Origin: Myxococcota bacterium
GTDB taxonomy: Bacteria; Myxococcota_C; UBA6777
Assembly (NCBI GenBank): GCA_963169055.1
Contig: CAUJFU010000412.1
Span: 1-54,102, forward strand
Length of the DNA stretch: 54,102 nucleotides
Direction of reading: 5' to 3'
How positions within the stretch are numbered: position 1 is the first letter of the stretch; every line of letters begins with the position of its first letter. The translations under genes and the position numbers were made by a program. The notes under the pieces were generated by a model that did not search any database, was not told where the DNA came from, and saw nothing but the letters and a program-made list of their open reading frames with translations. This document shows positions 1-54,102 of the stretch, in pieces.

Positions 1-1
1 T

Positions 2-45
2 CTCTCCAAATACAACCTTGACATAAAAGTGAAAAGTTTGGAGAG
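2..45. repeat. 9-bp perfect inverted repeat at the window edge
   Basis: CTCTCCAAA at 2-10 is mirrored by TTTGGAGAG at 37-45, with a 26-nt A-rich loop that contains a TTGACA at 18-23. It lies beyond the 3' end of rseP and could belong to a gene outside the window. No T-tract follows, so it is not a convincing terminator. Function unknown. Confidence 0.4.
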
Positions 46-306
46 GAAGCCTCGCTACGCAGGAAAAAAATAGTCATGTCGCCAGCGAAGAGAATCGAAT
101 CGAATCGATTTAGTTGGACCAAGTGCCACAGGGGGCTGCCCGACCACTGGGCGTCTACAGCGGATCGCACCTACCCTTCGTGTACACTTCTCTCGGGTAT
201 CGGATGATTTGAAAAACGTCTGTTTGTCCCGCCCCTCTCGGAGTCAAGGGGGCAAATCTCTATGGCGGGGCGTGAGCCGACACACCACTCATCCAACAAG
301 TCCGTT
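46..306. other. Non-coding stretch downstream of rseP
   Basis: No reading frame with a plausible start and ribosome site is seen on either strand. A three-fold GAATC(GAATC) run lies near 91-108, and GC-rich complementary segments around 229-281 are too far apart to call a terminator. I looked for SRP RNA, RNase P and tmRNA signatures and saw none. Confidence 0.4.
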
Positions 307-2244
307 CTAGCGAGAGAACAGATTGCGAATGTCACCAGCCGTCGCCCAGATCAACAAGGAGAAGATCAAGACGAAGCCGACGATGTGTGCGTATGTTTCG
401 ATCTTGAGGCTCCACTTTTCGTCGACACCGACGGCACGAAAGCCTTGTTGAAGAACCAAAAAGACGATCCGACCGCCATCAAGCGCGGGGATCGGCAATA
501 AGTTAAAAAACGCAAGATGGATGCTGATGACGGAAACAAAGATCAGGAAAAAGAACGCGCCTTGGCGGACAGCTTGATTGGCCATATTGACGATCCCAAC
601 GGGGCCTGTGAGATTGGCTTGTTCTTTTCCACGAAATATCCGCGACAATCCTTGCCAGATCCGCACATTCCACGACCACGTTTGCTGCAAAGCGCGAGAA
701 GAAGCCTCACTGAACCCTGAGCGCGCAAGAGGAAAGTCCAGTTGTGGCTGAAAGCCCAGTTTCCAATCGGACGGCTTTTGCGCAACGGGTGCTTTCAACG
801 ACAAACGCTGGCCTTTGCGTTCGACTTCGATCAAGACATCCTTGTAGATACGGACCCGCAGCGCCGCAAGCAGATGTTCTACGGTGCTGATCTCGACGCC
901 ATCGATGGCAAGGATGCGATCGCCTGCTTTCATGCCGATCTGTTGGGCTGTTGAACCTGCCAAGGTTTGCATGACCAACACCCATTGGGTCGGACGCAAG
1001 TTCCATTTCAGATCGCTGACTTTTAGACCTTTGGGCCAATCGAGTTGTACGGGCTTGTTATTGCGCACCAACAAGACTTTCAGTGGCTTTTTCTCTGCGC
1101 GACCCAACAAGACCAAAAGTTGTTCGTTGGGCGAGACCTCGGGACGTGAAGTCAAGGGCGTCCCCTCCACAGCAAGCACGCGATCCCCTTCGCGCAAACC
1201 CATCGGATGCCCTTCGATCTTGACGGTCCCAAGCAGCAATTCTTCTTGCCCTTCGAGACGCAGTCCTTTGCGCAAAGAAGCCGTCTGTTGGACTTTTGCG
1301 ATATGCGTCTCAAAGATCCGATCCGTCCGCCGAAAACGGAGGGCGACTTTTTCTTTGGCGTCGCCTTGGAGGTAGCGGAAAAGATAGTTGGGTTCGCTGG
1401 CTTCTTGCCCTGCGATCTGCAAGATCACATCGCCTTGTTGGAGACCCGCCTTGGCGAGCGGATGCGCGCTACCCACCGATTCAAGCAAGATCACTTGGCG
1501 CGGCTTGAAGCTCACAAGGCTGAAAAACGGCTGTTGCTTGGTATTGGGGATCTGGATCTCTCGCACCCCCGACACCCCTCCCACCGATGCAACCGCAGGA
1601 GGAAGCGCGGTAGGTGCGGGACTTGAAGTGGCGATCGGCTGAGATGCAGCAGGAGATGGTTGTTTGGGTGGCTGTTCTTTCGAGAAAGAAACGCGTTGTA
1701 TGGTCAAGCGAAAGGGCTTGCCTTCGCCTTGTTGGTGTATCAGTTCGGTGAGGTGTTGGCCCAAAGAGCGTGCAGGGTGTCCTGTAATGGCCGTCCCATC
1801 GACCGCAGCAACGTAGTCCCCTTTCTTGATCCCCAAAGTGCTTGCTTGGCCTTTGGCTTCGACCTGTCGGATCTGCACATGGCGATCAGGGACGCCCCAA
1901 TATCCGAAGACAAAGAGGAAAAGCGCAAACGCGGTGATGTAATTGGCCAACGGACCGGCAAAGATGGTCGCAAACCGTTTCCACGGGGCGCTCATCAAGA
2001 AACCTTGTGGATCGTTGGCGTCTTCTTCTTCGGGGTGCATCCCAGCGATACGAACGTATCCACCTAGAGGGATCGCACGAACAGAGTACTCGACCTCTTC
2101 GTGTTTGAATTGAAACAACAACGGACCAAAGCCGATCGCAAACTCGTACACCTTCATCCCGCACCAACGGGCCACAAAAAAATGACCCGCTTCGTGCAAG
2201 ACAATCAACAATCCCAGAGCAAGTATCGCGTACAAATAATTCAT
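307..2244 (-). CDS. rseP: RIP metalloprotease RseP (site-2 protease) with about four PDZ-like segments
   Basis: Intramembrane zinc protease of the M50B/S2P family. In E. coli RseP cleaves anti-sigma factors within the inner membrane. The HEAGH zinc motif is at residues 17-21 in the first membrane helix. The second metal motif, in NLLPIPALDGGR with LDG starting about residue 588, sits in the C-terminal membrane helices. At 645 residues it is much longer than the usual 430-460. The extra length lies between the membrane halves, where I see four PDZ-like segments (about 115-225, 240-320, 325-400, 410-490), each with a GDxVxxxxG-type turn. The first is interrupted by a Pro/Ala/Ser-rich insert. 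ATG start, with GGGAG about 14 nt upstream. Its nearest candidate client in the window is the membrane anti-sigma factor at 4375-5064, but this link is inference. Family assignment is secure. Confidence 0.95.
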   Translation of the reverse strand: MNYLYAILALGLLIVLHEAGHFFVARWCGMKVYEFAIGFGPLLFQFKHEEVEYSVRAIPLGGYVRIAGMHPEEEDANDPQGFLMSAPWKRFATIFAGPLANYITAFALFLFVFGYWGVPDRHVQIRQVEAKGQASTLGIKKGDYVAAVDGTAITGHPARSLGQHLTELIHQQGEGKPFRLTIQRVSFSKEQPPKQPSPAASQPIATSSPAPTALPPAVASVGGVSGVREIQIPNTKQQPFFSLVSFKPRQVILLESVGSAHPLAKAGLQQGDVILQIAGQEASEPNYLFRYLQGDAKEKVALRFRRTDRIFETHIAKVQQTASLRKGLRLEGQEELLLGTVKIEGHPMGLREGDRVLAVEGTPLTSRPEVSPNEQLLVLLGRAEKKPLKVLLVRNNKPVQLDWPKGLKVSDLKWNLRPTQWVLVMQTLAGSTAQQIGMKAGDRILAIDGVEISTVEHLLAALRVRIYKDVLIEVERKGQRLSLKAPVAQKPSDWKLGFQPQLDFPLARSGFSEASSRALQQTWSWNVRIWQGLSRIFRGKEQANLTGPVGIVNMANQAVRQGAFFFLIFVSVISIHLAFFNLLPIPALDGGRIVFLVLQQGFRAVGVDEKWSLKIETYAHIVGFVLIFSLLIWATAGDIRNLFSR

Positions 2245-2423
2245 TTTTTAGAAAAACTCCCGAGTGACGGGGACTTTGGGTCCACCAAATCAAAAAGCGC
2301 GATTTGTTCTAGCAAATGCCTTCCCCCCGCGCAAGGCACGTCTTTTCCACCGCTTCGCCAAACAGCCATCCCGTTCCACACGACGGCACACCACACCGCT
2401 CCTTGAAAAACCCAAGACGCTGC

Positions 2424-3299
2424 TCACTTCGCAACGATCTCCACTCGTGTTTGTGGAGCAAGGCAGTTGTAAAGAGCCACAGCGTGATGCGGAAACAAGG
2501 TGATGCAGCCCGCCGAACCATCGAGATGGTACGAGGCGTGGATCTCAATGCAGCTCCCCGTGCGCCCGCTTTTTTGATCGGATTTGTTCGGATAATTCAA
2601 GGCCATGACTGTAGCATAACGCCCACCGTACGGGCGCAACCACAACCGCTCATCGCGTGGCCCTTTGTCACGGCGAAATTCGCTCAGGTTGGTGGTGCGG
2701 TTGTGCATGCAAAAAGCGCGGCGATCCTTGATTTGATAACGCTGTCGCTGCCGTTCGATCTTGTCGGGGCGTGGGGGTTCATGACGAGCAGCCATCCACG
2801 TGACGTAGTATGAACCAAGCGGCGTCTTTTTGTCCCCTTCGCGCTGTTTACCGAAGCCTTTTCGCCCATGCCCGATGGGCCATGTGTGTAAAACGCGATC
2901 GCCTCGGCAAAGTAGCATCGTCTTGGTGTGCGCCACCACGACCAAAAACACGCCCTTTTTCTTTGCCTTGTTTGCGTAACGGCGGCATCGCTGCGAGAGC
3001 GTCCCTTTTTTCTTTTCCCACAAACATCGTCGTTGTTGTTTCCAAGTACGCGCTTTTTGCTCCCATCCTTGGGGCAGGATGCGCTTGCGTGTAGTTTCTT
3101 TCGGGCCATCCGACAAGATCCGCTTTTGCTTTTTGAGGTCTCGCCCCATCAACGGAGTTCGCACGTCAAGGGGAGGCTCTGCAAACGCTTGTTGGACAAT
3201 ACCCCCCATCCATGCAATCCCCCCGTACACGACCCAACATCTGAACCATCCGAACCATCCGCGCCACCCGAACCATCCGCGCCATCGCATCTGCGACAT
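2424..3299 (-). CDS. L,D-transpeptidase (YkuD/ErfK family), secreted
   Basis: Predicted periplasmic L,D-transpeptidase that forms 3-3 peptidoglycan cross-links or anchors proteins to the wall. The family signature is clear. GDKKTPLGSYYV corresponds to the substrate-lid strand, and IHASYHLDGSAGC ends with the catalytic Cys at residue 265, preceded by the conserved His and Ser-x-Gly. The region between the signal peptide and the domain is very basic (Lys/Arg-rich). The start chosen is the ATG with GGGAG 6 nt upstream; the frame stays open to 3410, so 3305 or 3410 are alternatives. The N-terminal signal segment is built of a repeated GWFGWR unit that reflects an 18-nt tandem repeat in the DNA (about 3250-3285), an odd Trp-rich signal peptide. 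It is followed on the same strand by rseP after about 180 nt. Confidence 0.85.
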   Translation of the reverse strand: MSQMRWRGWFGWRGWFGWFRCWVVYGGIAWMGGIVQQAFAEPPLDVRTPLMGRDLKKQKRILSDGPKETTRKRILPQGWEQKARTWKQQRRCLWEKKKGTLSQRCRRYANKAKKKGVFLVVVAHTKTMLLCRGDRVLHTWPIGHGRKGFGKQREGDKKTPLGSYYVTWMAARHEPPRPDKIERQRQRYQIKDRRAFCMHNRTTNLSEFRRDKGPRDERLWLRPYGGRYATVMALNYPNKSDQKSGRTGSCIEIHASYHLDGSAGCITLFPHHAVALYNCLAPQTRVEIVAK

Positions 3300-3522
3300 C
3301 CACATCTCCCTTGCCTCACAACCCACCCGCATCCGCAAACATCGCTGCGCTGCGGGTTCACGCCATCCAAAACATCGCCCAAAGATAGACGCTCCCTTCG
3401 CAAAAAGCAAAAGCAGTTCGCTCTCTCGTGTGCTGCCGCTGTTGGTTCGTAGACTCTGTGGTAGCGGTGCCTTCCCTTGTCTCGCGGATGACGTGGCATC
3501 GGTATCTTTGGGATACTTGATG

Positions 3523-3617
3523 GGTTGGTGGACGAAAGACAGCGTGGAGGGCGGACTAAGGTTGGTGGACGAAAGACAGCGTGGAGGGCGGGCTAAGGTT
3601 GGTGGACGGCGTGGAGG
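3523..3617. repeat. 37-nt tandem repeat, about 2.6 copies, covering a stop codon
   Basis: Two nearly identical 37-nt units (3523-3559 and 3560-3596, one A/G difference) are followed by a shortened third (3597-3617) lacking about 10 nt. The third copy plus the start of the second encodes the C-terminus and TAG stop of the gene ending at 3593. The other copy lies downstream as an untranslated duplicate of the gene end. It occupies most of the region between the stop codon and the L,D-transpeptidase start; nothing else is seen in 3300-3592. Confidence 0.85.
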
Positions 3618-4372
3618 ATCAGCATCGCTCGTCCATTTTTGTGCAGAGGCCCCATCAAAGCGATCTTTCCGCCATTTTGGAGGCGAAACAGGGTTGTCGC
3701 ATAACGAACGAAGCGCTTTTTTTGGGGGTCGGGTGTTTTTTGGGGGTCAGGTGTTTTTTTGGGGTCGGATGCTGGTTGAGAAGAGTTCGGTGTGGTTTGG
3801 GGGGGCTTACGTTGGAGACGAAGAAAGGTTGCACGGATGCTGATCTTGCGTTCGCGCTTGTTGTAGGTTTGGGGAGTCAGTCGGATGGCGTAACGCGAAT
3901 TGACTTGGATGTGGATGGCGTTTTTATAGGAGAGTTGGTGGGCTTTTTGTTCGATCAATTGGTAGCTATTGAAGTCGTAGAGTCCGAGACTTGGGATATC
4001 TTTGCGCAAAGCGGGATCAAGATGCTTGTTTTCGCTGGTGTACGCATAAACCAGCTTGACGCGAAGAGAGACGGTAGGGGTTCCGTAAGCTTGAAACAAG
4101 CGGATCTGCGCAAACAGCGGCGGCATCGAAGTGTACCACGCATGGATCGATCCTTGTGTGGTGCGCAGCGATGCGGAGTTAGAAAAGAAGAAGGCCGCGT
4201 TCTTCGCGTCTATCGAACGAAGCGCGGTGCGCGGATGGTTCGAATACGACGGATGTGTCGGATGTGTCGGATGTGTCGGTGGGATGGGGAGCAACGGTTT
4301 GGCACGGATGGGGAGAGGAAGGAGCAAGCCCACAACAAGCGCCAAAGCCATCGGGAGGCGGGTAGCGATCAC
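3593..4372 (-). CDS. Secreted protein of unknown function, third gene of the sigma/anti-sigma set
   Basis: 259 residues with a clear signal peptide (hydrophobic residues 8-20, then IRAKPL). A short low-complexity stretch THPTHPTHP follows, from a 9-nt tandem repeat near 4246-4280. The body is predicted beta-rich with no catalytic motif that I recognise. The layout LDPALRKDI...LxLYDFNSYQLIEQ resembles small secreted proteins found beside ECF sigma/anti-sigma pairs in deltaproteobacteria; this is from memory of the pattern, not a search. A Lys/Pro repeat (TPDPQK twice) precedes the last strands. The GTG start is supported by GAGGA 8 nt upstream, inside the end of the anti-sigma gene; the two genes are 2 nt apart and surely co-transcribed. 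It may be a sensor or effector of that sigma system. Confidence 0.7.
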   Translation of the reverse strand: MIATRLPMALALVVGLLLPLPIRAKPLLPIPPTHPTHPTHPSYSNHPRTALRSIDAKNAAFFFSNSASLRTTQGSIHAWYTSMPPLFAQIRLFQAYGTPTVSLRVKLVYAYTSENKHLDPALRKDIPSLGLYDFNSYQLIEQKAHQLSYKNAIHIQVNSRYAIRLTPQTYNKRERKISIRATFLRLQRKPPQTTPNSSQPASDPKKTPDPQKTPDPQKKRFVRYATTLFRLQNGGKIALMGPLHKNGRAMLILHAVHQP

Positions 4373-4374
4373 GA

Positions 4375-5064
4375 TTAATGTCCTCGCGTTTTTGGGGGGG
4401 TAGGTGCTTTGCCTGTGTTGGAGATGCGAGGTGCTTTTTTGGCGGAGGCGTTTGGTTCGGTGTCTTGGTCATCGAGGGGGTCAGGTTCGTCCACCACGAT
4501 CACGGTCATCTCTTGACCGGTAGCCTTATTTTGGGTTTGCAATACGGCCACTTGAGAGCGTTTGCTGCCTGCGGCTTCGTCAACGACGCAATCGTTGGGG
4601 GCGGGGCCGGGATCCATCCAGAAGGGAACGGCGACAACCAACAACACCACGGCGAAAGAACCTGCCGCAACAGACATGACAGGGTGAGCGCGCAACCACA
4701 AGATCACACTATCCCAAAGGCTCGGGCGAGGTTCTTCTTGGGTTGTAGGGGTGGCCTTCCAAGGCGCAACAGGGACGGCGATCGGTGCTTCTTCTTTTGC
4801 GGGCGCAACAACGGGCTTTTGGATGCCTTGCATAATGCGTTGAGTCAAACGGTCAAAGTCCACGTTGGCTGCGGCTTCTTCGGCTTTTTGAGTCACCGAT
4901 TGGCGGATCCATTGACGCATTTGACGTTGTTGTTCGAGGAGTTGTTGGGCCTCGCGGTGTTCTGCGAGATGCGCTTCGACTGCGGAGCGTTCGACGGGGG
5001 AAAGCTCCCCATCGAGGAATCCATCGAGTTGTTCTGGGGGTGGGATGCGATCTTGAGCAGACAT
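4375..5064 (-). CDS. Membrane-anchored anti-sigma factor
   Basis: 229 residues. The N-terminal cytoplasmic domain (PPEQLDGFLDGELSPVERSAVEAHL, about 9-34) has the helix arrangement of anti-sigma domains but lacks the HxxxCxxC zinc motif, so it is a zinc-free version. One membrane helix is near residues 130-150 (AGSFAVVLLVVAVPFW). The periplasmic part is short, acidic then Lys/Pro-rich, and contains one Cys. It lies downstream of the ECF sigma gene (248-nt gap) and immediately upstream of the secreted protein. This is the standard sigma/anti-sigma arrangement, in which the membrane protein holds the sigma factor until a signal triggers proteolysis. RseP at 307-2244 is a possible protease partner (inference). 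ATG start, with AGGTG 7 nt upstream. Confidence 0.85.
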   Translation of the reverse strand: MSAQDRIPPPEQLDGFLDGELSPVERSAVEAHLAEHREAQQLLEQQRQMRQWIRQSVTQKAEEAAANVDFDRLTQRIMQGIQKPVVAPAKEEAPIAVPVAPWKATPTTQEEPRPSLWDSVILWLRAHPVMSVAAGSFAVVLLVVAVPFWMDPGPAPNDCVVDEAAGSKRSQVAVLQTQNKATGQEMTVIVVDEPDPLDDQDTEPNASAKKAPRISNTGKAPTPPKTRGH

Positions 5065-5311
5065 AATAACACCTAAAATCCTTCCTTGGTTGTTTGGGTG
5101 GCTCCCGATAGAACGTGGCTTCTCCTATGCGTGGGAGGTTGCTCGATGAGAATGCCCCGATCGAAAACAAGAAGATCAAGAGGGCAGCAAGGGAGCGCCG
5201 AGGATACACAATCCTTCGAAATCTCGTTCGTGTGGGGTGATGTTGCAAGCTGTTTTTGCGATCGCGGTGATCACCTTGGCGAAATAGACCGAAAGACAAA
5301 CCGTATAGACG

Positions 5312-6079
5312 CTACTTTTTGCCAGATGCTTCAACTGCGTGCGAAAGTTTTTGTGGAGGGGTGTGGATCGGAGTGTGGATCGGAGTGTGGATCGGGGTGT
5401 CGGATGCGGGTTGTCGATGGTTGGGGATGTTGCGCCCTGCTTGGAGGTAGCCTTCAAGCAAGCGGCGCATGTGGGCGCGGGCGTGATGCAATCGACTCAT
5501 CACGGTACCTTTGGAGCACTGGAGGGTTTGGGCGATATCTTCGTAGCTCATACCTTCGATCTCGCGCAAAAGGATCACGGCACGATGGTTTTCGGAAAGG
5601 CAGCGGATCGCGGTCCAGATCTGCTCTCCGAGTTCTTTGTTGTTGAGGGCGCGTACAGGATCTTCGGGTGGGAGGGCGCTAATGCTTCCGTGATCTTCGG
5701 AGGCGTTGTCAAGGTTGTGTTGAAAAGTGTCGTTGTAGTCGAGGGTTTGGTGTTTTCCCTCGCGGCGGATAAAGTCGATACAAAGGTTGATCACGATGCG
5801 ATACATCCATGTGTAGAAGCTTGAGTTTCCTTGAAAATTACCGAGATAACGGTGGGCTTTCAGAAAGGCTTCTTGGACGATATCGAGGGCATCTTCGGTG
5901 TTATGGAGCATTCCATAAGCTGCGGAGAAGAGTTTCTTTTGGTAGCGTTGGACAAGGCAGCAAAAGGCTTCTTCGTTGCCATCACGGCAGCTTTGGACGA
6001 GTGTGTCGTCGTCAAGTTCCACGTCGGCACTCCGCAGGGAGGAAAGCAAGGAGGACGGTTGTGTTGGTGTTGTGTACAC
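5312..6079 (-). CDS. ECF-type RNA polymerase sigma factor (sigma-70 family, RpoE-like)
   Basis: 255 residues. Region 2 is recognisable in residues 30-100 (FCCLVQRYQKKLFSAAYGML, then DALDIVQEAFLKAHRYL and SSFYTWMYRIVINLCIDFIRR). Region 4 has a helix-turn-helix at about 160-215 (LREIEGMSYEDIAQTL, CSKGTVMSRLHHARAHMRRLL). The C-terminus carries an unusual tail with PIHT repeated three times, from a 12-nt DNA repeat near 5370-5400. Start is GTG with AGGA 8 nt upstream; no ATG is available upstream of region 2. It is divergently arranged from the FHA-sigma54 gene across a 247-nt region and heads the anti-sigma/secreted-protein set. Autoregulation is usual for this family, but I could not identify its promoter motif. 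Confidence 0.93.
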   Translation of the reverse strand: MYTTPTQPSSLLSSLRSADVELDDDTLVQSCRDGNEEAFCCLVQRYQKKLFSAAYGMLHNTEDALDIVQEAFLKAHRYLGNFQGNSSFYTWMYRIVINLCIDFIRREGKHQTLDYNDTFQHNLDNASEDHGSISALPPEDPVRALNNKELGEQIWTAIRCLSENHRAVILLREIEGMSYEDIAQTLQCSKGTVMSRLHHARAHMRRLLEGYLQAGRNIPNHRQPASDTPIHTPIHTPIHTPPQKLSHAVEASGKK

Positions 6080-6326
6080 TTGGTCATCCTATGGTGCAAA
6101 AGAGACAAACAAAAAGCTCAGGCATCATAGCACCCTTGTCGATCCGATTCAAGACTTGAGTTGAAGAGAGGCGAAGAAGGCTAGGGTTGACTTTTTTGCG
6201 GCCTCTTGTAGGTTGACGGTCGAGATCTGTACATCGCAAAGGTTTGTGGAGTGCGTTGGTATCGGCGAGATATCCGCAAACGTTTTTTGTGCCAGAGAAG
6301 GTTGTTGTGTAGAGGAGAGGACGAGC

Positions 6327-8180
6327 ATGGCGGAGTTGGTGTTTCTTCGTCGCGGCGAAGAGGTAATGCGCTACCAGTTGGACGGGATGATCACAACGAT
6401 CGGACGGGGAGGACGGAATGATATCGCGTTTCCCGAGCACGAGCCCTATATCTCACGCGAACACGCAAGCGTCGAAAAGCGAGGGGGTGGTTTTTGGTTG
6501 CGGGATCTCAGCCATGACGGGATCCTTCTGGACGGGCTGAGCGTAAAAGAGGGGCTTTTGCGGGACGGTGCGTTGTTTAGTCTTGGGAAATGGCAAGTGC
6601 GTTTTCAAGCCAAGTCCGCTGGGATGGAGCTCGGGACGTTGACGCGGGGAGGAGGAACCCTGCCTGTGTTTGATCGCGATCAACACAGCGAGGCGGGTAA
6701 AGCGTTTTTGTGTTTCGACCTCGACGGCGAGCGTATCGAACGCCCCTTTACATCGAGCGCGTTGACGATCGGAAGTTCTCCCAACAATGATCTACGCTTG
6801 TCTATGCCCTACATATCGAGCTTTCATTGTCGGATCTACCAACGCGAAGGACGCTATTTCTTGCGCGATTTGGAGAGCAAGAACGGTTCGTGGATCAACG
6901 GCTTGCGCACCATCGAAGGGGAGATTCCCGAAGGGGCGGAGCTGTATCTCGGCAAGTTTCCGATGCGATTTGTGATCCGAAAAGAGTCGCAAAACGCAGA
7001 GTATCCGGGATTTGCGGGGATCATTAGTCGTGATCCTGTGATGGAACCGATCTTTGAGTTGATCCGCCGTGTGGCTTCGCATGAAGCGACGGTCTTGATC
7101 TTGGGCGAATCAGGGAGCGGAAAAGAGCTTGTGGCTCGCGCCATCCACGACGTTAGCAACCGCCAACGAGAGTCATTTCGTGCGTTAAACTGCGGTGTGA
7201 TCTCGAAAGAATTGATCGGCAGCGAGTTGTTTGGTCACGAAAGAGGCGCATTTACGGGGGCTGTGCAGTCCCATCAAGGCGCATTCGAAGAAGCGGGCGC
7301 GGGTACGTTATTTTTGGATGAGATCGGTGATCTGCCTTTGGAACAACAAGTGGCCTTTTTGCGCGTTCTGGAGGTCGGAAGCTACCGTCGATTGGGCGGA
7401 TCCAAGGACTTGACCAACCAAGCCCGCATCGTCACAGCCACCCACCGCGATCTTTGGCAATTGATCCGTGCAGGAACCTTCCGCGAAGACCTGTATCATC
7501 GGATTAGCGTCTTGCCGATCGCGCTGCCCCCCCTGCGTGCGCGTGTGCAGGATATCGCTTTGCTCGCACAGTTTTTTATCCAACGCTTTGCACAACATCG
7601 GGATCTGCGCCTTAGCGACGAGGCTTTGTTGGCCTTACAGACGTATTCTTGGCCCGGCAACGTCCGTGAACTTCGCAACGTGATCCAGCGTGCCATCGTG
7701 ATGGTCAACGGTCGAGAGATCAACGCTGCGGATCTACATATTCGCCCCGAGTATACGGACAACGCGCATCATTTTGCAGCATCGGGATACCCGAGCGGAT
7801 CGGTTCCTTATCACGCTGCGGGTTCGGGTGGACACACCTATTATCCCAACCAACCACCTGCCCCTGTTCATCCCTATGCTTCGGCCCAACCGCATCCCGC
7901 AACGAGCGCGATGCTTCCAAACGGCGCAACAGCCCACCCATCCGCGCATTACGGAGATATCAGCACACACAGTCCATCGGGCGGCGTTGCCTTGCAAGAC
8001 CACGCAGCCAACTCCGCGACCTCTCTTGATGAAACGGAGCGGCAAGCGATCGTGCAAGCCCTTGAGGGCTGTCGAGGAAACGTGACCGAGGCCGCAAGAC
8101 GCCTTGGCATCGGACGTTCGAGCCTTTACAGTAAGATGAATCGTCATGGTATCGTGTCTGTCCACTATAAGTCTCGTTGA
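6327..8180 (+). CDS. Sigma54-dependent transcriptional activator with two FHA domains
   Basis: 617 residues. Two forkhead-associated phosphothreonine-binding domains lead (about 5-92 and 140-215, with GRxxxND...SREH and GSSPNNDLRL...SSFH cores). A sigma54-interacting AAA+ domain follows (about 230-465) with Walker A GESGSGKE (260-267), GAFTGA loop (307-312) and Walker B LFLDEIGDL (about 328-336). Then comes a Pro/His/Ala-rich linker of about 90 residues and a Fis-type DNA-binding helix-turn-helix at the C-terminus (NVTEAARRLGIGRSSLYSKM). FHA domains in place of a receiver imply input from a Ser/Thr kinase, such as the one at 17335-19101 (inference). ATG chosen at 6327 because GAGGAGAGG sits 6 nt upstream; the frame is open from 6213 but without an RBS. 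The Omp85 gene starts 6 nt downstream, so the two are likely co-transcribed. Confidence 0.95.
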   Translation: MAELVFLRRGEEVMRYQLDGMITTIGRGGRNDIAFPEHEPYISREHASVEKRGGGFWLRDLSHDGILLDGLSVKEGLLRDGALFSLGKWQVRFQAKSAGMELGTLTRGGGTLPVFDRDQHSEAGKAFLCFDLDGERIERPFTSSALTIGSSPNNDLRLSMPYISSFHCRIYQREGRYFLRDLESKNGSWINGLRTIEGEIPEGAELYLGKFPMRFVIRKESQNAEYPGFAGIISRDPVMEPIFELIRRVASHEATVLILGESGSGKELVARAIHDVSNRQRESFRALNCGVISKELIGSELFGHERGAFTGAVQSHQGAFEEAGAGTLFLDEIGDLPLEQQVAFLRVLEVGSYRRLGGSKDLTNQARIVTATHRDLWQLIRAGTFREDLYHRISVLPIALPPLRARVQDIALLAQFFIQRFAQHRDLRLSDEALLALQTYSWPGNVRELRNVIQRAIVMVNGREINAADLHIRPEYTDNAHHFAASGYPSGSVPYHAAGSGGHTYYPNQPPAPVHPYASAQPHPATSAMLPNGATAHPSAHYGDISTHSPSGGVALQDHAANSATSLDETERQAIVQALEGCRGNVTEAARRLGIGRSSLYSKMNRHGIVSVHYKSR

Positions 8181-8186
8181 GTCAAG

Positions 8187-10922
8187 ATGTTAAAAAAGAC
8201 CTTGGTGTTTTGTGGCTTATTTTTGTGGTGTGGGATCTTTGGTGTGGTCGTATCCAACGAGCCAACAGCCTTCGCCAAACCAAAGCAGCCTCGTAGCTCA
8301 CGCCTCTATTCGTTGCGTCTGACCTTTTCCGTGCCGCAACACCCGCCTTATACGGATGGCCCGAAGGCTACACGCTTTCGGCTCCTTGCACAAAAGCCCG
8401 AACCACCGCGTATGTCTCCTCCGCCCCGCGATATCCCTGCATCAAAACCCGCTGCATCGAAACCCGCAAAGACCGATCCACTCGATGATATCGAAGAACC
8501 ACCCTCCCCCGCTCCAGCACGTCTCACGCCGTCCTCGCAGACCACCACACCGCCCTCTTCGGCTCCTGCGCCGACATCGCGCCCGCTACCAAGCAACGCG
8601 CAACCCCCCGCAACACGGGAAGAAGCGCCTCTGATCACCACCATCCACATCATCGGGCTACAGCGCGTCACCCGCACAGAAGTCAACCGCTACCTGTTTT
8701 CCCAAGAAGGCGATTTTTTTTCACGCGAAAAGCTCGACAAAGACACCGCACGTTTGCAAAAAAGCGGCCTCTTTGAAACCGTGCGCACCTCTTTTCAGAT
8801 CAAGCAAGGGCTCGCAGAGATCACCTTCACCCTCAAAGAACGCGAACTGATCTTGATTCGAGAGATCGCTTTTGTCGGAAACCGCATCCTCCAAGCCCCC
8901 GATCTTCAAAAGCCACTCGAATTAAAGGTGGGGGGCTACTTTGAGAACGCTGCCCTCAAACGCGATGCGCACCGCATCCTCAAAGCCTACAGCCAAATCG
9001 GTTATTTTCGGGCGCGATTGTATGTACAAGGCTACTGGGGGACACAAGCAGGACGACGCACCGTCAAACTGGAATATGTCATCCACGAAGATCTTCCCGC
9101 TCGGATCCGACGGGTGGAGATCCTTGGCAATCAGATCACCAAAACAGCGGATATCTTGGCTGCGTTGGCCTCCAAACCTGCCGATTTTTTGACCAACTTT
9201 ACGGGGCAAGGGATCTACCATCCCTATTATGTGGCCCAAGATCGCTATGTTCTGGACAATTTCTTTATGGATCGGGGATTTTTGGAGCGCGATATCAAAG
9301 GGCCGTATCTGTTTGTTTCACGAGATCGACGGCAAGTGGATCTGCGCTACCACATCAAAGAAGGCCCGATCTATCGGTATAATGCGATCGCATTGCGCGG
9401 CGAATTGTTGGGTGGAGAAGCCGCCATTCGGAAGATCTTGACGATCCACCTCGGCAAGATCTTTGATCGCAGCGAACTGCTCGACAAAACCGTGGCGAGT
9501 CTACGGCGGCATTACCAAGACGCCGGATACGCCTTCGCAAAGATCGAGCCGATCCCCTTGGTCGATCAACAGCGCAAGGCATTGGGGATCGTCTTTCGGT
9601 TTCAAAAAGGGCCTCTGGTGCGCATCGCAAACATCGAGATCGTCGGGAATACAGAAACCCAAGATCATGTGATCCGCCGGCGTTTGTCGCTGAAAGAAGG
9701 CGACCTGTACAGCGACACGCGGTTGCGACAAAGCCAACGCCGAATCTTTGCACTCGGCTACTTCGAGAAAAACGACGACACCTACGGCGTGCAAGTCCAA
9801 GTGGAAAAAACTTTGGACCCCGATCAAGTCAACCTGCGATTTGTGGTCAGAGAACGATGGACATGGACGATCCTTCCGAGCTTTACGTATCTTCCGGGTT
9901 ATGACGCGATCTTTTTGGGGCGTGTGGGAAAAGAGAATTTTCTTGGTTTGGGGCAATCTCTGTCCTTGACGGGCGTTGCGGCTACATCGGGGCGCTTGTT
10001 TTCGCTTTCGCTGATGTTTTTCGATCCGTCTCTTGCGAATAGCCCGCTGAGTTTGTCTTTTTCTGGTTACTTTTCGTACAACGCGATCCCAAATCTCGGC
10101 TACGCGATCGAGCGGTTGGGCGGGACGCTGGGCTTGGGGATCGCTCTTGGAACGCCCGCGCTTCGCTTCCATTTATCCTACAGTATCGGTCGTTATGGGT
10201 TGAGTCCACAAGAAAACTTTGGTTTGCAGATCCAAGGATTTTCGGCGGGGAGTTGGTCGCGCAGTGGTGTGGGTGGGCAGCTAATCTACGACGATCAAGG
10301 GTTGCGGCCCCATGCGTTTTTGCAGATGCGCCACAGCGTCTCCTTCTTTCATATCGCGCCCTATCTTGGGGCCAATTACAGCCTCAACCAACTGGATATC
10401 CAGCTACGTTTTTTTCTGCACTTTCACAAGCGTGTGACGCTGAAGCTGGCGGGAACCCTTGGGTGGATGTTTAGCTTCGATCCGTTAGGCCCCCCGTCCT
10501 TTGAGCGCTATCGGCTTGGTGGAGATCGAGATATGCGAGGCTATCCGATCCAATCCTTGGCTCCTGTGCGCGTTGTGCCTTCGCGTGCGGAGGCGACGTT
10601 CACGCCCGTCAGGGTCAACTGGGGCGGATCGAAGACAGTCATGGGAAATGCGGAGTTGGAGATCGTTTTGGCCCGTCGGGCGGGCGTTTCGATGGTGCTG
10701 TTTTACGATGCAGGCAACACCTACGATGATCGAGAAGCCTTTTTCCAAGATACCCGCAACAACGGGCTTCCGCTTGGGCTGTTTATGGACGTTGGCTTTG
10801 GCATACGTTGGCGGATCTTGGGGGCTGGGTTGTTTCGGTTTGAATTTGGTTTCCCCCTCAACCCTCGCCCGGGCGATCCACCTGTGCAGTTCTGGGTGAC
10901 GATCGGTGAATCTGTGTTTTAA
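8187..10922 (+). CDS. Omp85/BamA-family outer-membrane assembly protein
   Basis: 911 residues. A signal peptide (about 1-30) is followed by a Pro/Ala/Ser-rich periplasmic linker (about 70-150). Five POTRA-like domains span about 150-575, recognisable by repeated 'I..I.I.GN....' strands (VEILGNQITKT, IEIVGNTETQD). A C-terminal beta-barrel covers about 575-911 with the loop-6 motif as RLGGDRDMRGY and a terminal Phe. Five POTRAs match BamA, which inserts barrel proteins in the outer membrane. However, the usual partners (skp, lpxD, rseP) are not adjacent, and the Pro-rich extension is atypical, so it may be a second, specialised Omp85. It follows the sigma54 activator by 6 nt with only a weak RBS, suggesting translational coupling. 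It converges on the nuclease gene with only 3 nt between the stops. Confidence 0.9.
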   Translation: MLKKTLVFCGLFLWCGIFGVVVSNEPTAFAKPKQPRSSRLYSLRLTFSVPQHPPYTDGPKATRFRLLAQKPEPPRMSPPPRDIPASKPAASKPAKTDPLDDIEEPPSPAPARLTPSSQTTTPPSSAPAPTSRPLPSNAQPPATREEAPLITTIHIIGLQRVTRTEVNRYLFSQEGDFFSREKLDKDTARLQKSGLFETVRTSFQIKQGLAEITFTLKERELILIREIAFVGNRILQAPDLQKPLELKVGGYFENAALKRDAHRILKAYSQIGYFRARLYVQGYWGTQAGRRTVKLEYVIHEDLPARIRRVEILGNQITKTADILAALASKPADFLTNFTGQGIYHPYYVAQDRYVLDNFFMDRGFLERDIKGPYLFVSRDRRQVDLRYHIKEGPIYRYNAIALRGELLGGEAAIRKILTIHLGKIFDRSELLDKTVASLRRHYQDAGYAFAKIEPIPLVDQQRKALGIVFRFQKGPLVRIANIEIVGNTETQDHVIRRRLSLKEGDLYSDTRLRQSQRRIFALGYFEKNDDTYGVQVQVEKTLDPDQVNLRFVVRERWTWTILPSFTYLPGYDAIFLGRVGKENFLGLGQSLSLTGVAATSGRLFSLSLMFFDPSLANSPLSLSFSGYFSYNAIPNLGYAIERLGGTLGLGIALGTPALRFHLSYSIGRYGLSPQENFGLQIQGFSAGSWSRSGVGGQLIYDDQGLRPHAFLQMRHSVSFFHIAPYLGANYSLNQLDIQLRFFLHFHKRVTLKLAGTLGWMFSFDPLGPPSFERYRLGGDRDMRGYPIQSLAPVRVVPSRAEATFTPVRVNWGGSKTVMGNAELEIVLARRAGVSMVLFYDAGNTYDDREAFFQDTRNNGLPLGLFMDVGFGIRWRILGAGLFRFEFGFPLNPRPGDPPVQFWVTIGESVF

Positions 10923-10925
10923 CGT

Positions 10926-12239
10926 CTAGCGTTTGGCAGGCCGAAACCCCGCATTGACGGCTTCTTGTTCGTTGCAAAAGAAGACGGTGTTTTTGGTTTT
11001 GCTGCGAAGTGCGCGGGCGTAGCCTTTGCTGGTGGGGGTGCGATAGATCTTGCTACGGAGATTGCCTACGATCGGTTGTTCCACACGACAGCGTTCTGCA
11101 AGGGCACGTTTGCTGCGTGCATAAGTTCCGGTCGTTGGGGCGGGTGTGGGTTCGGGTGTGGTTTCTGCGGTGTTTGCACCTTTTCGTCCCGATCGTCGGT
11201 ATCCTGCGGCTTCGGCTTCTTGAACGGATTGGAAGACGCGATATCGACCGGGGCGCAAGACGCGGTAGGTTTTGCGGGTTGGATGGCCCAAGATCAAGGA
11301 GCCTTGGGGATTTGAAGAGACGCCAGTGGGGGAAGGTTCAGGGGAGTGCGTGGGAGCAGGAGGAGGAACATCACGTGGCCCGATGCGATCCTGTTGGGGG
11401 GCGGTGGACTGGATCTCGGAAGAAGTTTTGGGGTGCGCGTTGGGGTCGAAGGGAAGGCGGTAATCGGAGGGAGCCGCTCGAAAGCCCGCAGATTCCGCTT
11501 CATTCGAGGAGCAAAACAAACGACGAGTTCGGTAATCCGTACGAAAAAAAGCGCGATGACCTTTGGTAAAGTAGTAACGTGTGCGTTGATCCCCAATCAC
11601 CCAGTCAAAACGACGGACACCCAAGCGTTGATTGCATGCACGCCGCAATTGGCGGTAGCGTTCGTCTTCGGCTTGCATCGCCGTGACTTTTTCGGGGTGC
11701 GCCCACATGCCCCGTCTTGCGGCCTTTGCGGCTTGTTCGAGCTGAACAAACCGCTCCATGTAGGTGTGCGGGTAGCGCGTCATCGCAAAGGCATAGCCTT
11801 CTTCGATCATCTGCGTGTTAAACATCCGACCGTTGGGCATGAAAATATACACAAGCAAGCGACCGTAAACACCGCGCTGTTGGCCTTTTCGGCCTCTGCC
11901 ACCCGGGCGGCCTTGAAGGGCCAAGATCACGTTATCGCCGATACGCAACAATTGCTTAGCGCGGCTCGAAGCTTCGGGTCCATAAAACTCGACGGGTTTG
12001 AAGGGATGTTTGGTTTCGGGAGTGTCGATACCGACGAGTCGGAGTTTTTCGAGCTTGTCGCCACAAAAGACGTGAGCCGTATCGCCGTCGACGACTTTGT
12101 GAACGCGGCAAGAGGTGCGCATAAACCAAAGCAAAGGCCAATCGCGCTTGAGCTGCTGCCAAGAGGTCTCTGCATGGGTGTGAGGAGGAGCGAAGCAGAA
12201 GAGGGTGCAAAAGAAGACGCCGACAAACAAGCGAAGCAT
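10926..12239 (-). CDS. Secreted thermonuclease (SNase)-like protein with three degenerate Cys-poor C-terminal repeats
   Basis: 437 residues with a signal peptide ending near HTHAETSW. The SNase domain (about 42-185) keeps all catalytic positions: VVDGDT (Asp53), RLVGIDTPET (Arg67, Asp72, Glu75) and YGRLL (Arg127). It should cleave nucleic acids in a calcium-dependent way outside the cytoplasm. The C-terminal half has three related segments of about 35-45 residues, each ending AGFR or AGYR (about 215-255, 310-345, 385-435). These resemble the Ada-type metal-binding motif found behind other secreted SNases, but the paired cysteines are mostly missing. They are joined by Pro/Thr-rich linkers. 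ATG start with GGGAG 9 nt upstream. The gene is preceded by a 253-nt region with tandem repeats. Confidence 0.9.
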   Translation of the reverse strand: MLRLFVGVFFCTLFCFAPPHTHAETSWQQLKRDWPLLWFMRTSCRVHKVVDGDTAHVFCGDKLEKLRLVGIDTPETKHPFKPVEFYGPEASSRAKQLLRIGDNVILALQGRPGGRGRKGQQRGVYGRLLVYIFMPNGRMFNTQMIEEGYAFAMTRYPHTYMERFVQLEQAAKAARRGMWAHPEKVTAMQAEDERYRQLRRACNQRLGVRRFDWVIGDQRTRYYFTKGHRAFFRTDYRTRRLFCSSNEAESAGFRAAPSDYRLPFDPNAHPKTSSEIQSTAPQQDRIGPRDVPPPAPTHSPEPSPTGVSSNPQGSLILGHPTRKTYRVLRPGRYRVFQSVQEAEAAGYRRSGRKGANTAETTPEPTPAPTTGTYARSKRALAERCRVEQPIVGNLRSKIYRTPTSKGYARALRSKTKNTVFFCNEQEAVNAGFRPAKR

Positions 12240-12406
12240 GGTTGCTTTCTCCCTTGTGTTGGGGTGAAACGAAGGCCATGCAACGAGGCATGGCGCATCA
12301 AGCTAATGCGCAAAGAGGCAGGGCGTCAAGAGAGCAATACAGGAGGAGGAAAGGGCAGAACACTTTGGGGGGAGGATTTGAGAAACATCCGAACGGTCGG
12401 GGCGTG

Positions 12407-12481
12407 GCGATGTTCACGACATGAAGCTACCGAGCGATGTTCACGACATGAAGCTACCGATATTCGCGACATAAAGCTGTC
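12407..12481. repeat. 27-nt tandem repeat, about 2.7 copies
   Basis: Two identical 27-nt units (12407-12433 and 12434-12460, beginning GCGATGTTCACGACATG) are followed by a diverged partial copy to 12481. They lie 12 nt beyond the stop codon of the zinc-ribbon gene and about 170 nt upstream of the nuclease start. The duplicated block is non-coding here. It could be a protein-binding array for the nuclease promoter, or another example of repeat growth at gene ends. Confidence 0.85.
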
Positions 12482-12492
12482 AACGTGGTGCG

Positions 12493-13305
12493 TCAGCGAT
12501 TACCACCACGAGGCGCTTTGTCATCGGAGCTTGGTTGCAGATAAGCGCGAATAGAACGCATGACTTGGTTGATCTCGTTGAGTTCGCGTTCGGGGATGAC
12601 TGCGATACTGCGGGCTTCGCGGGTGAAGCCATCAAGGCGTTTGCGGACACGTTCGAGTGTCTCGTTGGTGTGTTGCTCGACGATATCGAGACGTGCGCAG
12701 ATATCGATCCATTCGGAGCGAGAGATGGAGGTGGCTTGAAGGCGATCGATGCGTTGTTCGATCTGGTCGAGCCGTTCTTCGATCATGGAAAGGCGCTGTT
12801 CTAGGGCATCGAGACGTGGATTTTCCGTTTGCACGCGTTCCTCTTGTTTGCGACGGCTGGCTTGGAGGTTGGCATTTCGTTGCATATTGACCTCGTGTTG
12901 GTCGGGAGTATCGGAGATCTCGATCGTCGCACCGTCAAGGGTGGTCAATCGCCGAGGTGCTGGGACAGAGAAGCGAGGCGTCTTTTCAGATGTCGCATGA
13001 ATCATCGGAGTATAAGCGGGCATGGGCAAAGAGTCAAGCAATGCGCTATCTTGGTACGTTTGTGTGCGTGGGGTATGCGTGTGAGTATCTTCGGATGGTG
13101 CGGGTTCTGCGACCAATTCCATCATCGCAGCGATGGCTTGATCATCGGGGACGCTGTTCGGTTGGTTGGGGTCGACGAACCCCCACGGATAACGCGGAGG
13201 ACGCGAAGAGCAGATACCGCATTTTTGGCGGGGACGGCCTCCCGGACGTGGGTCAACGTACCAAAAGGTTTTTTTGCAGTCTTGGCATTCGGTGAGCTTT
13301 TTCAT
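12493..13305 (-). CDS. Zinc-ribbon plus coiled-coil protein of unknown function
   Basis: 270 residues, no signal peptide, so probably cytoplasmic. The N-terminus has two CxxC knuckles (Cys7/Cys10 and Cys29/Cys32) forming a small zinc ribbon with FWYVDPRPGGRPRQ between them. A Pro/Thr/His-rich linker spans about 60-125. The C-terminal half (about 140-245) is strongly heptad-patterned (LEQRLSMIEERLDQIEQRIDRL) and should form a long coiled coil. I do not recognise a named family. Start ATG with GGAG about 11 nt upstream. It is flanked on both sides by gaps of 250-450 nt and appears to be a single transcription unit. Confidence 0.75.
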   Translation of the reverse strand: MKKLTECQDCKKTFWYVDPRPGGRPRQKCGICSSRPPRYPWGFVDPNQPNSVPDDQAIAAMMELVAEPAPSEDTHTHTPRTQTYQDSALLDSLPMPAYTPMIHATSEKTPRFSVPAPRRLTTLDGATIEISDTPDQHEVNMQRNANLQASRRKQEERVQTENPRLDALEQRLSMIEERLDQIEQRIDRLQATSISRSEWIDICARLDIVEQHTNETLERVRKRLDGFTREARSIAVIPERELNEINQVMRSIRAYLQPSSDDKAPRGGNR

Positions 13306-13753
13306 CGAAAAAAATCTCCAGATGGATAAAAAGCGATGGTACGCGATCTGTGAAAGGGGCTTTGAGCAAAAAGCCCTAGGGTCCGAGTGTTTTGCGATTT
13401 TGAAAGGCTCGCGGCCAAAACATAGGCCAACAACAGGAAGATTGGGCGAGCAGTTTCAACGAGCCTCTGGCTCTTTGATGACAGGATCGCAAGGTGGTAT
13501 GGATCACAAAGCATAAGATTCATTAGGGGTTGTTTTGGTTGCGAACGAGTAGAAAAAAATTCTGCGCAACCAAGACGATGCAGTGAGAGGCGAGGCAAGA
13601 CGTCAAACCTTTAGGCATAATAAGGGAAAGCAATGGAGCGTTGAGGACAGCGCAGATTGCGAACAAGAGAGGGATACAGCCGTGTTTCCGAGGCTCGGAA
13701 ACAGCAGGAAAAACAGATTTGTCAAAGGTCGCAAACAGAGATTGCGTGCTGTG
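13306..13753. other. Non-coding gap with one small hairpin
   Basis: No supported gene in 448 nt. A 7-bp perfect stem (GGGCTTT at 13357-13363 with AAAGCCC at 13370-13376) lies about 50 nt upstream of the zinc-ribbon gene. It has no T-tract on either side, so it is not called a terminator. The promoter of the zinc-ribbon gene should be here but no clear -35/-10 pair was found. Confidence 0.45.
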
Positions 13754-15172
13754 TTAGGGGGCTGTGCAAAAACGCCCGTTGCCACAAACAAGACCTGTTG
13801 GACAGTCCTCATTTTTGGCGCATGGGTATCCACACAGGCGGATACCATCTTGGCGGTTCAAGTTGCAAGAGGCATTGAAAGGCATCAAAGCGCAGTCTTC
13901 GTTGGTCAGGCACTGCACGCCACAGTAACCGCGCCGTTCTGCGCCCGCTGTTGTGGTAGGGACGCAATTGAAGGGATGTTCGCAGGATTGCGCGGGGGTA
14001 GTGTTGCAAAGTTCACCCGCTTTTCGAGTACCTTCGGGCGGGAGAGGAAAGCAGATCTTGGACTGATCAGTCAGCGTCGAACACTCTTTGCTGTGCCCTT
14101 CCAATTTGCAGTCTGCTTGGGACTTGCAATCGCGTTCAACACAATACCCCGCAGGGCCAAAGGCGCGACAGATCATATTGGCCCCTTGCTTGTGAAGGCA
14201 GGTTCCGAGTGGATCGCTGAGTTTGCAGTCTTTGAGACAGATCTCAATGGATTGGCCGTTGTTGGTGAACCCTACGCAGCTATGGCCGCGCTCACACACA
14301 CGGCGAACGCCGCTGCTTGGGTTATTTCGATCGCAACGATCTCCTTCCAAAGCAGGTACGCCTTTTACGCATTTGTTGGTGCTTGGATCACAAGCGAGTC
14401 CTGCATCCACGTTGCATTCGACGGGCGGAGACTGGCCGTCAGAACAATCCTCCCCTTCGAGGTTCAGGATGCGTGCTGTTGCGCAAGTGGCACTGGTGCA
14501 GATCAGATGGGGGTTTTGGTTTTTGGCGCAAAGAACGGCTTGACGGGGATCACAGTTTTCGTCTTTTTGTGTGAACTTCGCACAAACGCGGATCGGGGAA
14601 AGAGCGTAGCGTTCGTAACTGACGCGAGTGCATTCGTTTCGACCATCCGTGTTGGTCGCACAAATAGAAGCGTTGTTAGTGCAATCTTGCAAACACCGCG
14701 ATTCAAGGCTGTTTACCCGAACACATACCAGTCCTGTCCGACAGCGATCTTTCGGGGCTGCGCCACGCAACGACAAACAAGGTTCGAAAAGTGCGCGCAA
14801 GCCATCTTGGGTGGGAGTCGTGTCGGGTTCGATGGTTTGTTCGGGTTCGATAGTTTGTTCGGGTTCGATGGTTTGTTCGGGTTGGGGTTCGGGTTCAGGA
14901 TTGGGTTCGTCGGGTGGGATCTCAAACTTTGGTTTTTCCGGAAGCTTCGAGCGATCGATACATTTGGAGACAAAGCAAGCGTACGAAGTGCCGAGACGCT
15001 CGATGCAATCGCGATCTCCTTTGCATTCGGGAGGATGGGCGCAAGTAAACGCCAACAGCGGCAACGCGAAGGAGCCGAAAAAAACCAGAAAAAGACCGAG
15101 AGGAAGGACGCGATCTGTATGATTCGGATGGGTTTGACGATGGTGTCTCACTGACATACCCCGTTGACGCAT
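13754..15172 (-). CDS. Secreted Cys-rich protein
   Basis: 472 residues with an N-terminal hydrophobic signal segment (about 23-42) and more than 40 cysteines in spaced pairs, a disulfide-rich extracytoplasmic protein. A low-complexity stretch with EQTIEP repeated three times, preceded by Pro/Glu pairs, spans about 85-120. The Cys-rich body has several units of the type C...G.CV...C, seen in many myxobacterial exported proteins of unknown role. The ATG at 15172 is chosen because GGGGG lies 6 nt upstream. This start overlaps the 3' end of the MopE-like gene by 25 nt, implying translational coupling in a three-gene operon (16455-17282, 15148-16458, this gene). No enzyme motif is visible. Confidence 0.8.
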   Translation of the reverse strand: MRQRGMSVRHHRQTHPNHTDRVLPLGLFLVFFGSFALPLLAFTCAHPPECKGDRDCIERLGTSYACFVSKCIDRSKLPEKPKFEIPPDEPNPEPEPQPEQTIEPEQTIEPEQTIEPDTTPTQDGLRALFEPCLSLRGAAPKDRCRTGLVCVRVNSLESRCLQDCTNNASICATNTDGRNECTRVSYERYALSPIRVCAKFTQKDENCDPRQAVLCAKNQNPHLICTSATCATARILNLEGEDCSDGQSPPVECNVDAGLACDPSTNKCVKGVPALEGDRCDRNNPSSGVRRVCERGHSCVGFTNNGQSIEICLKDCKLSDPLGTCLHKQGANMICRAFGPAGYCVERDCKSQADCKLEGHSKECSTLTDQSKICFPLPPEGTRKAGELCNTTPAQSCEHPFNCVPTTTAGAERRGYCGVQCLTNEDCALMPFNASCNLNRQDGIRLCGYPCAKNEDCPTGLVCGNGRFCTAP

Positions 15173-16458
15173 TGTTTACCCCCTGAACAGGTGACGTTAT
15201 CGTCGATCTTGCCGTTGCAATCGTCGTCTTCGTTGTTGCACATTTCGGGGTTGTTTTGAGTGGGTTTGCAAGAGAGTTGGCCCTGTTCGCAAGCCCATTT
15301 CCCGGCGCGACAGTTGTTCGGGAGCGGAGTATTACAGCTGTTCCCGACGCGGTTGTCTGCGTCGTCGATCTTGCCGTTGCAGTTGTCGTCCTTGCCGTTG
15401 CAAGAATCCGCTCCGTTGGCGTCTGGGGTGGGCTTGATCTCGTTGATACAAGCGGCTTCCCAACTTTTCAGATCTTTGCTGCATTTTTGCGCACCGCCTC
15501 GACAGATCCCTTTGCATTCATAGGCGCCTGTTTGTGGATTAAGGCTACAACCCGTTGCGCCCGTGTAGCAGGAGCGTGTGAGAGTATAGTCTTCGCCGAG
15601 CGGGTTGTTGTCGATCTTGCCGTCGCAATCGTCGTCGATGCCGTTGCATTCTTCGGACTTAGGTTGAACTGTTTGCTTACATTGAATGCGACCATTGAGG
15701 CACTCAGAGATCCCCTTTTGGCAGGGGCCTCCCTTGACGCTTGAGACATCGCACTCTTTGCCGATGTCTGTCAGTTTATTGTCGACTTGGCCGTCGCAAT
15801 CGTCGTCTTTTCCGTTGCAGGTTTCAAGCGCAGGGACGACCTCGCCTTTGCAGGTGCCGATCCATTGGCCATCTTTGTTACAAGTTTCGAGTCCATCCTT
15901 GCAGATCCCGCGATTGCGGAAGCCGGGAAGTGCAGAAAAACAGGCTCGCGTCTCGCCCGGGTTGCAAGCGCAATTCACGCCGTTGTCGACTTGACCGTCG
16001 CAATCGTCGTCTTGTTGGTTGCAGATCTCGGTACGTGGCAGGATCTCATCAAGGCACGGTCCCCAGATCTGTTGGGCGCTACAAGTTTGTTTGCCTTTTT
16101 TGCAGATGCCCGCCGCTTCGCGCCCTGCGGGGCCTGTAAAGCAATCTCGGCTCTCTCCTTCACGACAGGGCGGCATACAGACTTGCGCAAGGACTTCTTC
16201 TTTGGTGGTTTTTTCGATACACTCTTCGTTGAGCGCTTCTTGACAATCCACTTTTTCTGTGCATGCCCCCCGACAAAATCCTTCGACACAAAGCAGGCCG
16301 GGGGTACATTCGCTTGTGGTTTCGCAACCCCATCCACGCGTTTCGGGAGCAGCCGTGATAAAACAGGCTGAAAAAAGGAACGGACTGAAAAGAAGCGTCA
16401 AAGCAACCGAGAACAACGGGCGTTTCGCAAGATGGGCGCATTGGATGGATGGTTTCAA
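15148..16458 (-). CDS. MopE-like Cys-rich lipoprotein with five CNGxDDDCDG motifs
   Basis: 436 residues. The signal peptide ends in lipobox LFSAC (Cys32), so it is probably a lipoprotein. Five copies of the acidic CN(G/Q/N)xDDDC(D/N)G motif occur at about 146-159, 214-227, 271-284, 353-366 and 407-420, separated by further Cys-rich spacers. This is the 'putative metal-binding motif' named after the copper-binding MopE of methanotrophs; the Asp cluster also resembles calcium loops. It is expected on the cell surface. Start is TTG, supported by GGAGG 6 nt upstream and by a TTGA overlap with the stop of the preceding TPR gene. It is the middle gene of a tight three-gene unit. Confidence 0.85.
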   Translation of the reverse strand: MKPSIQCAHLAKRPLFSVALTLLFSPFLFSACFITAAPETRGWGCETTSECTPGLLCVEGFCRGACTEKVDCQEALNEECIEKTTKEEVLAQVCMPPCREGESRDCFTGPAGREAAGICKKGKQTCSAQQIWGPCLDEILPRTEICNQQDDDCDGQVDNGVNCACNPGETRACFSALPGFRNRGICKDGLETCNKDGQWIGTCKGEVVPALETCNGKDDDCDGQVDNKLTDIGKECDVSSVKGGPCQKGISECLNGRIQCKQTVQPKSEECNGIDDDCDGKIDNNPLGEDYTLTRSCYTGATGCSLNPQTGAYECKGICRGGAQKCSKDLKSWEAACINEIKPTPDANGADSCNGKDDNCNGKIDDADNRVGNSCNTPLPNNCRAGKWACEQGQLSCKPTQNNPEMCNNEDDDCNGKIDDNVTCSGGKQCVNGVCQ

Positions 16459-17282
16459 AAGGCACCTCCAGCCGAAGAAAAGAGCGTTTGCCCCGAGCTT
16501 TTGCTATCTGGAGGTGCTGTTGGAACAGGAGCACGACCGATTGTGATCGCGAGGATAACGCCCGTTGCAGCGACGACACCGCCCGCGATGTAAAGAATAT
16601 TTGCAGTAATGGCGTATGTGTCGGCTTGGTTGTGGAGAGCGTTGATCTCTTTGGCGTTGGGAGGAGTGTTCAGATTGAACTGCCCGTTGGGTGCGATCTC
16701 TTGATGACGGGCATCACGGGCTGACGCGGTGCTTGAGGCCAAAAAGCCCACAACTCCACCCGCGATCACGGCGGCCACACCGAGCCCAAGGATCACGAAA
16801 GGAACGGGGCGCAAAGGCCCTTCTTTGGGGATTACTGGCTTTTTCGGACGCGAGGCGATCACTTTTCGCGCAAGAACCAACATTCCCTCGACTTCTTTGA
16901 CGCGCTCGTCAGGGCCGCGTAGCGCGGCGCTTTGGGTTCCTGCACGCAAGTACTCTTCGAGAAGAGGTTGCGCTTTTTCGTGTTGATCACTTTTGACATA
17001 GCTTTTGCCGAGAAAGTAGCGCAAACGTTGGAGGGCAAGAGCTTTTCGCTCGGGAGTCAACTTGGGGTCTTGCGCGATCAAGCCGTAGGCAAGGGCCAAT
17101 TGGATGGAGGCTTCTTTATACCGTTGGGCGTTGTAAAAGCGCATCCCTTCGACATAGATACGACGGGCGGTAGGAAACTCTGTTTGGTCTTGGGCTGCGG
17201 CATGACGAGCGAAAAAGATCGTCCCCAACAACAGAAACCCGAGAAGAAACACAGGATATCTCAAAAAAAACACAAATCGCAT
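16455..17282 (-). CDS. Membrane protein with periplasmic TPR-like segment
   Basis: 275 residues. A signal peptide or anchor (about 8-30, ending HAAAQ) is followed by helical TPR-like repeats (about 38-140: RIYVEGMRFYNAQRYKEASI, then LRYFLGKSYVKSDQHEKAQPL). Two membrane helices lie near 165-185 and 230-250. This layout (signal, TPR, one or two C-terminal helices) is common in myxobacterial genes next to Ser/Thr kinases, and a PEGA-type kinase lies immediately upstream in the same direction. However, a strong terminator at 17300-17329 separates the two, so this gene should have its own promoter, or read-through may be regulated. Its TGA overlaps the TTG start of the MopE-like gene. Confidence 0.75.
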   Translation of the reverse strand: MRFVFFLRYPVFLLGFLLLGTIFFARHAAAQDQTEFPTARRIYVEGMRFYNAQRYKEASIQLALAYGLIAQDPKLTPERKALALQRLRYFLGKSYVKSDQHEKAQPLLEEYLRAGTQSAALRGPDERVKEVEGMLVLARKVIASRPKKPVIPKEGPLRPVPFVILGLGVAAVIAGGVVGFLASSTASARDARHQEIAPNGQFNLNTPPNAKEINALHNQADTYAITANILYIAGGVVAATGVILAITIGRAPVPTAPPDSKSSGQTLFSSAGGAF

Positions 17283-17299
17283 GAATGTAACATCCCTAC

Positions 17300-17329
17300 A
17301 AAAAGCCCCTCAACCTTTGAGGTTGAGGG
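17300..17329 (-). terminator. Rho-independent terminator of the Ser/Thr kinase gene
   Basis: CCCTCAACCT at 17307-17316 and AGGTTGAGGG at 17320-17329 form a perfect 10-bp stem with a 3-nt loop. On the minus strand it is followed by GCTTTTTG (T run at 17300-17304). It lies 5 nt after the kinase stop codon and just before the TPR gene. Confidence 0.9.
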
Positions 17330-17334
17330 AGTAA

Positions 17335-19101
17335 TCACAACAAGTCCTCGATCAATTTGAGACTGCGCTGTTCGTTTTGGTTGGCTTGCCAGCGAAACTG
17401 GAGATCGACATACCCTTGCTTTTTGAGTTTGATAAAAGCGTGTTTTCCCAACGGGATTCTCGCAGTATAGGGGGTTGTGCCTTTGAGTTCACCGTTGACA
17501 AAGACTTGAGCGCCGTTGGGCTGGCTCACGAGACGGATGGTGCGGATCTCCGTTTTGGGGATTGCACGGATCGTCGGAGCATTTCGGGGGAGAATCCGCT
17601 GTTCGGGTTGAGAGCGTTGTTCGGGTTGAGAATTTTGGCGTTTGGCAACGGAAACACGGCGTTTGCGCCGTCGTGTCGGACGACGCTTTTTGCGGATGCG
17701 CCGACGATTCGAGGATTTTTTCACTTCATTGTTGTCTTCGTCGTCGCTGTTTTTGGGTTCTTGGGTGGGTGCGTTTGCGGGTGTTTGGGGTTCGGTCGTG
17801 CGCGTTTGCGTTACTTGGAGAGAAGAAGGCGCGGGAGGGCGAGGTTGCGGGGCGATCGGCGATGTGGGTTGAGCAGTTTGAACGAGGCTGGTTTTGGGAA
17901 GCTGCGATGGATGGGGAGGGAGCGCAAAGAGGCCGATCAGAAGGGCTAGAAGCAAACCGATACCCACCCCGCTCCAAAGAGGCCAGCGATTTTTGGGGGG
18001 CGAAGCCGGCACAGCAGGAAGATCGGTCATCGAAGCAAGATCTTCGGGAGAGAGCTTTTGCCCCAAGATCTGAGAGGCCGTACTATTCGCTGTTTCAGCA
18101 ACTTCGCTTGCGCTGACACCCGTCATCAGGGTCAGGAGATTTGTGGAGGTCGCGGTGAGGTTTTCGTTCCATGTGGTTTCTTGATCGTCGGGCTGGATGC
18201 CTGCATCGCGCATGACACGATCGAGATCGTCGTAGAACTCGCTTGCGGATGCGTAACGCTCGGAAGGCCGCTTGGCTAGGGCACGATCGACGACAGATTG
18301 TAATAACGGAGGATATTCGCGTTTGGGATTGAGCTCGATCAGCGTGGGTGGAGGAGTGTCGATCTGTTGGCGCAAGATCTCTTTGGGATCTTTGGTTTGG
18401 AAGAGTCTTCGGCCTGTAAGAAGTTCGACAAGGATGACCCCGCAAGCGTAGATATCGGCCCGATGATCGACGAGGCGTTCTTGTCCGGCGGCTTGTTCGG
18501 GGGACATGTAATAAGGTGTGCCGATCGCAAGGCCGCTGCTTTGAGCGCTTTGGCCGACGATCTTGGCGATCCCAAAATCCACGATCTTGACGATGGTACG
18601 GCCTCTTCCGCCTTTGGTCATCATCAAGTTTTCGGGCTTCATGTCGCGGTGAACCACCCCCCGACCATGCGCGAGTTCGAGCGCATCAAGCAACTGCGAA
18701 AACAACGCAAAGACTTGACCTGCGGGAAGAACACGCTTTTTCCGCCAATAACGATGCAGCGTAGAGCCTTCGATCCACTCCATCACAAGGTAAAAACCGA
18801 TGCCTTCGATCTCACCAAAGTCAACAACTTGGACAACATTCTCGTGGCGCAATCCCGCAAGGACCATCGCTTCGTGACGAAAGCGTTCGACAAACTGGAC
18901 GTCCGCAGAAAAACGTGGATGAAGGACTTTGACTGCAAAAGGGTTTCCAAGCTCGACGTGCTCGGCGCGATAGACATCGCCAAAACCCCCTCCACCGATG
19001 CGGTTGACCAACTGGTAGTTCCCTACGCGCTGTCCAAGCAAAGAAGCCCCAAGACCTGCACCGACTTGGGGAGCCAAAAGGTGGGGAGAATGGTCACTCA
19101 T
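17335..19101 (-). CDS. Membrane Ser/Thr protein kinase with C-terminal PEGA domain
   Basis: 588 residues from the chosen ATG. The Hanks-type kinase domain (about 29-300) has an intact glycine loop GGGGFGDV (36-43), Lys58 in FAVKVL, HRDMKPEN (151-158), DFG (175-177) and YYMSPEQ, so it should be active. One membrane helix follows (LWSGVGIGLLLALLIGLFAL, about 375-395), then a Pro/Thr/Gln-rich stalk, a very basic stretch with more than ten Arg/Lys in about 25 residues (about 460-490), and a terminal PEGA beta domain (VSQPNGAQVFVNGELKGTTP) that probably contacts the envelope. Substrates are unknown; the double-FHA activator at 6327 is one candidate. The frame is open to 19137 and GGAG lies 12 nt before 19101, so the exact start is uncertain. 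A perfect terminator follows. Confidence 0.93.
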   Translation of the reverse strand: MSDHSPHLLAPQVGAGLGASLLGQRVGNYQLVNRIGGGGFGDVYRAEHVELGNPFAVKVLHPRFSADVQFVERFRHEAMVLAGLRHENVVQVVDFGEIEGIGFYLVMEWIEGSTLHRYWRKKRVLPAGQVFALFSQLLDALELAHGRGVVHRDMKPENLMMTKGGRGRTIVKIVDFGIAKIVGQSAQSSGLAIGTPYYMSPEQAAGQERLVDHRADIYACGVILVELLTGRRLFQTKDPKEILRQQIDTPPPTLIELNPKREYPPLLQSVVDRALAKRPSERYASASEFYDDLDRVMRDAGIQPDDQETTWNENLTATSTNLLTLMTGVSASEVAETANSTASQILGQKLSPEDLASMTDLPAVPASPPKNRWPLWSGVGIGLLLALLIGLFALPPHPSQLPKTSLVQTAQPTSPIAPQPRPPAPSSLQVTQTRTTEPQTPANAPTQEPKNSDDEDNNEVKKSSNRRRIRKKRRPTRRRKRRVSVAKRQNSQPEQRSQPEQRILPRNAPTIRAIPKTEIRTIRLVSQPNGAQVFVNGELKGTTPYTARIPLGKHAFIKLKKQGYVDLQFRWQANQNEQRSLKLIEDLL

Positions 19102-19303
19102 GGAAAAAAACATCTCCAACGCGAAAGAGAAAAACAATCAAACGCTATGATAAGCGCCTTTGCGGGGCTTCGCAACTTCTTGAAGGGGCGCGACTTGCCC
19201 GTTGCAGTGTTTGGGCGGTAGGTCGGGCAAATCGCACGATGCAAAGCCATCACACGAAAAAAACCAGAACAGCCACGGGCAGCACAGGCCTTTGCTCGGA
19301 GGT

Positions 19304-19332
19304 TTGGCCTCACCGCACAACTATGTTATAGA
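19304..19332 (+). promoter_or_regulatory. Candidate sigma70-type promoter for the spermidine-synthase-like gene
   Basis: TTGGCC (19304-19309), a 17-nt spacer and TATAGA (19327-19332), each matching four of six consensus bases. Transcription would start near 19339, leaving a leader of about 140 nt that contains the hairpin at 19428-19456. The rest of 19102-19479 shows no gene. Confidence 0.4.
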
Positions 19333-19427
19333 GATAACGGCATCAAGGTGTTTTCGATCCGATTTGAGATGGTGCATTGTTGGGGTGCCGTACCGTGAAA
19401 GCCGTGTAACCAAGCATATTTCGGCTG

Positions 19428-19456
19428 CTTTTGCAAGCCTTTTTTCTTTGCAAAAG
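19428..19456 (+). promoter_or_regulatory. Leader hairpin upstream of the spermidine-synthase-like gene
   Basis: CTTTTGCAA (19428-19436) and TTGCAAAAG (19448-19456) form a 9-bp perfect stem with an 11-nt T-rich loop. It sits 23 nt before the GTG start and just before the AAGAGAGGA ribosome site. It could modulate translation or be a DNA-binding palindrome. Confidence 0.4.
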
Positions 19457-19479
19457 AATAAAGCCAAGAGAGGAAAACC

Positions 19480-22098
19480 GTGGAGATCTCGTCAAAAATG
19501 CCGATCGAACGCTTCGGATGGCGCGCAAGTATCGGAGTGGGCGCTTTTTCTTGTGGCGTCTTGCTTTACGAACTGTGTTTAACGCGTGTACTTTCGGTGG
19601 TGTTCTATTATCACACCGCCTTCCTTGCCCTATCCTTGGCGATGTTGGGGTTGGGAGCGGGTGCGGTGTGGGTGTATTTGCGCGATGCAGCGCAATCGAT
19701 CGAATCGACAACAGGAGCGAGACCAGAATCTCCGACGAAGGATCTGTTTTCTGTGCGGGCTTGGTTGTTGGGAGCGGCATGGGGGATGGCGTTGATGCCG
19801 ATCCTTTTAGGTTGGCTGCGTTTTTCGACAGATCTGTTGGAGTCTCCATTTCAGCCACAATTTTTGCTGATCTTTTCGATGGTTGCACTGGCTGCACTGA
19901 TCCCATTTGTGTGCTGTGGAGTCGTCTTGTCGCGGTGGTTCGTGGTGTATCGAAGGGATGTGCCGCGTTTGTACGGTTGGGATCTTGCGGGGGCTGCGCT
20001 TGGGGCGTTGCTTTTGGTGCCTTGGATGGGCTGGCTGGGTGGCCCGACGGGATTGTTGGGTTGCGCGGCTTTAATGGTGGCAGTTCATTGGTGGATGTTT
20101 GCCGAACAAGAAGGCTTGTTATGGCGATGGGTTGCCACCTCGGGAATCGGCGGCTTGCTGGTTTTTCAAGGACTCTTCGCGATCTGGACGATCCAAATCG
20201 ACTTTAGCCCCGACGCCAAAGAGCGCAGAATACTTTACAAGAAATGGAATGCCTTCTCCCGTGTGGTGTTGCTCCCGCCTCAATCTTGGGATCGAGCAAT
20301 CTCCGATCAACAGCGAGATGCTTGGCAAGGCCGCCTTCCCGAACAACGAGAGGCGTTGATCGATATTAACGCTTACGCGCCGTATCTGGCGTTTGATGGT
20401 GATCTGCGGAAGGTTCGTTATCTCGGAGAATTGGTATCGAACGCGGCCTATCACCTTTTACCACAAGGCCAGCGCGTTGTCGTACTCGGCCCGGGGGGAG
20501 GCAAAGATATCTTGGGGGCCTTGTTGTTTGCACCCAAGAAAGTGACCGGGATCGAGCTGAATCCGATCTTGATCCACGACATCCTCAAACATCGTCTACG
20601 CAAGTTTTCAGGAAACTTGATCGAACATCCAAAAGTCCGATGGATCGTGGGAGAAGGGCGTTCTGAGCTAGAACGTCTTCACGAGACGTTTGACGTGATC
20701 GTTGCAAACTCTGTCGTGACGTGGGCTGCCCATAGTTCGGGGGGAATGAACCTCGCAGAACACAGTTTGTACACCCGCGAAGCCTGCGGGCTGTACATGG
20801 ATCGATTGAGTGATCAGGGCATCTTGTCTGTTTCGTTGTGGGATCTCGGCCATCATGCGCTGATCTTGCGATGGATTCGAACTTGCGAACAAGCCGCCAA
20901 ACAACGCGGCATCGCTTCGCTTGCCGATCACACGATCGTATTGAGCAACGCATGGTCCCCCAAAGCCATGTTCTCAACGGTGCTGATCAGCAAATCTCCA
21001 TTTTCACCCGAACAGCGGCTCGCAGCCAAAAGTTTCGCAGAGCAGTACGGCTTTGTGGCCTCTTATCTTCCGCCCGAAGCCCCCGAACCCACCGAGCCTT
21101 GCCCTCCCCCAACAAGCACTTCTCAGCCCACAAGCAAGCTCGCCACAACCGTTGCATCCGACACAAAGACCGCTCCTCCCCGACGGATGGAAGGCAACGA
21201 AAAAGAAGAACAAGAAGCGTATCAACGAAAGCGCACGGAGCGCCAAGCCAGCGAACGCAAGCTACAAGCCCTGTACGAACGATACTTTCGCGATAGCGAT
21301 GCGATGGTTCATACCTTTCCCGGGGCGATCAACGCAGCGACCGATGATCGCCCCTTCTTTTTGTACACGGCTCGCCTTCGAGATCTATTTGGTGGGGATT
21401 CAAGCCGATGGCTCGGAGAAAATGCAGCCATCGTCAGCCTAGGGATCAGTTTACTGGTCGTCAGCTTGTTGTTGATGGTGATGATCTTTGGGCCGCTGTG
21501 GTGGAGTTCTCGCCACGCCATCCACACGCTGCCTTGGGGGGCCTTGGCGTTTTTTCTATGCCTCGGTTTGGGCTTTATGTTTCTCGAAGTTCCGATTTTA
21601 CAACGGCTCTCACTTTTTCTCGGACACCCAACCTACGCGCTTACGGTGGGATTGTCTTCGTTGCTGCTTTGGAGTGGACTTGGCAGCCTATGGATCGGGC
21701 GATGGAAAGAACCGACTGATCTTTTGCGTTGGATGCAGATCTTTTGGGGGGCGTTGCTGCTGATCTTGGTCATCGTGGGGATCGGATTAGATCCTCTGTT
21801 GCAAACGGCGATGGGATGGCCGCTTTGGGGCCGAATCACGTTGGCCTTTGCGCTCTTGGGAGTATGTGGTTTTGGCATGGGAATGCCTTTGCCTGCGGGG
21901 ATGTCTTTGTTGGCAGCGCGGATGCCTCACGCCGTCCCGTGGGCGTGGGGATTGAACGGTGCAGCGGGCGTTGTGGCATCCGTCAGCATCTTGTGGGTCG
22001 CCGCAGAATGGGGCTTTTCCATCGCGTTTGTGATGGCTTGGTTCTGCTACCTTTTCGCAGCCTATCTGTTTTGGCGGATGGTGCGCACACTTCCCTAA
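19480..22098 (+). CDS. Polytopic membrane protein with embedded spermidine-synthase-like (SAM-binding) domain
   Basis: 872 residues. The N-terminal half has about seven hydrophobic helices (first about residues 10-30, further ones to about 235). The central soluble part (about 310-480) has a Rossmann fold of the spermidine/spermine synthase type: VVVLGPGGGKDILGALLF as the SAM loop, GIELNP as the acidic strand end, then EGRSELERLHETFDVIVAN. A low-complexity Pro/Thr/Lys linker follows (about 530-590), then about six more helices to the end. Such fused membrane 'spermidine synthase' proteins are frequent in Myxococcota; the true substrate is unknown and polyamine synthesis should not be assumed. 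GTG start with AAGAGAGGA 6 nt upstream. The stop codon lies inside a 35-nt tandem duplication. The graspetide precursor starts 254 nt downstream. Confidence 0.8.
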   Translation: MEISSKMPIERFGWRASIGVGAFSCGVLLYELCLTRVLSVVFYYHTAFLALSLAMLGLGAGAVWVYLRDAAQSIESTTGARPESPTKDLFSVRAWLLGAAWGMALMPILLGWLRFSTDLLESPFQPQFLLIFSMVALAALIPFVCCGVVLSRWFVVYRRDVPRLYGWDLAGAALGALLLVPWMGWLGGPTGLLGCAALMVAVHWWMFAEQEGLLWRWVATSGIGGLLVFQGLFAIWTIQIDFSPDAKERRILYKKWNAFSRVVLLPPQSWDRAISDQQRDAWQGRLPEQREALIDINAYAPYLAFDGDLRKVRYLGELVSNAAYHLLPQGQRVVVLGPGGGKDILGALLFAPKKVTGIELNPILIHDILKHRLRKFSGNLIEHPKVRWIVGEGRSELERLHETFDVIVANSVVTWAAHSSGGMNLAEHSLYTREACGLYMDRLSDQGILSVSLWDLGHHALILRWIRTCEQAAKQRGIASLADHTIVLSNAWSPKAMFSTVLISKSPFSPEQRLAAKSFAEQYGFVASYLPPEAPEPTEPCPPPTSTSQPTSKLATTVASDTKTAPPRRMEGNEKEEQEAYQRKRTERQASERKLQALYERYFRDSDAMVHTFPGAINAATDDRPFFLYTARLRDLFGGDSSRWLGENAAIVSLGISLLVVSLLLMVMIFGPLWWSSRHAIHTLPWGALAFFLCLGLGFMFLEVPILQRLSLFLGHPTYALTVGLSSLLLWSGLGSLWIGRWKEPTDLLRWMQIFWGALLLILVIVGIGLDPLLQTAMGWPLWGRITLAFALLGVCGFGMGMPLPAGMSLLAARMPHAVPWAWGLNGAAGVVASVSILWVAAEWGFSIAFVMAWFCYLFAAYLFWRMVRTLP

Positions 22099-22157
22099 AC
22101 GCCAAAAAGCCTCCTCCTACCGCACTTCCCTAAACGCCCAATCGCCTCCTTCTACCG
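22088..22157. repeat. 35-nt tandem duplication across the stop codon
   Basis: Copies at 22088-22122 and 22123-22157 begin CACTTCCCTAAACGCC and differ at about four positions. The first copy holds the last codons and TAA (22096-22098) of the spermidine-synthase-like gene; the second is an untranslated echo. The rest of the gap to 22352 shows no gene. Confidence 0.85.
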
Positions 22158-22352
22158 CACAGATCGCGGCCAAAGCCTTGGCGAAAAAACATGGATAAAG
22201 CATCGCTCTTGCGCGTCAACCTGTCTCGAAAGCAACCTTTGGGCAAGTCCGCCCGATAACTGTGAACGATATCACACCAGATCGCCCACATCGCGCAAAT
22301 GCCGATGAACACGACGCAGATGTGGCCCTTCTACCTTGATGGAGAACGAACG

Positions 22353-23513
22353 ATGAAGATCGAACGCAAGCCACCCCAACCCCCGCAACCTACTCCCAGT
22401 AAAACCCCCGCAGCCAAGCCACCCACCGCCCAACCCGCCGAACAAAAAAGCGCGTTCCAAAGCAACGACCATCGCGCACAACAACGCGACAACCTGCTTG
22501 GAACCCAAAAACAACCGACCCAACAACCTTTCTTCGAGCGTTTTCTTGAAGATCAAAATCGCCTCCCCAAACCCGGTGGCGAGATGACCACCATGCGTTA
22601 TCCTTCCGATAACGAAAGCGGTGAAGCTCAGCCCGGAAAACCCGGTGGTGGAGAGATGACCACCATGCGTTATCCTTCTGACAACGAAGGTGCAGAAACT
22701 CCCGTGAAACCCGGCGGAAACGAAGTCACCACCAAACGCTATCCTTCTGATTCGGAAGGCATGGAAACTCCCGTGAAACCCGGCGGAAACGAAGTCACCA
22801 CCAAACGCTACCCTTCTGATTCGGAAGGCATGGAAACCCCTGTCAAACCCGGCGGTGGTGAGATGACCACCATGCGTTATCCCTCCGACAACGAAGGCAG
22901 CGAAGTTCAGCCCGGAAACCCCGGTGGTGGCGGCATGACCACCATGCGTTATCCCTCTGACAACGAAGGCAGCGAAGTTCAGCCCGGAAACCCCGGTGGT
23001 GGCGGTATGACCACTATGCGTTATCCTTCCGACAACGAAGGTGCAGAAACACCAATCCAATCGGGTGGACCGGGACGTGAAGCCGTGACGATGGCCTATC
23101 CCTCCGATGCAGAAGGCTCAGAAACTCCCATTAAGCCCGGTGGACCGGGACGCGAAGCCGTGACAATGGCCTACCCCTCCGATGCAGAAGGCTCAGAAAC
23201 TCCCATCAAGCCGGGTGGGCCGGGACGCGAAGCCGTGACGATGGCCTACCCCTCCGATGCAGAAGGTGCAGAAACTCCCGTGAAGCCGGGTGGTGGCGAG
23301 ATGACCACCATGCGTTATCCTTCCGACAACGAAGGCAACGAAGTTCAGCCCGGAAACCCCGGTGGTGGCGAGATGACCACCATGCGTTATCCTTCCGATA
23401 ACGAAGGTAGCGAAACGACGGAAAACACGGGTGCTACGGGCGGTGCGAAGCAGAAAAAAGCTCTTCCAGCGTGGGAGCTGTTGGCGCAGCTCGCAAGCAA
23501 AGATAAATCGTGA
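22353..23513 (+). CDS. Multicore graspetide precursor (microviridin/marinostatin type, 12 cores)
   Basis: 386 residues. The leader (1-74) is Pro/Gln-rich and ends with PFFERFLE (59-66), the conserved helix by which microviridin leaders activate their ATP-grasp ligase. Twelve cores follow, each with YPSD; core residues [TV]T[MK][RA]YPSDxE start at 79, 103, 126, 149, 172, 196, 220, 245, 270, 295, 318 and 342. Seven read TTMRYPSDNE, two TTKRYPSDSE and three VTMAYPSDAE. Linkers of 13-16 residues are rich in Gly, Pro and Glu (PVKPGGGE type). A C-terminal tail (about 352-386) ends in a short amphipathic helix, LPAWELLAQLA. Thr and Ser with Asp and Glu in each core match the two omega-ester sites of marinostatin and microviridin. 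The microviridin amide Lys is replaced by Arg or Ala, and its Glu partner by Gly or Ser. The ATG at 22353 has GGAG 8 nt upstream; the frame is open from 22299 without an RBS. No signal peptide. Confidence 0.93.
   Translation: MKIERKPPQPPQPTPSKTPAAKPPTAQPAEQKSAFQSNDHRAQQRDNLLGTQKQPTQQPFFERFLEDQNRLPKPGGEMTTMRYPSDNESGEAQPGKPGGGEMTTMRYPSDNEGAETPVKPGGNEVTTKRYPSDSEGMETPVKPGGNEVTTKRYPSDSEGMETPVKPGGGEMTTMRYPSDNEGSEVQPGNPGGGGMTTMRYPSDNEGSEVQPGNPGGGGMTTMRYPSDNEGAETPIQSGGPGREAVTMAYPSDAEGSETPIKPGGPGREAVTMAYPSDAEGSETPIKPGGPGREAVTMAYPSDAEGAETPVKPGGGEMTTMRYPSDNEGNEVQPGNPGGGEMTTMRYPSDNEGSETTENTGATGGAKQKKALPAWELLAQLASKDKS
22575..23405 (+). repeat. Twelve tandem coding repeats (69-75 nt) of the graspetide core
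   Basis: In-frame repeats spaced 23-25 codons. Copies 3 and 4, 5 and 6, and 8 to 10 are almost identical in DNA, differing mainly at third positions. Types run M M K K M M M A A A M M (residues before Tyr: MR, KR or MA). This block pattern points to recent unequal exchange. It is coding and not a CRISPR array: no non-repetitive spacers are present. Confidence 0.92.
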
Positions 23514-23560
23514 TCCATCGGGGATGATCGGAGTGGATCGAAGTTGGAGGGGAGAACGCT

Positions 23561-24559
23561 TTGTCGAAACCGCAAGTTCTTTTGATCACCCACACAAAAG
23601 ACAACCAAAGTATCCCGATGGTCGAAGAAGCGATCCGACGGCGCGGAGGGGAGGCGATCCGTCTTGATACGGATCGCTATCCGTTAGACGTGAAGATCAA
23701 CACCCGTTACGAAAATAGCGGTTGGGCGCAACGGCTGAAAACACCGAACGGAGACATCGATTTAACCGAGTTGACGGCGGTGTGGTATCGGCGTTTCTAT
23801 GCAGGTCACGGTCTGCCCGAAACACTCGGAGATTTGTACGATCCTTCGATTCAAGAGTCACGACGGACGTTATGGGGGAGCATTGCCTCTTTGTCGTGCT
23901 TCCAACTCGATCCGCTGTCAAGCGTGCGCCGCGCCGATCACAAAGAAGTCCAAACCCGAAAAGCCATCGAATTGGGGCTGGATATCCCTCGAACCTTATT
24001 CACCAACGATCCTGACGAAGCACGCGCATTTATCGAATCCATCGATGGACCCGTGATCACCAAGATGCAACATCCGTTTGCCGTATACCGCCAAGGTATC
24101 GAGAATGTGGTGTTTACAACACGCATCCGTCCCGATGATCTAAGCGCTTTAGAAGGATTGCGTTTTTGCCCGATGATCTTCCAAGAAGAGATCGTCAAGA
24201 CGTTGGATGTGCGCGTCACGATCGTGGGCAAACAGATCTTTTCTGCGGCGGTCGATGCACAAACCAAAGCAGAAACGCAAGTGGACTGGCGGCGCGATGG
24301 CGTCGGGCTGATCCGCTCTTGGAAACCGTACACCTTGCCCGAAGATATCCCCCCCAAGCTCCTTGCGCTGCAAAATTTTTTGGGGCTGAATTATGGAGCC
24401 ATCGACTTTGTTGTTTCTCCTGAGGGTCGCCACGCCTTCCTTGAGGTGAACGCAGTGGGTGAGTTCTTTTGGCTTGTTGACACCCCCGGCCTTCCTATCC
24501 CTGACGCGCTCGCCGACACGCTCTTAGGCCGCGTCGAGCGTATCCCCGCCGTTGTTTAA
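23561..24559 (+). CDS. ATP-grasp graspetide ligase (MdnC/MvdD-like omega-ester ligase)
   Basis: 332 residues, the usual length for microviridin-type ATP-grasp peptide ligases. The N-terminal pre-ATP-grasp part (about 1-110, VLLITHTKDNQ then AVWYRR) is followed by the ATP-grasp fold. This has KMQHPFAVYRQGIENVVFTT as the ATP-binding lysine strand (about 165-190), the family hallmark LDVRVTIVGKQIFSAAVDAQ (about 210-229) followed by VDWRR, and the metal-binding FLEVNAVGEFFWL near the end (about 293-305). It should phosphorylate Asp and Glu side chains of the precursor and join them to Thr and Ser hydroxyls. Start is TTG, supported by GGAGGGGAG 6 nt upstream, 47 nt after the precursor stop and surely co-transcribed. 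Only one ligase is present, so the second (amide) ligase of classical microviridin loci is absent, as are an acetyltransferase and an ABC exporter. Confidence 0.93.
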   Translation: MSKPQVLLITHTKDNQSIPMVEEAIRRRGGEAIRLDTDRYPLDVKINTRYENSGWAQRLKTPNGDIDLTELTAVWYRRFYAGHGLPETLGDLYDPSIQESRRTLWGSIASLSCFQLDPLSSVRRADHKEVQTRKAIELGLDIPRTLFTNDPDEARAFIESIDGPVITKMQHPFAVYRQGIENVVFTTRIRPDDLSALEGLRFCPMIFQEEIVKTLDVRVTIVGKQIFSAAVDAQTKAETQVDWRRDGVGLIRSWKPYTLPEDIPPKLLALQNFLGLNYGAIDFVVSPEGRHAFLEVNAVGEFFWLVDTPGLPIPDALADTLLGRVERIPAVV

Positions 24560-24828
24560 GTCCGATCGAACTTCTCTCCCTTAACTTCTCTTTAAGTCTT
24601 TTGCCCCCACCTAAACCACACCGAGCATGGCGTATGTTGGCCGATTTGTGGCGTGCGGCCCCACACCCCGCAAGGGAGCTTTGGCCCCTTGACCTCGTAT
24701 TATCGGGGTGTTCCGACGATTTTCAAACCAACGAAGAATCTGCTTGGAGTACCGCGAACACGAGCGTTTTTGTCAACGAGTTTCGCTTCTGTTTTCAAGC
24801 AAGTCTTCTTTTTTGTTCGGAGGCTCCA

Positions 24829-26382
24829 ATGTCTGCTCGACATGCGTTATTTCAAATGGTTTCTTGTGCCTTGTTTTTGTTGGCGAGTTCTTTTCTCGCA
24901 GGATGCGGCAACACGCCGCTGTGCCAAAGCGAAAAGGATTGCATGGGCGATCAATACTGCTACCAAGGAACCTGCGCTCCGTTGTGCAAAAGCAACGGAG
25001 ATTGCTTGGGCAGCGATCAGTGCGACACAACGTCCAACCGTTGCGCCCCTGTCGGCTCCGTTGAAAAAACACCTTCTGAGCAAGCCCCCTCCGAACAAAC
25101 AGCTTCCGAAACATCAGAACAAGAGCACGTCGCAGATGCCCATCATTCCGAGCCTATAACTGAAAACGATCAAGAAACTATCGCAGAACTTGTCCCTGAA
25201 ACAACGCAAGAATCCGCTCCAGAATCTCTTTGTGGAAACGGACAGATCGATGCAAACGAAACATGCGATGGGAACAACTTTGGCGACAAAACTTGCGAAA
25301 AGCTCGGATTTTCGGGAGGAACGTTGAAGTGCAATGCTTGCGCAATGGATACGTCAGCTTGCACCAAAACCAACACCTCGAATTTTGGTAAACCTTGCCC
25401 AAGCAGCGGATGCGGAAGCGGGCTTGTTTGTGTGAAATTCGATGAAAACCTTTCGATCTGCACAGCCTACTGCGACGCCAACACCCCCTGCCCTACGCAA
25501 CCATCAGGGGCATCGTGTCGTTTTACGCTCGAAGGTAGCGGAAAAGAGATCTGCGGATGGGCCACAGAATCGGGCGCTCCACCCGTTTGCGGAAACAACC
25601 AGACCGACGCAGGCGAAGATTGCGATGGAAACTCGGTGTTTGCAACGTGCAAAGGTCTCGGTTATACAGGCGGAACGCTCAAATGCGATGCTTCCTGCAA
25701 ATACGATACATCCTCATGCACCGGGCAAACCCTCTGCACGAACCTCCCTCCCCGCCATTGCACCGATCCGAGCTGCTCGCAGATCATCGCTTTTACACCG
25801 ACCGCAGACAACGGATACATCGCGCTCCACGGCAATACCTTTAGTTGGCTGCGCCGTGATGCGGTGACTTTCGTCAAACACGCCACCGCGATCGTCGGTT
25901 GTGTATTCCCCAACACACCGCCCCTCGGGCTGGGGGATATGAGTATGCAAAACGGCCAAACACCCGCCGAAAACGGTCAGCTACGTCACCCCCAAGGAAC
26001 GCACGTCTACGGAACCGATATCGATCTCGCCTACTATCAAACAAGCACCGCAAACAACCATCTACGGGCCGTTTGCGAACACTACACCAACGGGCAAGAT
26101 CAATATCACTGCGTCTCACAACCTGCGCTACTCGAACCCAAACGAACGGCCTTTTTCCTCGCGAACATCCTTGCTTCTGCAAGAGTCCGTGTCATCGGCG
26201 TCGATGGAAAAGTCGGTCCCAAGCTGCTGACCGCGATCGATGAGTTGGTGCGTGATGGCCTGATCTCGCCTACAGCCCAACAACGCTTCAAAAGCGGGAC
26301 CATCACATGGGAGGAAACCGACACCAAGCGCGGTTGGTTCTATTTCCACCATCACCACACGCACATCAGCTTTACCCGCTAA
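24829..26382 (+). CDS. Cys-rich lipoprotein with C-terminal LAS-type murein metallopeptidase domain
   Basis: 517 residues. Lipobox LAGC (Cys26). Two short Cys knots follow (about 32-72), then a Glu/Ser/Thr-rich stalk (about 78-133), and two CGNGxxDxxExCDG-type repeats (about 135-178 and 253-300) as in many myxobacterial surface proteins. The C-terminal 200 residues have the metal site of penicillin-insensitive murein endopeptidases of the LAS group: HVYGTDID (392-399, His and Asp ligands) and HTH near 510-512 in a His-rich strand. It probably cuts peptidoglycan cross-links, anchored to a membrane. ATG has GGAGG 5 nt upstream; upstream 24560-24828 shows no gene. It follows the graspetide ligase by 269 nt, so membership in that cluster is uncertain. 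The stop codon lies in a 35-nt duplication. Confidence 0.82.
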   Translation: MSARHALFQMVSCALFLLASSFLAGCGNTPLCQSEKDCMGDQYCYQGTCAPLCKSNGDCLGSDQCDTTSNRCAPVGSVEKTPSEQAPSEQTASETSEQEHVADAHHSEPITENDQETIAELVPETTQESAPESLCGNGQIDANETCDGNNFGDKTCEKLGFSGGTLKCNACAMDTSACTKTNTSNFGKPCPSSGCGSGLVCVKFDENLSICTAYCDANTPCPTQPSGASCRFTLEGSGKEICGWATESGAPPVCGNNQTDAGEDCDGNSVFATCKGLGYTGGTLKCDASCKYDTSSCTGQTLCTNLPPRHCTDPSCSQIIAFTPTADNGYIALHGNTFSWLRRDAVTFVKHATAIVGCVFPNTPPLGLGDMSMQNGQTPAENGQLRHPQGTHVYGTDIDLAYYQTSTANNHLRAVCEHYTNGQDQYHCVSQPALLEPKRTAFFLANILASARVRVIGVDGKVGPKLLTAIDELVRDGLISPTAQQRFKSGTITWEETDTKRGWFYFHHHHTHISFTR

Positions 26383-26419
26383 TCGACTACCACGCGCACA
26401 TCAGCCCTACCCGCCAATC
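26354..26419. repeat. 35-nt tandem duplication across the stop codon
   Basis: 26354-26384 (ending ...TTTACCCGCTAATC) is repeated with a 35-nt offset at 26389-26419, with four differences in 31 compared bases. The first copy encodes the last residues and TAA of the LAS lipoprotein; the second is downstream and has CAA in place of the stop. Same period as the duplication at 22088-22157. Confidence 0.8.
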
Positions 26420-26517
26420 CACGACGATCTCGTACACATTAGTTTTAGGACACGGGTTTTTTTCGAGAAAAGAGAACAGGGGAAAGGATTGTTGACCAGC
26501 GAAGGACAAAAAACAAA

Positions 26518-26539
26518 GGGGGGGGGGAATGAGGGGGGG
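26518..26539. repeat. Poly-G tracts
   Basis: Ten consecutive G (26518-26527) and, after AATGA, seven more (26533-26539), just beyond the 3' end of the tRNA gene. A slippage-prone homopolymer in a non-coding gap. Confidence 0.7.
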
Positions 26540-26546
26540 ATTTGTA

Positions 26547-26619
26547 AGCGGGAGACGGGGATCGAACCCGCGACCTTCAGCTTGGGAAGCTGACGCTCTA
26601 CCAATTGAGCTACTCCCGC
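26547..26619 (-). tRNA. tRNA-Gly (anticodon CCC)
   Basis: 73 nt cloverleaf. The acceptor stem GCGGGAG pairs with CTCCCGC, the D-arm is GCTC...GAGC, the anticodon stem TCAGC/GCTGA has loop TTCCCAA (anticodon CCC), and the T-arm is GCGGG-TTCGATC-CCCGT with one G-T pair. CCA is not encoded. It reads GGG codons. A strong promoter lies 12 nt upstream. Confidence 0.95.
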
Positions 26620-26631
26620 AGATAGGGCTAG

Positions 26632-26660
26632 GGTGTAGCGCAAGCAGCGCAGGTTGTCAA
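26632..26660 (-). promoter_or_regulatory. Promoter of tRNA-Gly
   Basis: On the minus strand TTGACA (26660-26655) is followed by exactly 17 nt and TACACC (26637-26632), then 12 nt to the tRNA 5' end. Perfect -35, weak -10, position as expected for a tRNA promoter. Confidence 0.7.
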
Positions 26661-27050
26661 GAGCAAAGATCAGTCGTTGCGGGACTGAGCAAGGATTCAT
26701 TGTTTTTGAAAGAGAGGGCGGAGCAGATCGAGCTAGACGGATGGGGAGAGAAGAGAAGAAGGGAAGGGAGGATAGAGCAAGCGAAGCAAAAAGCAGTCTT
26801 GACTTTCTACGGGAGTCTTGGTAAGAGCGCTTGCGTTTACGGGCTTGGATGTTTTTTGCAAAAGAGACGGATCGCGCAAGCGCATCGGTTTCGGGGTGCG
26901 GAGCATCAAGGGAAGCCGAAAGAGTCCATGAAGAAAAGCGAATGTTCGACGGGCGAAAGATCGCCTGCCTTTTGGAAGCTCTGAAACCACGATCCGTTGG
27001 GGTGGATGGGCCAGAGCGATAGACAACACCAGCGATTGAGGAGAGTGCAG
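26661..27050 (+). promoter_or_regulatory. Leader region of the ATP-citrate lyase genes
   Basis: No supported gene. A possible promoter is TTGACT (26799-26804), 17 nt, TAAGAG (26822-26827), pointing toward the lyase genes; its -10 matches only three of six bases. That would give a leader of about 215 nt in which I see no recognisable riboswitch. Confidence 0.3.
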
Positions 27051-28331
27051 ATGGCACGCAAAGGTATTCGTGAATACGACGCCAAGCGGATGTTGGCCAC
27101 AGCCCTGACCGGTTACGATGGTCGGGTTGCCTTGGTGGGTCCCGGTGAAGATCTCAGAAAGAAAACGGAAGAGTACCCTTGGTTGAAGACCGAGAAGCTG
27201 GTGGCGAAACCGGATCAACTTTTCGGAAAGCGCGGAAAGAACGGTCTGATCTGTTTGAACAAAGGTCTCGAAGAAACGGCAGCTTGGATCAACGAGCGCA
27301 TGGACAAAGAAGTGACACTATTGAGCGGCGTGAAGGGCGTGTTGACGCACTTTATCGTGGAAGTGTTCACTCCGTTTGATGCGGATACACGCGAATATTA
27401 CTTGTCTCTCGATTTGGACGTGAACGGTGATATCCTTCGCTTGTCCAATTCGGGCGGTATCGATGTGGAAGAGTACATGGGCGACGAGAACAAATTCGTC
27501 GAAGTGATGCTCAACGGTGACAAAGCCTTCGATCCCCAAGATGTCGATGCAGCGGTGAAAAAGCTGTTCCCTGCAAATCACCACGCTTCTGTCCATCGCT
27601 TTATCAAAGAAACATACAGCCACTTTGTGGCGGGTGGCTACACGCTGTTGGAGATCAACCCCTTTGTGGTGTTGGGCGATGGTCGTGCGCAACCGCTCGA
27701 TATGGTCGCGAAAGTGGACGATACTGCGGCGTTTGAGACCCGCAAAATGTGGGGCGACAATCTGGAGTTTCCTGCTGCGTTCGGTGAACACCTGACGCCC
27801 GCCGAAGAATTCGTGCGCGAGTTAGACTCCAAAACAGGCGCATCGTTGAAATTGCGTATCCTGAACCCGAAAGGCCGTGTGTGGAACATGGTTGCGGGTG
27901 GTGGTGCGTCGGTGATCTATGCCGACACCGTGTGCGACTTGGGCTTTGCCAACGAGCTTGCGATGTATGGCGAATACTCGGGCAACCCCGACACCAACAA
28001 CACCTACCTGTACGCGAAGACCGTTCTCGAACAGATGACCGCTGAGAAAGATCCCCAAGGGCGGCCCAAGTTCCTGCTTTTGGGCGGTGGTATCGCGAAC
28101 TTTACGGACGTGGCCAAGACGTTTACGGGCATCATCATGGCGATGCAAGAGTTGGCAGAAAAGATGAAAGAGGTTGATGTGCGCGTGTTTGTGCGTCGTG
28201 CAGGTCCCAACTACAAAGAAGGTCTCATCAAATTGAAGGCCGCCGGCCAACGTTTAGGGATTCCCATCGAAGTGCATGGCCCTGAAACACACATGACCCA
28301 GATCGTGGCTGATGCGCTGTTGCGCAAATAA
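27051..28331 (+). CDS. aclB: ATP-citrate lyase, beta-type (citrate/CoA-ligase, ATP-grasp) subunit
   Basis: 426 residues, matching the N-terminal half of animal ATP-citrate lyase rather than succinyl-CoA synthetase beta. Diagnostic stretches are KPDQLFGKRGKNGL, YTLLEINPFVV, AKVDDTAAFETRKMWGD, GASLKLRILNPKGRVWNMV followed by AGGGASVIYADTVCDLG, and FVRRAGPNYKEGL. With its partner it makes acetyl-CoA and oxaloacetate from citrate, CoA and ATP in the cytoplasm. The ATG at 27051 has GAGGAGAG 5 nt upstream; the frame is open 54 nt further without RBS. It is followed 62 nt later by the alpha subunit, with one shared terminator. The two-gene form is the one known from reductive TCA-cycle bacteria and from some fungi and plants. 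Confidence 0.93.
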   Translation: MARKGIREYDAKRMLATALTGYDGRVALVGPGEDLRKKTEEYPWLKTEKLVAKPDQLFGKRGKNGLICLNKGLEETAAWINERMDKEVTLLSGVKGVLTHFIVEVFTPFDADTREYYLSLDLDVNGDILRLSNSGGIDVEEYMGDENKFVEVMLNGDKAFDPQDVDAAVKKLFPANHHASVHRFIKETYSHFVAGGYTLLEINPFVVLGDGRAQPLDMVAKVDDTAAFETRKMWGDNLEFPAAFGEHLTPAEEFVRELDSKTGASLKLRILNPKGRVWNMVAGGGASVIYADTVCDLGFANELAMYGEYSGNPDTNNTYLYAKTVLEQMTAEKDPQGRPKFLLLGGGIANFTDVAKTFTGIIMAMQELAEKMKEVDVRVFVRRAGPNYKEGLIKLKAAGQRLGIPIEVHGPETHMTQIVADALLRK

Positions 28332-28393
28332 CGGCTGCGCTGCTTTGTAACGACACAGCGAATCGCAAATCGCGCACATAAGGGAGAAAACAG

Positions 28394-30238
28394 ATGAGCC
28401 GACCCAGTTACCAGCTCTTCGATAAAAATACCACCGCGCTGATCTACGGGATGCAGACCGCAGCAGTGCAACGCATGCTTGACTTTGACTTTGCTTGCCG
28501 CCGCGCCAAGCCCTCCGTTTCCGCGTTGATCAACCCGGGTAGCGAAGGCTATGAGAAGATCTTTTGGGGCACCAAAGAGATCCTTCTGCCCGTGTTTCCT
28601 GATATCGCCTCGGCTGCCAAAGCCTGCCCCGAATCGGATGTGTTGATCAACTTCGCCTCGTACCGTTCGGCCTATCCGACGACGCTCGAAGCGATGGCGA
28701 TCCCCCAACTCCGTACGCTCGTGATCATCGCCGAAGGCGTTCCCGAGCGCCGCGCCCGTCATCTTCGCGGCCTTGCCCGTGAGAAGGGCGTCAACATCAT
28801 CGGTCCTGCGACCGTTGGTGGGATCAAAGCAGGTGTGTTCCGCATCGCCAACACGGGCGGAACCATCGAAAATATCGTCAGCTCGAAGCTGCATCGCCCG
28901 GGTTCTGTGGGCTTTGTGTCCAAATCAGGCGGGATGTCCAACGAGTCTTACAACGTGATCGCCCAATGCACCGACGGCGTCAACGAAGGGATCGCGATCG
29001 GCGGCGATGCGTTCCCCTGTTCGACTTTGCTTGATCACCTGCTGCGTTTCCAAGACAACCCCGATATCAAGATGATGGTGTGCCTCGGTGAAGTCGGCGG
29101 CGAAGAAGAATACCGTATCGCCGAAGCCATCGCGAGCGGACGCATCACCAAACCCGTTGTGGCATGGGTCACGGGAACCTCGCTCGAACACCTGCCCCAA
29201 GGCGTGCAGTTCGGACACGCCGGCGCAAAAGCCGATGTCAAGCGCGAAACCGCACCCGCGAAAAACGAGGCCCTGCGCAAAGCAGGTGCGATCGTTCCCG
29301 AGTCTTTCAACGACTACGGCAAAGCGATCAAAGAAACCTTTGACAAACTCGTTGCCGAAGGCAAACACACACCGATCGCGGACGTGGAACCACAAAACGT
29401 CCCGATGGACTTTAAAAGCGCTGTGGCGCTCAATATGGTTCGCCGCCCCACCAACTTCATCTGCACGATTACCGATGATGCGGGCGATGAGCTAAACTAC
29501 GCAGGCCACAAGATCAGCAAGGTGATCAGCGAAAACTACAGCATCGGCGATGTCTTGTCGTTGTTGTGGTTCCGTCAACGCCTTCCCAAGTGGGCCACCG
29601 ACTTCTTGGAGATGGTGATCAAGTTGACCGCCGACCACGGCCCCGCAGTGTCGGGCGCACACAACGCGATCGTTACCGCCCGCGCAGGACGCGATCTGAT
29701 GAGCGCCGTGGCTTCGGGTATTTTGACCATCGGTCCGCGTTTTGGGGGTGCCGTTGCGGGCGCTGCTGTGATGTTCAAAGATGCGTACGACCGCAAGCTC
29801 AATGCAGTCCAATTCATCGACGAAAAGAAAAAGCAGAACGTCAACGTGCAAGGGATCGGCCACCGCATCAAATCGCTGCGTAACCCGGATATGCGCGTTG
29901 TCTTGCTCAAAAAATACGCAGACGAACATTTCCCCCAACATCCCCTGCTCGACTTTGCTCTCGAAGTCGAACAGGTGACCACGCAGAAAAAAGACACCTT
30001 GATCCTCAACGTGGACGGTGCCATCGGCGTTTTGTGCGTGGATATGATGTACGCATGCGGCTTCTCTGAGAGCCGAGTGCAAGACGTTGTGGACGCAGGC
30101 GCACTCAACGGTCTGTTCTTGCTTGGCCGCACCATCGGCATGGTCGGTCACTTTATGGATCAGCATCGCCTCAAAGCACCGCTCTATCGCCATCCTTGGG
30201 ACGATATCCTCTACGACTTGCCCGCAGACGCAGAATAA
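28394..30238 (+). CDS. aclA: ATP-citrate lyase, alpha-type subunit (CoA-binding and citrate-synthase-like domains)
   Basis: 614 residues, matching the C-terminal half of animal ATP-citrate lyase. The N-terminal CoA-binding/CoA-ligase part has AEGVPERRARHLRGLAR, GPATVGGIKAG, FVSKSGGMSNE and the phosphorylated catalytic His in QFGHAGAKAD (His275). The C-terminal citrate-synthase-like domain (about 360-600) has ADHGPAVSGAHN, GIGHRIKSLRNPD and LNVDGAIGVL, supplying the citryl-CoA lyase step. Start ATG with GGGAG 7 nt upstream. It ends 20 nt before a 12-bp GC-rich terminator. All landmark motifs are intact, so an active enzyme is expected. Confidence 0.95.
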   Translation: MSRPSYQLFDKNTTALIYGMQTAAVQRMLDFDFACRRAKPSVSALINPGSEGYEKIFWGTKEILLPVFPDIASAAKACPESDVLINFASYRSAYPTTLEAMAIPQLRTLVIIAEGVPERRARHLRGLAREKGVNIIGPATVGGIKAGVFRIANTGGTIENIVSSKLHRPGSVGFVSKSGGMSNESYNVIAQCTDGVNEGIAIGGDAFPCSTLLDHLLRFQDNPDIKMMVCLGEVGGEEEYRIAEAIASGRITKPVVAWVTGTSLEHLPQGVQFGHAGAKADVKRETAPAKNEALRKAGAIVPESFNDYGKAIKETFDKLVAEGKHTPIADVEPQNVPMDFKSAVALNMVRRPTNFICTITDDAGDELNYAGHKISKVISENYSIGDVLSLLWFRQRLPKWATDFLEMVIKLTADHGPAVSGAHNAIVTARAGRDLMSAVASGILTIGPRFGGAVAGAAVMFKDAYDRKLNAVQFIDEKKKQNVNVQGIGHRIKSLRNPDMRVVLLKKYADEHFPQHPLLDFALEVEQVTTQKKDTLILNVDGAIGVLCVDMMYACGFSESRVQDVVDAGALNGLFLLGRTIGMVGHFMDQHRLKAPLYRHPWDDILYDLPADAE

Positions 30239-30257
30239 TCGGCGTTTTCCTTTCTTG

Positions 30258-30293
30258 CAGCGCGCTCCGTTCGGGGCGCGCTGTTCTGTTTTT
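30258..30293 (+). terminator. Rho-independent terminator of the ATP-citrate lyase operon
   Basis: CAGCGCGCTCCG (30258-30269) pairs with CGGGGCGCGCTG (30272-30283), including one T-G pair, and is followed by TTCTGTTTTT (T run to 30293). It separates the lyase genes from the isocitrate-dehydrogenase-like gene. Confidence 0.92.
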
Positions 30294-30487
30294 CCCCCAC
30301 AACATCGCTGCTCTTCGCGCCCTTCGGATGCACACCACGATGATCTTTTGCGAAAAGAGCGATCTTCAAAAAAATCAACAAGCCACTGCATAGAAAAACA
30401 TTCTATCCAACACACGATAGCGACCGTCGCATCAAGTCAATGAGCCTCGATCAGAGACGACGGTCTGACAGTACAGAGGAGACGAGT

Positions 30488-32227
30488 ATGTCCCAAATCG
30501 ATGTCTTGTATTTTCCCGGTGATGATCGCGCAGAAGATGCCAGCGAAGTCGCCAAAGACGTTGCCAACGCTGCGCTTGCACGTGCCAACGAGATCGTGGG
30601 TTCAAGCCACAAATTCAACTGGATCTCTGAGAACGAAGATCCCCGCCTGACGGTCGGTTTGCGCTTGTGGTTGCGATTGAAAAACCAATTTGACCTGCCC
30701 GTTCTCAACGAAAACAACGCACGCGATAAAGAAGTCCTCAACTTCCTCTTGAAGTCCGATCTCACGGAGATCCAAGCCAAGTACCCCAAGATCCAAGCCT
30801 CTGATCTCGCCTTCATCCGTGACGCAGCGCAATCGTTGTTGGACATGAACGTGCTGGTGCCTTCGGACGGCGTGCTCGAAGCGTTGAATCGCGTGGGCTA
30901 CTCTTACAAAGGCGCGACTGGTACGCTCTCTGGCAAAGGCACCCCCGCAAGCATCAACGTGTTTATTCGCCAAAAACTCGAATCTGACGCCTGTGTCCGC
31001 GACTTCAAAAACGTGGCTCCTCGCAAACACAAATCCGTCGATGTCGATATGGCCGTATTTGTGGGCTGTGAAGGCGTGACCTCTGAGTCCGAACACCTCG
31101 TCGGAACGGGCTACACCGACGCCAAGATCATCACCAAAAAATCGGCAGCGGTGATCCAAAAAGCCTTCGAATACGCCAAAGCCAAAGGGATCGACAAAGT
31201 CTATGTTGCGGAAAAAGGCAACATCTTGAAAGAGTCGGACAACGCCTTCATCGATCTGGCAAAAGCCGCAGAAGCCGAAACAGGCGTCAAGATGGAATAC
31301 ATCATCTTCGACAACTTCTTGCAACGTATCACCAAAAACCCCGATTGGTTCAAGGTGGTCGTCACTTCTCGTTTCAATGGTGAAGAATTCTTGGTTCCCC
31401 TTGCGGTCGCCATGTTCGACGAAGTCGAACGCGAAGATCTCGGAAAAGACGTGGGCGTCTTCTCCCGCTATGTCGGCAAAAACATCGACTACACCAAAAC
31501 CAAGATCGACACCCGCTGCTATCGCCAAAACAACGAGTGTTTCTACATCGGCGAAGACAAACGCACCGAAACCGAATCCATCAACTTCCGCCGCATCACC
31601 CGCAAGATGTCCGAAAATATCATCCGCTACTCGCTCGACGATACGCTCGTGCGTGGCGCAAAGCGCTTGTTTATCCTCTATTCACCGTACCTTGCAGGCG
31701 ACAAGCTCTTCCTCCAAGTGGGCCGAGAGATCGCCCGCGAAGAAAAGTACAAGTCCATCGATGTGGTGTTTATGACCATCGGCGACTACTGCTGGTATAC
31801 CGTCCATCGCCCCGAATCGGTCGAAGGCGTGGTGGGAACCAACTTGACCATGGACTTTTTGACCGACGCAGAAGCCTCGAAGATCGGCGGCATCGGGATG
31901 ATGCCCAGCTTCAATTACACCCTTGAGACGGGCATCATGGTGTCCGAACCCGGACACGGAACCGCCCCCGACCTCCAACCGAACCAGATCAATCCCGGTG
32001 CTTCGATCTGGGCGATGGCTGCGTTGCTTGAGCGTATGAGCGACGACCTCAGCGGTCGGATCACTCCCGACCAAAAGAAAACACTCGCCAAAGCCGCTGA
32101 GCTCGTCTACAAAGCCACCACCCAATTCTACTCCGCAGGCCAAAACTTGACGGGTGATCTTGGCGGAACCGGCACCACTACGGGCGTTGGCGAAGGCATC
32201 AAAGCCATCCTCCACACCCTCCAATAA
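30488..32227 (+). CDS. Isocitrate/isopropylmalate dehydrogenase-like protein with internally duplicated fold
   Basis: 579 residues, no signal peptide. The C-terminal third carries dehydrogenase landmarks: NLTMDFLTDAEASKIGGIGM (metal-binding Asp pair, normally GDxxSD), MMPSFNY, EPGHGTAPDL and NPGASIWAMAALLE. A second, diverged copy of the same strand-helix order lies upstream: KSAAVIQKAFEYAKAKGIDK, EKGNILKESDNAF, YIIFDNFLQRITKNPDWF and VVVTSRFNGEE, mirrored later by MSENIIRYSL..., YLAGDKLFLQVGREIA and VHRPESVEGVVGTN. The protein thus looks like two fused half-sites, reminiscent of monomeric isocitrate dehydrogenases. Position just after ATP-citrate lyase supports citrate/isocitrate metabolism, but substrate and cofactor are not proven. 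ATG at 30488 has AGAGGAG 6 nt upstream; the lyase terminator means a separate promoter in 30294-30487. Confidence 0.75.
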   Translation: MSQIDVLYFPGDDRAEDASEVAKDVANAALARANEIVGSSHKFNWISENEDPRLTVGLRLWLRLKNQFDLPVLNENNARDKEVLNFLLKSDLTEIQAKYPKIQASDLAFIRDAAQSLLDMNVLVPSDGVLEALNRVGYSYKGATGTLSGKGTPASINVFIRQKLESDACVRDFKNVAPRKHKSVDVDMAVFVGCEGVTSESEHLVGTGYTDAKIITKKSAAVIQKAFEYAKAKGIDKVYVAEKGNILKESDNAFIDLAKAAEAETGVKMEYIIFDNFLQRITKNPDWFKVVVTSRFNGEEFLVPLAVAMFDEVEREDLGKDVGVFSRYVGKNIDYTKTKIDTRCYRQNNECFYIGEDKRTETESINFRRITRKMSENIIRYSLDDTLVRGAKRLFILYSPYLAGDKLFLQVGREIAREEKYKSIDVVFMTIGDYCWYTVHRPESVEGVVGTNLTMDFLTDAEASKIGGIGMMPSFNYTLETGIMVSEPGHGTAPDLQPNQINPGASIWAMAALLERMSDDLSGRITPDQKKTLAKAAELVYKATTQFYSAGQNLTGDLGGTGTTTGVGEGIKAILHTLQ

Positions 32228-32269
32228 CCCTCCGCCCCTTCTTCTCTCCCTGCCCCCCCCAAACGAGCC

Positions 32270-34129
32270 TCACAACAAGATCGAAAAACTCAATACGATG
32301 CTCTGATCAAAAGACCACTTGTCTAAGCCCGCAACAACGGGCGTTGCAGGGTCGCGTCGAACACGCAGCCGATAGAACAACGACGCATAATGCGACAAAC
32401 GCAAGGTGATCGTCGTGCGCCATGTGATATCGAAATCATCAAAGGCTGTAAACGGCGCAAGCATATCGAACTCGGTGGTGAAGGTTAGAAATCGGGTGAT
32501 CTGTCCTGTCGCAACGACCGCCAATTCGATGCCTTCACGATGAGACCACGTTTTGCGAAAAAAACGCAGGTGGATGTGTTGTTCTTGATTCGCGGTATTA
32601 GGGCAACGCGAAGTGTTCCAAGGAGCGGAAGGATCGCGCAGGTTGGGATCACGACAACGCGCAGAATAGTCGCTCGTGGTGGTCGCTCCGCCCTGAAACA
32701 CGGCCCGCGCTACTTCTTGGCGAAACCCAACCCCCACCAAGACCCGCAGATCCAACCAAGAATACTGCAAGGCTTGAAGATTCACCCCAAGCCCTTGCTT
32801 GATCAACAAAGGATCCCAAAAATCGCTCAAGTCGATCCGATCCGCTGCGCTTCCTTTGGCATCCGTCAACAGAGAACAAGCCGCCTCTGTTTCGCATCGA
32901 AAGATCGAAGCCCCGATCGAGCGCTCCAGATCGGAGATATAGTACGTCCCCGGGAAGATATTGCTCTCCAACCCCACCCGCGCATAAGGCCCCAAAAAGC
33001 TCAAGATCCGATAGATATAAATCGCTTCCAGTTCGACACGATCCGCGCTTTTTCGCAGATCGATCTGATCGATCCGTGAAAAGTTGGGGATCGTAAAACC
33101 CAATTCGACGTTCAAAAAGCTCCGAAAGAAGTGACGTTCGGTATTGTACGTTGCGCGGCCTGTAAAAAACGTCGTCAAGCTAAACCGATGCCCGGGCGTT
33201 GTCGCTGGCACATTTTCCACGTTGTTCCACAGAAAGTTTCCCGACAACTGCAAACTCCACGTCCACGCTCCCTGTCGCTCCAGACCCAACTGGCGCAACA
33301 ACAACACCCCTCCCCCTCGCACTCGACCATCGTTTCGGTCTTTGATCAGTCGGAAAAAAGTCCCTTCCCCTTCATTCACTTGTACGGTCAGAAAATCTGT
33401 CCGCGCAAGATAAGTATCCCCCACTTGAACAATCATATAAAGTCCGGGCGGCAACAACCACGGTCGCACTTTCTCCCCGATCCGCTCGTCTGCACCGATC
33501 CCCGTCCCGATGCCACGCCGCGATTCAAGATGGATCAAGTCATACGTTCCACGAAACTGCACCAACGATTCATCCTGCACCAAGATCACCAACGCCGCCC
33601 AACGCGCCCGAATGATCGTCAGTTGCGAGGCATACACGCGAACATGATAACGCGGTAACACCGTACCTGAACGCGAGCCGATCTGCACCGTGTAGCGCCC
33701 GGGATAAACGAAGGCTTTCTTGCCTGTCGGGTTGGTTGCGACTTGGCGACCTTTCGTATCATAAACAATGTACGAAGTTTGCGAGACATTTTGTTGCTGG
33801 ATGATGCGCGGTACAAAGATCGCCCCCAAACGCGGAGGGATCGGCACAGGATCGCTACCGATTTGACGGCGCAACTCGTCCATCTCGTCCGATTTCACGA
33901 GAGAACGAACCTCTTCGCGCAAGCCGGCCATCCCTTTCTCTAACTGTTGTGGCGTCAACACCAAGACGTTTTGAGGCGTGGCTTCACGATCGGAAAAGAT
34001 CCCGCCCCCCGGGATCGCTTGCGGGGGGGCCGATACGGCCTCTCGCAGACCTCCCCACACGATCCCGCTCACGATCAAACACACCCACCAACACCGTACA
34101 AAAGCATCCATCCAAGCACTCCAATCCAT
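32270..34129 (-). CDS. Probable outer-membrane beta-barrel protein, last gene of the Mla/MCE operon
   Basis: 619 residues with an N-terminal hydrophobic signal (about 10-33, ending VSAPP). The first third contains beta-sandwich-like segments (GKKAFVYPGRYTVQIGSRSG and a second similar one near PPGLYMIVQVGD). From about residue 285 on, alternating polar/hydrophobic strands with aromatic ends (WTWSLQLSGNFLW, YNTERHFFRSFLNVELGF, WSFDQSIVLSFSILL) predict a barrel. I know no family name. It lies 42 nt after the second MCE gene on the same strand, so it may be an outer-membrane partner of the lipid transporter; this is inference. Four Cys occur in a loop (about 410-520). ATG start; RBS weak. Confidence 0.7.
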   Translation of the reverse strand: MDWSAWMDAFVRCWWVCLIVSGIVWGGLREAVSAPPQAIPGGGIFSDREATPQNVLVLTPQQLEKGMAGLREEVRSLVKSDEMDELRRQIGSDPVPIPPRLGAIFVPRIIQQQNVSQTSYIVYDTKGRQVATNPTGKKAFVYPGRYTVQIGSRSGTVLPRYHVRVYASQLTIIRARWAALVILVQDESLVQFRGTYDLIHLESRRGIGTGIGADERIGEKVRPWLLPPGLYMIVQVGDTYLARTDFLTVQVNEGEGTFFRLIKDRNDGRVRGGGVLLLRQLGLERQGAWTWSLQLSGNFLWNNVENVPATTPGHRFSLTTFFTGRATYNTERHFFRSFLNVELGFTIPNFSRIDQIDLRKSADRVELEAIYIYRILSFLGPYARVGLESNIFPGTYYISDLERSIGASIFRCETEAACSLLTDAKGSAADRIDLSDFWDPLLIKQGLGVNLQALQYSWLDLRVLVGVGFRQEVARAVFQGGATTTSDYSARCRDPNLRDPSAPWNTSRCPNTANQEQHIHLRFFRKTWSHREGIELAVVATGQITRFLTFTTEFDMLAPFTAFDDFDITWRTTITLRLSHYASLFYRLRVRRDPATPVVAGLDKWSFDQSIVLSFSILL

Positions 34130-34171
34130 CCGAAATGGCTTCGCTCAACCACCCCAAAACTCGGCCACGGC

Positions 34172-35410
34172 TTATTCCTTGACAATCAGGCCGCCTTTTT
34201 TGTTTTCATCCCGCGATATCACAAGGCGGATCAAAGAACGAAAGATCCGAGAACGCTTGACTTGGCCCAAGATCGCTTTGAAGTCCTCAAATGCTGTGGG
34301 GTCGTTGATCAACGCCCCCAAAGAGCCTTTCCCAGTGCGGATATCGCGCAAGATCGTGCGGATATCGTCGGTCGATCGGTTGAGGTTGGTGAGGATCTGA
34401 CTGGTTTCTGGATCGAACAGCAACTTGTTCAGCAACGTCCCAGACTTACGCGGGGCTGAAAGCAAGACTTTGAGCGCTCGGGTGATATCTGCGGCTCCCT
34501 TCGCGGTGTCTTCGAGCGAAGTCAACAACACGCGGCCCTCCTTGGACAACAACATCCGATGCAGCATGGTCCCGGGACGTTGGACACCTCGCAAAAAGCG
34601 AGAGACCTGCGCCCCCGTATCTGCGAGTCCTTGGATGGTTCGGCGCACCTCCACAACGGAACCTTGGACGCTGCGCGAAAGCTCTTTGGAAAACAACAGA
34701 TCGTGCGCAAGCCCCGGGCCTGTGCGCACCTTGCCCATCATCCCGTCCACCGAAGCAACGATGCCTTTGATGTTTGCCGTGAGCTGTTGGTCTTTGTATT
34801 GACCAAGGATATCATTGATCAAAGAGACGGTCTTTCCGGCATCCTTCGCGATATCTTTGACCTGCACAAGGATCTCCGAAAGTCCTTTGGGCGTTTCGCC
34901 TTGGACATCCCCCTCTGCTTTTAAGCTCGATCCCTTCGTACCAATCGAGATATCCACCAAGGAGTCCCCAAGCAGCCCTTTTCCTTTGACGTTCGCAACA
35001 GAATCTGCCCGAATCTTCGACAAGATCGAAGATTCGATCTTCATCCGAACGCGGATACTGCGTGGGTTTGCCTTCGGTGTGCTTTGAAGTTCTTTCGGGA
35101 CGGCCTGCCCTGCATCTTTCAACAACGCGATCATCTCTTGGTTTCGCTTGGTTTCGCGTTCAAGATCTTTTTGCTTTTCTTCGGCAGACATCAGCCAGAT
35201 CTTGTCCACCACGCCGATCTTAAACCCTGAAAGCGTCACCATCGACCCCACGCTCAAGCCTGCGACGTTCTCAAACGACGAATACACCGAGACTTGTTTG
35301 TCGAAGGTGCGGTTGGCGGTCCCCACAATAAAAATGACCACCCCACCAAGCAACAGCGCAGCGATCAAGAAGACGCCCACACGGATCTCTATGGTTCTTT
35401 CCGAAGCCAT
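34172..35410 (-). CDS. mlaD: MCE-family lipid-transport protein (MlaD-like), second copy
   Basis: 412 residues. One N-terminal membrane helix (about 10-31), then an MCE domain (about 38-150; VYSSFENVAGLSVGSMVTLS, FKIGVVDKIWL, RMKIESSILSKIRADSVANV and GLLGDSLVDIS). A long helical C-terminal part of about 230 residues probably forms the needle or tunnel seen in extended MCE proteins. It binds and passes phospholipids between inner membrane and outer envelope as part of an Mla-type ABC transporter. It starts 6 nt after the first MCE gene; AAGGAG lies in the end of that gene. Two different MCE subunits in one operon suggest a mixed or two-tier assembly. Confidence 0.9.
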   Translation of the reverse strand: MASERTIEIRVGVFLIAALLLGGVVIFIVGTANRTFDKQVSVYSSFENVAGLSVGSMVTLSGFKIGVVDKIWLMSAEEKQKDLERETKRNQEMIALLKDAGQAVPKELQSTPKANPRSIRVRMKIESSILSKIRADSVANVKGKGLLGDSLVDISIGTKGSSLKAEGDVQGETPKGLSEILVQVKDIAKDAGKTVSLINDILGQYKDQQLTANIKGIVASVDGMMGKVRTGPGLAHDLLFSKELSRSVQGSVVEVRRTIQGLADTGAQVSRFLRGVQRPGTMLHRMLLSKEGRVLLTSLEDTAKGAADITRALKVLLSAPRKSGTLLNKLLFDPETSQILTNLNRSTDDIRTILRDIRTGKGSLGALINDPTAFEDFKAILGQVKRSRIFRSLIRLVISRDENKKGGLIVKE

Positions 35411-35416
35411 CTCGGA

Positions 35417-36805
35417 TTACTCCTTGTCTTTTTGGGCATCGCCCTTGCGTTGAGAACGCTCTTTGTTTTCGGAGCCGATGAAAAAATGAACCGCCGAAGC
35501 CCATCCTTGTAAGTTCTTGAGCATGATCACCAGATCCGCGTACGCGCTTGCATCATAAAGAAGCGCCCCGATCGATCCGCGACCGTCCCGTAACTTCCGA
35601 ATGATCCGACGCATCTCGTGACTCGCGACGCGAACGTTGACGAGCATCTTGGCTGCTTCGGGATCGAACAGCATACGGTTCACAAAAGTGCCTTGCCGTT
35701 GCGGTGCTTTAAGCAAAAGATGGACTTCTTTTAACACCAGCGCTGCCAACCCCAGCAGTTCTTGCGAGAGCGCCAACAAACGCCGACCATCCGAAGAAAG
35801 CAACAAGTGTCGAATCAATGTCCCGCGTTTTTGTACACCTTTGAGGATTTCGCTGACTTCGCCGCCGAGATCCGCCATGTGACGGATCGCGAGACGCACA
35901 TCGTTTAATAAGATCCGAGCATCCCGCGCCAAACGACGGGAGGTCAGCAGATCGTGAGCCAACCCCGGCCCACGATTGCCTTGCGCAAGCATCTGATCCG
36001 TGTGTTCCAAGATGCCCTTGAGATGGCGCCAAAGCACAGGATCGCCCAACTCTGCAAGGAAATAATTGATCAAGGTAAGACTACGCCGAAGTTGATCCGC
36101 GATCTTGTTAATATCCCCGATCACTTCAACCACTTGAGCATCTGAAGCACCCTCTAACTCCGCATCACGCGGTAGATCCATCGAAGGCACGACTCCACGC
36201 AAGAGGCTCGTCGAGACATCGACCACCGCACGCCCCAACATCCCCTTGCCTCGGATGGTTGCCACCGAATCTTTGCCTAACCACGGAAAAAAAGAGCGCG
36301 ACACACGCACACGCACACGCAAAGAACGCGCAACCATCGGAACTTCCCAACGCACTTCAGTCCCTTTGGGTGTTTTCATCCGCACCTTACGCAAAAACTT
36401 AGGCAAAGCTTGCTCAACAGCGGTTTCGATCTTGCCCTCACGTTCGGCAAGATCAACGATATCGTTGAATTGCTTTCGGATGCTTTGAAGATACAAGGCA
36501 CGCACACGCTGCAACATCAAGGGCCGCAGATACAGCCGTCGTTGCGCTTGTTGCGCAAGATCTCTTTGTTGCTCATCGGGCCGAAGTAGCCGAACACTTT
36601 CGACCACCCCCACGTTCATTCCCGCAATGGTCGCAAAAGCGCCTTCGTAGATCCCCTCAACAGAGCGATAGTTCGCGCTGATGTAGCCGCGTTCCTCAAA
36701 CAGCCTTGTCGCCGAGCCGATCAAATAGACCACCCATGCCGTACACAACAAAGAAGCGAGGCAAAACAAAAACACCCGAACGTACACGGATATCGATAGC
36801 TGCAT
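35417..36805 (-). CDS. mlaD: MCE-family lipid-transport protein (MlaD-like), first copy
   Basis: 462 residues. Membrane helix at about 8-30, MCE domain about 40-215 with an insert of about 60 residues between its strands (LLRPDEQQRDL to VEQALPKFL), and a long helical C-terminus that parallels the downstream paralogue (both have GPGLAHDLL, then ILKGVQKRGTLIRHLLLSSD here and FLRGVQRPGTMLHRMLLSKE there). The two clearly arose by duplication. Begins 11 nt after mlaF. The insertion makes this copy the more diverged one; its MCE assignment rests on the N-terminal half and on operon position. Confidence 0.87.
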   Translation of the reverse strand: MQLSISVYVRVFLFCLASLLCTAWVVYLIGSATRLFEERGYISANYRSVEGIYEGAFATIAGMNVGVVESVRLLRPDEQQRDLAQQAQRRLYLRPLMLQRVRALYLQSIRKQFNDIVDLAEREGKIETAVEQALPKFLRKVRMKTPKGTEVRWEVPMVARSLRVRVRVSRSFFPWLGKDSVATIRGKGMLGRAVVDVSTSLLRGVVPSMDLPRDAELEGASDAQVVEVIGDINKIADQLRRSLTLINYFLAELGDPVLWRHLKGILEHTDQMLAQGNRGPGLAHDLLTSRRLARDARILLNDVRLAIRHMADLGGEVSEILKGVQKRGTLIRHLLLSSDGRRLLALSQELLGLAALVLKEVHLLLKAPQRQGTFVNRMLFDPEAAKMLVNVRVASHEMRRIIRKLRDGRGSIGALLYDASAYADLVIMLKNLQGWASAVHFFIGSENKERSQRKGDAQKDKE

Positions 36806-36816
36806 CTTGCCCTCGC

Positions 36817-37614
36817 CTATTCTTCTTCGTCTGGAATTCCACGAAGGAAGTTTTGTAAGATCTCATCCTCCGCGCTGCGCATCTCCTGAACTGTACCGAT
36901 GCGATGGATGCGCCGACCCGAAAGAAACGCGATGCGATCGGAAAAATAAAAGGCTCCGCCCATATCATGCGTGATCACCATCGCGGTGACTCCCCGCTCT
37001 TGTTGCACGGTGCGGATCAACTTGTTGACGCGAACGGTACTTTCTGGATCAAGACCCGTCGTGGGCTCGTCATACAAAATGACTTCGGGCTGCATGACGA
37101 TCGAACGCGCCAGACCGACCAGCTTGCGCATCCCACCCGATAGTTCGGAAGGATAGCGCGCAGCAAAAGAGCGCGGAAGATTGATCAGATCAAGTTGCGC
37201 TTCGACTCGCTCACGGATCGCCGTCTCCTCCAAGCGCAGATGTTCGCGCAACGGGTACGCGATATTCTCGAAGACTGTAAGCGAATCGAAAAGAGCCGCC
37301 AACTGAAACACCATCGAGATCCGTTTGCGCACTTCGATGAGCTGAAACTCCGATAGCTTGGTCAAATCCACCCCTCGATACAAGATCTGCCCCGTATCTG
37401 CGGTCAGCAAACCGATCAAGATCTTGATCATCACGCTCTTGCCTTGCCCTGATCCCCCAAGGATCGTCAACGTCTCTCCTGACAAGACATCGAAATGCAG
37501 ATCTTCGTAGATGCGCTTGCTACCGAAAGCCTTTTGCACATGAACATAACGGATCAGCGGTTCTCCCGCAGGAACGGGTGTTTCGTCAAATTGAACAGCG
37601 AAGCCTGCGCACAT
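36817..37614 (-). CDS. mlaF: Mla-type ABC transporter ATPase (MlaF)
   Basis: 265 residues. Complete ABC ATPase: Walker A GGSGQGKS, Q-loop in ISMVFQLAALFDSLTVFENI, signature LSGGMRKLVGLARSI, Walker B VILYDEPTTGLDP and the switch His in VITHDMGG. The MRKLVGLARSI form of the signature is typical of the phospholipid-transport (Mla/Ttg2A) subfamily. It powers lipid movement through the MlaE permease. An ATG at 37614 with a GGTGGGA ribosome site is preferred; an in-frame GTG at 37623 is an alternative. Gap to mlaE is 6-15 nt. Confidence 0.94.
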   Translation of the reverse strand: MCAGFAVQFDETPVPAGEPLIRYVHVQKAFGSKRIYEDLHFDVLSGETLTILGGSGQGKSVMIKILIGLLTADTGQILYRGVDLTKLSEFQLIEVRKRISMVFQLAALFDSLTVFENIAYPLREHLRLEETAIRERVEAQLDLINLPRSFAARYPSELSGGMRKLVGLARSIVMQPEVILYDEPTTGLDPESTVRVNKLIRTVQQERGVTAMVITHDMGGAFYFSDRIAFLSGRRIHRIGTVQEMRSAEDEILQNFLRGIPDEEE

Positions 37615-37629
37615 ACATCCCACCCAACC

Positions 37630-38424
37630 TTATCGAAAAACCACCAACAAGATCTGCGTCAAAAAGAAATCGCTGATCAACACGCTGATGCTAATCAATT
37701 CAACGGTCCCCGTGGTTGAAAGCCCCACACCTTGGGTTCCGCCTTGCGTGTTGAAACCTTGGTAGCAACCGATCACAGCCACCAAAAAGCCGAACACAAC
37801 AGCCTTAATCAAGCCCGTAAAAAAGTCGCCTAGATCCACAACGTCCAAAGACGATTGGTAGAAAAACAAGGGTGGAATATTAAACTGACTGGACGAAAGT
37901 CCTTGAGCAGCCAAAAACCCCGTAATATCGGCAAAAACAGTCAGCATCGGCATGATAATCAAACTGGCTGCAAGACGCGGTACGATCAGCTTGCGGATCG
38001 GATCTGCACCCAACGCACGGATCGCGTCGATCTGCTCTCCGACCTTCATCGAACCCAACTCCGCCGCCATCCCACTACCGATCCGCCCTCCGACGATCAA
38101 AGCCGTCAACACAGGAGCCAACTCACGAAACAAAGAAACCGCAACCACCGGCCCCACATAATCTTGCGCACCAAACTTCCCAAGGCCGTAGGCAAATTGA
38201 AGCGCCATCACGCCCCCGATCGCCGCAGCCGTCAACAAGCCGATCCGCAACGAGCGCACGCCCAAAAGCTCGATTTGGGCGATCACTGCGCGCAGATCGT
38301 AAGGAGGCAAGACCATGCGCCACGCAGCTAAGTACGACAACCGCGTGATCGAACCGATAAACCAGACGTATTCGATAGCACGCGCACCGACTGTTTGAAA
38401 CAAAGAAACAAACCAAGCGCTCAT
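37630..38424 (-). CDS. mlaE: Mla-type ABC transporter permease (MlaE)
   Basis: 264 residues with about five membrane helices. The MlaE-family core is clear: VVAVSLFRELAPVLTALIVG, GRIGSGMAAELGSMKVGEQI and DAIRALGADPIRKLIVPR, then the FFTGLIKAVVFGFLVAVIGC helix and GVGLSTTGTVELISISVLIS. It forms the inner-membrane permease for phospholipids together with MlaF and the MCE proteins. Its ATG overlaps the TGA of the upstream lipoprotein gene (ATGA), so the two are translationally coupled. Confidence 0.95.
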   Translation of the reverse strand: MSAWFVSLFQTVGARAIEYVWFIGSITRLSYLAAWRMVLPPYDLRAVIAQIELLGVRSLRIGLLTAAAIGGVMALQFAYGLGKFGAQDYVGPVVAVSLFRELAPVLTALIVGGRIGSGMAAELGSMKVGEQIDAIRALGADPIRKLIVPRLAASLIIMPMLTVFADITGFLAAQGLSSSQFNIPPLFFYQSSLDVVDLGDFFTGLIKAVVFGFLVAVIGCYQGFNTQGGTQGVGLSTTGTVELISISVLISDFFLTQILLVVFR

Positions 38425-38969
38425 TGCGACAACACCCGAAATCCCGCGATCACACGATAGAAATCACCCACACCAAGGCCAAAATTCCACGGAAGCGTCA
38501 CATAAGCCATGTCGTAGATGCAGCGATTTTTTTTCATCACCAAAAGCGCCGCTTTCACGGGACGACCGTCCATGCGCGCAGTCATCTCTGTGTACAAAGC
38601 ATCGCGAGCATCGATGCGACGGCGCTCTTGCACCAACACCTTGCGCTGCGTCAGCCCGTAAAACAGGTGATCCGTCAAGATCCGCAATGGCACGTCTTCG
38701 TAATCTTTTCGGCAAGTCGAGTTGATCTGAATGGCAGCATTATAACCCTCATGGACGTAGGCGATGTTGTTCTCACTCACCCGCACAAAGCGCCAATCCT
38801 TTCCGATCTCGCCCACCCGATAGCGCATATCACCATCGTAATACACGCTTCCTTTGAGACCTGTGGCAGGGCATCCCCCCAGACACAACCATCCTCCCGC
38901 CAAGATCGCTGCCCCCCCCATACGAACCAAATATCTCAACCAAACCAACAAGCGAAGAGACCGCAACAT
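38421..38969 (-). CDS. Small lipoprotein, first gene of the Mla/MCE operon
   Basis: 182 residues. Signal peptide with a likely lipobox (LCLGGC, Cys near residue 33). The mature domain is a small alpha/beta unit with paired Cys, one near STCRKDYEDVP and another in KKNRCIYDMAYVT. I know no named family, but similar single-domain lipoproteins precede mlaE in deltaproteobacterial genomes (from memory). It may be a periplasmic accessory or assembly factor for the transporter. The ATG at 38969 is preferred to an upstream TTG at 38987 because of the AGGA upstream. Its TGA overlaps the mlaE start. Confidence 0.75.
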   Translation of the reverse strand: MLRSLRLLVWLRYLVRMGGAAILAGGWLCLGGCPATGLKGSVYYDGDMRYRVGEIGKDWRFVRVSENNIAYVHEGYNAAIQINSTCRKDYEDVPLRILTDHLFYGLTQRKVLVQERRRIDARDALYTEMTARMDGRPVKAALLVMKKNRCIYDMAYVTLPWNFGLGVGDFYRVIAGFRVLSQ

Positions 38970-39201
38970 ACTTCCATTCCTATCCAAACATCACCGCTTG
39001 AGCGCGCAAGCCACAACAAGCCTTCGCCCTTCAAGCGAAAAAAGAACGAAAAAGACGAAGGCAAGGCGATGTGCAACACACGAAGGCAATTCTCCGAAAG
39101 ACACTAACGAAAAACGCCGTAGCGCGTCAAGCACCACACAAAGCCATCCCACCCATCAACCCCCTCCCCATCCAAACGCCCCCATCGATCTCGTTTACAG
39201 G

Positions 39202-40644
39202 CTACCAATCTTCTTCGGGTTCATCGCCTCGACGGCGTGGGGGAGGACGACGGCGGGGTGTCGTGCGTGCATCGGGTTGAACACGTGCGCCGGGTTGGGT
39301 GCGTGCGCCGGGTTCCGTCTTGGTCGTGGCAGCGGGTTCTTCTTCGGGTTCTCCACCCCCTGCATCGACTCGCAAGATCGTGGGTGGTGGCAATTCGCCC
39401 GTGGTTGGGGACAATGGGCGGCCCTTCAGCTTTCTTGCAGCAGAGAACTTCATCCCAACCCGTGCAGCGATAGCCTTGATCTCAGGATTTCCGCGAACAA
39501 ACGCATCGCGAATCACCCCACCACCCGTTTGAAAACCAAGCGCAAGCAAGGCTTCTGCGGCGTACAAACGCACCAAGATATGCGGATCACGCAACGCCGC
39601 TTCGAGCGCTTCTTGTGTGCTCGGATCTTTGATCTCGACGAGTGCTTGCGCTGCATCGACGCGTGTATTGGAATTACTGTCTTTTAATAGACTTGCAAGA
39701 ACACTTCCGCCATCGCGTCGTCCGAGTCGACCGAGCGCATAACCCGCAGCGATCTGCACCTCTTTGGAGCCATCCTTGAGCAAGCCAGCCAGTTTGTCTC
39801 TCGCGGATTTTCCGCCAAGATCGCCCAGCGTCGTGGCTGCGATCTTGCGAGAACTCGCAGTATCCGAAGACAAATCCGCAGTAAACAGCTTGATCCAGCT
39901 TTTATCGCCCAATTGCTTGAGCGATTGCGCCAATTGAGCGCGCACACGGCGGTTGTTGTTGCTGGTCATCTGCTCGCGCAAAAACTCCGCCACACCGCGA
40001 TCTTTGACCTCGCCAAGAAAGCGTGCGCACATCAGCTTGGATCCGCCCGTTTCTTTTTGATAGCACGTCTGTAAAGCTTCCATTCCGCCCTTGTCACGGA
40101 GTTGAGCAAGCGCCAACGCCGCTTGGTAGCGCACAAAAGGGCGGCGCTCTTCAAGCAACTTGCGCAGCGGCTTCACCGCGCTCTTGTCGCCCAATTCGCC
40201 GAGCGCTTCTGCGGCTTTCATGCGCGTCAAAAAGTTCGGCGAAGACAACAACGGCAACAGCGCCTTGACCGCTTCTTTTTTCTTCATCTTGCCCAAAAAC
40301 TCGGCGGCCACTTGTTGGCCTTTTCCATCCGAGCCCTTCAGCAGATCGCGGGTGTACGACCAAACCAACTTGCCCAAGACTTCGGGATCTTCGCTGTCAT
40401 TCATCGCCACCAACACTTCGTAAGCACGCAACGCCTTTTCCACTTGGCCCAACTGCGCAAGCGCATCCACCCGCAAGGCCACGGCTTGCTTCATATACTT
40501 ATCGAGTTGTTTGAGCGCAGCCTTCGCTTGCCCTTTTTTGAGTTGTCCTTTGAGCGTGTCCAGTTCTCCCGCATGGGCCGGAACCAAAGCACACAAACCC
40601 CAAAGAATCCATGTCGCAAAACCAATCGCGGTTTGTCTCTGCAT
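39202..40644 (-). CDS. Secreted HEAT-repeat protein
   Basis: 480 residues with a signal peptide ending near PAHAGE. A short TPR-like start (about 28-85) is followed by about eight HEAT/PBS-lyase-type repeats of about 31 residues (about 115-400; FLTRMKAAEALGELGDKSAV, FVRYQAALALAQLRDKGGME, EVQIAAGYALGRLGRRDGGS). The C-terminal tail has a repeated PGAR/PDAR element, then arginines and an acidic end. HEAT scaffolds bind proteins; the partner is unknown. TTG and ATG are adjacent at the start; AAGGAG is 7 or 10 nt upstream. Only 12-15 nt separate it from the gluzincin gene upstream, so they share a transcript. 38970-39201 downstream shows no terminator. Confidence 0.82.
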   Translation of the reverse strand: MQRQTAIGFATWILWGLCALVPAHAGELDTLKGQLKKGQAKAALKQLDKYMKQAVALRVDALAQLGQVEKALRAYEVLVAMNDSEDPEVLGKLVWSYTRDLLKGSDGKGQQVAAEFLGKMKKKEAVKALLPLLSSPNFLTRMKAAEALGELGDKSAVKPLRKLLEERRPFVRYQAALALAQLRDKGGMEALQTCYQKETGGSKLMCARFLGEVKDRGVAEFLREQMTSNNNRRVRAQLAQSLKQLGDKSWIKLFTADLSSDTASSRKIAATTLGDLGGKSARDKLAGLLKDGSKEVQIAAGYALGRLGRRDGGSVLASLLKDSNSNTRVDAAQALVEIKDPSTQEALEAALRDPHILVRLYAAEALLALGFQTGGGVIRDAFVRGNPEIKAIAARVGMKFSAARKLKGRPLSPTTGELPPPTILRVDAGGGEPEEEPAATTKTEPGARTQPGARVQPDARTTPRRRPPPRRRGDEPEEDW

Positions 40645-40659
40645 CAAGTTTTGTCTCCT

Positions 40660-41628
40660 TTATGGTCTCAAGTGAACGGCGGGGAGATTGCCTTCTCTCG
40701 CTGTGGGATGCAAGGAGCAAGCTCCATGCGTCAAAAAAACGGAAGAGGATCGTATCAATAAGGAAGTATCGTCGAAGACAGATGGGGGGGATTGTTTGAA
40801 GAAAGACAACGAAGCGGCCTGTAAGTATTTGCGGGCAAAGTCATCTAGAAAACCTTGTACGCTGCTTCCGACTTGCTGCAAAAAGGCTTGATCGAATGTG
40901 TTTCCTGTGCGCATCGACCGCAACAATCGGCTCACCCCTTCTTGCTTGATTTTCTGTTGAAGTTCATCAAACAGCCAGTGACCGAGGCTATACAGCTCGT
41001 TTTGATAAAAACGCAACGCCTCCACAGATTCGAGCGCACGCCAAACTCGCTTCCCTTGGGGACTCGCAAAAAAAGAAGCCAAGCGCTCGACCGACAAACG
41101 CACATAACCTTGTTGTGCGGTCACAGACGCCATCCCCTCCCGAAACCACAGCGGAATCGAGCGCTTTTCCCAATCTTTTTGCTCGCAACACATCTGAAAC
41201 ATCGCAACATGCGCGATCTCGTGTGTCAACAGCTCCGTCAAAGGCCATTGATAAAATTGCCTGCGCCACGTACGAGGACTTTGCAACCAGATATCTCCAT
41301 AACGCGCCCAAGCCCGTACCCACGGCAAACGTAGCTGCAAAGCTTCTTCAAGTGACCGATGCGTCGGGAAGATCCGCAGGTGCAGCGGTGCTTCTAAGGT
41401 AGCCCAACGTTGATTCTCCCGCAAAGCATATAGCGTGGCTTTGAGCGTGTCCGAAACAACGGCAGCGTCCCGCTCAAAAAACGAAAGGCGCACCGATTTG
41501 GGAGCCTCACGCGGAGTCGCCCGCACCTCCATCGGAAAATCGGGGATGATCGCTTCACGATAACAACCCACCAACCCCAACACCCACCCCAAACACAACC
41601 ACACCAACATCCTTGCCTTCTTTTGCAT
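40660..41628 (-). CDS. Lipoprotein with gluzincin (peptidase MA-like) domain
   Basis: 322 residues. Lipobox GLVGC with Cys22. The zinc-protease signature THEIAHVAMF (HEIAH 136-140) is followed about 25 residues later by WFREGMA, whose Glu164 is the expected third ligand. This HExxH...E spacing is the gluzincin 'peptidase MA' type. It is probably an envelope-bound protease; substrate unknown. ATG at 41628 preferred because GGAG lies 6 nt upstream and the signal peptide begins there; the frame is open to 41661. It sits between the pseudo-trypsin gene (89 nt upstream) and the HEAT-repeat gene. Confidence 0.85.
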   Translation of the reverse strand: MQKKARMLVWLCLGWVLGLVGCYREAIIPDFPMEVRATPREAPKSVRLSFFERDAAVVSDTLKATLYALRENQRWATLEAPLHLRIFPTHRSLEEALQLRLPWVRAWARYGDIWLQSPRTWRRQFYQWPLTELLTHEIAHVAMFQMCCEQKDWEKRSIPLWFREGMASVTAQQGYVRLSVERLASFFASPQGKRVWRALESVEALRFYQNELYSLGHWLFDELQQKIKQEGVSRLLRSMRTGNTFDQAFLQQVGSSVQGFLDDFARKYLQAASLSFFKQSPPSVFDDTSLLIRSSSVFLTHGACSLHPTAREGNLPAVHLRP

Positions 41629-41717
41629 CCATCGCTCCAAAAAAAACAACTCAATCCTCACCCATCGGACTTACACAATTTATCGACGGCACGGGGCTTT
41701 GCTCACAAGCGGCGCAT

Positions 41718-42881
41718 CTAAAGGCCCCAAGAGACCGAAAGGATCGGAACAATCGGATCGTTGGGGTTTATCATCTCTTGGAGATTCAAAAACACACCCA
41801 CGGAAAACTGCCCAATGATCGAGAAAAAGCGCAGACCGAACCAAAAACTCAGCCGAAAGTCCGAAGTAAAGGTGTTGTCGTCGACTTTCGCTCCTTGGGG
41901 CAAGGCCACCTTTAATGAAACGCCCATCGCTCCGAACCCGAGGCTGATATAATTCAGATAAGGGCGAGCTTGTCGGGGCATCAAAAAGCGGTAGGAGATC
42001 TCGGCTCCAAACAACAGCGAAAGATCGAGGTTGGTCTGAAAAGAAAACAGATCAAACCCAACGTAGGCCGAGATCAACCACTGATCTCGGAACAAAAAAT
42101 CAAGGCGAACTTCTTGGCTTGTTGGAGTGATCGAATTGTTTTTGTCTGCGGACTTGCTTCCGAGCGCAAACGAAAAGCGCGCCAACAGGTGTACTTCAAA
42201 ATGAAAATAAGGCCAACCCTCACGTTTGGCGGGCTTGCTATGAAAAAGTGACTCGATCAGATGCCGTCGAGCCACAAGGCCGATCGGATGGCGGCGTGGG
42301 CCAAGCTCCGTCATCACTCCGATCACACGGCCTTCTTCGTCGAACAAGGGCGCTCCCGCATAACCACGCATCAACGGCATATTGACTTGCACAAAGTCCT
42401 TCGTTACGCGCCCAATGGCACCTTGCACAAAGCTCCAACTCAAGGCCGTTTGAGTCAGTCTTTGCACCAACCCCTCGCTGGGGAACGGATGCCCCACCGC
42501 GCCCACTTGGACGCCTACATCGACCTGTTCGACAGGCGAAAACACCAACGGTTTACCAGCCATCCGCTCTGCAACTCGCAAAAGCGCCGTGTCATGGGTC
42601 TTATTGAAAGCCCACAGATCCGCACGAATCCATTGATGATCCTCTGCATCCCGCTGGATCCAGATATCCCGACCACATCCCGCAACGCTCGCGCTGGTCA
42701 CGATGTGATGGTGATCAAACGCCAAAAACCCCGACCCTTTGCGCGTTCCGCAATGCACGATGTAGATCTGCGCCACGGTAGCCTTATACACACGCTGCCA
42801 ACGCTTGCTCCCATACTCCATCGCAGGAGCCGTCATCGACAACCACACCGACGCCAACATCACCGAAACCACCGATGTCAT
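41718..42881 (-). CDS. Trypsin-fold pseudoprotease fused to a beta-barrel-like C-terminus
   Basis: 387 residues, signal peptide about 1-20. Residues 35-215 follow the trypsin/HtrA layout (GTRKGSGFLAF, IVTSASVAG, THDTALLRV, GAVGHPFP, then MRGYAGAPLFDEEGRVIGVM). The catalytic His is Ser65 (TSAS for TAAH) and the catalytic Ser is Ala175 (GYAGAP for GNSGGP); only Asp97 remains, so it cannot work as a classical serine protease. The last 150 residues (about 228-387) are alternating aromatic strands (FHFEVHLLARFSFAL, QWLISAYVGFDLFSFQ, FSIIGQFSVGVFLNL) that look like a small barrel or periplasmic beta domain. ATG start with GGAAGG 9 nt upstream. First gene of a likely three-gene unit with the gluzincin and HEAT genes. 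Confidence 0.8.
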   Translation of the reverse strand: MTSVVSVMLASVWLSMTAPAMEYGSKRWQRVYKATVAQIYIVHCGTRKGSGFLAFDHHHIVTSASVAGCGRDIWIQRDAEDHQWIRADLWAFNKTHDTALLRVAERMAGKPLVFSPVEQVDVGVQVGAVGHPFPSEGLVQRLTQTALSWSFVQGAIGRVTKDFVQVNMPLMRGYAGAPLFDEEGRVIGVMTELGPRRHPIGLVARRHLIESLFHSKPAKREGWPYFHFEVHLLARFSFALGSKSADKNNSITPTSQEVRLDFLFRDQWLISAYVGFDLFSFQTNLDLSLLFGAEISYRFLMPRQARPYLNYISLGFGAMGVSLKVALPQGAKVDDNTFTSDFRLSFWFGLRFFSIIGQFSVGVFLNLQEMINPNDPIVPILSVSWGL

Positions 42882-43018
42882 CGCGTAAACCTTCCATCAG
42901 ACGAGGCTTTGTTCTCCAAGAGGTGCGACTTGTGGGCAAAATCCCCCGTGTTCGGGCCGTTTCGAGCGAGCGAGCCATCTGTGTGAAAAAGGACGATCTC
43001 TTCGCCAATACGGGGTTC

Positions 43019-43062
43019 AGAGGGCCGCGCCCTCTCGCGGGGCATTGGGGCAGCTCCCCCAA
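43019..43062. promoter_or_regulatory. Two adjacent hairpins in a divergent intergenic region
   Basis: AGAGGGC/GCCCTCT (43019-43025 and 43029-43035, 3-nt loop) and TTGGGG/CCCCAA (43045-43050 and 43057-43062, 6-nt loop). They lie between the divergent pseudo-trypsin and CHASE2 genes (42882-43285), where no gene is supported. No T-tract follows on either strand, so these may be regulatory or RNA structure rather than terminators. Confidence 0.5.
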
Positions 43063-43285
43063 AAATCATTCAACGGCGTAAGTTCTATACCAAAAAACAA
43101 CAACACTCTTCGCGGCGTTGCAGACTACCACAATCGTCTTCAAAAGAAAGCGGATGTTTCGATCCAGTTGACATCCGCGCTTGTCTTTTGCAAAGCTGCC
43201 CGAGGGTTCAACGTCCATCTTTCTCATCACAAGAACCCAAAACGTACCTGCACAACCTCGAAAGCCCAAGCGGTAGGGGCCATCC

Positions 43286-45709
43286 ATGAGATCATCGTTC
43301 TTTGTCAAGCCGTTCTTTGTCGCACTCCTCGTCACCTTGCTGTTGATCGTCGCCAAGTTCGTGATCGGCACGGATTACCTCGCAGACTTCGAACAACAAC
43401 AACTCCGTCAACAATTTCTCGGACGCGCCCAAGCTCCTGTTCGCTTTCCCAAAGATATCGTACTCGTCGAGATCAACGAAGCCAACACAGACGCCAGTTT
43501 GCGCTGGCCTTGGGATCCCGGCAAAGTTGCGACGTTGATCAAAACACTGCGCGAAGCCAAAGCCAAAGTGATCGCGCTGTCTTTGCCGTTGGTTTCGATG
43601 AGTCGGGCGTCCTACATGCAGAGTCTAAAAGACGCCCTCGAACAACTCAACAAAGCCTTTCCCCCACTCGAAAAGCTCGATCCCAATAAGCTCAAAGGCA
43701 TGAACCGACGCCAAAAAGCGGACTTCCTAAAAAAGCGTGCAAAACAAGAAGCCGAAGAAGAGCGCGTGAAAGAGCTCCGCAAAAAACTACAAGAACTCAC
43801 CAAAACAGACGGATATGGCGAGCTTATCAAAGAAGTCCAATCCACCAAAAACCTTGTGATCGGTTACTACTACTACAAAACCGAAGACAATATCCCCGGG
43901 GTAGAAGCCACCTATCTCAAACAAAAACAGCAGATACTCTACGAACAAAAACACAACAAAGATAAGAAAAAAACCAAAAAAGACAATCGACTTGTGGATC
44001 TTTATCACCTCGATCCACCGCAATTTTTGCTTGGGGCAACCGTCGAACCCGCCACCGAAGTGGCCGCTTTGCGCGAACAAGGCGATCTCGCTCGCCACCT
44101 CCGCTATCACGGCTTCCTCAACCTCACAGAGAACCCAGACAACCCCCTTTATCAAGTTCCCTTCTTTGCCAAAAATGAGCAGAAGATCTATCCGAGCCTT
44201 GCACTCGCCACTTACATCGCAGCCCACCCAGACAGTCCTCCCAAGCGCCTTGTCGCAAGCAGCGGATACACGGGCCTTGAGATCAGCATCAAAGGAACCA
44301 AGAAGCTTTTGCCCTTGGATCGCGATGGCCTATACCGCTTGAATTATTATGGGCCTGTTCAAAGCATCCCCCGCAATCAGCGCGCTCTTGCGAGTACGGT
44401 CACAGAAACCAAAGGCTTCGCCGATGGATTCTTTGAAGGCAAGATCGTGTTTGTTGGGATCAATCATCCACAAAAAGGATTGCGCATTCAAACGCCCTTC
44501 CCACGGTCTTTTTCAGAAGTCGAAATCCACGCGATGGTGCTTGCAAACCTGATCCAAGGAACCCCATTGCTCCAAGGTTCTGCGATGGTCGAGATCGCGG
44601 GGTTGTTGGTTTTCGGCCTACTTCTCGGCTTTTTGCTTAGCCTATTTCGGTATATCCTTGGTTTCATCGCAACCATCGGCCTTAGCACCGTCTTGATCTT
44701 TTTGGATCGCTTCTACTTGTTCCCCGACAACGTCTGGTATCAATGGAGCTACACCATCCTCGGATTGGGCTTGATTTATGTCAGCGTCAGCCTTGTTCGT
44801 CGCCTCACGACCGACCGCGATCGCAGCCTCACCATCGGTCGATTTCGTGAGCGCGTCCACCAAGATGACCTCGCCAAGATCCTCAAAGATCCAAAAAGCC
44901 TCCCCACCCAAGGAACATGGCGCCCCATCGCCTTCCTCTCCGCGTATGCTCACCCCGTCGGAGACAACCTCAGCGAAGAGAAAAATGCAGCCCGTATCAG
45001 CGAGATGTTTGCGCACCTTGTCACTCCCATGGGCGAAGCCGTCCGCAACGCACGCGGTATCGTCACTCAGCTCTCTAGCCACAATTGCCAAGGACTTTTC
45101 AACGCTCCCCTTCCCCTCAGCAGCTACGAAGAACAAGCCGCACTTGCCGCCCTCCAGATCCAATTTGCTTGGAACGACTTTGTCCACAAATACTGGATCG
45201 CCGAAGGGTTGTCAGAACCCAACTTTGGGATCGGGCTGGATAGCGGCTCTGCAGTGATCGGGAATTTTGGAGGTGAAAGCAATTACATTTTCACGGCTGT
45301 AGGCAAACCCGTCACTTACAGCGAGCTCCTACAAGACCTGACCAGCACCTACAAATGCCAAGTGTTGATATCCGAAAATATACAGCAAAAGCTCCAAGCA
45401 ACGGGGCAATTTGTGATCCGCGAACTCGATTGGGTGCAGATCAGCGACGCGCACCCCAACATGACGCTGTACGAACTGCTCGGTAAAGCCCCCGCAAGCA
45501 GCCCCCTTCCTGAGGCCGCCGAATGGTATCAACAAGGTCTTTCTTATTATCGCTCGCGAAACTTCCAAGAAGCCCAACGCTACTTCGAGGAGATCTTGCA
45601 ACGCCGCCCCCAAGATGGCCCTGCTCAGGTGATGTTGGCCCGCTGCAAACAGTACCTCTCTTATCCCCCCAACTTTAACTGGGACGGAACTTGGAAGCTC
45701 AAAGCCTAA
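43286..45709 (+). CDS. CHASE2-domain membrane protein with degenerate adenylate-cyclase domain and TPR tail
   Basis: 807 residues. N-terminal membrane helix (about 8-30); extracytoplasmic CHASE2 sensor domain (about 40-420) with a large Lys/Glu-rich coiled insert (about 115-240); three membrane helices (about 430-515); cytoplasmic class III cyclase-like domain (about 545-735); C-terminal TPR (about 745-800). The cyclase domain keeps the frame (GIGLDSGSAVIGNFG, TAVGKPV) but its functional residues are replaced: first metal Asp by Ala553, second by His599, the base-selecting Asp by Lys674, and Asn/Arg by Thr677 and Leu681. It is therefore predicted not to make cAMP and may act as a sensor scaffold. 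ATG start with a GGGG ribosome site. Confidence 0.85.
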   Translation: MRSSFFVKPFFVALLVTLLLIVAKFVIGTDYLADFEQQQLRQQFLGRAQAPVRFPKDIVLVEINEANTDASLRWPWDPGKVATLIKTLREAKAKVIALSLPLVSMSRASYMQSLKDALEQLNKAFPPLEKLDPNKLKGMNRRQKADFLKKRAKQEAEEERVKELRKKLQELTKTDGYGELIKEVQSTKNLVIGYYYYKTEDNIPGVEATYLKQKQQILYEQKHNKDKKKTKKDNRLVDLYHLDPPQFLLGATVEPATEVAALREQGDLARHLRYHGFLNLTENPDNPLYQVPFFAKNEQKIYPSLALATYIAAHPDSPPKRLVASSGYTGLEISIKGTKKLLPLDRDGLYRLNYYGPVQSIPRNQRALASTVTETKGFADGFFEGKIVFVGINHPQKGLRIQTPFPRSFSEVEIHAMVLANLIQGTPLLQGSAMVEIAGLLVFGLLLGFLLSLFRYILGFIATIGLSTVLIFLDRFYLFPDNVWYQWSYTILGLGLIYVSVSLVRRLTTDRDRSLTIGRFRERVHQDDLAKILKDPKSLPTQGTWRPIAFLSAYAHPVGDNLSEEKNAARISEMFAHLVTPMGEAVRNARGIVTQLSSHNCQGLFNAPLPLSSYEEQAALAALQIQFAWNDFVHKYWIAEGLSEPNFGIGLDSGSAVIGNFGGESNYIFTAVGKPVTYSELLQDLTSTYKCQVLISENIQQKLQATGQFVIRELDWVQISDAHPNMTLYELLGKAPASSPLPEAAEWYQQGLSYYRSRNFQEAQRYFEEILQRRPQDGPAQVMLARCKQYLSYPPNFNWDGTWKLKA

Positions 45710-45754
45710 CCTTCCGCCTCCGCCCCTTCACCCCGAATCAAATGGGGACGCATC

Positions 45755-46450
45755 ATGCCCTCACGCACAACCTCTTGGTTTTCCCAATCTCTCCTATACG
45801 TCGGACTATTCGGTATTTTGCTGTTTTCCAATTGCGAGTGTGCCGCTCCGATTCGCCCCCAAGACCGCTTCAATAACGGACTGGTGTGTACGGGTGTAAG
45901 CGGAGACAACCAATGCAAGGGGCTTTTCTGCTGGCGATTCAAAAAAGATCCCCCCAGCGGTGACGGTGTCTGTAGTACAGTCTGCACCAAAGAAGGAGAG
46001 ACGTGCGAACATGGCGGCACTTGCCGTAAAGGCTTCCAATCCGACACACCTGATCGCGGATACTGCGTCGTCCCCTGCACCTCCGAAAAAGATTGCGCCC
46101 CCACGCTTGGCTGCCAACAAATCAACAACCAAGGCGAAAAATACTGTTGGCGAACAGACCCCACCACCAAACAAAACACCAACGGCAGCAAGTGTACCGA
46201 CGCCCGCGATTGCTTAGGCGGACACTGCATCAAAGGCCTGTTTGAAGGTGGGTTGGCTCTGTGTAGTGAGACCTGCACCAAACTCGGTGATCCGTGCAAA
46301 CATCGCGGAGTTTGCGCCATCCAAGACACACTTGACGGCACTGCCACGCTGTTTTGCCTGATCGAATGCCAACAAAACAGTGACTGCTCCGACAACCTTT
46401 CCTGCAACGCTTCCCCAAGCAAGCGCAAGTACTGCGGCCTCGCCCCTTGA
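45755..46450 (+). CDS. Secreted Cys-rich protein
   Basis: 231 residues with an N-terminal signal segment (LLYVGLFGILLFSNCECAAP); the Cys27 context is a weak lipobox, so it may be a lipoprotein. About 24 cysteines occur in repeated units such as TVCTKEGETCEHGGTCRKG and ETCTKLGDPCKHRGVCAIQ, two copies of one disulfide-rich module. No catalytic motif. It starts 45 nt after the CHASE2 gene with GGGGA upstream and is followed by a terminator, so it is probably co-transcribed with that gene. Confidence 0.78.
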   Translation: MPSRTTSWFSQSLLYVGLFGILLFSNCECAAPIRPQDRFNNGLVCTGVSGDNQCKGLFCWRFKKDPPSGDGVCSTVCTKEGETCEHGGTCRKGFQSDTPDRGYCVVPCTSEKDCAPTLGCQQINNQGEKYCWRTDPTTKQNTNGSKCTDARDCLGGHCIKGLFEGGLALCSETCTKLGDPCKHRGVCAIQDTLDGTATLFCLIECQQNSDCSDNLSCNASPSKRKYCGLAP

Positions 46451-46471
46451 GCAGATCCGTCTTCGCTCTTG

Positions 46472-46511
46472 ACCTCCGACGCGGATACTCGTAGAGTCGG
46501 GGGGTCTTTTT
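46472..46511 (+). terminator. Rho-independent terminator
   Basis: CCTCCGAC (46473-46480) pairs with GTCGGGGG (46496-46503), with one T-G pair and a 15-nt loop, followed by a T run (46507-46511). It ends the CHASE2/Cys-rich unit, 22 nt after the stop. Confidence 0.75.
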
Positions 46512-46531
46512 GCTAGGATAGAGAGGTTTGT

Positions 46532-47317
46532 ATGCTTTGGACAGATCGCATCCGTTGTTGGCTTCCTTTCTTTGGCGTGTGGATGATCAGCGTTGCCCTC
46601 CTTCAAGGCTGCCCCAACGCCAAGATCCACGAACGCGCTAAGTTTCTACACGACCGAGGGCTTCTGCTGCTCCAACAAGACAAACTGGAACTTGCAGAAG
46701 AAAGCTTTAAAGCAGCCCTTGAGTACGACGCCCGCTTTAAACAGGCCCTCAATAGCCTCGGTCTGCTCGCCGTCCGTAAAGGCAAACTCAAAAAAGCCGA
46801 AACCCTCTTCAAACAAGCCCTTGCGATCGACTCCAATTTCGCCAACGCACGCGGTAACCTCGGGTATGTGTACTTCCAATACAAAGACTACCCCAAATCC
46901 ATCCAGCTCAATCTCTCGGCTTTACAAATCGAACCCGCCCTTCACGACGCACGCTACAACCTCTCGCTTGCTTATTTTTATACCCGCGACTTCAAAAACG
47001 CACGCAAACACCTCGTCCGATTGTTGCTCTACGATCCGAACCACGTCAACGCGCACTTTGTTCTGAGTTCCATCGAGTTCGAGCGGAAAAACTACAAGCA
47101 AGCCGCTCAACACGCCATCCGTGCCGCTCAGATCGATCGCAATCACAAACGCGCTTACGAAGTCCTTTGCAAATCCTTCTATCACCTCGGTCAATACAAG
47201 ATCTCCTGCCAACAATGCAAGCAGATTGTACGCATCGATCCCGAAGATCCCATCGGCAAAACACTTGTTGATATCGTTCACAAAAAGCTCCAAGAAACTG
47301 GAGAATCTTGCCAATAA
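46532..47317 (+). CDS. TPR lipoprotein
   Basis: 261 residues. Signal peptide with lipobox LLQGC (Cys27). About six TPR units of 34 residues follow (FLHDRGLLLLQQDKLELAEE, NSLGLLAVRKGKLKKAETLF, GNLGYVYFQYKDYPKSIQLN, NLSLAYFYTRDFKNARKHLV, ...). The size and lipobox recall PilF/PilW-type pilotins, which help secretins assemble, but no pilus or secretin genes are near, so this is only a possibility. ATG with GAGAGG 5 nt upstream, 20 nt after a terminator. Confidence 0.83.
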   Translation: MLWTDRIRCWLPFFGVWMISVALLQGCPNAKIHERAKFLHDRGLLLLQQDKLELAEESFKAALEYDARFKQALNSLGLLAVRKGKLKKAETLFKQALAIDSNFANARGNLGYVYFQYKDYPKSIQLNLSALQIEPALHDARYNLSLAYFYTRDFKNARKHLVRLLLYDPNHVNAHFVLSSIEFERKNYKQAAQHAIRAAQIDRNHKRAYEVLCKSFYHLGQYKISCQQCKQIVRIDPEDPIGKTLVDIVHKKLQETGESCQ

Positions 47318-47613
47318 ACCTGTGTTATCCGCTGATTTCCTTTTGCATGTATGTCGTTATTGTATATCTCTCCCGAAAACGTGGTTGCCTTTCATCAAAA
47401 GCCTGTGCTAATAGAAAGGCCCAACATTTTCGTCTGTGCGGACTTCTCATACAAAGCGCGAACGTCTCTGTGAGGAAATCAAACCACAGCCAAGACCCTC
47501 TTCATTAAAGACCTCACGCAACGCATGGTAGCATTCGTTTTTTTTGTGGTTGGATATTGAAACGCGAGTGAGCATTGAAACCACACCCTTCAGCACGCAG
47601 GAGCGGTGAGTCT
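47318..47613. other. Non-coding gap upstream of the giant TPR gene
   Basis: No gene supported. A weak promoter-like pair TTGCCT and TAATAG with an 18-nt spacer occurs near 47385-47415, and an eight-T run lies near 47540. No hairpin terminator for the preceding gene was found. Confidence 0.3.
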
Positions 47614-50600
47614 ATGTCGGTAGAAGAAATTCAGAATTATTTGCGAATCCTAGAGGCTGTTCCAACGAACGTGCCTGCCTTCGAAGCCCTCAAGCAGATC
47701 TACACAGAACACCAACGCTGGGAAGAACTGGCCCAACTTGTAGAAGACCGTGCAGAACGCTTGCCTGATCGCAGCCAAGCCCCTGCACTTTATCTACAAG
47801 CGGCCAACACTTGGTTCCACAAGGAGCAAAACACCGAGCGCGCCAAAAAGACCATCACCAAAGTACTGGAGCTGATCCCCAACGAACGCAACGCCCTCGC
47901 TCTATGGCGCGAACTCGCCACCTTTGAAGGGGACTTTGCAACCGCGATCAAGATCTTGCGCCAAGAGATTCAGATTACCGAAGACGCCCGTGAAAAAAGC
48001 AAGCGTTTTGTGGATATCGCCAAGATCTTCGAAGAACACATGGACAACCAAGAACACGCTGCGATGGCCTACCATCAAGCCTTCTTGCAAGACCCCGATA
48101 ACTTGGGACCGATGGAGCAGGCGCTCCGCCTTTATCGCGGTCGAGGCGATTGGCAACGTGTGATCGCAGTCCTGCGGGCGCGACTCGAAAAAGTCTCCGA
48201 AGCTTCGAACAAAGCGCGTTTGATGTTCCAGATCGGCCAGATATTCATCCAACACCTCGACGAAGGCAAAACCCCCGAAGGACTCGCCAAAGCCGCTCAA
48301 CTCTTTCGCGAAGCCCTCAACCTCGATCCCGATCTCGATGACTTTGACAACGCACTCGAACTCTACAAAGACAACAAAGAGTGGTCCCAAGTCACCGCAC
48401 TTTTGCGCGCAAAACTCGATGTCACCACCGAAAACAGCAAAAAAGCGCGGCTGCTCCTTGAGCTTGGAAACGTCATCCTCCAACACCTCGAAGAAGGGCA
48501 AACCCCCGAAGGCCAACAAAAAGCCTCGCAATTCTTCCAAAAAGCCCTTGAGTTCGACCCCAACCTCAACGAAGCCAAAGAAGCGATCGAAGAACTTTCC
48601 TACGCAACGGAAGATTGGTCTTCTCTGCTCAAGCGTTTAAAGAAAGACATCCGTGACGCAGGCAAAGACGAAGATCGCGCAGCCTTCTTGAACTACAAGA
48701 TCGCAGAAGGCTACCTCCTCCGAGAAGACAAACCCGCTTACGCTGTTCGTTATTGCAAACAAGCCCTCGAACTCCAACCCAACCACACCAAGTCCCAAGA
48801 CCTGCTGCAACGCTTGTATGCGGATTTGGAACGATGGGAAGCCTTGGCGGACTTCTTTAACGACTGCACCAAAACCGCTCTTGATGCTCCTGCAAAAGTC
48901 AAGTGGCTGAAAAAACTCGCTCGCCTTTACCGCGAACAAACCAAAGAACGCGAGCGCGAGATCGAAACCCTCGAGCGGATCCTTGATATCCTTCCCACCG
49001 AACGCGAAACGCTCCAAAACCTCGAGAACATCTACCGCGAAAACGGCCAATACAGCCGCGCACTCGAAGTCATGGACAAACGTCTCAAAACCTTCGAAGA
49101 ACCCGCAGCGAAAAAAACCCTACTCTACGAGATGGCCACCCTCGCCAACAAGGAACTCCAAGACTCCACGCGTGCAGCCGGATACTACGAGCGGATCTTG
49201 TCTCTTGATCCTGACGAGATGGACGCGATCGATGCGTTGTTGCCGCTATATGAAGCCGAAGCACGCTGGGAAAACCTGATCCAAGGACTCAAGCGCAAAC
49301 TCGAACGCACCGAAGATCGCCACGCCCGCGCAACCATGTTGACACGCGTCGGCGATATCTACGCACAGCGCCTCGCCCTCTCCAAAGAAGCCTTCGATGC
49401 TTACACACAAGCCCTCCGCGAAAATCCCCAAGACAACGATCTGACCCAAAAACTCGAAGCCCTCGCACGTCAGATCGGTAACTGGGAAGAGATGGTCGCG
49501 CTTTACCGCAATACCTTGGAAAGCGCAAACGATCCTGCCGATCAAGCAGCCCTCTACTTCCGCATCGGCGACATCTACGAACGCGAACTCCAAGATGTCG
49601 AAAAAGCCAAAACATCCTACGAAGAGGCCCGCGAATGCGCCCCACAGCTCGGCGCAATGAACGCCCTTCAACGTCTCTATCGCCAAAGCGAAGACTGGAC
49701 CTCCTTGGCAGAACTTCTCCAAGAAAAGTCCAAAAACGACAATCTCGATGAAGACCAACGCATCGAAGTGTTCGAAGAACTCGCTCGCATCCAACTCAAC
49801 TACATCGACGATGCCGACGGTGCAGCCGAGACTTACGAAAAATTGCTTGACGCAAGCCCTTCATACGGCCCAGCCCTCGAAGCCTTGGAACGTGTGTACA
49901 AACAAAACGAAAATTGGGCCAAGTTGCGGGGCGTCTATCAACGCCGCGTGGACAACCCCAACAGCGAGTCCGAACTCAAATCGACGCTGCACATTCTTGG
50001 TAGTCTTTTGATCGAACAACTCGATGCCTTCGAAGATGCCGTTCAAGTCTACCAACAATTGCGCGTCCTTGATCCCAACGACCTGAGCATCTTGACCCGT
50101 CTCGAAGGTCTCTATCGCGACTTGGGCCAATGGGAACAATGGGTGGACACCGCACGCCAACGTGCCGAAAGCATCCGCCGCCCCGAGCAAAAGAAAGAAG
50201 TCTTGCTTGAGATCGCAAAGATCCAAGAAGAGGAACTCGATGATTCTGTCGGAGCCATCGCTGTTTTGCGCGAACTTCACGAGATCGACAGCCAAGACAT
50301 CAAGATCCTCGATGAACTCGAGCGACTTCTCGAAGTCGAAGACGACAAAGCCGGTCAGTTGGAGATCCTTCGTAAAAAGGTGAACCTCCAGCAAAACGCC
50401 AACGAGAAAAAAGTTCTGCTCTTCCGCGTCGCCGACCTCCACCGTGCGCTTGAAAACGAAAGCGATATGGCCGAAACCTACCGCGAGATCTTGGATATCG
50501 ATCCACGCGATCTTCGATCCTTGCGCTCCCTCCAAGCCTACAACCAACTCCAAGGCGATCACGAAGGTGTACTCGACCTCTTGCTGCGTGAACGCGATAT

Positions 50601-53600
50601 CGTGACAGAAGACGCCGATCGCAGTCGCCTCACCCAACGCATTGCTCAACTTCAAGCAAGCTTGGGCCGTTACGAAGACGCGATCATCGAATATCGCCAG
50701 ATCCTCGCCCAAAACAACAACGACGCCCAAGCCCGCACCGCATTGGAAGAGATCGCAACCAAACATGCGGGTTGGCGCGTGGAAGCCCTCCAAGTCCTCG
50801 AACCGATCTACCGCGCAGCCCAAGATTGGGAAGCCTTGGTCAAGGCACTCGAAGCACGCTTCCAAGTGGTGCATGACAAAGCACAACGCCTCGATATGGC
50901 CCGTGAACTCGAAGAGATCTATCGCCGTCTGAGTGACGACGAAAAAGCCTTCTATTGGAGTTGCCAACTCCTGCGCGAAGACTTCGCAGATACCGAGATG
51001 CGCGAACGCGTCGAGATGATGGCCGATGAGATGGAGCGCTGGGACGAATTGCTCGTCGTCTACGAAGATATCGTTCGCAGCTTTGTCGATCGTCAACAGA
51101 TCGTCGAAACCTACCTATTCATCGCACGCAATTACCAAGATCGCCTCAGCCAACCCGAAAATGCCCTGCGCAACTATCGCCGCGTGTTGGACTACGATTC
51201 CAACAACCCCGAAGCCATCGACGCGCTCGAAGAACTCTATCGTGCGCTCGGACAATGGCGCGATTTGATCGATATCTTGCGCATGCGCGTCGAGATGACC
51301 GCAGCCGTCGACGAGAAGAAAGAACTCCTGTTTGAAGTCGCCGATCTGTGGGAAGACAAACTTCAAGATCCCCCTGAAGCCATCCAAGTGTTCAACGATA
51401 TCTTGGAACTTCAAAGCAATAACCTGACCGCGATCCGACGTCTTGCTGCGTTGTACGAGCGAGAGTCCCGATACACCGACCTCGCAGAAACATGGGAAAA
51501 AGAGCTTTCCCTCCTCGACAACGAAGAAGAACTTCTCTCCTTGCGCTTCAACCTTGGGCAACTGTATGCGGATCATCTCAACCGCATCGAAGACTCCCTC
51601 AAGATGATGCAGCAAGTCCTCGAAGTGGATCCCGAACACCAAGAAGCTATTCAGCGTGTCCATGCTCTTCGCGAAGAAGACGCTTACCGCTTGATCTGCG
51701 CACGCATCTTGGAACCGATCTATCTCCACCAAGAAAACTATCCCGAACTCAAAGCCATCTACAAGATCCAACTTGAAGATGCCTCACAAAACGCAAACGA
51801 CCGTCGCAAGGCCCTGATGCGCCTCGGTCAATTGCACGAAGAAAAACTCGGCGAATTCCGTGAAGCCTTCGATCGCTACCTCCAAGTTTTCAAAGAAACC
51901 CCCGGCCAACACGGTACGCGAAAAGCCCTGTTGCGTATGAGCGAAAAGCTCGATGCTTGGCGCGAATTGGCTCTTAACTTTGAAAACGGTGTCGATGCTT
52001 GCGAAGACGCCGAAGAAAAGATCCAAATCCACCTTGATTTGGCGCGGATCTATCGCGAACGACTCCACGATCAAGAGCGCGGAATGAACCACGACCGCCG
52101 TGTCGTGGACGATCTTGATTCCAAAAACCTCCAAGCCATCGAAGCCTTGGAAGATTTTTATCAAGAGCGTCAAAACTGGCATTCGCTGATTGACATCCTC
52201 TTCCAAAAAGAACAAGCCCTCCACGACGAAGTCCTCAAGAAGGGCGTGTTCAATCAGATCGCCAACATCTACGAGAACCAACTCTCCGACAAATACCAAG
52301 CGATCTTGATCTTGCGCCAATACCTCAGCCGTCTTGAAACCCAAGATCCCGGCCCTGCTCCTGTTGAGCTCGCCTTGCGCGAAGCCAAAGAGCGCGAAAC
52401 CAAGCTCCAACAGGAAAACCAAGAACTAATCGACGCTGTCGAGATGGCTCGCGAACAGCTTTCCAATCTCGAAACGCAAGCCGAAGAGGCCGAAGCTGCT
52501 CTCAAAGAGTACCGTGGTATCGTCGCAGAATCCATGCGTACCCCCGAAGAAGACGCCGAAGTCGAGCGCACAGAAGCCGCATGGAAACAAGCTCAAGTTG
52601 CGCTTACAAAAGCCGAAGAATCGGCGGCTGCACGCATTGCACACGCCAACGCACTTGCTGCCGAACTTCAATCTCTTGAAGAAGCTGCCGAACCCGATGT
52701 AGACGCCATCGCAGTCAAAACAGGCGAAGTGGCCGACGCGACCGAAGCTGTGGAAGCAGCCGATCATCAGATCGAAGAATCCCGCTACATCGCCCAAGCC
52801 GCACGCACAGCCTATGAAGATGCCCAAACCGCAAAAGCCGCAGCATCCGCAGCAGGCCCCAGCCCAGACCAAGCTTCCGAACTCAAGCGCCTTGAATCGA
52901 TGCACCGAATGGTTCAGCAAGCCCAAGACGCCAAAGCAGCCGAACTGCGCGAGATGCAAGAACAGCTCGATCAAGCAGAAGTCAAAGAAGCCGAAGCTGC
53001 CGAAGCTGTCCGCACTGCCGAACAAGCCATGGAAGCCGCCGCTGAGCAGATCCAAACCATCCTCGAACAACGCACCGCCTTCAAACTCGACACCATCCAA
53101 GAACTCGCTCGACTCTTCGAAGAAGAAGAGCGTTGGGCTGATCTTGTTGAGATCTTGGAAAAAGAAGTCGAATTGCTCGCAGAACCCGAAGAAGCCTTGC
53201 GCCTGCGCTTCCGCGTTGCTCAGCTGTGGCAGGATCAGTTGCACGATATCCCCCGTGCTATCCGCCTCTATCGCGAGATCCTCAACGACGATCCCGACTT
53301 TGAATCCGCCCTCCAAGTCATGGAAGAACTCAGCGAAAACGAAGATTACCAACTCATGGTCGCCGAATCGCTCGAAAGCTATTTCCGCGAAGGCCGCCAA
53401 GATTGGACTCGCTTGATCGAGATGGTCGAGATCCAACTCAACCACACCGCTGAAAGCGAAAAACGCTTGACCTTCCTCAAAGAGATCGTGGCCCTCTACG
53501 AACTCGAACTCGACAACACCGATATGGCCTTCGTTTATTTGTGTCGTGCTTTCCGCGAAGCCCCCACAGATCGCGATGTCATCTCCGAACTCGAACGCCT

Positions 53601-54102
53601 CGCCGAAGAAAACGATGCGTGGGAAGAACTCGTCGGTGTTTACGAAGACAAGGTCGAAGATATCGGCGATATCCAACTCGCCCTGCGGATGTACCTCAAG
53701 ATCGCCAACATCTACGACGAAGCGCTCCAAGATCCCGAAGAAGCCATCAAAAACTATTGCAACGCTTTGAAACTCGATGAGCACAACAACGTCGCTCTCA
53801 ACGCCTTGGATCGCCTCTACCGCCAAGAGCGCCAATGGGAACAACTCGTTGATGTCCTTCAACGCAAAGTCTACACCAGCGCAGACAGCCGCGAACAAGT
53901 GACGTTGCTTTCTCGCGTCGCACAGATCTGGGAACGCGAACTCGAAAATCCCACCGAGGCCATCGGTGCATACCGCCGTATCCTCGAAGTGGACGGCCAA
54001 AACGCAAACGCCCTCTCTTCGCTCCAGCGGCTCTACGAAGAAGACCAGCAATGGGAAAACCTCTTCGATATCTGCCAACGAAAAGTCGGACTCGTCGACG
54101 CT
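47614..54102 (+). CDS. Giant TPR-repeat protein, truncated by the window end
   Basis: Open for 2163 codons to the last base of the window, with no stop. ATG with AGGAG 10 nt upstream; no signal peptide, so probably cytoplasmic. The sequence is a long chain of TPR-like helix pairs in which a motif such as W..L...L.......R......IA.IY...L.D...A...Y..IL..DP....A...L..LY recurs about every 75-110 residues (RWEELAQLVEDRAERLPDRS, DWQRVIAVLRARLEKVSEAS, RWENLIQGLKRKLERTEDRH). Between about residues 1590 and 1820 the repeats are interrupted by an Ala/Glu/Gln-rich long coiled coil (AEEAEAALKEYRG, AAEQIQTILEQR), after which the TPR pattern resumes. It is probably a very large scaffold; the function is unknown. 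Several long frames lie antisense to it but are shadows of its Glu/Leu-rich codons. Confidence 0.92.
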   Translation, partial: MSVEEIQNYLRILEAVPTNVPAFEALKQIYTEHQRWEELAQLVEDRAERLPDRSQAPALYLQAANTWFHKEQNTERAKKTITKVLELIPNERNALALWRELATFEGDFATAIKILRQEIQITEDAREKSKRFVDIAKIFEEHMDNQEHAAMAYHQAFLQDPDNLGPMEQALRLYRGRGDWQRVIAVLRARLEKVSEASNKARLMFQIGQIFIQHLDEGKTPEGLAKAAQLFREALNLDPDLDDFDNALELYKDNKEWSQVTALLRAKLDVTTENSKKARLLLELGNVILQHLEEGQTPEGQQKASQFFQKALEFDPNLNEAKEAIEELSYATEDWSSLLKRLKKDIRDAGKDEDRAAFLNYKIAEGYLLREDKPAYAVRYCKQALELQPNHTKSQDLLQRLYADLERWEALADFFNDCTKTALDAPAKVKWLKKLARLYREQTKEREREIETLERILDILPTERETLQNLENIYRENGQYSRALEVMDKRLKTFEEPAAKKTLLYEMATLANKELQDSTRAAGYYERILSLDPDEMDAIDALLPLYEAEARWENLIQGLKRKLERTEDRHARATMLTRVGDIYAQRLALSKEAFDAYTQALRENPQDNDLTQKLEALARQIGNWEEMVALYRNTLESANDPADQAALYFRIGDIYERELQDVEKAKTSYEEARECAPQLGAMNALQRLYRQSEDWTSLAELLQEKSKNDNLDEDQRIEVFEELARIQLNYIDDADGAAETYEKLLDASPSYGPALEALERVYKQNENWAKLRGVYQRRVDNPNSESELKSTLHILGSLLIEQLDAFEDAVQVYQQLRVLDPNDLSILTRLEGLYRDLGQWEQWVDTARQRAESIRRPEQKKEVLLEIAKIQEEELDDSVGAIAVLRELHEIDSQDIKILDELERLLEVEDDKAGQLEILRKKVNLQQNANEKKVLLFRVADLHRALENESDMAETYREILDIDPRDLRSLRSLQAYNQLQGDHEGVLDLLLRERDIVTEDADRSRLTQRIAQLQASLGRYEDAIIEYRQILAQNNNDAQARTALEEIATKHAGWRVEALQVLEPIYRAAQDWEALVKALEARFQVVHDKAQRLDMARELEEIYRRLSDDEKAFYWSCQLLREDFADTEMRERVEMMADEMERWDELLVVYEDIVRSFVDRQQIVETYLFIARNYQDRLSQPENALRNYRRVLDYDSNNPEAIDALEELYRALGQWRDLIDILRMRVEMTAAVDEKKELLFEVADLWEDKLQDPPEAIQVFNDILELQSNNLTAIRRLAALYERESRYTDLAETWEKELSLLDNEEELLSLRFNLGQLYADHLNRIEDSLKMMQQVLEVDPEHQEAIQRVHALREEDAYRLICARILEPIYLHQENYPELKAIYKIQLEDASQNANDRRKALMRLGQLHEEKLGEFREAFDRYLQVFKETPGQHGTRKALLRMSEKLDAWRELALNFENGVDACEDAEEKIQIHLDLARIYRERLHDQERGMNHDRRVVDDLDSKNLQAIEALEDFYQERQNWHSLIDILFQKEQALHDEVLKKGVFNQIANIYENQLSDKYQAILILRQYLSRLETQDPGPAPVELALREAKERETKLQQENQELIDAVEMAREQLSNLETQAEEAEAALKEYRGIVAESMRTPEEDAEVERTEAAWKQAQVALTKAEESAAARIAHANALAAELQSLEEAAEPDVDAIAVKTGEVADATEAVEAADHQIEESRYIAQAARTAYEDAQTAKAAASAAGPSPDQASELKRLESMHRMVQQAQDAKAAELREMQEQLDQAEVKEAEAAEAVRTAEQAMEAAAEQIQTILEQRTAFKLDTIQELARLFEEEERWADLVEILEKEVELLAEPEEALRLRFRVAQLWQDQLHDIPRAIRLYREILNDDPDFESALQVMEELSENEDYQLMVAESLESYFREGRQDWTRLIEMVEIQLNHTAESEKRLTFLKEIVALYELELDNTDMAFVYLCRAFREAPTDRDVISELERLAEENDAWEELVGVYEDKVEDIGDIQLALRMYLKIANIYDEALQDPEEAIKNYCNALKLDEHNNVALNALDRLYRQERQWEQLVDVLQRKVYTSADSREQVTLLSRVAQIWERELENPTEAIGAYRRILEVDGQNANALSSLQRLYEEDQQWENLFDICQRKVGLVDA

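Follow-up and report, generated by a model that had tools for sequence, protein, structure and literature searches.

The DNA analysed here, a stretch of 54,102 nucleotides from a Myxococcota bacterium (hereafter the window), encodes a graspetide precursor with twelve tandem cores behind one leader, followed by one ATP-grasp ester ligase, and the presence of twelve marinostatin-type cores next to a ligase gene suggests that the product is likely a many-headed serine-protease inhibitor. We assign the explanation as a whole, which comprises the leader and twelve cores, a single ligase, bicyclic heads, and protease inhibition, a probability of about 0.7. A preliminary description of this DNA had proposed a multi-headed serine-protease inhibitor, a reading that would fit the results below, and its account of the gene content is borne out: the open reading frame at 22353-23513 contains the leader motif PFFERFLE and twelve TxxYPSDxE cores, a motif absent elsewhere, and a single MdnC/MvdD-type ligase gene follows at 23561-24559, both on the forward strand.

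The precursor gene (386 codons) consists of a leader, the cores, and a C-terminal tail, and its product matches the profiles NF033738 (139.2 bits, cut-off 26) and Inhibitor_I10 (PF12559; 115.8 bits, cut-off 21), so that its earlier assignment as a microviridin/marinostatin-type graspetide precursor is supported at the level of sequence. The ATG at 22353 was preferred over an alternative start at 22299, which was set aside, because a GGAG site (22341-22344) precedes it; no signal peptide was recognised by hydropathy from either start, and the chain has no hydrophobic stretch (the top 19-residue mean being -0.07). The leader recognition motif, found by sequence pattern, occupies residues 59-66 (22527-22550). 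In the array identified by motif scan at 22590-23405, the twelve copies of TxxYPSDxE are spaced by 23-25 residues, with linkers of 14-16 residues, and comprise only three distinct nonamers, TMRYPSDNE (seven copies), TKRYPSDSE (cores 3 and 4, 22731-22826), and TMAYPSDAE (cores 8-10, 23088-23264, in units with a PGREAV linker). Past core 12, a tail of 35 residues (23406-23510), ending in ALPAWELLAQLASKDKS, is kept in the sister genome described below. The pattern T...PSD.[DE] is present in all 12 units, each time with Tyr before Pro; outside the gene it has no match in any of six frames, nor does it match in the five remaining window frames. When the precursor residues were shuffled 10,000 times, the mean was 0.0019 matches and the maximum 1. 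The tandem structure is also evident in the DNA. Scans for promoters and terminators returned 1 and 5 sites, respectively, not above the numbers in shuffles (1.2 and 4.4). As a separate observation, a 35-bp direct repeat (2.1 copies, 89% match) lies at 22088-22160, at the end of the upstream gene, and by eye the corresponding stretch of the sister genome has a single copy.

The ligase gene begins 47 bp after the precursor gene with a TTG start, preceded by GGAGGGGAG at 23546-23554, and encodes 332 residues conforming to the MdnC fold over their full length, including the pre-ATP-grasp domain of MvdD (PF21068; 124 bits, cut-off 27). Among the ligase family profiles TIGR04184 scores best (413.1 bits, versus 270 for MvdC); this score is below the equivalog cut-off of 475 bits, a shortfall that we count against the best explanation and for which the enzyme is called MvdD-type and not an MvdD equivalog. 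The MvdD-type ligase of an Arenicellales locus considered below (L009) reaches 415.8 bits on the same profile. The two immediate neighbour genes in the window have no informative profile match. Farther downstream, three genes at 26997-32227 match succinate-CoA ligase beta, succinate-CoA ligase alpha plus citryl-CoA lyase/citrate synthase, and isocitrate dehydrogenase, all under the curated cut-offs, pointing to an ATP-citrate lyase of two subunits and perhaps to a reverse citric acid cycle.

The age of the array can be judged from a sister genome, in which a locus (G001:C148) encodes the same precursor, with 13 cores, and the ligase. The two ligases are 98% identical in protein sequence, with 58 silent and 6 replacement differences in 332 codons (dN 0.010, dS 0.298; about 7% of bases differing). 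In the aligned cores 26 of 108 codons differ, all silently, whereas the linkers show 37 silent and 9 replacement differences in 164 codons (p 0.022 for core versus linker), the leader 12 and 3 in 79, and the tail 14 and 2 in 35. Ten units are collinear, window units 3-12 pairing with sister units 4-13, and the gain or loss of a unit falls among units 1-3. Silent-only core differences and the order of ten units, preserved while the ligases reached a dS of about 0.3, indicate that the array predates the split of the two genomes and that its cores are under purifying selection. Full concerted evolution or a recent burst is unsupported by a unit-by-unit comparison of paralogs with orthologs: only units 5, 6, 8, and 9 of the ten positional pairs have paralogs closer than the ortholog in both genomes, and pairs 4 and 11 are ties in the window. 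The window sits in a draft assembly of 523 contigs, and the copy number might thus be taken for an assembly artefact of the repeat; we reject this hardly credible explanation because the sister holds a 13-unit array, with ten units in matching order beside a ligase gene about 7% apart, and point changes, moreover, separate most units from each other.

In microviridins, the Lys at core position 3 takes part in the lactam made by MvdC. Nine of the window cores have Arg at position 3, three have Ala, and none has Lys; a search of the own (86% complete) and the sister (93% complete) genome likewise turned up no MvdC-type ligase, so that neither mark of a tricyclic microviridin was found. With the ligase as query, each of the two genomes gave one further partial match (28-30% identity), that of the own genome scoring best on TIGR04187 (79 bits, cut-off 350) and 38.5 bits on MvdC (cut-off 425). 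Lacking Lys at the lactam position and with no MvdC found, the heads would be bicyclic, as in marinostatin, and not tricyclic; a microviridin-type lactam is not to be expected on these cores. In six paired-ligase loci of other lineages, position 3 is Lys in every counted core (15 of 15 in L009, 4 of 4 in L018, 2 in two open reading frames of L019, 1 in L020, and 2 each in L021 and L022). Annotation identifies the second ligase of L018 as MvdC, and in L009, L019, L020, L021, and L022 the second ligase has MvdC as best profile, each below the cut-off of 425 bits. The contrast is small in number, as it sets six loci, of which L019 and L020 share a genus, against the single lineage of window and sister. 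Across 35 dereplicated precursors, position 3 is Lys in 125 cores, Arg in 56, and Ala in 14.

Elsewhere in the own genome (L002; G000:C320), a distant ATP-grasp gene (171-1112; TIGR04187, 79 bits, under the cut-off) precedes a 2OG-Fe(II) oxygenase gene (1013-2008; PF13640, 49 bits), the family pair of the corallotide cluster (PMC13097080), and the same contig has an S8 protease match at 9358-10350. L002 is possibly a second graspetide-like locus.

The probable targets follow from the residue after the core Thr. P1 of marinostatin is Met (PMC9623506), and in microviridin J the residue following Thr occupies the S1 pocket of trypsin, substitutions at this site shifting the specificity (PMC7823629). 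Applied to the window, this rule gives the head series MMKKMMMMMMMM, with Met at the predicted P1 in ten heads and Lys in two (cores 3 and 4), so that subtilisin-like and trypsin-like proteases, respectively, are predicted as targets. The own genome itself has six matches to S8 (subtilisin-family) proteases in four open reading frames. Among 27 dereplicated precursors that have four or more cores, the mean within-precursor entropy is 1.31 bits at P1 versus 0.43 and 0.75 at the next two positions (p 6e-5 and 1.7e-4), and 18 of them have at least two P1 chemistry classes. Counted against the best explanation are the nine precursors with a single class, the difference from position 8 (1.13 bits, p 0.09, not significant), and the flanking positions -2 and -1, which across precursors vary more than P1 (3.13 and 2.84 versus 2.47 bits); within precursors the corresponding values are 1.56 and 1.24 versus 1.33 bits (both comparisons on 55 precursors and 271 cores, P0011 and cores too close to an end being excluded). 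It is quite improbable that the chain serves a role other than inhibition, whether structural, metal-binding, or signalling. Such a role would agree with a locus to which no target, exporter, or protease is linked and whose two neighbours are uninformative, but the core agrees with that of marinostatin in the reactive-site loop, P1 varies across relatives, and all graspetides characterised by 2022 are described as protease inhibitors in PMC8939145.

From the established gene content, core number, conservation, and protein families, we infer ester formation, topology, targets, and product form as follows. The MvdD-type ligase likely binds the PFFERFLE leader and would act distributively, one core at a time, as AMdnC does on a three-core substrate (PMC5934393). 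Two side-chain esters would be formed per core, Thr1-Asp7 first and Ser6-Glu9 next, giving a chain of bicyclic heads, ten with Met at P1 directed against subtilisin-like and two with Lys against trypsin-like proteases. Complete modification, that is, 24 esters over twelve cores, would be an extrapolation, which also counts against the best explanation, since AMdnC, a multi-core microviridin ligase of published biochemistry, handles one to four cores. The product may instead be a mixture of chains with some heads open, since AMdnC acting in vitro on a three-core precursor yields one to seven dehydrations, five being most abundant (PMC5934393), and the single leader of the window has to reach cores lying as far as about 280 residues from it. 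We regard such partial modification as rather unlikely, the aligned cores of the two genomes showing, from first to last, zero replacement differences, as expected if all heads count.

As for the form of the modified product, a single chain is slightly more likely than cut peptides, because no C39 exporter was found and trypsin-like sites in the linkers are few. The competing possibility is that the precursor is cut in its double-glycine linkers into small bicyclic peptides, about twelve in number and of three kinds, the array serving to raise the dose. GG occurs, as in class II precursors, in all 11 linkers, which we count against an intact chain, and also ahead of core 1; double-glycine motifs are a feature of microviridin precursors of classes II and III, which are often accompanied by a C39-domain transporter (PMC13039773), and a set of just three distinct cores among twelve suits dosage. 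This outcome is nevertheless possible rather than probable, for the own genome (86% complete) has no match to a C39 peptidase, the one match in the sister genome lies inside an open reading frame of 356 residues, too short for a C39 exporter, and Pro follows all seven linker Lys residues, though not the three linker Arg residues, which are followed by Glu. Neither an exporter at the locus nor a signal peptide nor a dedicated protease was recognised, which is counted against the best explanation, and no transporter was found among the two immediate neighbours or the five open reading frames scanned at 10.9-19.1 kb; a Mla-type lipid ABC system (MlaD twice, an ATPase, and MlaE) 10-14 kb downstream (34.2-38.4 kb) looks unrelated. 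A Nostoc plasmid cluster, by contrast, comprises a peptidase-domain ABC transporter, the precursor, MvdC, MvdD, and HlyD.

The preliminary description had called a chain of twelve cores unusual, a term to be qualified: up to five cores are described for class II microviridin precursors (PMC7823629; PMC13039773), but the sister has 13 cores and three other precursors have 14, 15, and 16. The window has, as in class II, tandem cores behind one leader, with twelve in place of the stated maximum of five, and the literature searched, from which most subscription journals were out of reach, yielded no microviridin-type precursor exceeding five cores. The core census covered 56 precursors, namely the window and 55 relatives from two protein searches, each scoring the 7,994 candidates with the most shared words among mostly metagenomic proteins; the sister and L009 stand outside it. 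By the strict core pattern, under which P0011 with its seven loose cores counts zero, the highest numbers are 16 (P0134), 15 (P0004), 14 (P0135), and 12 (window), followed by 9, 8, 8, and lower, so that 16 of 56 precursors exceed five and three exceed twelve, and the Arenicellales (gammaproteobacterial) locus L009, with a PFFARFL leader, has 15. Twelve cores are thus neither unique nor a record, and at least two lineages, those of the window and of Arenicellales, have arrays past the described range. What marks the window among long arrays is the uniformity of its cores, with 3 distinct nonamers among 12 as against 14 of 16 in P0134, 14 of 15 in P0004, and 9 of 14 in P0135. The leader pattern P[FY][FY]..[FLY]L is found in 25 of the 56 precursors, the window included, and is missing in 31.

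Genome surveys gave a precursor match in two of five genomes of the phylum, in three of 386 genomes surveyed as relatives (two being the own and the sister genome), and, for the MvdD profile in the class of G337, a match in 65 of 395 genomes, one above the cut-off. Of 32 loci examined (L017-L048), five (L018-L022) have genuine cores and 26 none; L023, with a lone pattern match having Thr at position 3 and without a leader, was taken as a chance match and dropped. A phage origin was likewise set aside, one of 41 pattern matches in viral contigs encoding a relative (32%). L017 (IMGVR_UViG_2899332677_000001), listed as viral, encodes an ATP-grasp ligase of 32% identity, with no PSD cores in the 7 kb examined.

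Plesiocin-type cores have the form TTxxxxEE. Two relatives, P0152 and P0154, carry four PSD cores followed by five and seven C-terminal [S/T]T-x-AVGEE repeats, respectively, which resemble that form, and may be hybrid precursors with two graspetide core types per chain. A conserved stretch of roughly 80-90 residues (PxGxRF...DGF...LIPxG...DPN...RSGGxAG...GPF), which the window precursor lacks, is fused to the cores in other relatives, before them in P0001, P0002, P0005, P0010, P0137, P0138, and P0144 and after them in P0006, P0012, P0136, P0142, P0152, and P0155. A Pfam scan of eight relatives gave no family above cut-off except Inhibitor_I10, and the predicted fold of the fused region (low confidence, 60.5) has no PDB match at E <= 0.001. 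When aligned, the latter six have an N-terminal region of roughly 230 residues in common, in place of the leader pattern, and recognition by the ligase may therefore differ in them.

The window precursor is worth comparing with characterised systems. Marinostatin (MEROPS I10), whose core we take to be TMRYPSDSD, shares with the window the TMRYPSD loop, the two expected esters, and Met at P1; it is one small inhibitor, whereas the window has twelve cores behind a 79-residue stretch and a C-terminal tail. The core layout of chryseoviridin/CdnC (PDB 7mgv) presumably differs from that of the window. The marinostatin leader motif is of the PFFARFL type, like that of the window (PMC7823629). AMdnA/AMdnC of Anabaena PCC 7120 (class II) likewise combines one leader, tandem cores, and an MdnC-type ligase that works distributively (PMC5934393), but AMdnA has three cores of the microviridin consensus, with Lys at position 3, in place of twelve. 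Plesiocin, with four bicyclic repeats, and thuringinin, with three, are multivalent ester-linked products of a single ligase, like the product predicted here, and plesiocin gains potency with the number of motifs (PMC13097080; PMC12291112; PMC8939145); their precursors have, according to PMC8939145, no sequence similarity to microviridin precursors. Other graspetide groups also include long repeat-bearing precursors (PMC13097080, 2026), among them the myxobacterial corallotide precursor of Corallococcus (about 22 kDa, five modified areas), which is large and repeat-bearing like that of the window but belongs to another group, with a KxxxD motif and an oxygenase partner. The Arenicellales locus L009 (JANQSD010000004.1) has 15 TxKxPSDx[DE] cores and an MvdD-type ligase 57% identical to that of the window; it differs in its additional MvdC-type ligase, in Lys at position 3 throughout, in its diverse cores, and in an extra N-terminal region. 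Taken by its sequence, the window precursor would be a long bicyclic marinostatin-type multi-core precursor, both proteins coming from known families and the mechanism being predicted by analogy with AMdnC and MdnC.

A broader idea, which we offer tentatively and hold to be more doubtful than probable, is that bacteria make bead strings, in which one ligase would install at least 24 esters and an intact chain of 12-16 marinostatin/microviridin heads with varied P1 would trap many proteases at once. The window is predicted to use Met and Lys at P1, and the relative with 16 cores Lys, Met, Leu, Glu, Arg, and Ala. Genes of this kind would be missed by a survey limited to precursor candidates of up to 150 residues (PMC8939145). 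With 12-16 heads per leader, they would test the reach of a distributive ligase to distant cores. Multi-headed inhibitors can gain strength by avidity, and the array would provide a genetically encoded scaffold with the option of a separate P1 for every head.
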